A stretch of 64,000 nucleotides of DNA from Erinaceus europaeus (taxonomy: Eukaryota; Chordata; Mammalia; Eulipotyphla; Erinaceidae), in assembly GCF_950295315.1 (NCBI RefSeq), contig NC_080164.1:56869296-56933295 (forward strand), read 5' to 3'. The position numbers and the translations under genes are program-made. The notes beneath the pieces are model-generated. The model ran no database searches and was not told where the DNA came from. It worked only from the letters and a program-made list of their open reading frames with translations. Shown one piece after another: positions 1-64,000 of this stretch (position 1 is its first letter; each line of letters opens with the position of its first letter).

Positions 1-371
1 CATTTGTCTAGTGGATTAACACTAGAGAGAGCTATTCTCTACTTCTGGGCAGCACCTTGGTTATCAGCTTCTCTATCCAGTCAATGGAGTACCCGTTTTT
101 TTGCCTCTTTCTGCTTTTTTCTGCTGTACATGCAATGTCTTTACTATTAACAATCTGATCTCATGCCAAAAATCTGTAATTGAATAACTGTTGTTGAGCA
201 AATCCGAAGCTGATGGGCATGCAGAACAGAGCCATTAGCAGAGGAGAGGGATTGCTAGACATCCAGCCTGCAAAATTCAGGCCACCAATATTTTTACACT
301 AACTACCTCACTTCTCATAATTTCTTTTGCTGTTATATTCCCTGATTCTGTACCTCTTCAAGCCTTTTTTA
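1..371. other. Unique non-coding sequence
   Basis: I see no gene, RNA or clear repeat here, only AT-rich DNA. Confidence 0.5.
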
Positions 372-559
372 GGGGCCAGGTGGTGGTACACCTGATTGAG
401 CACACATGTTACCATATGCAAAGACCTGGGTTCAAGACTCTGGTTGCCACTGGTAAGAAGAAAGCTTCACAAGTGGTGAGGCAGTGCTGCAGGTATCTTT
501 CTTTCTCTCACCCTCCCCTCTCAATTTCTCTCTGTTATATGAATTAAAAAAAAAAAAAG
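372..559 (+). mobile_element. tRNA-derived SINE, family A
   Basis: The copy opens with GGGGCCAGGTGGTGG, runs through a tRNA-like GGGTTCAAGACTC box-B region, the GCTTCACAAGTGGTGAGGCA block and CTCAATTTCTCTCTGTTAT, and ends in an A run. This order is shared by many copies in the window, which defines family A. Diverged, so not a young copy. Confidence 0.85.
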
Positions 560-2117
560 TCTCTTTACCCCCTTAAAAGTGGTCCAGCAAAATAAAACAA
601 GATTCTAGTGGAAGAGATTCTTTACTGGTTCTAATCCAAAACTTGACATTATTGGCTAGTTAGACTTTTCTCCTTAGACATATTGAATATGCATCCCCTG
701 ATCTATAAAATGTCCAATTAAGAAACCAAATAAAAGTGTTCAGGAATCAATTTGGTTGATAAGATCCTAAAAATAGAAGCAGATAATTTTAATATGTTTT
801 TAAATTTACAGGATAATATTTCTTCTGATATTTCCCTTAATCAACACCCTGCTAGATTCCCCTGAACAGGAAAACACTGAGTCGATTTTCTAAATTAGGA
901 ATTGAGGCATTGGGAAAGTGCCCTCTTATAGAAAATCAAATATAGTCTCACTCATGTTCTGCAAGTATCTAAAGAGAATATGAGAGGACTCTTTAGAATT
1001 AATCATGGGAAGGGTCCGTGCTTATCAGTAGAATCCTGTTTGCTAAGCAATTCTTTCTTCCTAGTGCATTAATGGGGCTAGGCAACACTAAGCTCAGGGT
1101 GTGTCTTTCCTTGGACATCATAACTTGGGGTAGGGTGTGGCCCAGAACTTAATAACTTAAAGGAATTTAATTACTATGTAAAGATTTAAGGCTGATTATT
1201 ATTTTCCCTAATTTTGGTTTTCTTTATGTTATTTTAAAGAATAGCTACACCAGACACCATTTCCAATCAGTAGACTCGTCGTCTGGAAGCTCTGCTATCA
1301 TAGAGTACACTGCCACTAACCACGAAGTTTTTGCAGGCCCTCCTCTCTGCTGATTCTATACTGAGACTCAGCAAAGGTTAACATGAAAATTCCCAAGTCA
1401 ACTCTCTGGACATTTCCTTATCTTTTTCTTTCTTTCCTAAGAGATGTGCAGCTAAAGGAAAGTCAGGTTTTATACTATTGGTCTTGGGATATTTGTCATA
1501 TGTAAGAGACTATTTATAGGGATGATTTCTAAGCATGTTCAGAGTTGTTCATAGCAGAGATTTACTGAAGTGTTAACTCTGAGGCTTGTTGCATTGATAC
1601 TCCAGGGTGATTGGACTTACTTCAAGGAGAGTCACAAGATGCTCAGAATAAATAATTTTAAATTCAGTTTTATTTAAAATATTAGACAAGTAGTTGTCAT
1701 GACTTGAGAATGAGAAGAATGGTTTCGTTTCTTCCACAAGCTTATTGTGTAATTTGGGGCAGCTCCATTAACACTTCTGAGTTACACATTCCTCTCTCTG
1801 AGTGAGATGTTTGAACCCAGGACCCTATGTTCAAAACTAAGAGATCGTACTTGAACTACATTTTATATAGTACTTGAAGGAGAATCTATTTTCATAGTTT
1901 TCTATAGTTTTCTCCTGGAATGGTGACTTCCTGAGGCCTAGGTGACTCTAAGTCAGTAAATAGCATTCAAGTACCCACTATGTGTTCTATAATAGAGAGA
2001 TGTGTATAGGACAAAATGCATGGTATGAACACTAAAGATAGAAGCACCTGATGACGGGTGAATTATTTCAGTGTCCCCAGACTTGTTTTATAGACATGAA
2101 TTAAAAGTTTACTAAGT
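560..2117. other. Unique non-coding sequence
   Basis: No open frame of coding character and no RNA gene seen. Short stretches near 880-960 and 1725-1800 faintly resemble MIR core sequence, too weakly to call. Confidence 0.45.
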
Positions 2118-2330
2118 GGCCTGGCCTTAGAAGTGATAAAATGGATAAAGTATTGGTTGTTGAAGCATGAGACCCTGTGTTCAATCCCTAGTATCACAAA
2201 TGCCAGACTGATAGTCTGCTTTATTTGTTTTTGTTCTGTTAACCAGAAGTACAGCACAGCTCCTATAAGGTTGAACTCTGGTACAACGTATGTTACAGTG
2301 ATTCTGGTTTTCTCTTTCTGATAAATAAAT
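2118..2330 (+). mobile_element. tRNA-derived SINE, family B, degenerate
   Basis: It contains ATGGATAAAGTATTGGTTGTTGAAGCATGAGACC and then a TTCAATCCCTAG box-B-like core, ending CTCTTTCTGATAAATAAATG. Family B is the second SINE type here, marked by GGATAAAG, CTCAAGCATGAG and GTGATGTCTGGTT. The middle has extra or scrambled bases. Confidence 0.6.
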
Positions 2331-2607
2331 GTTAAAATTCATATGCAAAGAATCTACTGTTATAAATTGTCTAGTTTTCTTTTTTTTAAGCTCAGCTCAA
2401 ACTTGATTCATTCTTTTCAGTCCTTCTTGGAGCTCACAAACATGTGGAATAAACAGATACTTGAGACTTATTATATTACCATTGTATTGGCATGAGCCTG
2501 TGATGTGGCAAAACTTACTCAAAGAATTTTTAACTTATCTACTGTCATATATATCAAACTTGAACTGTGTTCATGGAAAGGCATGTGCCGGGCCTAGTAA
2601 GCTATTC

Positions 2608-2841
2608 TTTTCTTTTTTCTTTTTGTCACCAGGGTTATTGTGGTAGTTTGGTGCTTGCACTTCGAATCTGCTGTTCGCAGCAGCCATTTCTACCATTTTT
2701 TTTCTTTCTATTTTTATTTGACAGGACAGAGATAAGTTGAGAGGGGTGGGAAGATAGAGAGGGAGAGAGAAAGATAGACACTTGTAGACCTGCTTCACCA
2801 CTCATGAAGTGTACCACCGGCAGGTAGGGTGCAGGGTCCCC
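2608..2841 (-). mobile_element. tRNA-derived SINE, family A, long-tail form, 5'-truncated
   Basis: Read on the minus strand it has TGGTGAAGCAGGTCTACAAG, TCTGTCCTGTCAAATAAAAA and a tail module ending GCACCAAACTACC...ACCCTGG before an A run. Direct repeats AGTAAGCTATTC at 2596-2607 and 2842-2853 are its target-site duplication. Confidence 0.88.
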
Positions 2842-2853
2842 AGTAAGCTATTC

Positions 2854-3264
2854 CTTTGATCCTGATGTTTTATATTATTCATATTTCTTTTCTCTTTTGA
2901 TTAGTAATTAAAATTTCAATGTGCTGCAACTAATATTTTCTGAGTGTATGAAGCAATTTTAAGAATGCAAAGTTGGGTGGCCTATAATGTGTACTGTTGA
3001 GGATTAAGAAAGCCAGAGAAAATATTAAATAACACAAATGATCCTTGTTAAGGGTTTAGTTCAAAAGAGAAGGAATGTGCGCATGTGCACATTTAGCTTG
3101 GCGAGTCAGAAAGTCCTCCGTGTGAGAGGCGCCATCTAGATGGTTCAGCCCTGCTCTTCCAGGATTGGATGGACTGTTTTACACTCCCCTTCCTCCTAGG
3201 ACTTTGCCTTGATGGCATGTCTCTCAATCGCAATTAAATTTTACCTTATTACTTGAACAATGTC
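2854..3264. other. Unique non-coding sequence
   Basis: Nothing recognisable apart from a short GTGCGCATGTGCACA near-palindrome at about 3077. Confidence 0.4.
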
Positions 3265-3395
3265 TATGTCACTAGATTGAAAGCCCCATGTGGGCAGAGA
3301 TTGTGTGATGTTTTGCTTACTATGATGTCCTCAGGGTAAGGAATGGTGCCAGTTTAGAAAGGAGACAGTAATACCTGATAAATAAATGAATGAGA
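3265..3395 (+). mobile_element. LINE L2 3' end (relic)
   Basis: AAAGCCCCATGTGGGCAGAGATTGTGTG followed by GATAAATAAATGAATG matches the L2 3' terminal pattern (gggcagggactttgt ... tgaatgaatg). Recognised by eye. Confidence 0.55.
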
Positions 3396-3396
3396 G

Positions 3397-4158
3397 GGGG
3401 CCGAGTGATAGCACAGTGGGTTAAGTGCACATGATATGAAACACAAGGATGGGAGTGAGAATCCTGGTTTGAGCCCCTGGCTCCCCACCTGCTAGGGGCT
3501 GTGTCTGCTTCACAAGTGGCGAAGACGTATCCATAAACTACTGCAAAATATATACCTGAAAGCAGTAGTACACTAGAGTTTGCAGTGAGTACCTCCCTAA
3601 CACTTCCTCTCCACTATTCCAAGCTTGGGATCCATGATTCCTCAACAAATTGTTTGGCTTCGTATGTTAACTCTCTTTTCAATCACCAGGTTCCAGATGC
3701 CACCAGTTATGCTGGCCAGGCTTCCCTGGATTGAAGATCCCACCAATGTGTCCTGGAGCTCAGCTTCCCCAGAGACACACCTTACTAGGGAAAGAGAGAG
3801 GCAGACTGGGAGTATGGACCAACCAGTCAACGCCCATGTTCAGCGGGGAAGCAATTACAGAAGCCAGACCTTCTACCTTCTGCAACCCTCAATGACCCTG
3901 GGTCCATGCTCCCAGAGGGTTAGAGAATGGGAAAGCTATCAGGGGAGGGGGTGGGATATAGAGATTGGGTGGTGGGAATTGTGTGGAGTTGTACCCCTCC
4001 TACCTTGTGTTTTTGTTCATTAATCCTTTCTTAAATAAAAAATTAAAAAAAAAGTGGCGAAGAAAGTCAGCAGGTTTTTTATTATCCTCCCCCCTCACAG
4101 TCTTCCCCTCCTCTCTCTATTTCTCTCTGTCCTATCTGATAAAATGAAAAAAATATAT
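3397..4158 (+). mobile_element. tRNA-derived SINE, family A, split by a later retroposon
   Basis: The head is 3397-3526 and the tail is about 4051-4158. Outer direct repeats AAATGAATGAGAG at about 3384-3396 and 4159-4171 are its target duplication. The middle is a family X insertion with its own duplication, AAGTGGCGAAG, which is SINE sequence present on both sides of the insert. Confidence 0.9.
3527..4050 (+). mobile_element. Family X A-tailed retroposon, longest copy
   Basis: This roughly 525-bp insert ends TTCTTAAATAAAAAATTAAA and an A run, and lies between AAGTGGCGAAG direct repeats. Related copies at 10820, 14589 (minus), 19132 (minus), 40564 and 54039 share the 3' end but start at different points, as 5'-truncated LINE copies do. 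Shared motifs include CACCAATGTGTCCTGGAGCT and GGTGGGAATTGTGTGGA. I do not recognise a protein; the 132-codon open frame inside is not conserved with other copies. Confidence 0.8.
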
Positions 4159-4171
4159 AAATGAATGAGAG

Positions 4172-4979
4172 GTAACTGAAGAATAAGTGGAATCCTGGGA
4201 CAGTAGGGGAGGAAAGGAAAAAAAAAAAAGGAGTCTTCTGAGAGGAGGGAACAATTTGAACAAGTGCCATGCCTAAGTGGTCCCTATTAATCCTTGTGAT
4301 TTTACAAAAATTAGAAATGGAAAATGGCATCAGATCCTCTTGCTTAATGTCTAGAGGACTTATTGAGAGAAACTGTGGCAGCTGCACAGGCCTACCATCT
4401 CCTTAATAAACTCAAGAAAGATCACCCTGGATTTTATGTAAACTGTTCTTGAACCTAGTAGGTGCTCATTAAATATTTGAAAGCAAAATTAGAGCAGGGA
4501 TAGATTTACTGGTGTTTTCTGTCCTACAACCTTTTGGAATAACAAGATATCATTGCTTACCCCCTGCCTCCTCCTGCTTCTCACTTAAGCCATGTCTTTA
4601 TGCTGTGAGAAAAATGGTGCAATATGGAGGGAAAAAAGCAGGGCATCTGGTTCACCAGATATGCATATGGCCACAACATATGGCAAACCCAGGGCATTTG
4701 ACCATCGTGCTCATTAGGATGTGCCTGAAAACCGGATGCTGCACATTCACTGTGTCTGTGTCGTTTTTCTCTCAGCATGCCGACCTGGTGTTAATCATCA
4801 GGACACACTTGCCTTTCTCTAGCAAATCACTTCCTACACTCCATTCACCTCTGATTTCTTCTCAAATTCCATCTTCTTCTGTGCTTACGTTCAATTGGGA
4901 GATGGCCTTCAAACTCACAGAGTATTTGTTTCGTTGTTGGGAATACTTCACTGCTGCTGTTGAACTTTTTCAAATAGTG
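4172..4979. other. Unique non-coding sequence
   Basis: A GTAGGTGCTCATTAAATATTTG stretch near 4460 resembles the L2 3' end. Otherwise nothing is recognisable; the long frame at 4512-5057 runs into a CT microsatellite and does not look like a gene. Confidence 0.45.
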
Positions 4980-4980
4980 A

Positions 4981-5014
<34 letters not shown>

Positions 5015-5120
5015 GAAGCACCAAAGCTTCCCCCAGTGTGTTGGGGGCCAGGGTTGAAGTTAGGCTATACTCTTAACAAAGCAGGCATATTCCCAGGTGA
5101 ACTATCTTGCCAGGCCTCAC
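4980..5120 (-). mobile_element. (CT)n microsatellite plus tRNA-derived SINE, family D, minus strand
   Basis: A CT run at 4980-5015 is followed by GAAGCACCAAAGCTTCCCCCAG and GGCATATTCCCAGGTGAACT, the minus-strand form of family D also seen near 13405, 37295 and 39310. Confidence 0.55.
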
Positions 5121-7879
5121 AGGATAGTTTTACTTTATAGGCCCTATTAAGACATTAGAGTATCTCACTAACATCAAAAAATGACAGCATCAGTTCATGC
5201 TCTTCTTAGATAGTCAGAAAAAAAAAATGCAAGAATTCTTTTTCTTTGGGCACCAAGGGAAATATTTTGCTTTTCTTAGAGAGTGTGAGATAATTAACTT
5301 TCCACAGAAGAAAAAAAAAAATCATGCTCAGTTCCCTGCTTTTCACTTAGGAACTTCACAATTTCAGAAGGAGGAGGCCATGGAGAGTGTGACCCTACAT
5401 ACACTCTGGCAAACAGAACACTAACTACAAGCTATTGAAAGTACTGAGAGTGAATCATATTTCAAAAGTCTGTGCTATGCTCATTCCTTCTATACATTGG
5501 AGACTTTCCTCCCCAAATGCCCTGGCTCCAGCTTTTCCAGTTCTATCTTATGTTTCTATTCCCATCTCTCTACAGACCTCCACCTCCCACCTCTCTTAGG
5601 AACTTCCACTTTTCTGTTCTTACTGGCAACTGTAACATCATTAATTTAGTACATTTACATATTTCATTTTTGTCTAGGTTGCTCCTCTTCTGTTGCATTT
5701 CTAAAAATGAGATCAAAATTTACATTAACCCCTATGTCATCCTCTTTGCTTTTCATTCATTGATATTCTTTGTTTATCATCTTTTTAGCAAATTTTCAAT
5801 CCATAGGACAATACTCCCATCGAAATCAATTAGAACCAGTTTCACAAAATAGACTTACTAATGTCCTCTGCCAATCTTTTCTTGAATTCCAGCTGTATAC
5901 CATTGATGCATATTCACTTATTGCTATATAGACATTATTCCTTTCATCTGGTAGTAACTATCAAAAAACAGTAACAAATTTGTCCGGAAGGATTTATTTT
6001 TCACATAGTTCCTTCCCTTCTTCTCTTTCTAAGTATTGCTGATGATTTGATTGAACCCAAAATAGTTACAGATTTTTCTCATTTAATAACCACTCCATTA
6101 TTTCAAGGCAGGAAAAGTTTTTTTTTTCTCTTTTAAATAGTTTTATAGACAAAGTGAAAGATTTTTCATTCTTGCTTCAAATTCATTGTGAAAACAGAAG
6201 GCAGTTTTCCCAGATGGAAATCTGTCATATCATTATGGAAATGTCAGATTTCCACCCGGGGCATATTGACAAAAAGCCATGGTTTTTGCCCAGGGGGTGG
6301 AATTTCACAAATTTTCCCAAGAAGAGCTGTACTCTCTAGTAGAAGACAGAGGCAATTTCTTTACCCACTTCAGATTTGTGAGAATGAGCTCTATGAGAAT
6401 GGTTTCAGGCAAATACCCAAAGAAAAGAAAAGATTTTAGCATCCTCATTACTGGCCATAGGGGCTTGGTGCTCCTTCTTCAGGCCGTAATGGCTGTATTT
6501 ACTTTTGAGTTAGAGTTACCCTGAGCTATAACTCTTACTGGTGATATTGCTTAAACTGTGTGTGCTGTATTGTCAAACAGGGGAGAAATTTAATTTTAAT
6601 TCTTTGGACTACCTGCTTCTACCATGTAAATCTCTCCTCTTTAGTTAATAGATATGCTCTTCTTAAAGGCTGTCTTAATTTTGGTAATTGTGTTTTTTCC
6701 CTTGGGAATTGAGCATTTTAAACCTCTGTTAGTGGAGTATTCATGCATGCATTAAAAATATTAGCAAATCATGTCTATGTTAATGAATGATAGGACACTA
6801 AGAGGAAAATAAAACAATCCCCAAACATTTTTATATATTTATAGTCATTGAAATCTCAAGCTTTATATAGATGAAAGAGATTTGTGAGTGGCATAAGTCA
6901 TGGCAGAAATAGCCTTGGGACATGAGTTACTCTATTCTACTATGTAAAAGTCTTGCTGCCTTGTATAATAACCCTGCAGATTAGCAAGTACAATGCAAAG
7001 GATCCAAATATTTTTTTAAATAAAGATTTGCTGTTCTCAACAGAAAACCGTATTCAAAGATTACACTAGTATAGGTATTCTGTTCCATTAATATAAATGA
7101 TTCTAATGTATATGTTTTTTTTCTAGCAGAAATACCTGTATTAAAAATATGCAGCAATAACTTCAAACTTCAAAGGTCTAAACTTCAAAAGGTTTCTTGC
7201 ATTCTGCTTGATGGGACAGCATCTTATGCACACATGCTTTTTTCCCTGCTAAATGCCTTAATAATGAGCTTGGGTTCAGATTTTGTGAATCGGAGCCAAG
7301 TAACTCTATTTTATTATATTTGCTGGGAAATGAACTAGCTCAGGGTAATTAGGAAAGCAATTTTATTAGCTTCTATTTCATAAAGATTGTTTTTTAATCA
7401 GAGTCAGAACTTACTAGAAAAGATTCTGTGCTCATTGCTTGGGTCTCAGGAAATGAAGTGGGGCACTGAAGGTTCTAACCTACACTAAAACCAATGTGAT
7501 GAGGACAGAAGCTTTGCTGTTAATCTCTAACAATGCTGTAAAAATAAACCCAGTTTGATGGCATTGTAAATAAAAGGGTCACTGCTAACGATTACCTATG
7601 TCTAGTTTATTAGAGAGGAGAACCTTTATAACTGAAGGCATTAAAGCTTTCTTTTAATTGACTAAGGAGTCTTGGATTCAAGTTATGAATAATCTTGATT
7701 TGGTGGCCAGAGGCGGGGAAGGGGTGGGCTGGGGGACTGGCATGGTTAGGAAAAAAAGTAAAGCACTGGATTAGGTGCATATGTCTTCTAGAGACAAATG
7801 GGAGGAGGAATTGGGACTGATAGTGTATTTAGATAATGTAGTGCAGCTGTGAAAAAGACAAATGCTCTACTGAGGCACA
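5121..7879. other. Unique non-coding sequence
   Basis: A 2.7-kb AT-rich stretch without a gene I can support. Overlapping short frames at 6154-6524 lack splice context and family resemblance. Confidence 0.45.
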
Positions 7880-8470
7880 CGGCATATAAGGGTGGTATTG
7901 CTTATAGGAAAATGGAGTTCCTGTAATCATGCCTTTCCTGGCAGCCACTTATAGAGCACGGCATACTGTTTGGGGCACCTCATTATAAAGCGAACATCAA
8001 TACTGTAAATTAGAGAGAACTCAGAGAAGGGTGACAAAAAAGATAAAAGGATTAGACGAGATGACCTATAAAGAAAGGTTAAAGGTACAATAGCATTTAA
8101 AGCTTTCAGGAAAGGAAGCTGAAGAGATGGAAGCCTATGCTAACTGTCTACAAATATTTGAGCAATAATAATTTTAAGGATAGAAGGGGATCGCTTGCTG
8201 TGGTTGAGAATGTTCTAATAAGAAGTAACGGCTTGAAACTAAGGAAAGGGGAAAATATCGGTTAGGAGATATTAGGAAAAATTTCCTCCCAGTAAGGGCA
8301 ATTAGGCACTGAAGTGAAGTGCCTGAGAGGTGGCTGAGGCCCCATCACTGTAAGTGTTGTGCGTATTTAAGGGGACCTGAAGACTCAGGGAGCTCTTCTA
8401 AAAGGACAGGATGCTTACTCTGTTCTGAAGGCATTCCCCATACAGGAGAATCAGGCTAGCAAAATCCAGG
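7880..8470 (+). mobile_element. CR1/L3-like LINE 3' region (ancient relic)
   Basis: A pattern typical of CR1/L3 3' ends runs in order: GAGAAGGGTGACAAAAAAGAT, GATGACCTATAAAGAAAGGTTAAAGG, a GTCTACAAATATTTGAG stretch, GAAAAATTTCCTCCCAGTAAGG and a CACTGTAAGTGTTG end. The colinear match over about 500 bp is from memory of the family and is diverged. Confidence 0.55.
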
Positions 8471-9550
8471 ACTCTCTCAAAGGGGACTCCAAATGCAATT
8501 TAAACATGAATAAAGTGAGCTTGTGGAGGGTGGGAGGTGGAGGTGGTAAATTATGTCCAAGAAAAAAAAAATGTGTCTGGGGAATATCTTTCCAAAAAGC
8601 TGTTATTTTCGACTGTTGCCCATTAGTGTTGGTGTTCCTCATTTTCCTTTACAGTTATCAAGACATTTACATACCTCCAGAAGCCAGAGCTAAAGTAGGA
8701 AGGGAGTGATGCCTCTGACAAGGAAGCACATTTAAAAATGAATGGTACGAGGTTGTATGCATTCATTTCTGTTGTGCAAGCAAAGGGAAATAGAGAAAAT
8801 TGCCATGTTTTATCATGTTGGATGAGCTGGAACAGGTGACACTGTGATCAGGTGTGCATGCATAATCACTCCCCCAAATAATCGCCATGTGGAATAATTT
8901 CCCCCCAAATCTTGCAGCTTCAACTTATTCTCTGTGAGTGACTCATAAATCTTGGCCTTGAATGTGAATCAAGATCCCAAGCTGCAGGCTCAGGGTTTGT
9001 TGCATTTTTTCAACTTTAGCCTTTATTTATAGACATAAAAGTGTATTATTGGTTGTTATATCCAAACAAAAGAAAACAGATTGTAAGCATCCATTAATGT
9101 TTTCCCAAAAGGAAAGTTGCACGTTCCTCTTGGGTCTCTCATTCTCTCCTCTTGTAATATTAAGATGATGTCATAAACTCATAATTACTTTGTGGTATTC
9201 TTGTACACTTTATATCTGTTGGTTTGGAGACACAAATCCTCTCTCTGATCAGAATCCAGTGAACAATATGAGTAGGTAGAAGATAAGTCTTAGGTGGCTT
9301 TCAGTTTCAAAATCTCTGAAGTTTTGAATTATACTATTGAAATTCTATTTTCTAGGAAATATTCTATGTATTGCATGCATATATATGCATATATGTACAT
9401 GTAGTATGTTAACTTTCTGGAACAATTACTTTTATTGTGGAAAAATAAAATTATTTTTATTAACAAGTCAAAGTACATATAACAAGAAGATGTTATACTA
9501 TCTGCTCACAAATTTTCATCCACTAATCATATCCAGGAAAGCAGATTTTT
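8471..9550. other. Unique non-coding sequence
   Basis: Holds an 11-bp palindrome TGAGTGACTCA near 8934, an AP-1-like site, in a G/C-balanced stretch at about 8860-9010. No gene. Confidence 0.4.
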
Positions 9551-9855
9551 TAAATAATATTTATTTATTGATTCCATTTTTGTTGCCTTTGTTGTTTTAT
9601 TGTTGTAGCTATTGTTTTCTGTCTTCGTTGTTGGATAGGACAGAGAGGAATGGAGAGAGGAGGGGAAGACAGAGAAGAGGAGAGAAAGATAGACACCTGC
9701 AGACCTGCTTCACCGCTTAAGAAGCGACTCCCCTGCAAGTGGGGAGCCGAGGGCTCGAACAGGGATCCTTACATAGGGCTCGAACAGGGATCCTTACATA
9801 GGTCCTTGCACTTTGCGCCACGTGTGCTTAACCCACTGTGCTACTGCCCGACTCC
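9551..9855 (-). mobile_element. tRNA-derived SINE, family A
   Basis: Minus-strand copy from the TTTATT tail through GGATAGGACAGAGAGGAATGG to CTACTGCCCGACTCCC. AAAGCA...TTTTTTAA flanks on both sides suggest the target duplication. It carries an internal 25-bp tandem duplication at 9751-9800. Confidence 0.9.
9751..9800. repeat. 25-bp tandem duplication inside the SINE
   Basis: GGGCTCGAACAGGGATCC followed by TTACATA occurs twice head to tail at 9751-9775 and 9776-9800 with no mismatch. It doubles the box-B-bearing part of the tRNA-like head. Confidence 0.95.
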
Positions 9856-10819
9856 CTAAAGCAAAGAATTTTTTTAAGGTGGTATATGTGAAAGTATATT
9901 GTTGGATATGTAGTTTTCACGTGCCTGTGACATTAGAATAGGTAGAATAATAAGGAAGCACAAAACAGGTCTGCGAAATTGATCACAAGAGTGTGACTTT
10001 CTAATTTCTTGGTCAGATCCTTTACACACATCTCATCTATTCAGTGCTGCAAGGAAGAGACCACAAAGTATCTATTTTTATGTCCTTTTTAAGCCTTGCT
10101 CATATTTCTTATTGCTCATTGCTAACCATTTTAATTTCTGACCTCTTCTGCTCTACTAGTTACAGACCCATTCACTGACCCTCTAGGATTTCCAACTCGG
10201 TGATTTATGTCCTCTCCTTATTCATGTGAAACACCAGTATCAACCTGAGAGAGAGAAGAGAACACTAGAGAAGAGATGAGGGAGATATCCTTCTTTATCT
10301 TTCATCCATTTGGTGGCAGGACAACTTTGTTTCTTATTTTTAGAAAATAATCCTAATCTAAAGTGATCTTGATGTTGAATTTAGATGACTTCAGTAATGT
10401 CCCCACTCATTAAAAAATTAGAGAGATACAGAAAAGAAAGCAATTTAGTTTTGGATTTTTAATTCCTTGCTTATTTATAGAATGAGAGTCAACATATTTT
10501 TGAGTGGTGGAGTTTGGGGCAGTGATTCTATAGTCCCTAACTTGGTAAATAAATCTGTTGGCCTATGTGAGAGTCAGATGGAAGCTTAGGGTCTTGCCTT
10601 AGTCTGAGCACTCTGCTTTGGAGAAACTGAGCCTTTTTTCCTATATTATCAAGGTATTGAGGAGGGTAAAGCCATCTGTTAGGAGTCACTCTTATCATCT
10701 GTTTAATATATGCCTATTTCAGATTTTGTATAAATTGACAAATAGACTGACATATGTGGATACCATTTGCCATCTTCAGCTCAGTCATAAAATTACAGAT
10801 GCTATTATGACTCCATCCT
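9856..10819. other. Unique non-coding sequence
   Basis: No gene or clear repeat seen. Confidence 0.4.
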
Positions 10820-11262
10820 GACTTCTCTGGGCAGACAACCTCACCATTGTGTCCTGGAACCTAACTTCTCCATAGCACTGTCACACTAGGGAAAGATAGA
10901 TAGAAACAGGTGGGCTATGGATCAACCTTCCAATGACCATCCTCAGTGGAGAAGCAGTTAAATAAGCCACACCTTCTACCTTCTGCATCCCATAAAGAAT
11001 TTTGATCTGGGATGTAGATAGCATAATAATTATGCAAAGAAACTCTCTCATGCCTGAGGCTCTAGAGTCCCAGGTTCAATCACCCACCAGAGCTGAACAG
11101 TGCTTTGGTTGAAAAAAAAAATGATCTATACTCCCAGAGGGAAACTTAGGAAGCTTCCAATGGAGGGGATAGGATACAGAACTCTGGTAGTAGGAATTAT
11201 ATGGAATTCTAACCCTCTTATCCTACACTATCGTCAATCATTATTAAGTAACTAATAAAAAA
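10820..11262 (+). mobile_element. Family X retroposon, old copy, split by a SINE
   Basis: CTCACCATTGTGTCCTGGAA, AGCCACACCTTCTACCTTCT and GGAAGCTTCCAATGGAGGGG align in order with the other family X copies; the end is AGTAACTAATAAAAAAG. A family B SINE lies in the middle at 10999-11118. Confidence 0.75.
10999..11118 (+). mobile_element. tRNA-derived SINE, family B, inserted in family X
   Basis: Contains AGCATAATAATTATGCAAAG, GCCTGAGGCTCTAGAG, a TTCAATCACCC core and an A run. TGATCT occurs on both sides, as expected of a short target duplication. Confidence 0.75.
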
Positions 11263-12460
11263 GTTGGGTCAAATGTAATTTGTATATCATTATTTTGTTA
11301 TTTTTATATGGATTTCCTTTGTATTTTCCTTGTGTCTCTGTTTATCTTCCAGTGTTTTTTTCCCCATTTTTGCGTATTTTGCAAGACCTAGGTCTCTAGA
11401 CCACAGTCTGACTGTCTCTCCTGTTATCCCTGCCAAAGAATCAGATTTATCTCTCTGTGAACTGAATTGTACACAAATGGCATACAATTGGTGTGGCAAC
11501 TCTGTTCATAATTGAATATGAATGCAGACTAGCCTGCTGTGTGTCAGGATATGAATGTGTCCCATGCGCCAATCTTGTTTAGTTATTAGAGTCTGAAAAC
11601 TTAATCATATACTCTAAGAAAAGGCTTTGATAAAGAATTTTACTTCTGCATGTGCATTTAAGATTTAGACTTGACATATTAACGGCAAATTTAAAATTGT
11701 GTCCTCTTCATTGCAGTCCTCTGTAGTTACAAGGTTCTAATAAATATTATGTCCTCCCATCATGCAATTAAAATTTTCCACCTCATTTCACAATGCAAAA
11801 CATTCACATGTTGTCAATCATTTTGAAACATGATTTTTTGACATCATATAATTTCACTTCATTTTTTCAGACAGACATCACACCAGGAAATTATTTAAGA
11901 AAGAATCCTATTATATCTTTATTTTTCCACCAAATTTCACCTTCAAATGCAGTCATTTGTGTACATTTCAGTAATTTCAACAGTAAACTTACCAGGAGAG
12001 GGAATAGCAACTCCTCAGATTTTGTTCCTTATAGGTTTTGAATCTCTTGTGAGGCTGTGGCTCTGTGGGCACCCTGTTAGAAAAACACATTTTTAGCCAT
12101 GGGAAGTTTACAAGTCTTGCTGCACAAAGTGAAAAGGTTTCTTCTTGAAACAGCTACCACCTGGGAAGCTGGGAGAAAACATGCATGTGCTTTTGAACTT
12201 TCCTCTGTTTAATAACTAGCAGACACTAATGATTTGCCAAACATCCTGATTTAAAATGGTGGTAGTCAAAAGCAAGACTGCCTGCTGGTTGTCAGGTAGC
12301 CCACCTGTTCTCCAAACCAAAGTTCCCCTGACCTGTGCCCAATGCAAAGCTGTTATCTTTTAAACCACTGCTACACGTGCATGTAAACCTTGTTGGTTTC
12401 TCTCATTAACAGTCTGTTGCTGAAGAGAAGCTTTTTAATGGAAATGCCACAGTACCTTAA
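11263..12460. other. Unique non-coding sequence
   Basis: Nothing recognisable; small frames near 11290-11515 and 11793-12041 have no family resemblance. Confidence 0.4.
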
Positions 12461-12540
12461 AAAAAATATATATGTATATATTTATATACATTTAGATATA
12501 TATGTATATTTATTTATCTGTGAAATATATATTTATATGA
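12461..12540. repeat. AT-rich low-complexity tract
   Basis: Interrupted TATATG/TATTTA repeats. Confidence 0.85.
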
Positions 12541-13404
12541 AGATCCTTTTGGAATGACCTCATGTCTTTGGAGAAGTTGGACTGGGGGCTGGGAGGGGGA
12601 GAAGGAATGATGATTCATCTCGTCTGAGTATTATCGGAGAGCTAATAAGAGCATGTTGAGTAAGGTACTTCTCAGTATAGTATTCCTTCCACTTTTTTGA
12701 AAGAGTGAGGTGAGTTTTTCAAGAAATCTCTATGATACTATTCACATCTTGGTTTAGTTTTTTTGTGAGAGGAAAAGGAAAAGTAGAAAAACAATTGGTG
12801 GCTGAGGACAAGGAACAGGTGAAAAAGGGAAAGCTGTTGAAATGGCATCCGTTTCTCTAGTAAGGAGAGGAAAGGTGGTTTTTGGTTAAAGCACGGGGGC
12901 TGAGGAGGCAGAAGAACACTCTAAAAATGTTTAGGTTATGAAACCTAAAATGGTGATAAAAAAGAGTTTAATAATTATCATCTTGTATATCATTTATTAG
13001 CACAAGAAAACTAATTTTATTAGCTTTCTTGTTATAGTCAAGATCACGTAGACTCTCCAATGGGTCAGGGTATTGTTTTCTACCAACTATGAAATGAGAA
13101 GAACTTGGGAATCACTTAGTGCTAAACCTAGGCTCATTCTCTATGCTCTACTACTTGTTTAAATATGCTAGGTTTATGTGGGGACTATAATGTAGATTAT
13201 TGATAAGTATATAAGAGTGAAACATCTAATAGCTCAAGAACTATTTTAAAATTGCTTTTTCTAGTGCTGAATATTAAAGTGATTACCCTCAGAATTTCAT
13301 TAATAATGAATATGTGAAAGTACTTGAGTATGGAGTAAGATTCCATGGCAGGTATATATGTGTGCTTGTATACATATATGTTTATTTTCACTAGGGCTTC
13401 ACTA
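12541..13404. other. Unique non-coding sequence
   Basis: No gene or clear repeat seen. Confidence 0.4.
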
Positions 13405-13540
13405 CTTTGGGCTTACTTTTTCAGATAAAAATCAAGACAGAGACAGAACAAGAAACTCATCACAACACTGAAGCTTCCTCCAATATGATAGGGGTTATAT
13501 TTGAATATGGGTGTGTCAAAGCAGACGTACTATCCAAAGG
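13405..13540 (-). mobile_element. tRNA-derived SINE, family D
   Basis: AACACTGAAGCTTCCTCCAA then ATATTTGAATATGGGTGTG parallels the copies at 37295 and 39310. Diverged. Confidence 0.5.
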
Positions 13541-13639
13541 AGCTATTTTCCCTACCCTCCAAGGCATAATTTCAATATTTACTATGAATTGTACTTTAAG
13601 TATTGAGTCATATACCAAACCAATAACATTGTATTATTC

Positions 13640-13830
13640 TTTGTTTTTATATATTTATTTTAATTAATATATGTGAGCAAGAATGTTTCACATAGGACAA
13701 ATTAGAAAGAGAGAAAGGGGGGAGAGAGAGAGAACATCACTCTGGCATATGTAAAACCAAGTATCAAGTCAGAAGCTTTTGACATACCAATCCAATGCTC
13801 TACCAGCTAAGCTATATCCTTGGATGATAC
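13640..13830 (-). mobile_element. tRNA-derived SINE, family B
   Basis: On the minus strand the tRNA-like head reads AAGGATATAGCTTAGCTGG then TAGAGCATTGGATTGG, followed by a GCCAGAGTGATGTTCTCTCT stretch that matches the family B body. Confidence 0.6.
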
Positions 13831-13999
13831 CTGTTAGTTTTTTTATTTTTTGAAGTCTTAAGTGCTAAGATTGAGGAATATATACTCAGAACTGTGGTCT
13901 ATGCACAGTTTGAGGTGTTAAATCCATTTTTCCCTCCTCATATTAGTGATTAAATAGTGATTTATAAGACTATAAGTTAATAGGAGTGAGTGTATATTA

Positions 14000-14118
14000 A
14001 CAACATTCCTGCCACCAAAAGTCTGTACCCCCCCCCCACACACACACACACAACACCAGTGAAGCTGAAAATCTACCCTCACCCTCCACCCAGAGATTTT
14101 TACTTTGGTGCAATACTC
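14000..14118 (-). mobile_element. L1 3' untranslated fragment with C/CA tract
   Basis: On the minus strand TATTGCACCAAAGTAAAAAT is close to a motif in the 3' regions of both larger L1 copies in this window. A poly-C and CA tract lies at about 14029-14052. Confidence 0.5.
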
Positions 14119-14123
14119 CAAAG

Positions 14124-14130
14124 TATTTGT

Positions 14131-14161
<31 letters not shown>

Positions 14162-14260
14162 TTTTAAATGAGGCATTAGAGATGGAACCCAAGGTCTCAA
14201 ACATGCACATAAAGGTGAGTGCTCTACCACTGAGCTACCTCCCAAGTTCTGGTTTTATGA
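14124..14260 (-). mobile_element. (TTTA)n plus tRNA-like SINE head
   Basis: A TTTA microsatellite at 14124-14165 adjoins a minus-strand GGGAGGTAGCTCAGTGGTAG then AGCACTCACC tRNA-like head. Confidence 0.6.
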
Positions 14261-14536
14261 TATTTATTTATTTATTTATTTATTTATTCCCTTTTGTTGC
14301 CCTTGTTGTTTTATTGTTGTAGTTATTGTTGTTGCTATTGATGTCCTCACTGTGTTGGATAGGACAGAGAGAAATGGAGAGAGGAGGGGAAGACGACAGA
14401 CAGCTGCAGACCTGCTTCACCGCCTGTCAAATGACTCCCATGCAGGTGGGGAGCTGGGGGCTAGAACCAGGATCCTTACGCTGGTCCTTGCGCTTCACAC
14501 CATGTGTGCTTAATCCACTGTGCTACCGCCTGACTC

Positions 14537-14537
<1 letters not shown>
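14261..14537 (-). mobile_element. tRNA-derived SINE, family A
   Basis: Near full-length minus-strand copy from the TTTATT tail to CTACCGCCTGACTCC, followed by (ATT)n at 14538-14567. Confidence 0.92.
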
Positions 14538-14567
<30 letters not shown>

Positions 14568-14588
14568 GATGTGAATGGTAAAGGTTTT

Positions 14589-15004
14589 TTTTTTTAATTT
14601 TTTATTTAAGAAAGGATTAATGAACAAAAACATAAGGTAGGAGGGGTACAACTCCACACAATTCCCACCACCCAATCTCCATAACCCACCCCCTCCCATG
14701 ATAGCTTTCCCATTCTCTAGCCCTCTGGGAGCATGGACCCAGGGTCATTGAGGGTTGCAGAAGGTAGAAGGTCTGGCTTCTGTAATTGCTTCCCCGCTGA
14801 ACATGGGTGTTGACTGGTCGGTCCATACTCCCAGTCTGCCTCTCTCTTTCCCTAGTAAGGTGTGTCTCTGGGGAAGCTGAGCTCCAGGACACATTGGTGG
14901 GGTCTTCAATCCAGGGAAGCCTGGCCAACATCCTGGTGGCATCTGGAACCTGGTGATTGAAAAGAGAGTTAACATACGAAGCCAAACAAATTGTTGAGCA
15001 GAAA
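14589..15004 (-). mobile_element. Family X retroposon
   Basis: The poly-T (A-tail) starts at about 14585 and the element's 5' end is near 15004. Direct repeats GGTAAAGGTTTT at 14577-14588 and 15005-15016 are a clear target duplication. Its body is very close to the 3527 copy, so both are fairly young. Confidence 0.9.
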
Positions 15005-15016
15005 GGTAAAGGTTTT

Positions 15017-15806
15017 ATCACATTACCAATAAATAGCAGAGCTAAGAAAAAAAAAAAAAGGCAAAAAAAAAAAAGTGCCCTAAATGTTTGTTCTATAAGT
15101 GGTGACAATTAAATCCATACCACATTCACCTAGAGCTGATTGTCTATTAATTGTACCCTCACATTTCAGAGAATCCATCTCTTTTTGATGGGATGATTAG
15201 TAAGTTAGAAGAAAATTCTTGGTGATAGGCAAGAGGATGTTTTCCCCATATTCTGAGTAAAGAAGGTCTTTTTGTAGTGTCTTTTAAATTGTAATCCAGA
15301 AGGGATCTCTTCAAGGACCAGGTTATATTTAACTTTGTTCTCAAGCCAGTTGTGTTATAAATGACAATCTTAATTTGCATTCATCACCCTTGGTGATTTT
15401 TATCTCTCTCTGTGGGTTCACAACGTGCTTATCACTGGGTTACCTATGTGTATTGACATGCTTGCTAACTTCTCATGAAACAGTACTGAAAGGAGAATAG
15501 TCTCTTCCTCTGAATTGTTCAATGCCTGGTCCACAGATAACCACTTAATTTCCTCAGCATTGCAAGTCTCCTATCTTCTGTACTCCTATGTTGTTTATAC
15601 TTGCCCAGTTTTACTGCAGTGAGATTCTTATGTGATCATGAGCACCCCTTGAGCCACACAGTATAAATGAGGAGTTTATGCTATGGTGTGTTTACATACT
15701 ACTCACCATAAGCTTTAGGGGTTGTTTAGTGCAAGGAAGAGAACCCACTGAAATAAACAATATTTTATAAGTAGCTGCATTTAAAAGGCTTGATAGGCAT
15801 CTGTAA

Positions 15807-15810
<4 letters not shown>
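15017..15810. other. Unique non-coding sequence
   Basis: No gene or clear repeat seen. Confidence 0.4.

Positions 15811-15839
<29 letters not shown>
15811..15839. repeat. (CA)n microsatellite
   Basis: About 14 uninterrupted CA units. Confidence 0.97.
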
Positions 15840-15847
<8 letters not shown>

Positions 15848-16447
15848 TATAAATTTCTTTCTGGACAGAAGTCATGGTTTTCATTTGGAGGGATTTCATT
15901 TCTATTTTTATATACAAACTCTTCATACGTATGCATGGCTTTGCCTCTCAGAAAGGTCATCTAGTTGATCCTATTACTCCATTATCTCTTCTCTCTGCTT
16001 CTTCTGGTTTCTGTGCTTTATTCTCATCTCTCTGAAGATCAATCTATATTTACATATCTGCTTGCACATGGGCCGCCATTGCTGCCTTCATATAGTGATC
16101 TTAACCTGTAAAAGTGTGTGACCCTTCAACTCACATTCCTGACATGAAAATAATGCATATTCTTGTTTCCTTATTTTAAATTCCTGGGAGAGAAACTCTA
16201 GTAGCTTGGGTTACATGTCCACTCTTGGTCTGAAGAGTTGTGATGGGGGAGAGTGGCTGGAGAACAGAGTTCACACATGGCTAGGACGCATCTGAGGGAC
16301 AGAGACTTGTATCTCTAGAATTGAATAATATGGACTGTTTGGAGAATTGGAATTGGCTACAATCATGATGAGTTTTTGCCAATATACTTAGGGGGAACAA
16401 ACAAAATTATCATGAAAAAAATCATACATAGATTAATTTTTGGATAG
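15840..16447. other. Unique non-coding sequence
   Basis: No gene or clear repeat seen. Confidence 0.4.
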
Positions 16448-16555
16448 AACCCCCCCCCCCAGCATGCTCAGCTCTGATTTATGGCTCTGTGGGGTGTTGA
16501 ATATGGGACTGTTTAGCCTCAGGCATGAACATCTTTATAGACCACTATAGAAACA
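16448..16555 (-). mobile_element. tRNA-derived SINE, family B
   Basis: CAGCTCTGATTTATGG and CCTCAGGCATGAACATC are the minus-strand family B body; a C run precedes it. Confidence 0.65.
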
Positions 16556-16604
16556 GAAGTTCCTGATCCAAGATTTAAGGTCAAAATCTCAATTCTTTCT
16601 GGTG

Positions 16605-16745
16605 GGCAGGGGAGATAGCATAATGGGTATGCAAAAGTCTTTCATTCCTGAGGCGCCAAGATTTCAAATTCAACCCCCTATACCACCATAAGCCAGAGGA
16701 GAGCAGTGCTCTTGGGGGAAAAAGAAAGAAAAGAAGAAAAAAACC
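16605..16745 (+). mobile_element. tRNA-derived SINE, family B
   Basis: GGGGAGATAGCATAATGGG then TATGCAAAAGTC, CCTGAGGC and an A-rich AAGAAAGAAAAG tail. It lies 50 bp from the previous copy in the opposite orientation. Confidence 0.75.
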
Positions 16746-17969
16746 TAAAATTGTTTTCTTTCTGGAGAGAAATCACAGTATTTCTTGGAGGGGTTCATTT
16801 CTCTTTTCACATTTAATAATTATTGTAATCCAGAAAAAATAATAAATTGAATTCAGTCATATATCCCCACCCCCTAACCCTGAACCTAGGATACGCTACA
16901 GTCCTCCCCCCCCACTCTGTCATCTGTGTGATTTTTATATGCAAACATAACCATAAGCAGGTGTATTTTTAACTTTGTGCTCATGACTCCAAAAGTTTTG
17001 AAGAACACTTGAAAAGTCCAGTTAGCTATTCAGACATTTTTATGAGGCTGTTTTGTAGATCAATATCAGTGTTTCTAATATTTCTGCATAGATTTCAGTG
17101 GTTTGTTGAGGAAAAGTCAAATTATAATCAACTCTGGAGGAAGGTTCAATTAGAGGACATCTTCTCTCTGTGCCTGGGAGCTCTCCTCTTCAGAGTGGCG
17201 CCATTATGGTCTAGTGGTATATAACCACTTCACTCAGTTAAATTGCTGTTTCACTAGACTTGACTTGTACAGATGCAGCCAATTCACTCTGGTGAAATGA
17301 AAACATCTGTATTTGAAGAGTGAAAAATCAAATTTCTTCCTTTTATTCTGAGGTTCTAAGCAGAATTATTATGTTATAATAGTATGACCAATATGGCCTA
17401 CTTGGTAAGAGAGATGATCCCACTTCTAATGTCCTATCTGTATATTTTTATGCAAAAAACACTTTCCCATAGATTTCTGGCTTTGAATAACATAGCCAAG
17501 GGTCTATGAGGTCTTTCAAAAAGTGCTTCTCTCTCTAGTTGGAGACAGAAATTCCTACAGGAGCTTGAAACATTATGTTTCAGTTATGCTGAAAGAGTTT
17601 TAATACAGAAACTTTATGTTTCCCCCATTTTTTGGAAAGTGTTGAAGGGCAGTAAATTTTGTCACTACTACTTCAGTTCTTAGTCTCTTTGATAAAATTA
17701 ACCTTATGGTGATGCTTAAAGACTGCCATGTATACTATCATATTGCTCCTCTAGGTACAATATATAAATCAAATGAGTCCATGCTTGTATATAATCATAC
17801 AACAAAATCTCTTTAATGAGTCACTGACTCCCATTTTCTTGCCCTTTGAAGTCTTGTTGTACATAGATAAAATAAACCAATGATCCTGAGAACCTGCCCC
17901 TTTTGGACCACATAAACAACTAGAATAACAAAATTTTAAAGTAAGCTGGATCATAGATACTGTTATAAA
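16746..17969. other. Unique non-coding sequence
   Basis: No gene or clear repeat seen. Confidence 0.4.
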
Positions 17970-18125
17970 TGCTTCAGCTCAGCTAATTCTCTTCAAGGTA
18001 ATTATTTTCATTATTCCAGTTTTAAAGGTGAATAAACTGAATTTTACAGAAGTTAGATAAATTGCTTACTGTGATTAAATGATTGGGTTAGGATTTAAAC
18101 CAATATGAGTTTAGATTTTGTGATC
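17970..18125 (-). mobile_element. MIR-like SINE relic
   Basis: AGTTTTAAAGGTGAATAAAC then TGAATTTTACAGAAG ... GGGTTAGGATTTAAACCAAT follows the antisense MIR core (acagatgaggaaactgag ... tgggattcgaaccc). Confidence 0.5.
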
Positions 18126-18184
18126 ATTTTATTATACTACGTTGACTTCTAAATATGAACCCACCCAACCAATTGTGTTTTTTT

Positions 18185-18265
18185 GGTGGTTTGGGGGGGG
18201 ATGCCAGGGACTGAAGTTGGGGCCATATTAAGCACTGCTCTACCATAGAACTATGTATGTCTTCA
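18185..18265 (-). mobile_element. Partial tRNA-derived SINE
   Basis: ATGCCAGGGACTGAAGTTGG then TAAGCACTGCTCTACCATAG resembles the head of the minus-strand tRNA-like SINEs nearby. Confidence 0.45.
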
Positions 18266-18875
18266 GTTCTGGGTTGGTAGATTGTAATGTAAGCATTTAA
18301 AGGGCATGGATGAGGTGTTTTACCTTTGTGATCATTTCCCTCTACCTACTCTCAAGTTCTCTTTCTTAGACATCAAACTCATGATGCTTTTCAAACCATC
18401 TGTGAACTGATGACACAGAGAACCAGAGGGGGAAACAATATCTAATAAGATAAAAACAGCTAGGAAGACTAGAGAGAGAAAAATGAGAAGTAGAGAGAAT
18501 TTTAGGACAGTGAAAATATTCTGTTATAATGATGGATGTATTCCATTAAACGTTTCTCCAAGCCTATAGAATGTACAACACTAAGACTTAACTTGTATGT
18601 AAACTATAGACTTTGGATGATTAAGATGTTTGAATGTAGGTTCATTGTAACAAAGGTGCCCTTCTGATAGAGGAGTTTGATAATGGAGAAGACTATACAT
18701 GCATGTGGGATAATGTTTATGGGAAGTCTTTACCATTTTGTTGTGAACCTAAAATTGTTTTAAATAAGCTAAGAGGAGAATCTGGGAAGAGTCCTAAGAA
18801 ACTTGCTTATGATCCTTTCAAGACTGACAGTGGAAGAGAAGGAGCACACTGTTGCCTTGTTTAGAAGTTCCCACT
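18266..18875. other. Unique non-coding sequence
   Basis: No gene or clear repeat seen. Confidence 0.4.
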
Positions 18876-19131
18876 TTTTTTTTCCAATTTCTTCTGCTAT
18901 TTTTTTCTTTATTGGGGGGATTAATGGTTTACAATCAACAGTAAAATGCAATAATTTGTACATGTTTAATACTTCTAAGTTTTTCACACACAACTCAACC
19001 CCCTTTAAACCCTCCTCTGCCATCATGTTCCAGGACCTGAACCCTCCCACACACCTCAGAGTCTTTTACTTTGATGCAATACACCAAACACAGTCCAGGT
19101 CTGCTTTGTGTCTTCTTATCTTTCAGCTTCT

Positions 19132-19484
19132 GTTTTTATATTGTTAGTGATTTGATACTGAAAGACAAGATTGTGGGATAAGAGGGGCACAATTGATACA
19201 ACTCCCACCACCAGCATGCCATCCCCTCCATTGGAAGCTTTCCCATTCTTTATTCCTCTGGGAGTATGGACCAATGATCTCTAAGGGTTACAGAAAGTCA
19301 GAGGTCTGACGTCTATAACCACTTCTCTATTGGGAATGGCCATTGGCAGGTCGATTCATACCCCCAGCCTGTCTCTACATTTCCCTAATGGGGTAGGGTT
19401 CTGGGGAGGTGGATATTCCAGGGAACATTGGTGAGGTCATCTGCCCAGGGCAGTCAGGTCAGCGTCATGGTAGTATTTTTCAAC
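19132..19484 (-). mobile_element. Family X retroposon inside the L1 3' region
   Basis: ATCTTTCAGCTTCT at 19118-19131 and ATTTTTCAACTTCT at 19485-19498 flank it as an aged target duplication. The plus-strand L1 at 51.66 kb lacks this segment, which shows it is a separate insertion rather than L1 sequence. Confidence 0.8.
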
Positions 19485-19900
19485 TTCTATAAGTGAGACC
19501 AATCCATATTCATCCTTCTCTTTCTGACTTATTTCACTTAACATTATTCCTGCAAGCTTCATTCAAGATGAAGTGAAGGAAATGAAATCACCATTTTTAG
19601 TAGCTGAGTAGTATTCCATTATATATATCATAACTTTCTCAGTCACTCTGTTGTTAGACACATGGGTTGCTTCCAGGTTTTGGCTGTTACAAATTGTGCC
19701 ACTATGAACATAGGTTTACAGGAATCTTTTTGGATAGTTGTTTTTGGTTCCTTAGGATATATCCCCAGGAGAGAAATTGCTGGGTCATAGGGTCAAACTG
19801 TTCCTAGCCTTCTGAGAGTTCTCCAGACTGTACTCCACAGAGGTTGGACCAATTTACATTCCCACCAGCCAGTGTAGGAGGGTTCCTTTGTCTCCACACC

Positions 19901-20156
19901 TGTTGGTATGCTTCACATTGGTTTGGTCTCACTCCCCCGCCTCCGGGAGATCGTGGTTTAGTCTTTGCCTTTCGCACTTCTCCCTTCTCCCCGCCCCCTA
20001 TCCTACTACTTCCTGAGTTCCATGCTGCCACTGGAGGAGAAAGATGGAGGAGCACATTGCCCGCTCGTGAATAAAGATTAAACTGCCTTCTCAGCTCATC
20101 CATGTGTTTCTGGTCATCTGTTACCCTCCCATGAAGCCAGCCTGGAGAAAACAACA
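19901..20156 (+). repeat. Retroviral LTR (256 bp)
   Basis: TG...CA bounded. It holds CGCCCCCTATCC, a likely polyadenylation signal GAATAAAG at about 20068, and a GTCATCTGTTACC U5 segment. Its ends and several blocks match the 48444 and 51834 LTRs, but the U3 part is shorter than in the provirus. Confidence 0.85.
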
Positions 20157-20158
20157 TA

Positions 20159-20176
20159 TGGTGCCCAACGTGGGGC
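20159..20176 (+). promoter_or_regulatory. Retroviral primer-binding site, tRNA-Lys(1,2) type
   Basis: TGGTGCCCAACGTGGGGC lies 2 bp after the LTR. It differs at one base from the known tRNA-Lys1,2 site TGGCGCCCAACGTGGGGC. The SEC23IP match begins inside its last 7 bases. Confidence 0.9.
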
Positions 20177-21851
20177 TACTGTAAAATAAAATGTCTAGCA
20201 AGGTATCATTGGTGAAGTGACAAAACCGGCCAATACTCAGGTGATTTTCTTAACATTCCTGTCAACTCCTGTGGCGTCCCCACCCAAAGCACTGTGCCAG
20301 TGGACAGGCAGGAACTCCACTCGACTGGCTTTCTTCTCATCTAAGGATTTCTTGAAATGTGTCTGCAGCAATTTGAGAGAAACCACCCTAAAATCATCCA
20401 CACATTCAATAATGCTTCTAAAGCGCAAGTCACACACAGGGCCAATGCCATGCACCATGAACACCAAGTGGTCAACTTGAGGCATTTCCCTGCCCAGAAT
20501 TTCATCAAGGCTGCCATCAATCCCGTGCTTCACCAACCTGGGTCTTGTCTGTCCTTCCTGTGTGGTCCCTGATTCATCAGGCACTGATGAAGGCTGGAAC
20601 TGAACAATAACCTTTGGATTGTGCATCATGATAGTCTCTCCACTGGGAAACTCCAGCCTGTGGTGCCACTGATTGGTGGTCACAAACTTTTTGTATTCAG
20701 CCTCTAGTTTCTCACTGAATTCTTCCGTATAGGGAATGAACCGGCTGTCCATGTCCCCTTTGTAAAACCAGGTACAGAGTCTCACTTCCATGGGCTCCTC
20801 TTCCCAGTACACAGCCTTCCTCATTCGGTCATAGAGGAAAACATCGTAGCGCCCATCCATGGCCAGAACCACACTCTCAGGGTCTGGCTGGATTGAATTG
20901 TAGGTTTCCTCAAGATTCAGAGAGTCAAACATGCTGAAAGGCATCCACAGCTGCTTGTATTCTACCTCCTTGCAGTAAAACCAGTGGGGCTGAACAGGCT
21001 CATACTGGTTCTGAAGGACAAAAGGAGGTGGCACCTGCACAGAGGGGGCCACCAGCCCTGGCTGCTGTGCAGGAGGGGGGGGCATCCCTGGCTGCACTGA
21101 AGGAGGAACCGGTGGCAAAGATCCAGGGGGCATCTGGTACATCTAGACGGGGGTTGCGGAGGGTGGGTGGTGGGTAGGGTGGCCTGGTGTCTGGCATTGC
21201 TGCAGCTGCGGAGGTGTCTGGCATTGTTGCAGCTGCGGAAGTGTAACGTAAGGATTAGCCCTGCTGCTGACCCGGGTGTGGCGGTATGGATTGTATCCTT
21301 GTTGGGGTGTTCCTTGAGGTGGGTTCCCAAAATTGGAAGGAGGAAAAGGACTCGGCTGCGGTGATCGGTAAGTATTGAGTCCCAGCTGGGGAGAAGCTGG
21401 AGCACCGTACTGCGCCTTCGAAGCAGATGGTGAAGACGCGTCTTGGAATCCAGCGGGAAAAGAGAGCGTGGTTGGGGGCTTGGCGTATGCTGACTGACTG
21501 TCTTGCTGGTGTCGAGGCAGCTGTCAGCAGTGACTGTCCGAGATTCCCAAAAGGATCAATGCTGCTTGATACCTGAGAGAAATAACTGGACGTCTGTGAG
21601 GTGGCTGGGTGAGCAGAGGTCTGACCCAAGAAGCTGTCCTCCTCCCCAACGTCTGTGGAGTCTTCTCCCGGCAAGAGCAGGGAGGCCGAGGCGGTGGCGG
21701 CCTGCATAACCGGAATGAAGGGCACGTTGAAGCTGAACTCGGTGGCCGAAGAGGAAAAGATTAAGTTAGTGCCCGAGGAGGAGGCGGAGGCGCCGCCGCC
21801 AGAGCCAGCCTTCCTCTCGGCCCTGGCTGCAGCCCGCCCGGCCATTACACA
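20170..21851 (-). pseudogene. SEC23IP: SEC23IP (p125) retrocopy, 3'-truncated
   Basis: SEC23IP binds the COPII coat protein SEC23 at ER exit sites; it has a proline-rich N-terminus, a WWE-like region and a C-terminal SAM and DDHD phospholipase-like part. Here the minus strand starts MAG at 21845 and shows GEDSTDVGEEDSFLGQT, the proline-rich segment (about 20990-21250), HWFYCKEVEYKQLW (about 20986-20945), FIPYTEEFSEKLEAEYKK and HGIGPVCDLRFRS. Codons from several exons run on without introns, so the source was spliced mRNA. Frameshifts occur between about 21140 and 21500 and again just after GVDRNVKKIT near 20238; beyond this, homology continues as GRF/RHFTN and LLDILFYSSPT to 20170. It stops before the GxSxG lipase motif. 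No poly(A) tail is present, unlike an L1-made retrocopy. Not expected to make protein. Confidence 0.93.
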
Positions 21852-22149
21852 CACACCCTCTCCAGCATTTCTTGCTGCTACCTTTTCTGATGTATGACAT
21901 TCTCACAGGAGTGAAGTGGTATCTCATTGTTGTCTTTATTTGCATTTCTCTAACAATCAATGATGATACATTTTTTTATATCTTTGTTGGCCTTTTGGTT
22001 CTCTTCTGTGGTGAATATTCTGTTCATATCCTGTCTCCATTTTTCAATATCATTTGTTTTCTTGTTGCTGAGTTTGATGAGTTCTTTGTATATTTTGATT
22101 ATTAGCCTCTGTTGATAGCATTCCCTGGACAAAATTTTATGTATTTTTA

Positions 22150-22265
22150 CCTGTATTCTATATGAATAGATACATTAAGTAACTTGCCTCAGACTAAGAG
22201 ATCCATGTGGCAGGCCTGAAATTTCTAACTGTGAGCATATATCTGACTTCAGAGTCAACACTCAC
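22150..22265 (-). mobile_element. MIR-like relic
   Basis: TTAAGTAACTTGCCTCAGACTAAG resembles the antisense MIR core. Confidence 0.45.
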
Positions 22266-22846
22266 CCACTAACTAGGCTACCTTTCCAATAGTGTATAAC
22301 ACTTTTGAATTATGGGTCATGGTTTCATTAAAAATATTTCTTTATTCCTCTCTATATATTTACAAAGATGACAAAATCCTATAGGGGTAGATAGAAAACT
22401 ATTTCTTCAAAGCAAATAAATGAATTATTTTTCTTAATGCATTATCTAGTATATATATGTATATGCATATATATTAAGTATATGTAAACAAACATAAATC
22501 AGAATATATACATGCATATACATATATATTCAAATTCTTCATGAATATATTTTGCCAAATCCATACTGGGCTTTATCAATATTTCTTCTTTATTTTCTTT
22601 TATGCCAGCAGCTTTCTTTATGCATTTCCATTTTCCACATTTTTCAGAGTGATTGGATTACGTTGTATACCCTTCCTCTGAAATATTAAGTACATACAAT
22701 CTGAATTCACACACATAGGTTCTATAGTTATGATCTATCATTTCAAAATCCACATGTTAAAAAAGAGCAAAACAGGCCTTGGGTGCTCTGAAGTATTAGG
22801 CCCAAGTCACCCCCTGCCATTCATCTTCCCAGTAATGCAGGCACTA
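22266..22846. other. Unique sequence with AT-rich tract
   Basis: TATATG/TATATA low complexity at about 22447-22535; otherwise nothing recognisable. Confidence 0.5.
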
Positions 22847-22988
22847 ACAAGACCCCAGAGTTTCTGTCTCATTGGCAGATATCCTTTGACCTAAAAACAA
22901 GACCCCAGAATTTCTGTCTCATTGGCAGATATCCTTTGTCCTAAAAACCACTGAGAACACACACACACACACACACACACAGACACAC
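22847..22988. repeat. 50-bp tandem duplication and (CA)n
   Basis: ACAAGACCCCAGAGTTTCTG begins a 50-bp unit at 22847-22896 that recurs with two mismatches at 22897-22946. A CA run follows at 22954-22980. Confidence 0.95.
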
Positions 22989-25854
22989 ACGCGTACCTGT
23001 ATTCACCTGATCACATTTACTTTGTATATCTAAGTTGATTGTTCCATTTCATGATGGACTAGTTGCTGCATGGTTTGATAGGAGCAGGGTATTAACTAGT
23101 GTAACATTCCTGAAATTTTTAGAAACTTTTAATTGCCTCTGCCTGATGTTGCTTCTCCCTTCATGTTTCTTCCTCACAACTCTTATCGTTAAGTATGCCT
23201 AGAGTTTAAAGTTAGATAGTCCCTCTTTATTTTTTCCTTCACTTCTGAAAAATATGATAATGCATAGTTTCTTGTTTGACTTATGGAAATTGGTTGTACT
23301 GCTTTCAAGTCAAGCTAAACTTTTTGCAGTATAATTTTCTAGTTAATAGTGTAATTGTGCTAACTTCCTGGACACCCTTATGGCCTGCATTGAGTTCACG
23401 ATTGTATTTCTGCCCTTTTATTCCAGTCTATTTCTGTTGTGTGCATGTTAACACCTTTGGGCACACAGTTACTTTATTGCTGTCTTTTCTTGAAGTTTAC
23501 TGTCTGTAAATTCCAAGTTCCTATTCTCTGCTCAGTGGACTTTCATGACAGGTCTAAGGATGAATCTACAAGCAGAAAAAATACATCGACTGACTTCCAT
23601 ATGTTTTTAGATATCTTCAAGGGGAAATAAATTTAATTGAATTAGTTTGTTCCAAATAAAATAATATTTTGTCTTGTAAAGGCATGATATTTTTCTTGGG
23701 CATTTCACCTGGTAACTATTTATATTTATAAAATCTACAAAACCCAAACACCCAGATCTGGTTAGATATCTTTATACCTTTTCCCAAGTAAGGATATTAT
23801 TACATGTATCTTTGTATCACATATCTCCACATACTCTGTTGGTTAACATTATGGACCAAACATCCTGATTATTTTGTGATATTTTCATAATTCATCTGGA
23901 TGTTTTGGCTTTAGGTATACTTTAGACACAGATTACAAAGTGCTTCCCAGTAGGGTATCCCTTTGAATCTGCTTTATTGATGTAGAACAAAGTTTCAGTT
24001 GGTCACAGGTTTTAATTAAAAAAAAAAAAAAAAAAAGAGTGTTGGCTCACATTCTTCAGTGAAGGTATAGTATGCCTCATATGGAGATATATAAGAAGCT
24101 CCGTCTTCTGATTGTCAAAGTTTACTTCCCTCTTTTCTGATTCTTCTTTGTATTGTTTTACAATCTAGGTATATCTGTTTAACATGAAATGCAGAAAATG
24201 ACAGGGCTCAGACAGCTACTGCATCCAGTGACAAAGATTACTGTCATCCTGGCTCATCAGTTAATTCATCATTGGCAATGGTCCATTCCATTTCCTGGTA
24301 GCCTAGCAACAGCCAATGATGGGGAGGGCTGTTTGCCATGTGACAGTGGTATGTGGTACTTTCCAGAATGCTTTTACATAAAAATAGGATGATAATTTAT
24401 AAATTTACATTTTTATTTTAATAAATGGGAATATTTGGTTTTAGGGTTGACATTCAAAAAGGAGACAATTTTATTTTGCAGACCATGACTTTAAAGTCCT
24501 GGACTAGTGACTTGATAACAGAAATGGAGCTATCAATTTCACACATAAACAGGGTTTAAAGTTGAGCCTGTAAATGCCTTACTTTACCTTAGAATGAGTG
24601 ATATTCTCCTACAGAGTAACTATAAAAATAATGTAATTAAATGAGCTTTTCCTATGTCAGTGCTTGCGTCCTCACATACACATGCACACATAGAACATGA
24701 CATTTTTAGTCTAAACTTTGGCTTCTAATTTTCTTTATCACTAGATAGGAAAGGAAAAAAAAAAGAAAGAGATTCATGAACAACAACAATTACTGTTGTT
24801 CTCAATGCTAAAAGAAATCTCTCAGTTTCTCATATCCTTCTAACTCTCTATTGATGATTCATGGTTCAGCAACTCATTTGAAAATCTGCTCATTTGTTTT
24901 CACTGATTGTATTCCCTGGTTGTTAGTGTGTATAAATGTGTTAGCTACTTTTGAAGCTATCTTCTGTTAAAGAACTGATAGAAAATGCTATTTAAATGTC
25001 ATAATGCTTTTTTCTCTTGTTATGACACTGTCATTGAGTAAATAGTTTTATTTTATTTTAGTGTTATAGTTAAGAAAATCTATAATCACCTCCTCATGAA
25101 TCTTTTTTTAAAATCTATATTTAGCCCCATCTGTGGAGACAGGAGTGGAAAATAGGCGACTATCTAAGACATGAAATCTGTTAAATATTTAAGAGTTCTC
25201 ATCAATGATTTTATTAGACTCCAAGCTCGATAAAGGCCTCACTGACATCTAAAGCCTAATGATTTTTTTAAATATATTTAAAGCCTTGCACTGCACCTTT
25301 AAATATTGAACAATATTGAAAAATATTGAAGCCCTTTTTTTGTATATTAGCTTTAGGCAGAACTGTTGTATGATTTCCACTCCTTTCATGACATTGTAAT
25401 GATGTTACCACATACAACTTTATCTTGCATGAAAAGGTGAAGTCATGAGTGATTTCTCCAATTTAAAAGCACTCAACCCTCACAGTGCTAGAAATGAATA
25501 TTTTGCATATATTCATGCAACAATGATTCAATTTAAGATTTCTATTTTCAAACATTGCTTGAAACCTTCACTATGTTAGTAGTAAAATTGCCAAAATGTG
25601 TAATAAGATTTATTATAAATGAGTAGCATTTTATTTAGTATTTCATGTTAACATGCTTTTAGGGTTACCTGGTTTAGCAGGAAAATTCATCTTTCTTTTC
25701 TAATCAGAGATAACATTTTATTATATTTTTAAAACTACTCTTTCTGTACATACACATATTGTGGTACAAAGTGAATTTTCTCTTGTTGGCAGCACAAACC
25801 CAAACATTGCTCATGTCAGAGTTCAGTGTACCCTCACACTAAACCATTTTTTAA
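22989..25854. other. Unique non-coding sequence
   Basis: A long stretch without a gene. A pure A run lies at about 24018-24036. The segment 24190-24340 is less AT-rich and carries an X-box-like GTAGCCTAGCAAC at 24298-24310 followed by CCAAT at 24313. Confidence 0.45.
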
Positions 25855-26137
25855 AAATATTTATTTTCCGTTTTGTTGCCCTTGTTTTTTTTATTGCTGC
25901 TGTAGTTATTATTGCTATTGTTATTGATGTTGTGGTTGTTGGATAGGACAGAGAGAAATGGAGAGAGGAGGGGAAGACAGAGAGGGGGAGAGAAAGATAG
26001 ACACCTGTAGACCTGCTTCACCACCTGTGAAGTGATTCCCCTGCAGGTGGGGAGCTGGGGGCTTGAACCGGGCTCCTTATGCTGGTCCTTGCGCTCTGCG
26101 CCACCTGTGCTTAACCTGCTGTGCTACTGTCCGACTC
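25855..26137 (-). mobile_element. tRNA-derived SINE, family A
   Basis: Near full-length minus-strand copy; TAAACCATTT on both sides is the target duplication. A (GA)n tract lies at 26178-26208. Confidence 0.92.
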
Positions 26138-26175
26138 CTTAAACCATTTCTTTTAAGGTAAAAAAATAAGTAAAT

Positions 26176-26208
<33 letters not shown>

Positions 26209-26210
<2 letters not shown>

Positions 26211-27600
26211 TTACCATTTTCCCTTTATGACCTTATCCCTTATATCCAGAATAGTCCTAAAGCCATTTTGCTTTATATCTTTAAAATGGGTTCAGATTTT
26301 TTCTGAAACTTTCTCTTCTAAACACACATTCTAGCTTTTGCTTTGTGGATGTTTCATGAATGAGAGCACTAAAGCATACACTTTATAATTTCCTACAAGT
26401 CAGATCAAGATACATGTTATAAGCACAAAAATATCAGGTTAGTGGGAGCTCTTAATTGCCTCTGTGTTGGAAAGAAGCATATATAGGAGGAGAAGTAAAT
26501 ATATCTACATTGGGTTACCTATGGGCTTATAGATGAGAGAGAAGGGAATTATGTAACCATTTTATGACTGAACTTGTAATTGTCACAAAGAAAGAAAAAA
26601 ATGTATAGCCTTACTGTTTCTATGTTCATTGTGTATCTTTAGGTATCCTTATCTTTTTATATTCCAGGTTTTCAATCATTTCATCAATTATAGTGGAATC
26701 TTTCACATAACCTTTCTATATGCTCTCAAATGTATTCCTCAAACATACATGACATACATATCACACAAATAAGGTTCTGTGTATATGGAGCACCTTTTAA
26801 CAATAACAAAAGAACAAGCTGCCCCAGTCCCTATCTCACTTAGTAGTGCATGTGCCTTGCTTTGTTTAGTGGCCTGGGTTAAGCCCCAGTTAACAAGGGA
26901 GCAGAGAGAAATAACCCATCTTGCAAAAAACAAGCCTACTACTAAAATAATACGCCCTCCCCTTTCATAAAGGAAATACTAACTTGATTTTTATTTAGAA
27001 GAAACCTTGAAATGGCTCATATGACACAGTAGCAAATTCATTTTTTTTTTAGTTACCTTAAAGTCATACAGAAAAAACAACAACATATATTCTTGGGAAC
27101 TGGATATTCAACATGCTGGTTAATAATCTTTTAGATTTGGGGAAGGGAAAGTATATTATTAGGTCTTATTAGACCTCTGGGTGGGCCAAATTTTCCTAAT
27201 TGCATGGAAATCAGAGGCAGCCCCTAGACTGATATCTTACCTGCACAGAGTAAACACTCCCCCGCTGTCACTAATATCCTATAAATCATGTTAAAGAGAA
27301 GCATAATTAGCATTTTTGATCAAATCAAGCTTCAAAGTCATGAGGTACTTAAGTGAATAATGCCACACTTAGCATCAGCAGTGAATGGATTCTTCAGAGT
27401 AGATGTAGGATGACACTTGGCTCCCCCATCCACCTGCCCTTCTCCCCTTAGGAATCCAGATGAGTCAGGGTGAAAAAACATACTCATCAACTTGCCACAT
27501 TCAGTTCTGTGGATATAAACTCATCACCAAGAAGCAAAGAGTGTGGGATAGCAAGGAGAAACAATTCCATATCTGAGAATAATGAGCAGTTTTACTTTAT
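26209..27600. other. Unique non-coding sequence
   Basis: No gene. The 27160-27420 part is denser and holds an octamer-like ATTGCATGGAAAT and several ATTA cores. Confidence 0.4.
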
Positions 27601-27776
27601 TTTTTTAAAATTTTTTAATTAATTTTATTTTTGAGAGAGATGCAGAGAGAGAGACACACAGAGAAACCCCAGAGCACTGCTCAGCTCTGGTTTATGGTGG
27701 TGCAGGGGATGGAACCTGGGACTTAGGAGTCTCAGGCATGAAAGTCCGTTTGCATAACCATTATGCTGTCTCCCCC
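27601..27776 (-). mobile_element. tRNA-derived SINE, family B
   Basis: CACTGCTCAGCTCTGGTTTA, GTCTCAGGCATGAAAGTCC and CATAACCATTATGCTGTCTC form a near-complete minus-strand copy. Confidence 0.88.
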
Positions 27777-29340
27777 ACACTACTTTATTTTTTAATTATT
27801 ACTATTATTCTGTTGAAAGTCTACCCTTCCTGGACATGGCCAGATTGGTTCTGTATGTTTTTGATAGCTTTTAAAGAGGATAATATTCCGTTAAAGGACA
27901 GGTGGTTTTTCACAATTTATTTCCATCTTCATTTTTTATGAATCTTGAGAAAATTTCTATCTAGTTGTCAAAGGCTAATTAGAACTCAAGCTCATCTAGA
28001 GGTGGGTGCTCAAGTGGAATAGTGGACATATATTTCCAAAGGTTTACAGCCCCCAGGACAGTATCAGGATAGAACCCTGGGACTCCTGTTATGACACACA
28101 CTACTTTTCAAAAATTCCTGTCAACGACAGACAAGCTTTTAGCTGAAAATTCTACCCTAGAAGTTACTAGTAAATCTGCCATTATACCATCTTGTCAGAT
28201 GTTGATAGTAACAGCCTAGTGGAAGGATTAAACAAAGTAGAGAAAAGAAGGGGTCCTAGCTTCTCAATTAGACTACTAAGAGGTAGACAAGAGAGGTAGA
28301 GTAGAGGTTAGGGGTTAGGTATAGCATGCAGTCCCCTTCTAAATTCCAAGTTTTCAATATACAGTTGTTTTGACTCAAAGAAGGTCTCAGGAAACATCTA
28401 AAGCCAAGGAGGTACACATCTAATGTAACTGCCAAGGAGGTACACATCTAATGTAACTGAAGAAAAAAAAAAGTATATGCTCACTCCTTCATTTGTTCTT
28501 GGTGATGAGGAAGAAATGTGTCTTTGTGGCATGGATGACAAAAGACTGGGATTAGGGTCTTAGGCACCTAAATTCCCCTGACTCCTCCTTTCAGCATAGT
28601 ATGTAGGTCTGCTTCCTCCCCATAACCCACCAGACGGTGCTGGTTTAAGTCTTCTTATGTTGGACTGGGTGAAGCGTCTGAGAGTGATTCTTACTAGTCC
28701 CTTCTCCATCAGCTGGGTGTGTGTTGGGTTGGCTGGAGGGATGTACTTGATTGTGCTAAGATTTATTTACTTGAATATATTAATAAATATATACAAATCA
28801 TGTGTACTTTAGAAGTATACTTTGTATTGGTTTTGAGATATACTTAAGAGGACCATAAGATCTGAGTTTTAGAAGTGTATTCAAATTTTAAGGTTTCAAA
28901 TGCTAACTTTATATAGATTTGTGTGTTGCTGAAGTGTATGTTTTTAGTTTTATAGATTATTTTTCTCTTTAAGAGATTCTTTAAAAAAAAAAAAGCAACA
29001 AGGCTAAGAATGTTTTAAGTTTTATAACTTTGAGAGACTATATAAATGAATCCACAAATTAGAGAGGTATGTTCTTTATTAGGTCCTGAATTCCCAAATT
29101 GTGATTTGGGGAATATGGTCACTAAAGATATGCAGAATGTCATTTCTTGAGTCTTAGTGCTGGGAAAGCAAATAATTTCAAAAAATTAAAGCTAGCCATA
29201 TTGATTATTTGACTACTTAGGAGCACCAAGTCCTATTTCCTTTTCCCTTATGCACCATAAAAAAAGGCCACAGCTCAACTCCTTTCTTTTATTTGCTTTA
29301 TGTTGTTTTATTTTACCAAAATTAGCCAAAGCTATCCGTG
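27777..29340. other. Unique non-coding sequence with a short duplication
   Basis: A 28-bp unit starting GCCAAGGAGGTACACATC is tandemly repeated without mismatch at 28403-28430 and 28431-28458. No gene. Confidence 0.5.
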
Positions 29341-29660
29341 GTATGTATGTATGTATGTATGTATGTATTTTTATTGCCACTAGAGTTATTTCTGGGGATT
29401 GGTGCCAGCACTACCAATCCACCACTCTTGGAGGCCATTTTTTTCTTTTTATTTCTTTCTTTTTACTTTGATTTGATAGGATAGAGAGAAATTGAGAGGT
29501 TGGGAGGAGATAGAGAGGGAAAAGAGAGGCAGACACCCGAAGACCTGCTTCACTGCTCATGAAGCTTCTCTTCTGCAAATGGCGAGCAGGGGCTCAAACC
29601 CGAGTCCTTACATTTGGTAGTGTGTATGCTCAAGCAGATGTGCTGCTGCCCTGTCCCCAA
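29341..29660 (-). mobile_element. (TATG)n and tRNA-derived SINE, family A, long-tail form
   Basis: TATG microsatellite at 29341-29366, then the minus-strand long-tail module (ATTGGTGCCAGCACTACC) and family A body to CTGCTGCCCTGTCCCC. Confidence 0.8.
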
Positions 29661-30119
29661 TCTGACCTGTGTTTTTTAAAAAATTAGAGATTGCTTGAAT
29701 TATTCTAAGTATAAAAGGTGTACTTTTTGTTAAAAAAAAAACACTACTCTTCATTAATTTTATTAATTTGAACTACTGCATAGTAGCTGAAGTCCATGTA
29801 AATCTCTTTTGGAATTCCTTGAATTATTTCTCAAGTTATGCTTTCAAGAGGTTTCTGAATAAGTTGATCATGTATGCCACAAAAAGGGATGGGGACCTCA
29901 TTCGAACAGATGACTGGACCAAGTTTTCATCTAAATAGACCTATGATCTTTATTCTCTCAGGAGGACTTTCCTGATCATCCGATTTCAAATTGTATAGTA
30001 AGTGCATGTTCTGCACATACTTTCTGCCTTCTCCAAATTTTCAATCTCCTATGTTCCGCCATCTATGTATTTTAATTATCTTTGTTGTCTATCATTTCTA
30101 CTCTCTTGCTCCCCTCTTT
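29661..30119. other. Unique non-coding sequence
   Basis: Nothing recognisable. Confidence 0.4.
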
Positions 30120-30240
30120 ACACATGAAGTGTACTCCATGAGAACAAAAGTTTCTGCTTTCACTGAATACTCAGAGTCTTTAACAGTGTATAGCACATAG
30201 TAGGTATTTGAGAAATGTTGGCTGAATAAATAAATGAAAT
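30120..30240 (+). mobile_element. LINE L2 3' end (relic)
   Basis: ACTCCATGAGAACAAAAGTTTC, then ATAGCACATAGTAGGTATTTG and CTGAATAAATAAATGAA follow the L2 3' end closely. Confidence 0.75.
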
Positions 30241-31250
30241 GGTGAACATTATCTATCAAGCTATCTGGTTATTATGTTTAATATCTATCAGCTGATGAAT
30301 CGAGTCAATGTTATCTTTCTTTCTTTTGCTTTCTTCCCCTGCCTTTGTCATTTTGGTCATTTTCTATTCCATGTCTTATTCCTTTGACAATTTGTGTGAC
30401 ACCAAAATGTGGGAGAAAGAAACCAAAAATTCATCATTCAAGTTATTTTACCTCATGTAGGTCAAGAAAACTGGCCATGTCAGCAAATATTTCACCTTCT
30501 AACTGGTTGTTTTGACACTTTGAGGACACTGCTTCTGTTTTATGCAGTGTCATGTGGTCTTCATACATTCATAGCACACAGAGAATTTGATCATAAGACA
30601 CTTGACACATTCTCGAGGTAAAAGAACTGAAGCAAACAGTTTGAGCCTGCCATACTAGAATGTGATGAAGTCTGAAAGTGCTGACTTATACATAGCTTTC
30701 TATCTTTGCATCCTTAGTGATACAAATACAATTTATAATATACATAAGTATTGAACATAAATAGTCATTAAAGTCCAGCTACTGTGTCTTCTCCTATCTT
30801 TTATCTCCTATCTTTTATTTCTGAGAGTATATATATGTATATATATATGTATATGTATATATCATAATAAGTATCTTCTTTATGTATACTTACATCCAGA
30901 AATTATATATGTAGGTAGGTGTTCATAATACCTTATACATTGTAGGCATTCAAAATATTTGTCAGATCAATCGAATTATATCTTACAAGTATATTGAAAG
31001 AGAATATAAAGGAATGATATGTTGAATAAACAGGAATTAGTGTAACAGAGCATAAGTTTGCTGTTTGCTCTAGGCTGCTTTTACCCTGCATGAGGAATCC
31101 ATACCTCTTTACTTTCTACCTCTCTTTGGCTCTCTTCTCGATGAAGAAACATCCCTTACACCTGCTGGTTGTTTTTATGAGCTGTTTGGGATTTACTGGG
31201 GCCTTCCCCAGAGGTGACTGTGTTTCAGTGTTGAGTGAATAATGCAAAAC
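30241..31250. other. Unique sequence with AT repeat
   Basis: TATATG repeats at about 30824-30866. No gene. Confidence 0.4.
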
Positions 31251-33689
31251 AGTCTACAGGCTGCATGCATGGAGTAATCACTGGGAATGCTTCAAAACAA
31301 TCTCAGGTTGGTAAAATTTTCCACAGAAAATAATAATAGTGGTAACAATAGCAGCAACAGCAACAATAAACAAGATATGCCCTGTATGCTTCCACCCAAT
31401 TATTAGCTAATAATGCATAATTATGATTAATTCTACACTTTAAATGCAGATTCTAAGTAGCAATAACCATTTATTTTATGTTTTCATGTTATTTTCCTGC
31501 ACGTCTTTATGTCAATTATGTGTTTTCAGGCACATCTGATTGTGTTCTACTGTGGTTTTGATGGTTTGGTAATTGTACATTTAAAAAAATAACACGTGTT
31601 TAGTATAAAAAATAATTACGTTAAGCATTCCTACTAATTTTGCCAGTCAAAAAAAAAATGGCACCCCACAAATTTTCAGCATATAGCGGGTGGCCAGCCT
31701 ACTTAGGAGCTTTATGATGTGTGGCTGGTTTTTGTGAGGGAGCTCTGCAAGGCAGTTTTCTCAAAGGCAGAGACAGAATGTGGTGGACAGCAGCATAGCC
31801 TTGCTCTGGTCCCTGTATTCCCTTAAAATTCATCTCTGGCCTCCATCTAATCAACCACTTCCTAGTTGCCATTACAATAACAGTGCTGAAAATATCATTT
31901 TGAAATGTAGCTGCAATCCAAATTGACAGAGCTTCTGCCAGCAAGTCAGACGGTCAGGGATATATAACAGTTTCCTTCTTTCAGTTTGTTCCTATTTAGA
32001 AGAAGTTGATCCCTGGTAACACTGAAGAAAAAATATTAGATATGTTATAAAAAGATCTTCCCAGAAAATCCTTGGAAACAGGGAAGCAGAGTAGTAGCAG
32101 AAACAAGGGGGTAGGGGGCCAGAAAGAATTGCATAAGAAAAGGTCTCCTCTGTATTGCAACCTTTGGGGAATATTTTCTTGTGATGCATTAAAAATATCT
32201 GATTCTTATAACAATTTTCTGCTCCTGTGGCTCAAAATAGCATTCAGTTAAGGGGGGAGGGTAAATGTGGCAATTAGTTGGCTTTATTTCTGAGGTTTAT
32301 TACTTTGATTCTTTTTTGATTTAATCAGCCACGAATGCAGCTACCAGCAGACGGTGACTTTTCCCTGAAATGTGCTTCCTGCCCAGAACAGTGGCTTGTG
32401 ATTGTAGGTTAATGTTAATGAAACATGAAAAGGCAGACCCTTTTTAGGAAAATTTGTTATTAGCAAATAACGACTTGATAACATATCAAATCACACCAGA
32501 AATCACTCCATCGAAAATATGGCTGGAGCACATTCTAGAGCCAGCCCACCATGCTCAAGTGATAAATTTGTTTACATCCTTTAAAAGTTCTAACTCGGTA
32601 CAGACGAGGTGACGTCCTACTTTTCACATTCATGTTCTATTCACAAACATAAAGAGACTCTGAGCCATTAGGGAAGCTTTCATTTTGGCTGGGGAAGGAT
32701 GAAATGATAGTGATAGTGGCTTTCATAGCAGAAAATAATTGTATACTTTTCTTATTATTATTTTTGGCAAGGCACACGCATTTCGGCTTTCTGGTGTATT
32801 ACATCATTACATTGTATAATGCATCATAATGATAGAGTGAATAGAGATGAAGAAATGCCAGCGTCTGCTGCAAGTTAAAAGAGAGAGACATAGCATGCAT
32901 TTTCAGCTGGGGAGGCTGCTGTTCACCGAAGTGTTCTGTGAGATGAAACAAAGCTGCCTTCCCACTTGGCATTCACATTAATTGTGGATTTGCCAAACGG
33001 CCAGTTTCGTGGGTATATAAATTAGCGGGGAATAATTCCACTTGTCTCAAAAACCAGAATATCTGAGGAATACTTCTTGAAATGGTGACTTATTTGTTTT
33101 TCTGTGGTTTGCTCCCAGAAAAACTCCAGCATCTGCCAAACATAAAAAAAAAAAACCTCTGTGTTCTACCTTGGCATGCATACCTGTGTGAGAGGCAATG
33201 GCTGTCATTAGAACAAATAGAAGTTTTATTATTTCCAGCAGCTTATTTTTCAGATGTATTAAAATAAATCTTTTTTTCCTAAATCCTCATTATTGAAAAT
33301 TGAGAGTCTATTGATGTCTCTTGAGAGTAAATTTAAACACGCAGGTTGTTATTAATAATACTCCTAGTAAATGTTCATCAAGAGTCCAGCATAGTGTAGG
33401 AGCTGCCAATCAGGATATGTCAATGGGATGCTAAGATAACCAGTTACAAAGGAAACAGAAATTGCAGGCAGTTAATGTATTTGTTATATTTTTTGCCATT
33501 GTATTGCAAAATAAATGCATTTCAGTGAATAACATATTTTTAATAAACCAAATTTAGCTAAACCTATTGATGCTACCTGCTAAAATGTCTGGTTGCACAC
33601 AATTATAGTAACAATAGATACATCATCTATAGAATTCAGTGTTCTTTTAGCCTTTGAGAATTTAAATGGACTGAATCTTAAATTCACTC
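31251..33689. other. Repeat-poor non-coding block
   Basis: About 2.4 kb without a recognisable SINE or LINE, unusual here. The segment 32230-33080 is rich in homeodomain-like ATTA cores and has a CRE-like TGACGTCC at about 32611. It may be a conserved regulatory element; there is no coding signal. Confidence 0.35.
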
Positions 33690-33825
33690 ATTCAGAGCAT
33701 GGAGATAGCTTAGTGTCAAATCACAGGACTAATATACCTGAGGCTCCAGATTTGATGCCCAGTACCACATATGCCAGAATTGAGTGGTAGACTGATCTCT
33801 CTCTCATCAAATATAAATACATAAA
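33690..33825 (+). mobile_element. tRNA-derived SINE, family B
   Basis: GAGCATGGAGATAGCTTAGTG, CCTGAGGCTCCAGATTTGAT and ATCAAATATAAATACATAAA. Confidence 0.6.
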
Positions 33826-33998
33826 TTGTTTACAAGATGGTAAAATGAATTGTCTTATTCTATAATTGTGAGGCTATTTTGTGCTTTGCACTATTGTTCT
33901 GGTAACAGATATGTAACTGCGAACAAAAACAGACTTAGATTTGCTCATCTTGGAGCTTTTGGTCTTAGGTCTACAATTCCTTATAGAGAAGCTGTTTG

Positions 33999-34309
33999 AG
34001 GGGGCTGAGTGTGATGCACTGGATTAAACACATATAGTATAAAGCACAAGAACCCTCAGAAGAATCCTGGTTTGAGCCCCTAGCTTCCCACCTGTAGCGG
34101 AGTCACTTCATGAGCGATGAAGCTGGTCTGCAAGTGCCTATTTTTCTCTCTTCCTCTCTGTCTTCCCCACCCCTCTCAATTTCTCTCTGTCCTAACCAAT
34201 AAAATGAAAACAACAACAACAACAACAACAACAAAAAACACCAGGGGCAATGGATTCATAGTGCTGGCACCAAGCCCCAGCATTAACCCTGGAGGTTAAA
34301 AAAAAAAAA
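33999..34309 (+). mobile_element. tRNA-derived SINE, family A, long-tail form
   Basis: Sense copy with (CAA)n and the tail module GCACCAAGCCCCAGCATTAA before an A run. GTTTGA on both sides is a possible target duplication. Confidence 0.9.
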
Positions 34310-34769
34310 AAGTTTGATATTTTTACCATACCAGTTTCCACATTTGTATCAATTCTCTTCCAGCAGTCACTTTTAGTTGAGCCAATTAGCCTTGATCTTA
34401 TTGAGAAAGCTCACATTATTTTTTAACATGTGTGCTGTCACTTTAAGTTTTACCAGAAAGAAAAAAAAAAAGGAAAAAAATTATAAAGAGGGTAGGGGAT
34501 GGGGCTAAACCAGCTAAGTTGGAGACATAGTACATGGACTTTTTATTATTACCTGTTTATCTGGGTGTTGAGGAGACTCAACTTCTCTGTCTTTTACATA
34601 ATAGGACACTTTGGATTTTCACTAATCATACAATACAATAAATAACCCAATGGTATAAAAGTCTATTTTTCAATGTTTCCTATACTCCACACACATCACA
34701 GCTATCAAGTTCCTTACAATTTAAAAAATGTTTTCTGAAACATTTACCTTATTTGCCTAGTGGTAAACA
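34310..34769. other. Unique non-coding sequence
   Basis: Nothing recognisable. Confidence 0.4.
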
Positions 34770-34960
34770 TCATAGAATTCAGAATTATCTAGATGAATAG
34801 ACCTTGGTTCAAAAACATAGCTTTGCCATGTATTTGCTGGTTGATCTTAAATTTTATAAACTTCAATTTCTTCCTTATAAATGTAGTTGCTATCTTATAG
34901 GACTGCTATGAGAGTTGGTAATAATCCATTACACTTGCTTATAGGAAACAGTAAATGATT
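34770..34960 (+). mobile_element. MIR-like SINE relic
   Basis: ATAGACCTTGGTTCAAAAAC, TTCAATTTCTTCCTTATAAA and GGACTGCTATGAGAGTTGG follow the MIR consensus order. Confidence 0.65.
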
Positions 34961-35053
34961 ACTTTATTTTTAAATAATTTCTAATCCTTATTACAACTTT
35001 AAAATACATTCCACTAATGACTAAGTGAAATATATAATTTATTTCTTTTTCTT

Positions 35054-35331
35054 TTTTATATTTATTTATTTTTCCTTTTGTTGCCCTTGTTTTTTATTGT
35101 TGTAGTTATTGTTGTTACTGATGTCATCATTGTTGGATAGGACAGAGAGAAATGTAGAGAGGAGGGGAAGAGAGAGAGGAGGAGAGAAAGAAAGACACCT
35201 GCAGACCTGCTTCACCAACTGTGAAGCGACTCCCCTGCAGGTGAGGAGCCGGGGGCTTGAACTAGAATCCTTACACCGGTCCTTGAGCTTCGCACCACTT
35301 GTGCTTAACCCGCTGCGCTACTGCCTGACTC
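35054..35331 (-). mobile_element. tRNA-derived SINE, family A
   Basis: Near full-length minus-strand copy; TTATTTCTTTTTCT stands on both sides. Confidence 0.92.
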
Positions 35332-36829
35332 CCTTTATTTCTTTTTCTATGTGGCTGCATGAGCCAACTCCCCTTCCTGGAATTCTGGAAAGTTTCCGTA
35401 TTCTTCACTGAAGTATTTCCTACCTATTCTGTAGGACTCAGTGATCTTTTTCCTGACTTCAGAGCTTTAGTTCAATACCTTTTGTCCAATCTTCATTGAT
35501 TTGTACTGCGTGCAAATCACTGTCGTAGACACTGCAAGTACTGGGACCAAAGAGCGAAACTATTGCACATGCCACCATGGAACTCACTTTCTATCAGAAC
35601 AAACAGTTTCCAACAAATATTTCAAAGATAAATGTTTAGTTCATGAACAGTTACAAAGCACTTACAGATGAAGTACAGAATATCAAGAATGCATATACTC
35701 GAGTACTGATACAGTTTGGGGTTCAAATAGTTTTTTTAAGGGGAGGTGTTGAGTTAAGATATAAAAGATGATGAGTATTAACTCAAGGGAATAGAGTAGG
35801 ACAATTCAGGAAAAGAATTTACCATACTCTGACTTATACAGATTCTTGAGGAGTAATCAGTCTGCCTTCAAGAGCTTTTAATTTATAGGAATACCCTCCT
35901 TAGCCACCCTAGGCAGCAATGACCTGCTTTTTTCTTGGCAGTTTGGGAAGTTATTGTTGGAACTAACAGTTTGACTTCTTTTCATATTTTCCCTGTTCAC
36001 TTATTAATTCATTCATTTAATCAGTAAATATAGAACATCTAGGAAGATCCCAAGTATAGGATGCTCATGTTTCATATTCATTTACTTAAGCAACTATCTT
36101 TAATATATCTATATACATATGTAAACATATATATGTTATGTCTATCTGATCTTGTTTACTATACTACTATCCTAACTATAGACATGTCTTTCTTAACTGG
36201 CTGTCCCATCCAGTGACCTATATACAGTAGGTACTCAGAGATGATAATGACCCCAGATGACCTCTGCTGATCTTTCATGCAGCTGTATCTGATACACTTT
36301 TTAAATCCCTGGCAACATCTTGCAGTGTTGAATGTTTCTAGCCTAACAAAAAAACATAATTAGGAAGGTAAATCTGCTGAAGCTGAAACAAATCATTTAA
36401 TTCATTCCACAAGCCAAATGGAAAATGATTTTGAGATTATCCACCGTATTGGGTTATCTGCTCTACTGCTCTGTACCATTAGCTCAGGCAGTTGGGAATT
36501 GCCTGCAATTCACAAAGAAGCAGATTGTGTTTGGTTTGTATTGGCTCTGTACCCTCCTCTGAAGTGGCTGTGCGTCTTCTCCAATTCGGCTAAGGCAGCC
36601 AGTTAGGATGGCCAAGAAACCAAGTGGGTTTGTCCCATGTTGGGGCTTCTGTGTAGTAAGAGGTTGTGTGCTTTCCTTTTACTCTAATTCACCATCAGTA
36701 GGTTTACTTAGTCACTTGCATTTTGGAGTGAGATGGTTTCCTGTTAACCTTTCACTTTCCTTAGGTGCAAACATAACTTGATACTGTCTTACAAAAGCTC
36801 AATTTCCTTTCATATTGCTAAGTATTCAC
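35332..36829. other. Unique non-coding sequence
   Basis: No gene. 36360-36610 is a less AT-rich, repeat-free stretch that could be conserved. Confidence 0.4.
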
Positions 36830-36985
36830 TTATTTTTATTTATGTCATATGAGCTAGAGTTTCACATATGAGAGAAGTTGGAGCACCACTCTGATGCATG
36901 CTGGCCTAGGTATCAAACTGATAACCTTGGGCATGGACGTCTTGTTCTCTATCAGCTGAACTATTCCTGATATAGAGATGAATGC
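36830..36985 (-). mobile_element. tRNA-derived SINE, family B or D, diverged
   Basis: GCACCACTCTGATGCATGC, ATAACCTTGGGCATGGACG and TCTATCAGCTGAACTATTCC match the minus-strand pattern. Confidence 0.55.
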
Positions 36986-37294
36986 TGGCTTTGCTACTAA
37001 GTAAGAGGTTTAAACCATGCAAAAGTTGGGATGATGAGCATTTTAGCATTTGAAGTGACTCATATTCTTTAACATCTGAAATATTATATTGCTTCTCTGG
37101 CTTTAAAAAATTCACACATCTAGAATGGCAGAGTGGGGTGGTGCCATCATGAGATACCAACTGTAAGATCTGTGGGAACTGACCCTTAGATCACCTTGCT
37201 TTATTCAAAGACAATTTTGAATGAAAAAATACTGATAAGAGCCGTGCTTGTGAAAAGTGCAGTTTTGAGGTTCAATGCTGCAGGTCTTAACTTT

Positions 37295-37460
37295 GATTTA
37301 TTGTTATTATTATTATTATTATTTGAGATAGAGACAAAGAAGCTGAAAGGCAGAGAAAAAGTGAAAGAGACTACAGAACTGAAGTTTCCTTCAATGCTAT
37401 CAGACTTGGGCTTGAATCTGGATCAGGCACATGGCAAAGAAGCACACTATTTAAATTAGC
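37295..37460 (-). mobile_element. tRNA-derived SINE, family D, with (ATT)n
   Basis: (TTA)n at 37303-37323, then ACTGAAGTTTCCTTCAATGC and GGCTTGAATCTGGATCAGG. Confidence 0.6.
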
Positions 37461-37499
37461 AAATTTCCTAGTCCTACAGGTTTTTAAAAGATTTCCTTA

Positions 37500-37619
37500 T
37501 TGGGGTCAGGATATAGCTTAAGTGGTAGAAGACATGTCTTACTAGGCACAAGACCCCGACATCACATGGGGACACCATGGCACTGAGAAAGCCCATGGAT
37601 GGTGGGGCAGCACTACAAT

Positions 37620-37672
<53 letters not shown>

Positions 37673-37830
37673 TCACACACCACACACACACACACACACA
37701 CATACATCATACATACATACACACACAACACACACACATACACACACATACACACACACAACACACACACAACACACACACATACATACATACACTATAC
37801 TCATTCTATCTCTCTCATATACTCTTTTTA
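37500..37830 (+). mobile_element. tRNA-derived SINE, family D, with expanded (CT)n(CA)n tail
   Basis: GGGGTCAGGATATAGCTTAAG then TGGTAGAAGACATGTC is a sense tRNA-like head; GAGAAAGCCCATGGATGG leads into CT at 37620-37641 and a long CA-rich tract to about 37795. The long CA/TG frames here are low-complexity artefacts. Confidence 0.75.
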
Positions 37831-38802
37831 AAAAGTTAAAAATATATAAGTAGAAATTTAAAAATATTCCTTTATTTTGTTATTTAGAAAGAGATTTGCA
37901 TTATGGTCATATCCTGTGCTGAGGATCAAATCTGGGGCTTCATTCAAAGCACATTTGAAACACCTACCTGGCCACCAGTGATGTATTTTAAAGAGGATTC
38001 TGATTTCTGTTCTCTAAACCTGGAAGTGAGCCCTTCTATAATTAACAATGAAGAAGATTCAGAACATATAGATAGATGGAGGTAAAAGGTAGATGGAGGA
38101 ATTTTAGACTCATAAACCACTGTTTTACTTTATGAATTTGATCGCAGAGTAGCTAAGAAGTTACTTTGATAGTTTCAAGAATTTTTCTTCACAAAACAGT
38201 ATTAAGTAAATGGATAAAAGTAGTTTTTCTTCATTACCTTTGTTCAATGAATCTAGGTGGCCTATGAAGAGTGTCAGTGGCCCTGGTGCTCAGCAGACCT
38301 GGATGCTCCTACTTGGCCATTGTGGTAGGCCTACATATTGGCACCTGTCATGCTGCATTAGGAAAGCTGCTTATGAGTTTGGCTGCTTGTTCTCAGAATG
38401 TAGGAAGGTAGAAGTCTTGGGGGAAGTAAGTTAATAAAAAGGAAACACCTGAATCAAAGTAGGTTACTTAAGTAGATAAGGCAATTTGCTAATATCGTAG
38501 TAGAAATGATGCTTTACAACTACCCAGATAGAATGAAGGTCAACTGACAGTGTCTTATAAAAAGTCTCAGAACTTTTCTAACAAAAGTATTGTGATCTAA
38601 TGCAGAATGATTCATTCTCAATTAAACTAAGAAAGGCCACAGTTCTCTAAATTGCAGCATAATGGTAGGGTGTCCTCATTGTGGATAGAGTTTGTGCCTG
38701 GAAGTGTCATGGTCCAAGGCAAGGAAGTTCTTTTCTCTCTCATTAAAAAAGTTGTCTTGTGGATTATGAAATTGTGTATGTGCATAGCTCCAACTCTACA
38801 AA
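37831..38802. other. Unique non-coding sequence
   Basis: No gene or clear repeat seen. Confidence 0.4.
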
Positions 38803-38985
38803 GTAAAATAAAATAAAATAAAATAAAAGCAATGTGGTCCAGGAGGTGGTACAGTGGATAAAGCCTTGGGACTCTCAAGCACGACATCCTGAGTTCACTC
38901 CCCCATAGTACATGTACCAGAGTGATGTCTGGTTCATTGTCTCTCCCTTTACTTTCTCATTCATAAATAAAATGTAAAATATATA
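38803..38985 (+). mobile_element. (TAAAA)n and tRNA-derived SINE, family B
   Basis: Pentanucleotide run at 38803-38827, then a clean sense copy: GTCCAGGAGGTGGTACAGTG, GACTCTCAAGCACGACAT, CAGAGTGATGTCTGGTTC and an AATAAAATG tail. Confidence 0.92.
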
Positions 38986-39154
38986 TATATATAGGTGACC
39001 CCCAAAACTTATGATTTGTAAAGCTGTCAAATCTCTAATAAAACATTTAAGAAAATCAAGATGTTCTTAATGTCTAATAGCACTGAAAAACACTAATTAA
39101 GTGACCTGGGATAGTAATTTACTCTGTATCTCCCTTCCATGTGGATGTCCTCAT

Positions 39155-39305
39155 TCCCTCCTTTTTTTCCCTCTGCCTCCTCCTCCTTTTTCTCCTTCTC
39201 TTTCTCTCTCCTTTATTTCCCTTCTTCCCCTCCTACTCCTCCCTTTCTCACTTTCTTTTTTCTCCCTTCCTCCCTCCCTCCATTTCTTCCTTCCTTCCTT
39301 TTCCT
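39155..39305. repeat. Polypyrimidine tract
   Basis: About 150 bp of nearly pure C/T with CCTCC, TTCC and CTTT motifs. Confidence 0.9.
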
Positions 39306-39460
39306 TTATTCGTCCTTGGCTTTACTGCTGCAGGCCAACATTTTCAGATAGACACCAAAACTTCCTCAATTTGATGGGGACTGGGTTTGAATCTGGGTTG
39401 TCCTCATGGCAAAGCATGCACACTACCCGGATAAGTTACTTTGCAGATCTCAATATGTAT
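39306..39460 (-). mobile_element. tRNA-derived SINE, family D
   Basis: GCTGCAGGCCAACATTTTCA, AAAACTTCCTCAATTTGATG and TTTGAATCTGGGTTGTCC parallel the other family D copies. Confidence 0.6.
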
Positions 39461-39499
39461 GTCTTCTTTCCTATACCTCTACTTGGATGTTGGCTACAA

Positions 39500-39705
39500 T
39501 GATAAACCCGAACTTGGTTCTTCTGATGACAACCAACAAGAAGACAGGCCTGTTGACCATATAACCACAAAGAACTGAATTCTGTCAATAACCACACAAG
39601 CTTTGAAGAGAACTCACAGCTCCTGGCCTACAGAAACTGAAATAATGTGTGCCCTTCTATGTCACTAAATTTGTGGTAGTTTGTCTCTCAGCAATATAAA
39701 GCCAA
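39500..39705 (+). mobile_element. MLT1-like (MaLR) LTR relic
   Basis: AGCTCCTGGCCTACAGAAAC and GTCACTAAATTTGTGGTAGTT then TGTCTCTCAGCAATATAAAG follow the 3' end of MLT1 LTRs. Confidence 0.6.
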
Positions 39706-40563
39706 AGTAGTTGTTTTCTTTATAAAATGGTATATTATAAAACTTTCAAATATCAGTGTACCCAAGTAGTCTCATAGGACTTTACATGTAAAATCACAGT
39801 CAACTCTCAATTTTTGGCCCACAAGCATTACAATATAAAAACAAGCTATATCTGCACTCCTGCTGCCACCCAACTGTTTTCGTCTCCAATGGAGGAGCTT
39901 TAGCAGTGGAGGCCAATAACTGTACCTTTGAAACATCAGGTCTATCTCATGGTGCCCTGCTGTTGTAGGGCTTTTTTTGCAGTTGTCATAGCACAGACAT
40001 TTTTGAACCAAGTGGGGATTGTTAGTCCTGAGGGGTTTGGGCAGAAGGGATTGATGACAAGTCTCTTTCCTCTGCTAACAGCTCTAAGGCTCCTGGAATT
40101 TCAACTGAAGCTGTATATTGAGAACCTACTAGGTTATCCAGACAGACTTTCATGCTGTTTCTTTCCTGTTTTGCCCCAGGGAAGATCTGGCCAACTATAT
40201 ATTCATTGCTGTTTTCCCCATTATTTATTACCTAGGCAGAATAGCATGATTAATTATTGATCATAGACCAGTAACTGATTAAAGTGTAGTTCTGATCAGC
40301 AGTCAAAAGTCATTTGTTTTCTGGCATTTGTAGTCACTGTATAGAGTGTGGCAGAACAGTATTCCCTCTTTTCATTGTATAAAATACGACACCTGTAGGC
40401 AGACTATAGTTATAAGCCAGCAACAGAGCCCTTCACCCATACTTTGTCTTAATAAATGAGAAATAATGATTTGCCCAAAGAGAGAAACTGTTTGGAAGAC
40501 TTATATGTAGAACATATGATATGAAATATAATAGGAGCATTCTAATTAGAATTGTACTTCATG
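39706..40563. other. Unique non-coding sequence
   Basis: No gene or clear repeat seen. Confidence 0.4.
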
Positions 40564-40813
40564 CAGACTGGGAGTATGGACCGACCAGTCAACACCCATG
40601 TTCAGCGGGGAAGCAATTACAAAAGCCAGACCTTCTACCTTCTGCAACCCACAATGACCCTGGGTCCATGCTCCCAGAGGGATAGAGAATGGGAAAGCTA
40701 TCAGGGGAGGGGGTGGGTTATGGAGATTGGGTGGTGGGAATTGCGTGGAATTGTACCCCTCCTACCCTATGGTTTCGTTAATTAATCCTTTCTTAAATTA
40801 AAAAAAAAAAAAA
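40564..40813 (+). mobile_element. Family X retroposon, short copy
   Basis: Starts within the shared body (CAGACTGGGAGTATGGACC) and ends in an A run. AGAATTGTAC(T/C)TCATG at about 40548 and 40813 is the target duplication, and part of it recurs once more just downstream. Confidence 0.9.
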
Positions 40814-41144
40814 GAATTGTACCTCATGGACAATTGTACCTCATGTTTTGCTGAAGAAAAATTCCCTAGGAATAACTCTTTACCAGCTGGGAAGCAGATC
40901 AAATTGGCCTCATTTTTACTTTACTTCAGGGCTCCTCTTCACCTCTTTCTCAATCTTACCTTCTTTCTTTCTCTCCCTTCCTTTCCTGCACTGATCCTTT
41001 ACTCTCCCTCCCTTACTTTCTTTTTTAGAGTTTTCCTTGAATGCTCTATCAGGAGTTAACAAAATTTGGCCCCAAAGTGAAATCTAGCTTACTAGCTGTT
41101 TTTATAAATAATGTTTTGGAGTACAGCCAGGATCTATCATTTTC

Positions 41145-41416
41145 TTTTTTTAATTATTTATTTATCATTTATTCCCTTTTGTTGCTCGTTATTTTATTGT
41201 TGTAGTTATTATTGTTGTCATCGTTGTTGGATAGGACAGAGAGAAATGGAGGGAGGAGGGGAAAACGGAGGGGGAGAGAAAAATAGACACCTGCAGACCT
41301 GCTTCACCACTTGTGAAGTGACTCCCCTGCAGGTGGGGAGCCGGGGGCTCGCACCGGGATCCTTACACTGGTCCTTGCGCTTTGTGCCACGTGCTTTTAA
41401 CCCACTGTACTGACTA
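41145..41416 (-). mobile_element. tRNA-derived SINE, family A
   Basis: Minus-strand copy bounded by CCAGGATCTATCATTTTC (41127-41144) and CCAGGATCTGTCATTTTC (from 41417). Confidence 0.93.
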
Positions 41417-41434
41417 CCAGGATCTGTCATTTTC

Positions 41435-42899
41435 ATGTTGTCTGCTGGTGCTTTTGCATAACAGTGTCAATTGAATAGATACGACAGAAGTCATATTGTA
41501 TGTGAAGCTTAAGATACTAGCAGGGCTTTTCCAGAGGAAGTTTGCCAACCACTATTCTGTGTACTTGGGGACACAGTCATGGATATACCATAGTCCCTTT
41601 CTTTGAGTTACTTATCTGATTAAACCATGTTTTAAAGGGTAGTTTGATGGATATTTGAATGAGTTACGACAGGAAACACATATTATGTATTTTAGAAATG
41701 AGATCAAAGAATGACACCTCAGCTGAGGTAATAATTAGAGCTGAAATATTCCTGGCAGTTTGGAAGTGGAGAAAAAGTATCCAGACTTGAATTCTATAGG
41801 TCATATACTTATTTTATCTTCCATAAAATACTCTATTCAAAGTTATAACACTTTCTTTGGAGGAAATGTTTTATTTGCCAGTAACAAAGTTTTTGCTGAA
41901 TTTTCTGCTTAAAAATATTTTAAATATGGGTAACTTTGTGGAACTGAATTTTTCTTTTGCATGTTGGAACAAATTGATGCACTTCCTAAGATGGGGGGTG
42001 TCAAGACATCTTTGTTCATCAAACTCTCTCAGATTCCCAGGGGTGCTTCATAAATTACTGCCTTTTTCTTAAAGAGCATAAGAACTTATCTCCACTGTTT
42101 GATGCAGTGCAAATGGGAGTCAGCAGCAGCTAAAGAGGAGTTTCTGCATGCCAACAGAGTAGCCTTAGTATTTGCTGCAAGAGTGCTCCTAAAATCTTGG
42201 CAGGGAGCCTCTTCCCTGCCCCATCCACCCCACATTCTCTTCTCACCTTGAACTGGAGCTGGTAGCTAGGCTAATTCCAAAACACACAAACATGAAAGGT
42301 TTTTTTTCTTCCCCAAAATGTTCAAACTCAAAGTGGATAGTTTATTTCAGGAATCTAGCTTCAGTTCACTTGGGCTGATCTCCTGGCCAAGCACAGAGAG
42401 AACCCAATTGTGAAAATCAAGTAAAGATCAGAAGCCAATTGTGCCAAATTTGTGAACTTTTTCCCATCAGAGCAGAAAGTAGATCTGATGCCAGTTTGCT
42501 CTAGAAAAAGGGAAATGTTATAAGAATGCTAAGAATCATTAGAAAATGAGGTTTAAAAATGGGCAGAGTGCCTATGCTAAAAAAAAAAAAAAAAAAGCAA
42601 AATCACTAGGATAGGTGAAACCATCATGACCATCTAGTTACTGCAGTATCAATTATTGTGCAAAAGTATTTTACCCAAAAACTTTCTAAGGCAAAAAAGA
42701 ACTTGCCTCTACAGAATATGGAATGAATGCTCATTGACTGAGCTGGCTTATTATGACATTTAGACTTACACATGAAACTCTATAATCTCTACACACAGTT
42801 GTTAGATTCTCTAACCCAGAAAATAGAGGTCTCTTGCATACCTAGGGGTGGTGATAACATGAACATTTGAACCTAGCACTTGAGGTAGCTATACCTGTG
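41435..42899. other. Unique non-coding sequence
   Basis: An A run lies at 42580-42596. No gene. Confidence 0.4.
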
Positions 42900-43110
42900 T
42901 GAATCCCTGTCCCCATTTTTTGATTTGAAGCTTTTATCTAGTTTCCCAGCTTCTCAGAATCCTAGTTGCTTCGTATGTGAAAAGAGAATCATATATACTA
43001 ATGCCAAGTGAACACTGCAAGGATTTTATGCAGTAATGTATATCAATTAGTACCATGCCCAACACATAGCAGGAGATTAGTAAGTCTTGGTAAATTTTAT
43101 TTTTTAGTTT
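42900..43110 (+). mobile_element. MIR/L2-like relic
   Basis: AGTTTCCCAGCTTCTCAGAA, AACACTGCAAGGATTTTATG and CCATGCCCAACACATAGCAGG follow the MIR order. Confidence 0.55.
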
Positions 43111-43339
43111 AACGCTACAGTGATCTGACTTCCTAAGAGACTTGAGCATGTTACATAATGGCTTGGATTCACCGGTTCACACACTTGCCCACAAACTCTT
43201 AGTATGTGCTACCGAAGCAATTAAAATCAGAATGATGCTTACTGAGCAATTTGTGAGCACAGATTTGATTATCGTCTGAAGAATGGACAACAGAAAGGAC
43301 AGTAGAATCTTCAAGCGGCAAGTCTATTTACTCAACATC

Positions 43340-44130
43340 TACTAAATAAACAGTATGTGTTAGAAACTGGGCAATGGCTTGGGAGACAAAGATGAATAAA
43401 ATATTGTTCTTGGCTCAACATTTTATAGTCTACTTACTCTATGGATATGTTAACAGAATATTATAATGCTGTGTGAAAAGTTCCATAGTGGAGTCTATGG
43501 GATTCAGATGGCTGCAAGAGGACTGAAATGGCCTCGTGGAAGAAGAAACCTTTGAGCTGAAATTCAAAGAATGAGCTAATGTTTTTCAGGCAGGCGGGGC
43601 AGATAGGAGGAGGACATGGCAGGCAAAAGGAACCATGCAAAAAGGCATGAGACATGAAAGATCATAGTAGTTCAGTATTGCTGGAGCGTAAAGTACTTGT
43701 AGGAGATAGTGAGATGCAACTCTAGAGGATGGCTGAGTACTATATACCTCACCAAATATTTGGTTTTAATTCTCTAGGTGAGAGGGAGCCATTGAGAAGT
43801 TTTGAGTAGATTAGTCACTTGATTCAGGATTCTTGTCAGAAAGATAATCTGATTGGAGTAATATGTAGAACTAATTGGATCCAGGGAGATGGATTAGTTA
43901 AGAGACTATTACAAGTACCCTGGCAACAATGTTCTGATTCAAGACTATGGCAATAAAGAGGAAAAGGAAAAAATTCTTATGTGAGGTGCTAAGGGGGTAG
44001 GAACTGATGCATACTGACAGCTGAGTGTTGAGTGAAGTTTGACTTAGGTGAATAGATCACTCAAATTTGATATGGGTGCTTGAGATATTTTTGTGAACTG
44101 ATGTGGAATCCAGACCCTGGTATGGATGTT
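43340..44130 (+). mobile_element. Ancient interspersed repeat, L2-type
   Basis: In order: TTTGAGCTGAAATTCAAAGA, ACCATGCAAAAAGGCATGAG, AGTAGTTCAGTATTGCTGG, GAGGGAGCCATTGAGAAGT, AGTCACTTGATTCAGGATT and AGAGACTATTACAAGTACCC. This colinear block matches a widespread old mammalian repeat that I would assign to L2; the family name is from memory. Confidence 0.5.
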
Positions 44131-46070
44131 TGCTTTTTGTGTGTGTGTGTGAAACAAATATTGACCTGCTTGTAAGAGCTTTAATTTTACCTCTTTAATT
44201 ATTTCCCCAACCCCCTTTTGCTAAGAAGTGGACATAAATGGTCATGTCCTTGTCATTTATGACATTTATTTACTTATTTATTTTTATATTTTTCAAGTTC
44301 AATATCACTTTTTTTGAGGAAATGTTGACAGAACTTATAGGGGTACATTTCCACATATGTCCAAGATAGGTGTCAGTATGTCAAAACAGCTTCTTAAAAA
44401 CTCTTAGTAAAACTAGAGATTCATTCCTTCAGTGCAATTCTTATTGAGTGATACATGGTTGCTTATCTATGGATGGGTCAGCCTAAGCCAAAGTGAAAGA
44501 GTACAAGCTGCTTATGGATCTTAGTCTATCATCATAAAGCCTACCAACAAAAATGGACAATTCACGTTTCCTCAAAATTCTAGTTTCTTGAAACTGCTGA
44601 ATACAATCTCTAATACCTCCCGGATCATATTTAAATATCGCACAAGTATCCTCATTGCTCACCTATCTATACACATGTCTATCCATTGTTGATTATCTTT
44701 GATTATCTACAGAAACTACCTGTGAGTTTTAATAGGCAGTCTGAATCATTTATCAACCTTTGCATCATGAAAGAATCAGGAAAATTTAAGTAGAATTGAA
44801 AACACCTTTTGCCAAACCTAAAACTCACAGAGCTTGTTTGTTTGCTTTGCTCTGAAATGCAAATCTACTGTTTGTCAATATCTAGTATGTAATTTTATAA
44901 ATGTGATATAAGCATTTTGCACATATATGGTTGTGTGTGAACAGAATTTTTTTAAAGATTATTTGCTAATGAAGTCATTGGTGGAGACATCTTTTAGTAT
45001 ATGTGTGTATAAATATGTATATGTTTGCATATATATGCTTTATATGTACACTCGAACTGTTCTGTAATATATGTTGATTTTTGTAGTACATGTGATATTA
45101 AAAGAAAATTTGTTAATACTTTAAATGCCCTATCATTGTGAATTCATTTTATATTCATTGTAATAGCATTGATCAAAATGAATTCATTTGGTATTCATGT
45201 AGATGTCACATGTACTTCCATAGGTGTTTCATTGTAAATTAGCATTTCTCAGAGGACACTTAAAATAAGTGTTACTGAAAGTCCTCATTACACATATTGC
45301 TAAGATTAGTACATTAAGGATCATGTACTTACATAGTACTAATGCATTTCTGCCACTTAAAATACTGTATTACTCCTTTCTGATAACTCGCAAGTATCTA
45401 AGGCAATTTTGAGAATAACTGAGATCCTAAAGGAAGTGGTAGTTTTATGAGAGAGCAGGTTGCCTATATTTTGATCTGAATTTTTCATAAAATTAAACAT
45501 CTGTTAGGTAAAAAAAAAAGGTTAAAAATTAAATTGACATGACTTTAACATTGTTACCCTAAGAAAGTAGAACCTTACCTAATTTTATTTTTGGCCAGTC
45601 ACCATTTTTCAAAAATTAATGTGACATGGGGAATTTGTGGAACAGACTACAGATTTGCCAAGAGAACATGAATTCCTGGACGTACTATTTTGAGCTTGAC
45701 GTATCTCAGTTGCCACAAACATACAAGCAAATGAAGGATCATCCATCTTTGTGATTTATGCTGTCCTTGTAACTTACCCATTACTATATGGGGCTGAATT
45801 CTTGTTATGATTATCATGGATGTTGGAAGGCAATGGTGTTGGCTCACCTGAGTGGCTGCTGGCTCTGTGGGAATTCATGAGTAAATCAGGGGTTGTTTAT
45901 TGTCAAGGAACTGAGCATTCTGCAGCAAAAGAGGGAAGGTTTTATTAAGTTGTGAGGTGATAGCAAGAGACTTGCAGATCAATCAGGAAAAGCTGTGGGA
46001 TTTTTTGGGAAAGTCTAAATGTTGGTTGGGATGTCTATCTTTAAGTCACTATTAAAAAGAGCTCTGAGGG
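44131..46070. other. Unique non-coding sequence
   Basis: Short (GT)n at about 44138-44150. No gene or clear repeat. Confidence 0.4.
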
Positions 46071-46280
46071 GGGTGCTGGGCAATGGCACACTGGGTTGGG
46101 TGTATATATCACAATGTATAAGAACCTGAGTTCAAGCCTCTGGTCCCTACCCGCAAAGGGAAAACTTCACCATTGGTGAAGTGCTACAGATGCCTTTCTT
46201 CTTCTTTCCCTCTGTGTCTCCCCCTTCATTCTTGATACCTCTCTGACTCTATTAAATAAATAACAAATTTAAAAGAAAAA
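46071..46280 (+). mobile_element. tRNA-derived SINE, family A
   Basis: Sense copy between TCTGAGGG direct repeats (46063-46070 and 46281-46288). Confidence 0.85.
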
Positions 46281-46288
46281 TCTGAGGG

Positions 46289-46552
46289 ACCAACAGTAGA
46301 TTATACATGTACCAGGACTCAGGTTGGAGCTCTGGGTCACTACATTGGAATGCCTGCATTAGGAAAGCTTCAAGAGCACCGGAGTGGTATGGAAATGTCT
46401 CTCCTTTATCTCTGATCTTCTATATCTCTCTTTCTCTTACCCTCTGTCTAGAAAGAAGGGAGAAGAATTACCATCAGAAGCAGTGGTAGTCACCTACCTC
46501 CAGCAGTGACCCTGGTGGCAATTAAAAAAAAGAAGAAAGAAAGAAAAAAAGT
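46289..46552 (+). mobile_element. tRNA-derived SINE, family B, with long-tail module
   Basis: Begins immediately after the previous copy's duplication. It has ACATGTACCAGGACTCAGG, then the CAGTGACCCTGGTGGCAATT tail and AAGAAAG runs. Confidence 0.65.
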
Positions 46553-46666
46553 TAGAAAGAAAGGGAGAGAGAGAGATAGAGAGAAGGGGAAGCATTAAAA
46601 ATATGCCAAAAAAGTCACTGTGGAGAGACTGCTGGAAGCGGGACTACGAGCAGCAGCAGATTGCTT

Positions 46667-46752
46667 TCTCTCCTCTCCTCTCCTCTCCTCTCCTCTCCTC
46701 TCCTCTCCTCTCCTCTCCTCTCCTCTCCTCTCCTCTCCTCTCTTCTCCTCTC
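46667..46752 (+). repeat. (TCTCC)n tandem array in the L1 5' region
   Basis: About 15 near-perfect CTCCT pentamers. Frames on both strands here are low-complexity artefacts. Confidence 0.95.
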
Positions 46753-47484
46753 TCAGATCAAATAGGAATACCAAAGGAGACCACCTGGGACCGAAATGAG
46801 ACAGGACTGGAATGACTAAAGGAACCCACCAGAACACCGGTGAGTGCAAACACATGTGGCTGGTGACAGAAAGCAACCTAGGGAGAGATTAAATGGCTGG
46901 TAACAGTCCCGGCAGTGTGTCAGTTGAGACACCACCTCCAGTCTGTTTCACCAACAAGGGGACAGCTGAGGGGAGGAGAGGACTCCCCGGAGACTCACCA
47001 AGTACAACTCTGGGTCTTCATTGCTACTGCCCTCAGAGTCTGGTGCAGTGGCAGGGAGAGGCACGAGGGGACAGAGATCTAGCCAGGAAACTCAGGAGAA
47101 GACCTAAACATCGGTGGCATAGCGGTGGGGCTGTGAAAGTCTCTTTGCATAACCACTGGAGTATTTCTGCCACACCCTGCTTTATCTCTTGATCAGGAGT
47201 CAGTGATTAAGCTAAGAATTAAGCTATAGTTTAAAAGCCCTCAGGCTCCCATAGCCTACAGGGAAGAAAAATAAAAAGAGGCTTTTAAACCACTGAGCTC
47301 CAACTCAGGGATTAAAATACTATTGAAACAACTGTTAACTTCCACCACTATGAACCCTTTAATTAACTTACTTAGACACAAGTGAATCCAGGCAATAGTG
47401 ATCAGTAATTTGAAAAGTACTGAGAGAGGGATCTCATAACATAATATATAAAATCAACAAGGAGAAATACTAGAGAAACAAACC

Positions 47485-48428
47485 AGGAAAAGAGTCCAGC
47501 TAAAAGCTCCCCAAAGGGTGAAGAACAAAATAATGAGTTCAACATCCAAACTCTAGCTAAGGAAATAATCACAGGAGTGAGTAAACAGTTTCAAAGAAAT
47601 GTAATCAGAAATACAGGAACAACAAATGAGACTCTGGAAGAAAGCACTAATTATCTCAAGGTTATTAGAGAGCTGAAAGCTGAAATAGCTGAGCTAAGAA
47701 CACAACTAGCTGAACAAGCTAAACAGTATCAGAAAATGGTAACAAAATAGATGAACTCCAGAAAACAGTAGAGGGCAGAGAGAATAGAATCAAGGAGGCT
47801 GAAGACAGAATTAGCAAGATTGAGGACAAATTAGAGACAACTAAAAAAGAAGAAAGAGATCTCAAAAAGAGATTAAGAGATGCTGAAAACAACAACAATA
47901 GATAAAAGTCCTATGGGATGACTTCAAAAGAAACAATATATGCATTATTGGCTTGCCAGAGGAAGAAAGAGAGGGAGAGGAAGAAAGCATTCTTCAGGGG
48001 CCATAATAACTGAAAACTTCTCTAGTCTAGACAACATCAAAGACATAAAGATTCAAGAAGCCCAGAGGATCCCAAACAGAATTAACCCAGACTTAAAGAC
48101 AGCAAGACACATCATACTTAGAATGGAAAGGAATAAGGATAAAGAAAGGATCCTGAAGGCTGCAAGAGAAAAACAAAGAGTCACCTACAGAGGAAAACCC
48201 ATAAGATTAGCAGCGAAATTCTCCACACAAACACTACAGTCCAGAAGAGAATGGCAAGATACCTGTCAAGTGCTCAATGAGAAAGGCTTTCAACCAACAA
48301 TACTATATCCTGCTAGACTGTCATTCAGACAAGATGGAGGCATCAAAACCTTCTCAGACAAGCAACAGTTGAAGGAATCAACTATCACCAAGCCTGCCCT
48401 GAAAGAAGTTCTGAAAGGTCTTCTATAA
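47485..48428 (+). pseudogene. L1 ORF1 (RNA-binding protein) remnant
   Basis: ORF1p is the trimeric RNA-binding chaperone of L1. The N-terminal coiled coil is visible as short frames (AELRTQLAEQAKQYQK near 47690-47750), broken by stops at about 47748 and 47903. The C-terminal part is open at 47940-48428 and shows IQEAQRIPNRINP, HIILRMERNKDKERIL, KAAREKQRVTYRGKPIRL, LQSRREWQDTCQVL and PALKEVLKGLL, the standard ORF1p RRM/CTD order. Not functional because of the upstream stops. Confidence 0.88.
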
Positions 48429-48443
48429 ATAGTCAGACCACCA

Positions 48444-48738
48444 TGTTGTTAAAGTTCGGAGGCTCCCACAGGCCAGGCTAGCGTCGCAGCGGTAGACAGA
48501 GACAGAGACTTGGGGACACACGGCTGGGCTGAGAAGCTGCAGTTTAATCTTTATTCACGAACAGGCAAATCACCACACCATGTGCTTCACCATCATTCTC
48601 CCACTGCTGCTGCTGGAACTCTGGACATCTTTAGCATAGGGGGCGGGGAGAAAGCGGGGTGTGAAACTAGCAAGGGCCAAACCAATTCTCTCAGAGGTCG
48701 GGGGGAAGGGGAGCAAACCAATATGAAACATACCAACA
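48444..48738 (-). mobile_element. Solo LTR of the TGTTGG family (295 bp)
   Basis: On the minus strand it begins TGTTGGTATGTTTCATATTGG at 48738 and ends ...TTTAACAACA at 48444, with GAATAAAG at about 48560. CCACCA at 48438-48443 and 48739-48744 is an exact 6-bp duplication. A solo LTR usually results from recombination between the two LTRs of a provirus. Confidence 0.93.
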
Positions 48739-48771
48739 CCACCATAAATAGGTCATATGTCAGAACACTCT

Positions 48772-51543
48772 AAAACTCTACAAGAATGGCGTTAAAATAT
48801 CTTCAATCTTTGATATCAGTAAATTGTCAATGACCTGAATTCACCTATTAAAAGACACAGAGAAGGAAGATGGATCAGAAAACACAACCCAACAATATGC
48901 TGTCTACAGGAAACCCACCTAACTCAACAAGACAAACACAGACTTAAAGTGAAAGGATGGAAAACTATCATACAAGCCAATGGCCCACAAAAAAGGGCAG
49001 GAACAGCTATTCTCATATCTGACACGATAGACATTAAAATAGATAAGATTAAAAAAGGAATGGACACTACATAATGCTCAGAGGATTAGTCAATGAAGAG
49101 GACTTAACAATTATTAACATTATTAACATCTATGCACCCAATGAGAAGCCATCTAAATACAACAAACATCTACTGAAAGACCTACAGAAATATATTAACA
49201 GCAACACAGTCATAGTAGGGGACTTCAACACCCCACTCTCTCAACTTGACAGATCATCCAAGCAGAAAATCAATAAAGACATAAGGGAGTTAAATGAAGA
49301 GATAGATAAACTAGAACTGTTGGATATTTTCAGAGTCATTCATTCCAAGAAACTGGAATACACATTTTATTCAAATCCACATGGGTCATTCTCAAGAACA
49401 GACCATATGTTAGGCCACAAGGACAAATTCAAGAGCACTGAAATCATCCCAAGCATCTTCTCAGACCACAGTGGAATTAAACTAAAACTTAACAATCAAC
49501 AAAAGACTAGTAATAGTCCCAAAATGTGGAAGCTCAACAGCACACTTCTGAACAACTTCTGGGTCAAAGAGGAAATAAGGGAAGAAATCAAAATGTTTCA
49601 AGAGTTCAATGAAAACGAAGACACAAGCTATCAAAATATTTGGGACACAGCTAAGGCAGTACTGAGAGGGAAGTTCATAGCTATACAAGCACACATTAGG
49701 AAACAAGAAAAAGCACAAATAAACAGCCTGATTGCACATCTTAAAGACCTAGAATAAGAACAATGGAACCCTAAAGCAACCAGAAGGACAGAAATCACTA
49801 AAGTTAGGGCAGAAATAAATAACACTGAGAATAAGAAAACCATACAAAAGATCAATAAAAGTAAATGTTGGTTCTTCGAAAGAGTGAACAAAATCCATAA
49901 ACCTTTAGCCAGACGCACAAAACCAAAAAGGGAGAAAACCCAAATAAATTGGATACTAAATGAAAGAGGAGATATCACAACAGACACTGCAGAAATTCAA
50001 CATATCATGTGAGGCTTCTATGAACAACTATATGCCACCAAGCTAGAGAACCTGGAAGAAATGGACGATTTCCTAGATACCTACCAACTTCCAAAACTAA
50101 GTCAAGAGGAAGTGGATAACATGAACAGGCCCATCACAGCTAATGTAATTGAAACAGTTATGAAAAATCTCCCCAAAAATAAAAGTCCTGGACCAGATGG
50201 TTTTACAAATGAATTCTACAAAACCTTTAAAGAACTAATGCCTCTACTTTTAAAAGTCTTCCAGAAGATTGAAGACGCTGGAGTACTCCCTGCCAGCTTC
50301 TATGCAGCCAACATCACTCTGATACCAAAAGCAGACAGGGACACAACCAAAAAAGAAAACTACAGACCAATATCTATCTATTTCTGGAACCAGAAAAGAC
50401 CTAGAATTGCCAAAACAATCTTGAGAAAAAAGAACAGAACCGGAGGCATCACACTCCCAGATCTCAAATTGTATTGTAGGGCCATTGGCATCAAAACTGC
50501 TTGGTACTGGAACATGAATAGACACACTGACCAGTCAAATAGAATTGAGAGCCCAGAAGTGAGCCCCCACACCTGTGGACATCTAATACTTGACAAAGGG
50601 GCCCAGACTACTAAATTAGGAAAGCAGAATCTCTTCAACAAATGGTGTTGGAAACAATGGGTTGAAACATACAGAAGAATGAAACTGAACCACTGAATTT
50701 CACCAAATACAAAAGTAAATTCCAAGTGGATCAAAGACTTGGATGTTAGACCAGAAACTATCAGATACTTAGAGGAAAATATTGGCAGAACTCTTTTCCG
50801 CATACATTTTAAAGACATCTTCAATGAAGTGAATCCATTTACAAAGAAGACTAAGGCATGTATAAACTTATGGGACTACATCAAATTAAAAAGCTTCTTC
50901 ACAGCAAAAGAAACCATTACCCAAACCAAGAGACCTCTCACAGAATGGGAGAAGATCTTTACATGCCATACATCAGACAAGAGTTTAATAACCAACATAT
51001 ATAAAGAGCTTGCCAAATGTAACAACAAGACAGCAAATAACCCCATCAAAAAATGGGCAGAGGACATGGACAGAATATTCACCACAGAAGAGATCCAAAA
51101 GGCTGAGAAACACATGAAAAAATGCTCCAAGTCTCTGATTGGCAGAGAAATGCAAATAAAGACAACAATGAGATACCACTCACTCCTATGAGAATGTCAT
51201 ACATCAGAAAAGGTAACAGCAGCAAGTGCTGGAGTGTGGGGTCAAAGGAACCCTCCTGCACTGCTGGTGGGAATGTAGATTGGTCCAACCTCTGTGGAGA
51301 ACAGTCTTGAAAACTCTCAGAAGGCTAGAAATGGACCTACCCTATGATCTTGCAATTCCTCTTCTGGCGATATATACTAAAGAACCCAACACATCCATCC
51401 AAAAAGATCTGTGTACACATATGTTCTTAGTAGCACAATTTGTAATAGCCAAAACCTGGAAGCAACCCGGGTGTCAAACAACAGATGAATGGCTAAGTAA
51501 GTTGTCATATATATATATACAATGGAATAAAACTCAGCTGTGA
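48772..51543 (+). pseudogene. L1 ORF2 (endonuclease-reverse transcriptase) remnant
   Basis: ORF2p nicks target DNA and reverse-transcribes the L1 RNA. The endonuclease part is seen as [52 protein letters not shown] and a catalytic-type SDHSGIKL (49074-49757 is open). A degraded stretch follows, then 50061-50375 gives [20 protein letters not shown] and ENYRPIS. At about 50376 the frame jumps straight to [14 protein letters not shown], so the RT core with its FADD active site is missing. The C-terminus continues with [25 protein letters not shown], a frameshift near 51184, and [12 protein letters not shown] and KTWKQPGCQTTDEWL to 51543. Confidence 0.92.
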
Positions 51544-51833
51544 AAAATGGTTACTTACCGTTTTTAGCTGATCTTGGATGGACCTTGAAAAATTCATGTT
51601 AAGTTAAATAAGTCAGAATCAGAAGAATGAATATGGGATGATCTCACTCTCAGGCAGAAGTTGAAAAACAAGATCAGAAGAAAAAAAAAAAAAAAACAGG
51701 TAGAACCTGAAATGGAATTGTCGAATTGCACCAAAGTAAAAGACTCTGGGGTGGGGAGGATACAGGTCCAAGAAGGATGACAGAGGACCTAGTGGGGGTT
51801 TTATTGTTATATGGGAAACTGGGGAATGTTATG

Positions 51834-52194
51834 TGTTGGTATGCTTCTGGATTCTGCTTCTAAGACCCCTTCTGTTTCATTGGTTTAATCCCCCCTGCTT
51901 GGCACTGTATTCTATTTACATAACCACTGTTAACTAAGCACCCCCTGCCTCCGGGACATTGGTTTAATCCTCACTGGTTCGTGCTTTTAACTTCTCCCCA
52001 CCCCTTATCATATGTACTTCCTTGTTACTGATTCTTCTCTCTCAGGAGAGAGGCAGGGGAGAATTTTGTTGTGATTAGAAGAGATTAGATTGTTGAACTG
52101 CATCCCCACTTGTCAATAAAGAGATACTGCTTCCCAGCTCAGCCATGAGTCCCTGGTCATCTCTCTCTCTCCCGCCCATGAAGCTAGCACGACA
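51834..52194 (+). repeat. 5' LTR (361 bp)
   Basis: TGTTGGTATGCTTCTGG start, CCCACCCCTTATCATA promoter-side region, CAATAAAGAG polyadenylation signal at about 52116 and a CTAGCACGACA end. Confidence 0.93.
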
Positions 52195-52197
52195 AAA

Positions 52198-52215
52198 TGG
52201 TACCCGATCAGGGAC
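52198..52215 (+). promoter_or_regulatory. Primer-binding site, tRNA-Lys3-like
   Basis: TGGTACCCGATCAGGGAC lies 3 bp after the LTR. It differs at three bases from TGGCGCCCGAACAGGGAC; two of them fall in a CG-rich step prone to decay. Confidence 0.75.
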
Positions 52216-52389
52216 ATGAATCTCAGCTCCATACACATGCATTAGATCAAAGGAGACCAGATAAGTAAAGCCACCATGGCCTACCTTTCTACTTATGAAG
52301 AGGTTTCCAAAAGCCTCTAACCTTTCTTCATGAGACAGTTTCTCTGTCTTTGGAACATTTTGCTCTGGGCCACACTTTGGTTCCATCTG

Positions 52390-52762
52390 CCACCCACCTA
52401 CCGGAGTCTGCTTGCCGCAGCGGGGTGCAGGGTGCTGGGCGTGGGCTCCCTCCATGCTGCTTGGCTTCTGGGGGCAGGGTGGCAGGCACGGTGGACAGGG
52501 CTGCGGCCCATCCCGCCCCCTGCCCCGGGGCACCTCAGCCAGTGCCTTCTACATGGTTGTCCCGCCCGCCCGCCTTCCTGCTATGATGCCTGGGCAGATC
52601 CTGGACCCCTCAGTGACCACAGGCTCCCTGCCAGGACTGGGCCTCCTGCCTGGTATCCCCAGCTCGGCTCTGATGGCAGAGGAGCTGAAATACGCAGACA
52701 TCTGTGCAGTGATCACACCCCTGTAATTCCTGGAGGTGAAGTTGGACAAGAGGCCATCGCCG
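52390..52762 (+). pseudogene. JDP2: Captured JDP2 5' fragment
   Basis: JDP2 (Jun dimerization protein 2) is a nuclear bZIP repressor that pairs with Jun and AP-1 sites. A GC-rich leader of about 190 bp, unlike the AT-rich surroundings, leads to ATGATG at 52583. The frame gives DPSVTTGSLPGLG, IPSSAL, EELKYADI and, after a TAA at 52724, FLEVKLDKRP, matching the first 60 or so residues of JDP2 in order. Compared with the known protein, three residues are missing after EELKYADI and a stop replaces the histidine before FLEVK. The match ends at KRP; the basic region and leucine zipper are absent. The open frame extends upstream to 52412, giving 104 codons. The piece may lie within one exon, so mRNA or genomic origin cannot be told apart here. 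It lies in the same sense as the LTRs. Confidence 0.9.
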
Positions 52763-53116
52763 GACAACACACCCCCCAAAACCAATGATGTGACCTGGCA
52801 CAACCTAAAGAAACAGATCCACAGACTCCAAAGCTCACTCTCTACAGAAAAGTGGAATTCCGGTGGCTGACCTTCCCCATTGAGACAGATATGCAGCATT
52901 TCATCCCCTGCCATTTCTCCCCCTAGTCACCTACTTTGGACTGACATTTCTATTGGACTTGCTGGTTTACCCTTTGGACACTTTACACAATTTTACAGCA
53001 GATTCCTTCCCTTCATGCTGCTGGTTTCTCAAAGACTGACCACAGCAGTCCATGGAAGTTGCAGCCAGCAGCCTTGCAGATTCTATAGGCCACACCCCTC
53101 CCTCCTTGCTAGGTCC
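52763..53116 (+). other. Provirus interior of unknown origin
   Basis: After the JDP2 breakpoint the frame reads NDVTWHNLKKQIHRLQSS and then closes. I do not recognise this; it could be a viral remnant or a second host fragment. Confidence 0.5.
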
Positions 53117-53233
53117 TGCCCACAGAGGCAGGAAATGCCCATTGAGGCATGAAACACCCCCAGAGACAAGAGATGCCCACAGAGGCAGGAAACGTCCTTT
53201 AGCCTGATAGGCCTTGCCTGTTGAGGCAAGAAA
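53117..53233 (+). repeat. 19-bp tandem repeats in the provirus interior
   Basis: TGCCCACAGAGGCAGGAAA-type units start at 53117, 53136, 53155 and 53174 with exact 19-bp spacing; a related unit stands at 53215. Degenerate between copies. Confidence 0.85.
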
Positions 53234-53380
53234 CGCCCCCCTCAGGCCTCCCCTTGGCATCACACTGGTTCTTGCTGCTCTCTTACTTGTTCCTCCATGT
53301 CTTGTGCCAGTTCTTTTGAAAATGCCTATATGATATAGGTTTCTGTTCACCCCACACTCCTGATACCATGGCCATTAGTT

Positions 53381-53395
53381 AAAAAGAAAGGGGGA
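53381..53395 (+). promoter_or_regulatory. Polypurine tract
   Basis: AAAAAGAAAGGGGGA lies just before the 3' LTR, the expected place for plus-strand priming. Confidence 0.88.
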
Positions 53396-53397
53396 AT

Positions 53398-53758
53398 TGT
53401 TGGTATGCTTTTGGATTCTGCTTCTAAGACCCCCTTCTGTTTCATTGGTTTAATCCCCTCTGCTTGACACTGTATTCTATTTACATAACCACTGTTAACT
53501 AAGCAACCCCCTGCCTCTGGGACATTGGTTTAATCCTCACTGGTTCGTGCTTTTTCCTTCTCCCCGCCCCCTATCGTATGTACTTCCTTGTTCCTGATTC
53601 TTATGCCTCAGGAGAGAGGCAGGACAGAATTGTGTTGTGATTAGAAGAGATTAGATTGTTGAACCACATCCCTGCTCATCAATAAAGAGATACTGCTTCC
53701 CAGCTCAGCCATGAGTCCTTGGTCATCTCTCTCTCCCACCTGCAAAGCTAGCACAACA
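53398..53758 (+). repeat. 3' LTR (361 bp)
   Basis: Same length and layout as the 5' LTR, with CAATAAAGAG at about 53680 and an AGCACAACA end. Confidence 0.93.
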
Positions 53759-53859
53759 GTTACGCATGCAAAAACTATTGTATTTACTGTTGAATGTAAA
53801 ACATTAATTCATATATATATATATATATATACCTTGAAGGCCAAGATATCCCATCCCAC

Positions 53860-54435
53860 TGTTTCCTGTTGCAACATGATATAACCACTATGGAAAAATA
53901 GTTTGGAGGTTGCTTAAAATATGAAAACTAGAACTACTAAAAAGTTAGTATTCCTATGTCTGTTATGTCAAAATAACCAAGATGTGGCAACACCTAAGTT
54001 TTCATTGGTGGTTGAATGGATAAAGAAAATATGGAAATAGGTAAAGATAGAACCAGGTTGGGGTTATGGATCAACCTGCCAATGCCTATGTCCAGCAGAG
54101 AAGCAATTACAGAAACTAGAACTCCCACCTTCTGCAACCACAAAAGAACTTTAGTCTCAGAGGGGTAACAAAAGGGGAATTAAACTAAAAGGCTCTGTAT
54201 CCCCAGACTCTACTAGGACCCAAAGCATTTGTCACCAGGAATCTTATTGTTTTGGCATCAATGAAAGGAAAGTGAATATGGATAGTTTCAATTATCTAAG
54301 AACAGGCATGGTTTTGATTATCTGAGAGATAATAGGGGGAAAAAAGAAAGCCACTTGGAAGTAGTAATAGGTGTACGGGTGCACTAGAAAGGAAATGAAG
54401 GTAGGACCTTTGAAAAAATGAGGGGGAGATCTACT

Positions 54436-54475
<40 letters not shown>

Positions 54476-55060
54476 GGAGAAAGGAAAGGGAGGGAGAGAA
54501 AGAGAGAGAGAGAGAGAGAGCCCATATCAGTGACCTTGGGAGAGCTACTGTAGTTTCCAATGGAGGATGAGACACATAACTCTGGTGGTGAGAACTGTAT
54601 GGAAGTTGGAAGTATGCCCCTATTACCTTACAATTTTGTAAATCAATATTAAATATCTAATAAGAAAGAAAAAAAGAAAGGAAATATAGCAATACCATAT
54701 GGAGGAATATTATTTAGTCTTTAAAAAAGAAGGAAATCTTGCAATATTTGACAACATGGAAGGACCTTAAGAACTTTATTCTAAGTGAAACAAGCCAGTC
54801 ACAGAAAGACAAATATTTTTTTATTTCATTTACATGAAATATCTAAAATTGTCACTTATAAAATCAGAGTAGAATCGTGGTTGCCAGGGCCTGAGGGGAG
54901 GGTAAATTGGAAAATTGCTTATCAAGGGGCAGGAAGTTTCAGCTACATAAGCTCAAGAGATTTGCTGTATAATATTGTACCTATGGCTAACAATATATTA
55001 TTGTTAAACACACACACACACATGCACTTAAAACTTATTTAAAAGATTCATTCCATCCAT
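53860..55060 (+). mobile_element. Old L1 3' end (L1MA-like), split by family X
   Basis: 53860-54038 has ACTATGGAAAAATAGTTTGG and AACCAAGATGTGGCAACACC. The line resumes at about 54678 with CCATATGGAGGAATATTATT, ACAACATGGAAGGACCTTAA, AAACAAGCCAGTCACAGAAA and TGGTTGCCAGGGCCTGAGG, then a CA tail near 55010. This is the 3' order of old eutherian L1s. Confidence 0.8.
54039..54677 (+). mobile_element. Family X retroposon with internal microsatellites
   Basis: ATGGATCAACCTGCCAATGC and the ATTACCTTACAATTTTG end match family X; GGAAATA on both sides is the target duplication. It contains (GATA)n at about 54438-54475 and (GA)n at 54498-54520. Confidence 0.75.
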
Positions 55061-56969
55061 GTTCAGACTTCTTAACTGCACACAAAAGGGAAAAATTTCT
55101 CAATAAAAATATGCACTGAAGTGATTGTTTAGGGTCGCATAAAGGAAAACCCTTTGTTTGCCCAGAGTAGATTGAAAATTCTTTCACTTTTTTGCATTCA
55201 TTTGTTTTTTATCATCTTCTCTGTTGGACTTTCTGTTTGTTGTCTACACCTGGAACTGCATTGAAAGACTGTCCCTGAGATAGGCATTCTCCCTTGGCCA
55301 CACTGCCAGGAGACAGCACCTTACTTGATGCTGACTCAGTGGGAGCCAAGTTTCCAGCAGACTACCAACTCACACCTGCAGAATTTGCAGGCACATCCGT
55401 TTTGCAAACACACAAAATGGGTAATTGGGCACACAAATGCCTATTTGCATTGCAATTTGGCATTTGTATACACAGTGATGGATTTTTTTTCATGTGCAAA
55501 TGTGGGAGATGCAAGTGCAAAATGGATGTCCTTAAAAAAGAAGGGGTGCCTTTAAAAGCATATATATCTTTTCAGAAACCTGCTGGAAATTTGAGGAGTG
55601 CCAGGAAAATAGGTAGGTACATAGATATGTTTTGCTTTTCCTCCTCATTCAGGGAAAGTTTTGATAGAATACAGTTCATTTGTTACTGTTTGAAAAGGGG
55701 CTGCTGCTTTTTTTTTTCCTAAATAGGCAGAGGAATATCTCTGTAATTTCTTTCACTGTAATAAAGACTTATCTAAAATATTATGGTTTCTACTAAATAT
55801 TAATACTTTTTATCTTGTGAAATGTGAGATGTTTCTACATTTTTAGAGTGTTCGTATTTTATAATGAGTGCCAAACACTGGTGACATGGGACCATTTGAA
55901 ACCTTGTTTTTTAAAAATCATTTTTAGAACTGATGCAGAATTAAAATAATGATTGTCCTTGTAAAGGAAATAGATGGAAGAGAATTCAGGTGTTTCAGCT
56001 CATTCCCTGGTTTCCTTGTTCATCTGTCCACCTGTGGTACATTCAGCCTCTCTGCTCACTGAAATCCCATCAAGAAAAGAAACTATGAGGACCTGCCTAA
56101 GAGTTCCCAGGTTGTGACCCAGAACTATACCTTTCTTTGTGGGCCACTGATGTATATATCTGTCTATTGTCCCTGGCTTTTCTGCTCTTGGTTACATCTT
56201 GGAGTTTCTGTTGTCTTCTGATGCTCACTGTAACTTTCAGGACCTTTTCTTTGTTCTTTTGGATGCTGACTTGTAATTCAGTTGTGGCTCATTTCTTCCT
56301 TTGTTTTGGCAGCACCAGTGAAGCTCTTTGAAATCAACTTCTAGAAGAGTTTGAGCAATGGCCAAGAGACTGTTCAGATGTGAACAACTAGGCTGTTAAT
56401 TAAGACTTTGTAGCTGGCTCTCCACTCCTGCTGAGCATTTCTACTTTTTTCTGAGCTCAGACACACTCATGACTTCCATTATTTCATCATGTTTGGCCTG
56501 TTTCATTGTGTCATTGTTATCTCTAACGTAATATGCCTAAAAATAGACCTGGTTTTCTCTTTCAGCCATTCTCTTTACATTTGACTTGCTGTCCTAATCC
56601 TTTTGAAGCCTCTATACCAACACTGATACCTTTCTTTGTTCTCAAGTGTCATCTAGCCTTATTAAATCTTCTTCTGAAATGTTCTAAGTCTTTTCTTTTT
56701 ACTACCACCACTCAGTCCACTTATGGCAGGATTTACTGTCTGAGGTTTCTTATTGCTTGGCCATTGCTTCATTAAATACATTCAATGTATTCATCTGATT
56801 ATGCATTAAATATATTTTATATTATGAGATCAAGTTCCAAGTCCTCATCATTACCACCAAGGGATATAGTCAACATTTCAACATTATTTTCCACAGAGGA
56901 TTTAAGTAATTCTTTAACAGTTTTTCCACTCTGTTTTTTTTTTCCTTCATTTGGTATTTATCTCTGCGG
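55061..56969. other. Unique non-coding sequence
   Basis: No gene. 55430-55540 has an imperfect palindrome with an octamer site (ATTTGCAT at 55443-55450) and repeated TGCAAATG-like words. Confidence 0.4.
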
Positions 56970-57173
56970 TAAAAAAAAAAAATTATCTTTATTTATTTAT
57001 TGGATAGATACAGTCAGAAATCAAAAGGGGGGATTTAAAGGGAGAGAGACACCTGCAGTACTGCTTCACCCCTCTTGAAACTTCCCCCCTGCTGGTGGGG
57101 ACTGGGGTCTCAAACCTGGATCCTTGTGCATTGTAACATATGTGCTCAAACAGGTGCGCCACTTCCTGGCTCC
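56970..57173 (-). mobile_element. tRNA-derived SINE, family A
   Basis: TTTATTTATTGGATAGATAC to GTGCGCCACTTCCTGGCTCC; flanking TCTCTGC(G/C) repeats fit a target duplication. Confidence 0.85.
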
Positions 57174-57329
57174 GTCTCTGCCTTTTTTTAATGTAGTTTT
57201 CCCAAGCTCCTCTTCATATTTATGTAACCTCCACACAAGGTTTACCAACTCTGAATCCTATAGCATCAAGATCTTTACCTTAATAGCTCTATGAACATCT
57301 TGAATTATTTTCTCATATCTTTTACTAGA

Positions 57330-57425
57330 CTAGAATTTCCTTAGGGATAATCATAATGCTTTATAATTTTATGTCATTTGCAGTACTTAGCACAGTGTTA
57401 GTCATAAGGCAAATGCTTATTTAAT
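57330..57425 (+). mobile_element. LINE L2 3' end (relic)
   Basis: AGTACTTAGCACAGTGTTAG then CAAATGCTTATTTAATATTGC. Confidence 0.55.
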
Positions 57426-58429
57426 ATTGCTTGACTTTGTTTGTCTTCCTATATCGGAGGGCTAGAGGTTAGAAAAGAAGACTGAAGAATTAGTAGTGGG
57501 GGAATGTCATGAGACTCCATTAAACACTCTCTATTTACAATGCTACATGCACGTCAGGTTATTATTATTGTTTTGTATTTGAACTCTGGATCCTCCCCTT
57601 TCCTCCTCCTCTGGAGTAACAAGGACCTAATAGGCTTCATGTATAAGTGCCTATTTTTATTAAAGACAAGTGTAATCTTTTGTAGACCAAATGTCCCTAT
57701 CATAAATGCTAGCAGAGAAAAATATTAGGACTCATTTATTTATGAACCTGTTAATAATGAGGTGCAGTTATGAAAAAAAAAAAGGCTTCCTCAGCAAAAG
57801 CTCCTGAACAAACAATGCACACTGGGGAAAAAGAAGCTAGTTAGCCTTCTTGACTTAGATAAAGCTATGGAAAAATGACAAGTGCCAGTAATTAGCGCAG
57901 CCTCTTCAACAAGATAACCCTATACATCTTTGTCTATTTCAATCACCAAAGACTCCGATTCAGTGTAAAATTAAACCTTGGATGCCATCAATTTCTGTTA
58001 ACCTCTTTATATTGTTCTCTGTTCATGCCTATGTGATAGATAGATTTTGTCATTTTATTAAATGATGACATCTCCACAGACATGTGACTTAAAATCTGTT
58101 TGCTTCTTTGCAAAGTATTCTTAATCATCTCTTGATGGTATTTTGCACAACTAGGGATCTGCCTTTATTCCTACATTCCATTGGTGAATGCCTAGTCTTT
58201 AGAGACTTGACAATTCTATTTGAGCTGCTCTGCATTTGGATTTGGGCTATTCACCCCAAAAGTGTTCTTTCCCAAATAATCTAGTTAGAATACTAGTTAA
58301 AGTCTGGATTCTGGACTAGGCTCTTTACTATATTCACAAATCTATTAAGAAAACTCTGATGTGGAGCATTTTTCTTCCCATATTTATCTATTTACTCACT
58401 TCCACCCTCCAACCTGATTTTAGTTTTTA
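57426..58429. other. Unique non-coding sequence
   Basis: No gene or clear repeat seen. Confidence 0.4.
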
Positions 58430-58605
58430 AAGATTAATTTTGTTTAGCTCATGATGAGACACACACACATACACATATGTACATATGTGCACAAGCCAGT
58501 GCAGCAGTCTGCCATATGCAGTGTTGGGACATCTGAACTCAGGACCTCAGGTTTCTAAGGCCCGAACTCTTAATACGACACCACCTCCTGAGATGCTCTC
58601 CAACT
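58430..58605 (-). mobile_element. tRNA-derived SINE, family B, diverged
   Basis: The minus strand gives CATCTCAGGAGGTGGTGTCG, a TTAAGAGTTCGGGCC stretch and GTCCTGAGTTCAGATG. Confidence 0.6.
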
Positions 58606-60319
58606 TAAAGTCTTCTGATTACTTAGGAGCTTCAAGTTCATTTTTATCTGGGCCATTCTGAAATTTTATTGCTTAATATTCTTTGCTGCTAGTACATTTT
58701 TTGTTCATTTATTGATTCATTATTAAAAGAAAATCAAAATAGAAATCACCACCCAAATTGGAAAATAACTGGAAATTATAAGAAACCACAGATTAACTTC
58801 AGGATCTGAGTTTATCTATAGTAAACCTTGGTAGACTCATGATGAAATGGTCGGTGATTCTGATGGATTTGTGTAGAACCTCGTCAGCACATAGACAGCC
58901 CAGTGACCAGAACACAGAGGAACATGCCTCAGAACAAAAGCATAAAGAATTGCTTTTAGTGCAGTGTGCTCCAAATTCCCCTCTCCTCTTCACTAACTTC
59001 CACTCAAACTTAATTTTATTAAAATGTTTTCTAACATTGAATTTTGCCCAGGTCTGAATTCCCTTTCCTCTCTTCTAGATGAATAGCACTTTCATTTCAA
59101 TGTCCTTCCCTCACTTTTTCTTCCCTCTCATTCAGAAGAATCTATTATATGCATAGTCCCTCATGGTGAGAAGGGTGCCAGAACTCAGCTTCTATGAACT
59201 TCTTTTTACTTTAAGCTCTGATTGCAATGGGTCCCTGGGAAGTATTACCAGCTATCATTTAAATATGTATTTACACAATATTTTAAAGACATACATTACG
59301 TAACCAACAGAGCAAAACAGTTCACAACAAGTAAGTGAAATGAAGTGCATTTAAATGATGTTTAAGCATAGATGGCTTTGTGGTAAATGGTGATGAAGGC
59401 TCTGAGATAGATGCTGTTTACCAAGGGAACTAGAAACTATATTCAGGGTCTTCACATTCTTGCTGTGATCATTTTCCATGACCTACAGTTTTTCCCTGTG
59501 GCTTAGATAAAAAGGGCCATTGAATAAAATCACTGTGACTTTTAAATCTGTGAAGTTGTGGCAGTTGAATGAGAAGGTAGTGATGGTGAGGAAAACGAGA
59601 AAGATGATTAAGAAATGGGCAAGAAAACAATTAGAATGAATAGATATTATTTGGCAAGAAAGAGAGCCTATATAGATAACAATTCTGAGAAACTGATTTC
59701 CATAGGAAAGATAAACTTCTCTTTGCGTGTGAGTGACTGTGATTTGGTATTTTTAGTATTTAGTATTTTAGATTTGGTATATTTCAGTTTTTAGCCAGCT
59801 TCCATATCAACCAGAATCATGAGAGGAAACTTTGCATCATCACAGATTTCAAATTTACTTTCAAGTTCCATCAGAAAAGAAAAAACAACAATATAACATC
59901 AACAACCAGAGTATTTTTTTTCAAGTGAACTGCTCTAGACATTGAAAAGTTTACAGATTTACTGTTCCAAATCATATTCAAGTTTTCCTTTCCTCACCTA
60001 TGGCTTTCTCCACATACTATTATTTTCTTGTCCCTATTTGAAACCTCTGGTGCAAGATTCCATGTCTATGATACTACAGTCTTTCCTGCTCAACCCATTT
60101 ATACTTAATTTTCCTTCCCACCTGTTTTTTTCTCCTTGTGGCTAGGACTTTAACTTTGTTGTCCAGACAGTGCTTAGTTTTTCAGAAGTGTTCTTAGTAT
60201 CCCTTTCTATTAAAAAGAAAAAGAGAGAGGAAAAAAAAAACTGGTGTGGTTTAATTTTCATTATTTTTAGGTGTTAAGTTTTAGATTAGCACACTATATC
60301 TTAAACCACTGTGTTAGAA
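58606..60319. other. Unique non-coding sequence
   Basis: No gene or clear repeat seen. Confidence 0.4.
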
Positions 60320-60665
60320 TGCTGCTTGACTCACTTCCAAATTGAAGACCTTTTAAAAAAAATTGAAGCAGTCCAATAATTTTAAATCACTCTACACTGT
60401 GCATTGCAATTTAAAATTATTGGAGTGCTTCAAATTTTTATAAGCCCTTGAATTTGGAAGTGATCAAGGTTCTAGGCATACTCACTGTAGAGCAATTTAA
60501 AATTATAAGAGCTGTCAAATTTTTATATAAGCACTTCAGTTAGAAAAGGGATTTGGGTTCTGGGCATGTGCAGAGAAGAGCCATTTAAATTATTAAAAGT
60601 ACTTCATTTTTTTTTTTTCCCTAAGCACCTGATTTTGGAAGAGTTTTGGTTTGTGCAGCCTAAAC
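60320..60665. repeat. 86-bp repeat block: one inverted and three direct copies
   Basis: Direct units start at 60406, 60492 and 60580, each with (G)C(A/C)ATTTAAA near the start and GGTTCTAGGCAT or GGTTCTGGGCAT-like words later. Segment 60332-60387 is an inverted copy of 60409-60462, giving a long imperfect hairpin with a loop of about 21 bases; the innermost 15 bases CCAATAATTTTAAAT pair perfectly. Confidence 0.85.
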
Positions 60666-61483
60666 TGACAACTTCCTTTGAGAAACTCTGTAAAGAGATT
60701 TTCAGTCTTTTAAATAGAGCTGGCACTGGGGTATATGAAGCATTTAGCTGTTTTCTGGAATGATTTGAAGCATAACAAGAGAGTGTGTCCCCCTTAAAAT
60801 TCTCTGTGTTGTTGTTACAGCTCTCTTTGGGGGTAAAGGCATTTCCAAGAGCCCTCTGTTAAGTTGCAATTTCTTATAGGAATGAAATTAAGGCATTAGT
60901 TTACTGAACATGGCCTTAGTGGACTGAGGACTCAGGAATATATTGGTGGTGAGGAGGACAGAGTCTGATCTAATATAAGTTTCTCTGTCACCTGGGAATG
61001 ATGGGTATGGACCTGAGTGCAGCATGGGGCCACTTGGTTCTTAAGACTGACTGAGAATAGTCCAGGTGGTTTCATAGTAGAAAATGAGCAAGAGCTAAAA
61101 CTTACTTAGTGTCAAGGTTTTTCTGGCCATCAGTTACCACCCGCCCTCCCCCCACCCCACACACACTTAAGCTGGTCATTAAAAAAAAGGTAGATTCTCT
61201 GATACTTTTAATGTTCATTTGCATTATAGCTTGCTCAGGATATCAATTTTCTCTTTCTGAGAGGTGAAATATTATTCATCTGAATCATTTTAAGGGGAAA
61301 ATTGGAACAAAGGTAAAAATCAATAGGTTCAGCTCTCAGGTTCATTTTCCTTATTTCATCCTTTGGTCAGAAGTCTCAGTGATGTGGAACTAAAAAAAAG
61401 GGGGGGAGAAAGTTTAACAGAGTGAAATTAATGCTACCCTTTTCAAAGGTTTATTTATAAGAAAGGGAATAAAAATAAAATAA
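60666..61483. other. Unique non-coding sequence
   Basis: No gene or clear repeat seen. Confidence 0.4.
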
Positions 61484-61787
61484 ATTAATTTTCTTATTTA
61501 TTTTCCCTTTGTTGTTTTTTTAATTATTTATTTGCCCTTATTTTATTGTTGTTATAGTTATTATTGTTGTTGATGTCATCGTTTTTGGATAGGACAGAGA
61601 GAAATGGAGAGAGGAGGGGAAGACAGAGAGGGGGAGAGAAAGAGAGACACCTGTAGACATGCCTTTACTGCCTGTGAATCGACCCCCCTGAAGGTGGGGA
61701 GCTGGGGCCTCAAACCGGGATCCTTATGCAGGTCCTTGTGTTCCACACCAAGTGCACTTAACCCGCTGCACTACCGCCCAACCCCCA
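61484..61787 (-). mobile_element. tRNA-derived SINE, family A
   Basis: Near full-length minus-strand copy ending CTACCGCCCAACCCCC. Confidence 0.9.
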
Positions 61788-61887
61788 GAAAAATAAAATT
61801 TAAAGTCTTTACAATTGTGGTTTATATTTCTCACCTCAGTGAGACTTTGCTCTTTCAAATATTTACCTTTTAAGAAATATGACTGTC

Positions 61888-62138
61888 TGCGGCGGGTTAT
61901 GTACAGGTGGCGCAAAACACAAGGACCCGCGTAAGGATCCTGGTTCGAACCCCCCGGCTCTCCCTCTGCAGGGGAGTTGCTTCACAGGCAGTGAAGCAAG
62001 TCTGCAGGTGTCTTTCTCTCCCCCTCTCTGTCTTCCTCTCCTCTCTTGATTTCTTTCTGTCCTATCCAAGAATGATGACATCAATAACAACAATAATAAA
62101 ACAATAATGGAAACAAAAGGGAATAAAAAAAAAAGACA
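61888..62138 (+). mobile_element. tRNA-derived SINE, family A
   Basis: Sense copy between AAATATGACTGTC direct repeats; well preserved, with GGTTCGAACCC intact. Confidence 0.93.
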
Positions 62139-62259
62139 AAAATATGACTGTCATGCTACTGTCTGTGAGGGTGCCATTTGGAAAATGTTTGTGTCTACCC
62201 AAATCTCTTAAAGAGGAAATGGTTTTAACCTTCACATGGAAGGAAATGTAACGATTTCT

Positions 62260-62477
62260 CTGAATTAATTTTTTATATAATACTTTACTTATTGTATAGA
62301 GACAGAGGGGAATCAAGCAGGAAGGAGGGAAAAAGGAGAGAGAGAAAGAAAGACAACTGCAGTACTGCTTCACTACTTGTGAAGTTTATTCCCGGAAGGA
62401 GGGAACCAGGGCTTGAACCCTGATCCTTTTACAAGCTAACATGTATACTCTGAAGGGTGTGCCACTGCCCAACTCCA
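62260..62477 (-). mobile_element. tRNA-derived SINE, family A
   Basis: TATTGTATAGAGACAGAGGG to GTGCCACTGCCCAACTCC. Confidence 0.88.
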
Positions 62478-62522
62478 ATTCCTCTGAACTTCTACAGAGG
62501 ATTTTAATCTTCTTTGAAAGCT

Positions 62523-62825
62523 AAAACTCAGTGCTGAACAGTGGTGCACCCAGTTAAACCCACATGTTACCACAAGAACCTGGGTTAAAACCCTTGCTTC
62601 CCACCTGCAGGGGGGAGGTTTCATGAGTGGTGAAGCAGGTCTGCAGGTGTCTGTCTTTCTCTCTCCACTCTATCTTCCTCTCCTCTCTCAATTTCTCTTT
62701 GTCCTATCAAACAAAATAGAAGAGAAACCAACAAACGAAAAAGGTGACCAGGATCAATGGCTTTGTTATAATGGCACCAAGCCCCAGGGATAATCTTGGT
62801 GGCAATATAAAAAAATATTAAAATA
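62523..62825 (+). mobile_element. tRNA-derived SINE, family A, long-tail form
   Basis: GAACAGTGGTGCACCCAGTT, GGTGAAGCAGGTCTGCAGG and the tail module GCACCAAGCCCCAGGGATAA. Confidence 0.9.
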
Positions 62826-64000
62826 AAATATTTTTAAAAAGAAGAAGAAAGAAAGAAAGAATAAATCTAAAATTCTTGTTGGAGAATGTGAAGCTTTTAA
62901 CTTACCTAACGTCTCCATAAAGTCAAGGTAAAATTTCCCAAAGGACTCAGTATATTCATCATTTTTTCTCGCAGTTCCACAAGGTCAAGGTTGTAGGAAG
63001 AAGACACTGTGACCTCTCACAGAATCTACCTATGCTTCATCTCCCTATCCTTGCCTGACAAAGAAAGACATTGCTGTCCATGACTTTCTTGCAGTTGGTA
63101 GCTGAGCTAATGTTTGGGACATAGAAGTTAGTTCACTTGGTAAACCCTTGGTACTTCCTTAAAGAGAAACAAAAAAGTACCATTTTAGAAGACAGAAAAA
63201 TTACCTGGGGCACGTGGAGGTTTGATTCAGAAGTTAGCTATCTAGGCTGTGGCCACAGGACTTTGCTAGGCTTGGAAACCACTGTCCCTCTGAAGATGAC
63301 ACGGGACACTGCTGTATTAGAATCAGCAGTGTGAGGACAATGTCCCCAGTCTTCTAGGCCAGCTGAGCTTGAAATTAAAATGTCATCCTATCATATTAAT
63401 ACAAAATTTAACACGTTAATACATTTATTAATTAATTAAATCACCATGTGTTTGTTGATGAGTCATTGTGTTAGGTACTAAACGATTCAGAGATGAATGA
63501 GGAATAGTCGTTCTCAAGGAATAGCAGTAGTACAACATTTCCAAATGACTAGAATATAAGGTATCACAGTGTATGATGATGTATTTTTACGATATATTAT
63601 AAAACACGGTACCATATGTAATACATATTCTACATTATTACTTTTTATTGGACCTGACTCGTTGTAGTATTTCCATATAGATTATACCAGCATATGGGAT
63701 ATTTATTCAATAAATAAATACTAACAGAAGATAAAAAGTTAGGAAGGATACAAACTCAATACTAGGCAGGACTTGTCAAACATGGGGAATACAAAAATAA
63801 CAGGGAGTGCTTTAAAAATACTGGTCACCCAGAACTCTCACTCATAGGAATCTTTATTTAATTAGAATAGGGAGCCAACATTTTATAAAAGCTCCCCAGC
63901 TTTGATAAGCCCCTTTCTAGGGGAACTAGGATAAGAGTGGGGTCGGAGTGGGGACAATGAACTGTACTTAAGGAGCAAGCAGAGGCTATTTTCCAAAGGA
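62826..64000. other. Unique non-coding sequence
   Basis: No gene; a (GAAA)n run lies at about 62840-62860, and 63440-63500 faintly resembles an old L2 or MIR piece. Confidence 0.4.

Follow-up and report, generated by a model that had tools for sequence, protein, structure and literature searches.

A 1,951-bp insertion in the hedgehog Erinaceus europaeus is probably an integrated product of retroviral reverse transcription that went astray when strong-stop DNA primed on the mRNA of the host gene SEC23IP; we put the probability of this reading at about three in four. The insertion occupies positions 19901-21851 of the 64,000-nucleotide stretch of DNA that was analyzed (hereafter the window). 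Its anatomy can be read directly: a single LTR (19901-20156, plus strand) is followed by the two bases TA (20157-20158), an 18-nt primer-binding site (20159-20176, plus strand), and 1,675 bp of minus-strand SEC23IP (20177-21851). The element has TG...CA ends and lies between exact CACACC duplications, the left one at 19895-19900 and the right one at 21852-21857, both read directly and placed by an exact-coordinate script. The initial annotation had described a single LTR, its primer site, and a reverse copy of the SEC23IP mRNA between these 6-bp repeats, and both the coordinates and a tblastn search confirmed that description. The combination of TG...CA ends with a flush, perfect 6-bp repeat is unique to the insertion among the 62,037 stretches of this length in the window. 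The right boundary is uncertain by one CA unit, as the element may end in ..CCATTACA or ..CCATTACACA, the first of which needs a CA gained by slippage. The right junction (21850-21857) reads CACACACC compared with CACACC at the left, giving an element end of ..TTACACA or one gained CA unit.

The absence of a viral gene, a second LTR, and a poly(A) tail, also part of the initial annotation, was borne out. A repeat search of positions 19000-22200 showed no second LTR, and at the far end SEC23IP directly abuts the duplication, with no LTR there. SEC23IP fills the body of the insertion, which leaves no space for a viral gene, and no A-tract is present on the mRNA 3' side, which consists of the primer site and the LTR. 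There are no runs of N in the window, and ARAGORN found no tRNA genes in it. Rfam, applied to positions 18000-24000, gave four matches, all under the family gathering score and all outside the insertion.

The insertion lies within an L1 relic, the left part of which (19504-19894) is 79% identical to positions 51668-51234 of the minus strand and the right part of which (21858-22140) is 81% identical to positions 51234-50980 of the same strand. These blastn matches to a second L1 copy in the window (50980-51668, minus strand) meet at position 51234, so that the site is directly observed in an unoccupied state in a paralogous L1. When the flanks were joined without the insertion and aligned to positions 50980-51636 (minus strand), 531 of 665 columns were identical and 23 were gap columns. 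The second copy has a 4-base gap at the insertion site; the alignment thus establishes the contiguity of the flanks, and a single CACACC was not confirmed letter by letter. Because the flanks are contiguous in this second L1 copy, the LTR and SEC23IP came in together, and the separate arrivals that the initial annotation had named as a possible refutation did not occur. Downstream of the insertion, at 22846-22948, a 50-bp unit is present twice in tandem with 96% matching.

The LTR is 256 bp long, begins with TGTTGGTATG, ends with AACAACA, and contains an AATAAA. Its relatives, identified by blastn against the window, are confined to about 48.5-48.7, 51.9-52.2, and 53.5-53.7 kb. The first of these is a solo LTR of the same group (48444-48738, 295 bp, minus strand; blastn, alignment, and script) with a perfect 6-bp duplication, TGGTGG. 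The LTR of the insertion and this solo LTR (48738-48444) share the start TGTTGGTATG and the end AACAACA, and 164 of 226 columns are identical in the alignment to positions 48738-48516 (minus strand). The primer-binding site, TGGTGCCCAACGTGGGGC, matches 17 of the 18 positions of the consensus tRNA-Lys1,2 primer site printed in PMC8775094 and PMC1084362; the one mismatch is a C-to-T change at a CpG. It occurs once in the window at up to three mismatches, and shuffled sequences yielded a mean of 0.01 occurrences. A 6-bp duplication is common to the insertion and two related insertions in the window (TGGTGG twice; GTTATG/GTTACG). We take a tRNA-Lys primer site and a 6-bp duplication to be traits of class II (betaretrovirus-like) endogenous retroviruses (ERVs). 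Both were found, and the LTR is assigned by these two sequence traits to a putative class II ERV type.

L1 machinery typically cuts at the consensus TTTT/AA and usually leaves duplications longer than about 7 bp. The target cut of the insertion is TCTC/CACACC. A retroviral origin is supported by LTR ends that the solo LTR shares, by a primer site and a 6-bp duplication, and by the lack of L1 marks. The view that the insertion is neither an L1 retrocopy, a solo LTR, nor a normal provirus therefore held, as it has no A-tail, a 6-bp duplication, TA and a primer site after the LTR, and one LTR. A solo LTR was rejected because the right end of the LTR adjoins TA and the primer site rather than the duplication, and an L1 processed pseudogene was rejected on the missing poly(A), the 6-bp CACACC, and the cut site. 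With an L1 processed pseudogene the insertion shares an intron-free copy with disabling mutations, but it differs in lacking an A-tail and an L1-type cut, in its short duplication, and in the attached LTR and primer site.

The SEC23IP portion corresponds to an antisense, intron-free cDNA comprising codons 1-542 and 5'UTR. The copy covers just the 5' 54% of the coding sequence (codons 1-542 of 998), and codon 542 is completed inside the primer site. Among the best 120 of 1,515 protein matches, the best was E. europaeus SEC23IP (998 aa), with 94% identity over a 301-aa reading frame; no match to this frame was found among solved structures. A tblastn search with the E. europaeus protein placed residues 2-109, 108-517, and 520-542 successively along the minus strand at 91-92% identity; with the default filter, the alignment begins at residue 19 rather than 2. 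The copy is dead: it carries two frame changes, one stop, and a start codon changed from ATG to AGG. It also contains a 27-bp tandem duplication (21186-21239) that is absent from the parent protein, as found by repeat search and tblastn. The copy differs from the parent protein at 34 of 523 aligned residues, which would correspond to a rough neutral divergence of about 3% if the non-synonymous fraction is 0.759 and the parent is taken as unchanged. Pattern searches for relatives of the SEC23IP-coding DNA returned 4 matches in viral contigs and 37 in genome contigs, none of which was confirmed.

Evidence for a spliced template comes from the protein matches. In four proteins among the best 120 of 1,515 matches, three of which were taken into an alignment, alternative N-termini merge with the common sequence at G|EDSTDVG, which suggests that this is an exon boundary of SEC23IP. 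The copy passes G|EDSTDVG without an intron, and its intron-free colinearity with the protein, including across this presumed boundary, indicates that a spliced mRNA was copied. The right end of the insertion (21825-21851, minus strand) carries 25-27 nt of SEC23IP 5'UTR, identified from in-frame 5'UTR codons of listed proteins. Upstream of the start codon, the copy reads TGTAATGGCCGGGCGGGCTGCAGCC, which fits the 5'UTR codons TC[N/I]G[W/R]WAAAM translated in five proteins among the best 120 matches (four Myotis myotis isoforms and one further protein), with one 1-nt length difference. As the Myotis models extend 55 codons upstream of the start, the end of the copy probably lies within the 5'UTR.

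The position of the joint between the retroviral and host portions is directly observed: SEC23IP antisense follows immediately after the last base of the 18-nt primer site. This coincides with the normal stop point of plus-strand strong-stop DNA, which in HIV-1 halts before m1A58 of the primer tRNA (PMC13191261). In the passages of PMC13191261 on this stop, m1A58 is described as conserved and Lys3 is given as one of the primer tRNAs, with no mention of tRNA-Lys1,2. At the joint, SEC23IP peptide homology extends 7 nt into the primer site (hedgehog FYSSPT versus TTT TAC AGT AGC CCC AC in the copy), an overlap read at the peptide level. The resulting putative microhomology, GTGGGGC at the 3' end of the primer site (20170-20176, plus strand), reads GCCCCAC in the opposite sense and fits the S-P-T of SEC23IP. 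The T at 20177 is compatible with the mRNA and also with A58 of the primer tRNA. The location of the joint exactly at the primer-site end and the 7 nt of homology within the primer site are new here.

By simple arithmetic, about one random 7-mer in 2,000 would satisfy the peptide at the joint, with G, Y, CC, and AC fixed. Among the 128 possible codings of SSPTYC that begin with AGTAG, the run shared with the primer site is 1 nt in 64, 4 nt in 48, 7 nt in 12, and 9 nt in 4. Away from the joint, GCCCCAC occurs at one of 1,669 positions in the copied 1,675 nt (20984-20990), a scarcity that means a random joint would seldom hit it. That occurrence belongs to a second perfect match to the primer-site end in the copied message (AGCCCCAC, 20984-20991), which the joint did not use; priming there would yield a shorter SEC23IP copy. 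As this perfect match was passed over, match length was not the sole factor in the choice of joint. The 7-bp pairing of GTGGGGC with GCCCCAC was calculated at -13.5 kcal/mol with RNA parameters, the actual hybrid being DNA-RNA.

The proposed origin would proceed as follows. Plus-strand strong-stop DNA would comprise U3-R-U5 and 18 nt copied from the primer tRNA-Lys1,2. Its normal partner in the second strand transfer would be the minus-strand primer site, but this transfer would not have been made. Instead, a spliced SEC23IP mRNA in the same particle may have offered GCCCCAC, at about codons 540-542, to which the strong-stop 3' end GTGGGGC annealed before priming antisense cDNA to near the 5' end of the mRNA, placing the LTR, the primer site, and the antisense cDNA on one strand. 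The second strand would then have been synthesized through the LTR to the U3 end, and integrase would have joined the true U3 end and a cDNA end that by chance terminated in ACA to the L1 relic, duplicating 6 bp. In this scheme the antisense orientation is required, because a single strand carries the LTR and primer site and serves as first-strand cDNA of the message. The initial annotation had not accounted for this orientation, and the joint at the exact primer-site end supports strong-stop priming as the missing step. Its proposal that retroviral machinery copied a co-packaged host mRNA that integrase then inserted stands as to the retroviral origin and the copying of a spliced mRNA; co-packaging and the integrase step we infer, as we do the annealing and the order of strand synthesis. 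Several points count against strong-stop priming. Half of the possible codings at the joint share only 1 nt with the primer site, the second perfect match in the message was not the one used, and the cDNA stop lies inside the 5'UTR rather than at a demonstrated cap site. Integrases are also expected to use non-LTR ends poorly, whereas the right end of the insertion is a non-LTR end, and the evidence comes from one locus.

Other origins were weighed against the same features. A double-stranded fragment with LTR and primer site could have been end-joined through microhomology to a separate SEC23IP cDNA and the product then integrated. An overlap of several nt suits end joining equally well (4-9 nt in half of the possible codings), but the separate cDNA would have needed a primer of its own placed exactly at this internal site of the mRNA, and the strong-stop point would again have to be the exact end of the ERV fragment; we regard this route as improbable. 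Classical LTR-mediated retrocopying, with a template switch between ERV RNA and mRNA, gives a two-LTR product that could later have been trimmed to one LTR. This is the model for LTR-mediated retroposition in a review (PMC5408686), and a JDP2-carrying element in the window resembles such a two-LTR retrocopy. The model predicts two flanking LTRs and, if the switch was between RNAs, host sequence in the sense orientation, whereas the insertion is antisense with one LTR. Its far end is flush with the target duplication, so nothing was trimmed; a trimmed two-LTR provirus is thereby largely refuted, and we consider this history very improbable.

Even less credible is L1 retrotransposition of a chimeric transcript running from SEC23IP into an antisense LTR. 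Besides the missing poly(A), the 6-bp duplication, and a cut unlike TTTT/AA, the LTR is exact at both ends, and the transcript end would have to coincide with the U3 boundary. We give an equally minimal chance to separate, nested insertions of an LTR and a SEC23IP retrocopy, or to an assembly error at the joint. Nested insertions are common in repeat-rich DNA, but here a single pair of duplications surrounds both the LTR and SEC23IP, and what follows the LTR is the primer site rather than CACACC. An arrival of both in one event agrees with the uninterrupted L1 copy, and the lack of N runs also speaks against an assembly error.

LTR-mediated retrocopying is already known in metazoa (PMC5408686). 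As summarized in that review, such retrocopies combine spliced host mRNA with LTR-element sequence via microsimilarity and are inserted by the machinery of the element; they arise by template switching and gain LTRs at their ends. The SEC23IP insertion shares with them an intron-free host copy, a duplication whose length is typical of the element, and a covalent joint to LTR-element sequence; the microhomology at this joint is putative, being read at the peptide level. It differs in being antisense, in having one LTR rather than LTRs at both ends, and in its joint at the strong-stop end. With normal plus-strand strong-stop DNA it shares a DNA end after the 18-nt primer site, but the available portion of PMC13191261 covers normal or over-extended transfer and not priming on a host mRNA. 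In the open-access literature, searched by titles and abstract openings, no description of an antisense, single-LTR, strong-stop-primed form of retrocopy was found. This form looks new as far as that literature reaches.

Second strand transfer has usually been studied in laboratory viruses, and this germline insertion appears to preserve a misdirected transfer. Strong-stop priming would also supply LTR-linked antisense gene copies. A broader and more tentative idea, which we consider rather unlikely, is that hedgehog class II ERVs repeatedly copy genes by strong-stop priming on host mRNA packaged with them, a route as yet without a name, with integrase accepting one true LTR end and one CA-ended cDNA. 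If this were the case, each event would leave a one-LTR insertion in which the LTR promoter faces an antisense host gene copy, and from such insertions antisense or double-stranded RNA directed at the parent gene could readily arise. The insertion provides a signature for which any genome could be scanned: an LTR, a complete 18-nt primer site, antisense mRNA starting from a primer-site-like motif, and a 6-bp duplication. A scan of this kind would reveal how frequently host messages are copied in ERV particles, and whether normal duplications accompany the integration of one-LTR cDNAs.

A second host fragment was identified in the window within a two-LTR element (51834-53758), the LTRs of which are 8.1% apart and which is flanked by the duplication GTTATG/GTTACG, with one base changed. 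Its primer site, TGGTACCCGATCAGGGAC, matches 15 of 18 positions as a Lys3 site. Between the LTRs, positions 52577-52762 encode a sense fragment of JDP2 (jun dimerization protein 2) with 83% identity to E. europaeus JDP2 across 60 residues. A three-residue deletion in this fragment is shared with E. europaeus JDP2 alone among six aligned JDP2-like proteins; Pfam found nothing in four reading frames of the element. This element resembles the SEC23IP insertion in its related LTR group, its 6-bp duplication, and the host gene inside, and differs in its two LTRs and the sense orientation of the host fragment. As a related element with a second host fragment, it counts in favor of strong-stop priming. 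The presence of different host genes, SEC23IP and JDP2, in two LTR insertions within 34 kb (about 30 kb apart) suggests a tendency toward host capture in this ERV group, judged from two cases in one window. Several JDP2-like predicted proteins each are present in vespertilionid bats (Myotis, Eptesicus, and Cnephaeus) and in Lepus, and these are perhaps multicopy retrocopies or ERV-borne copies.
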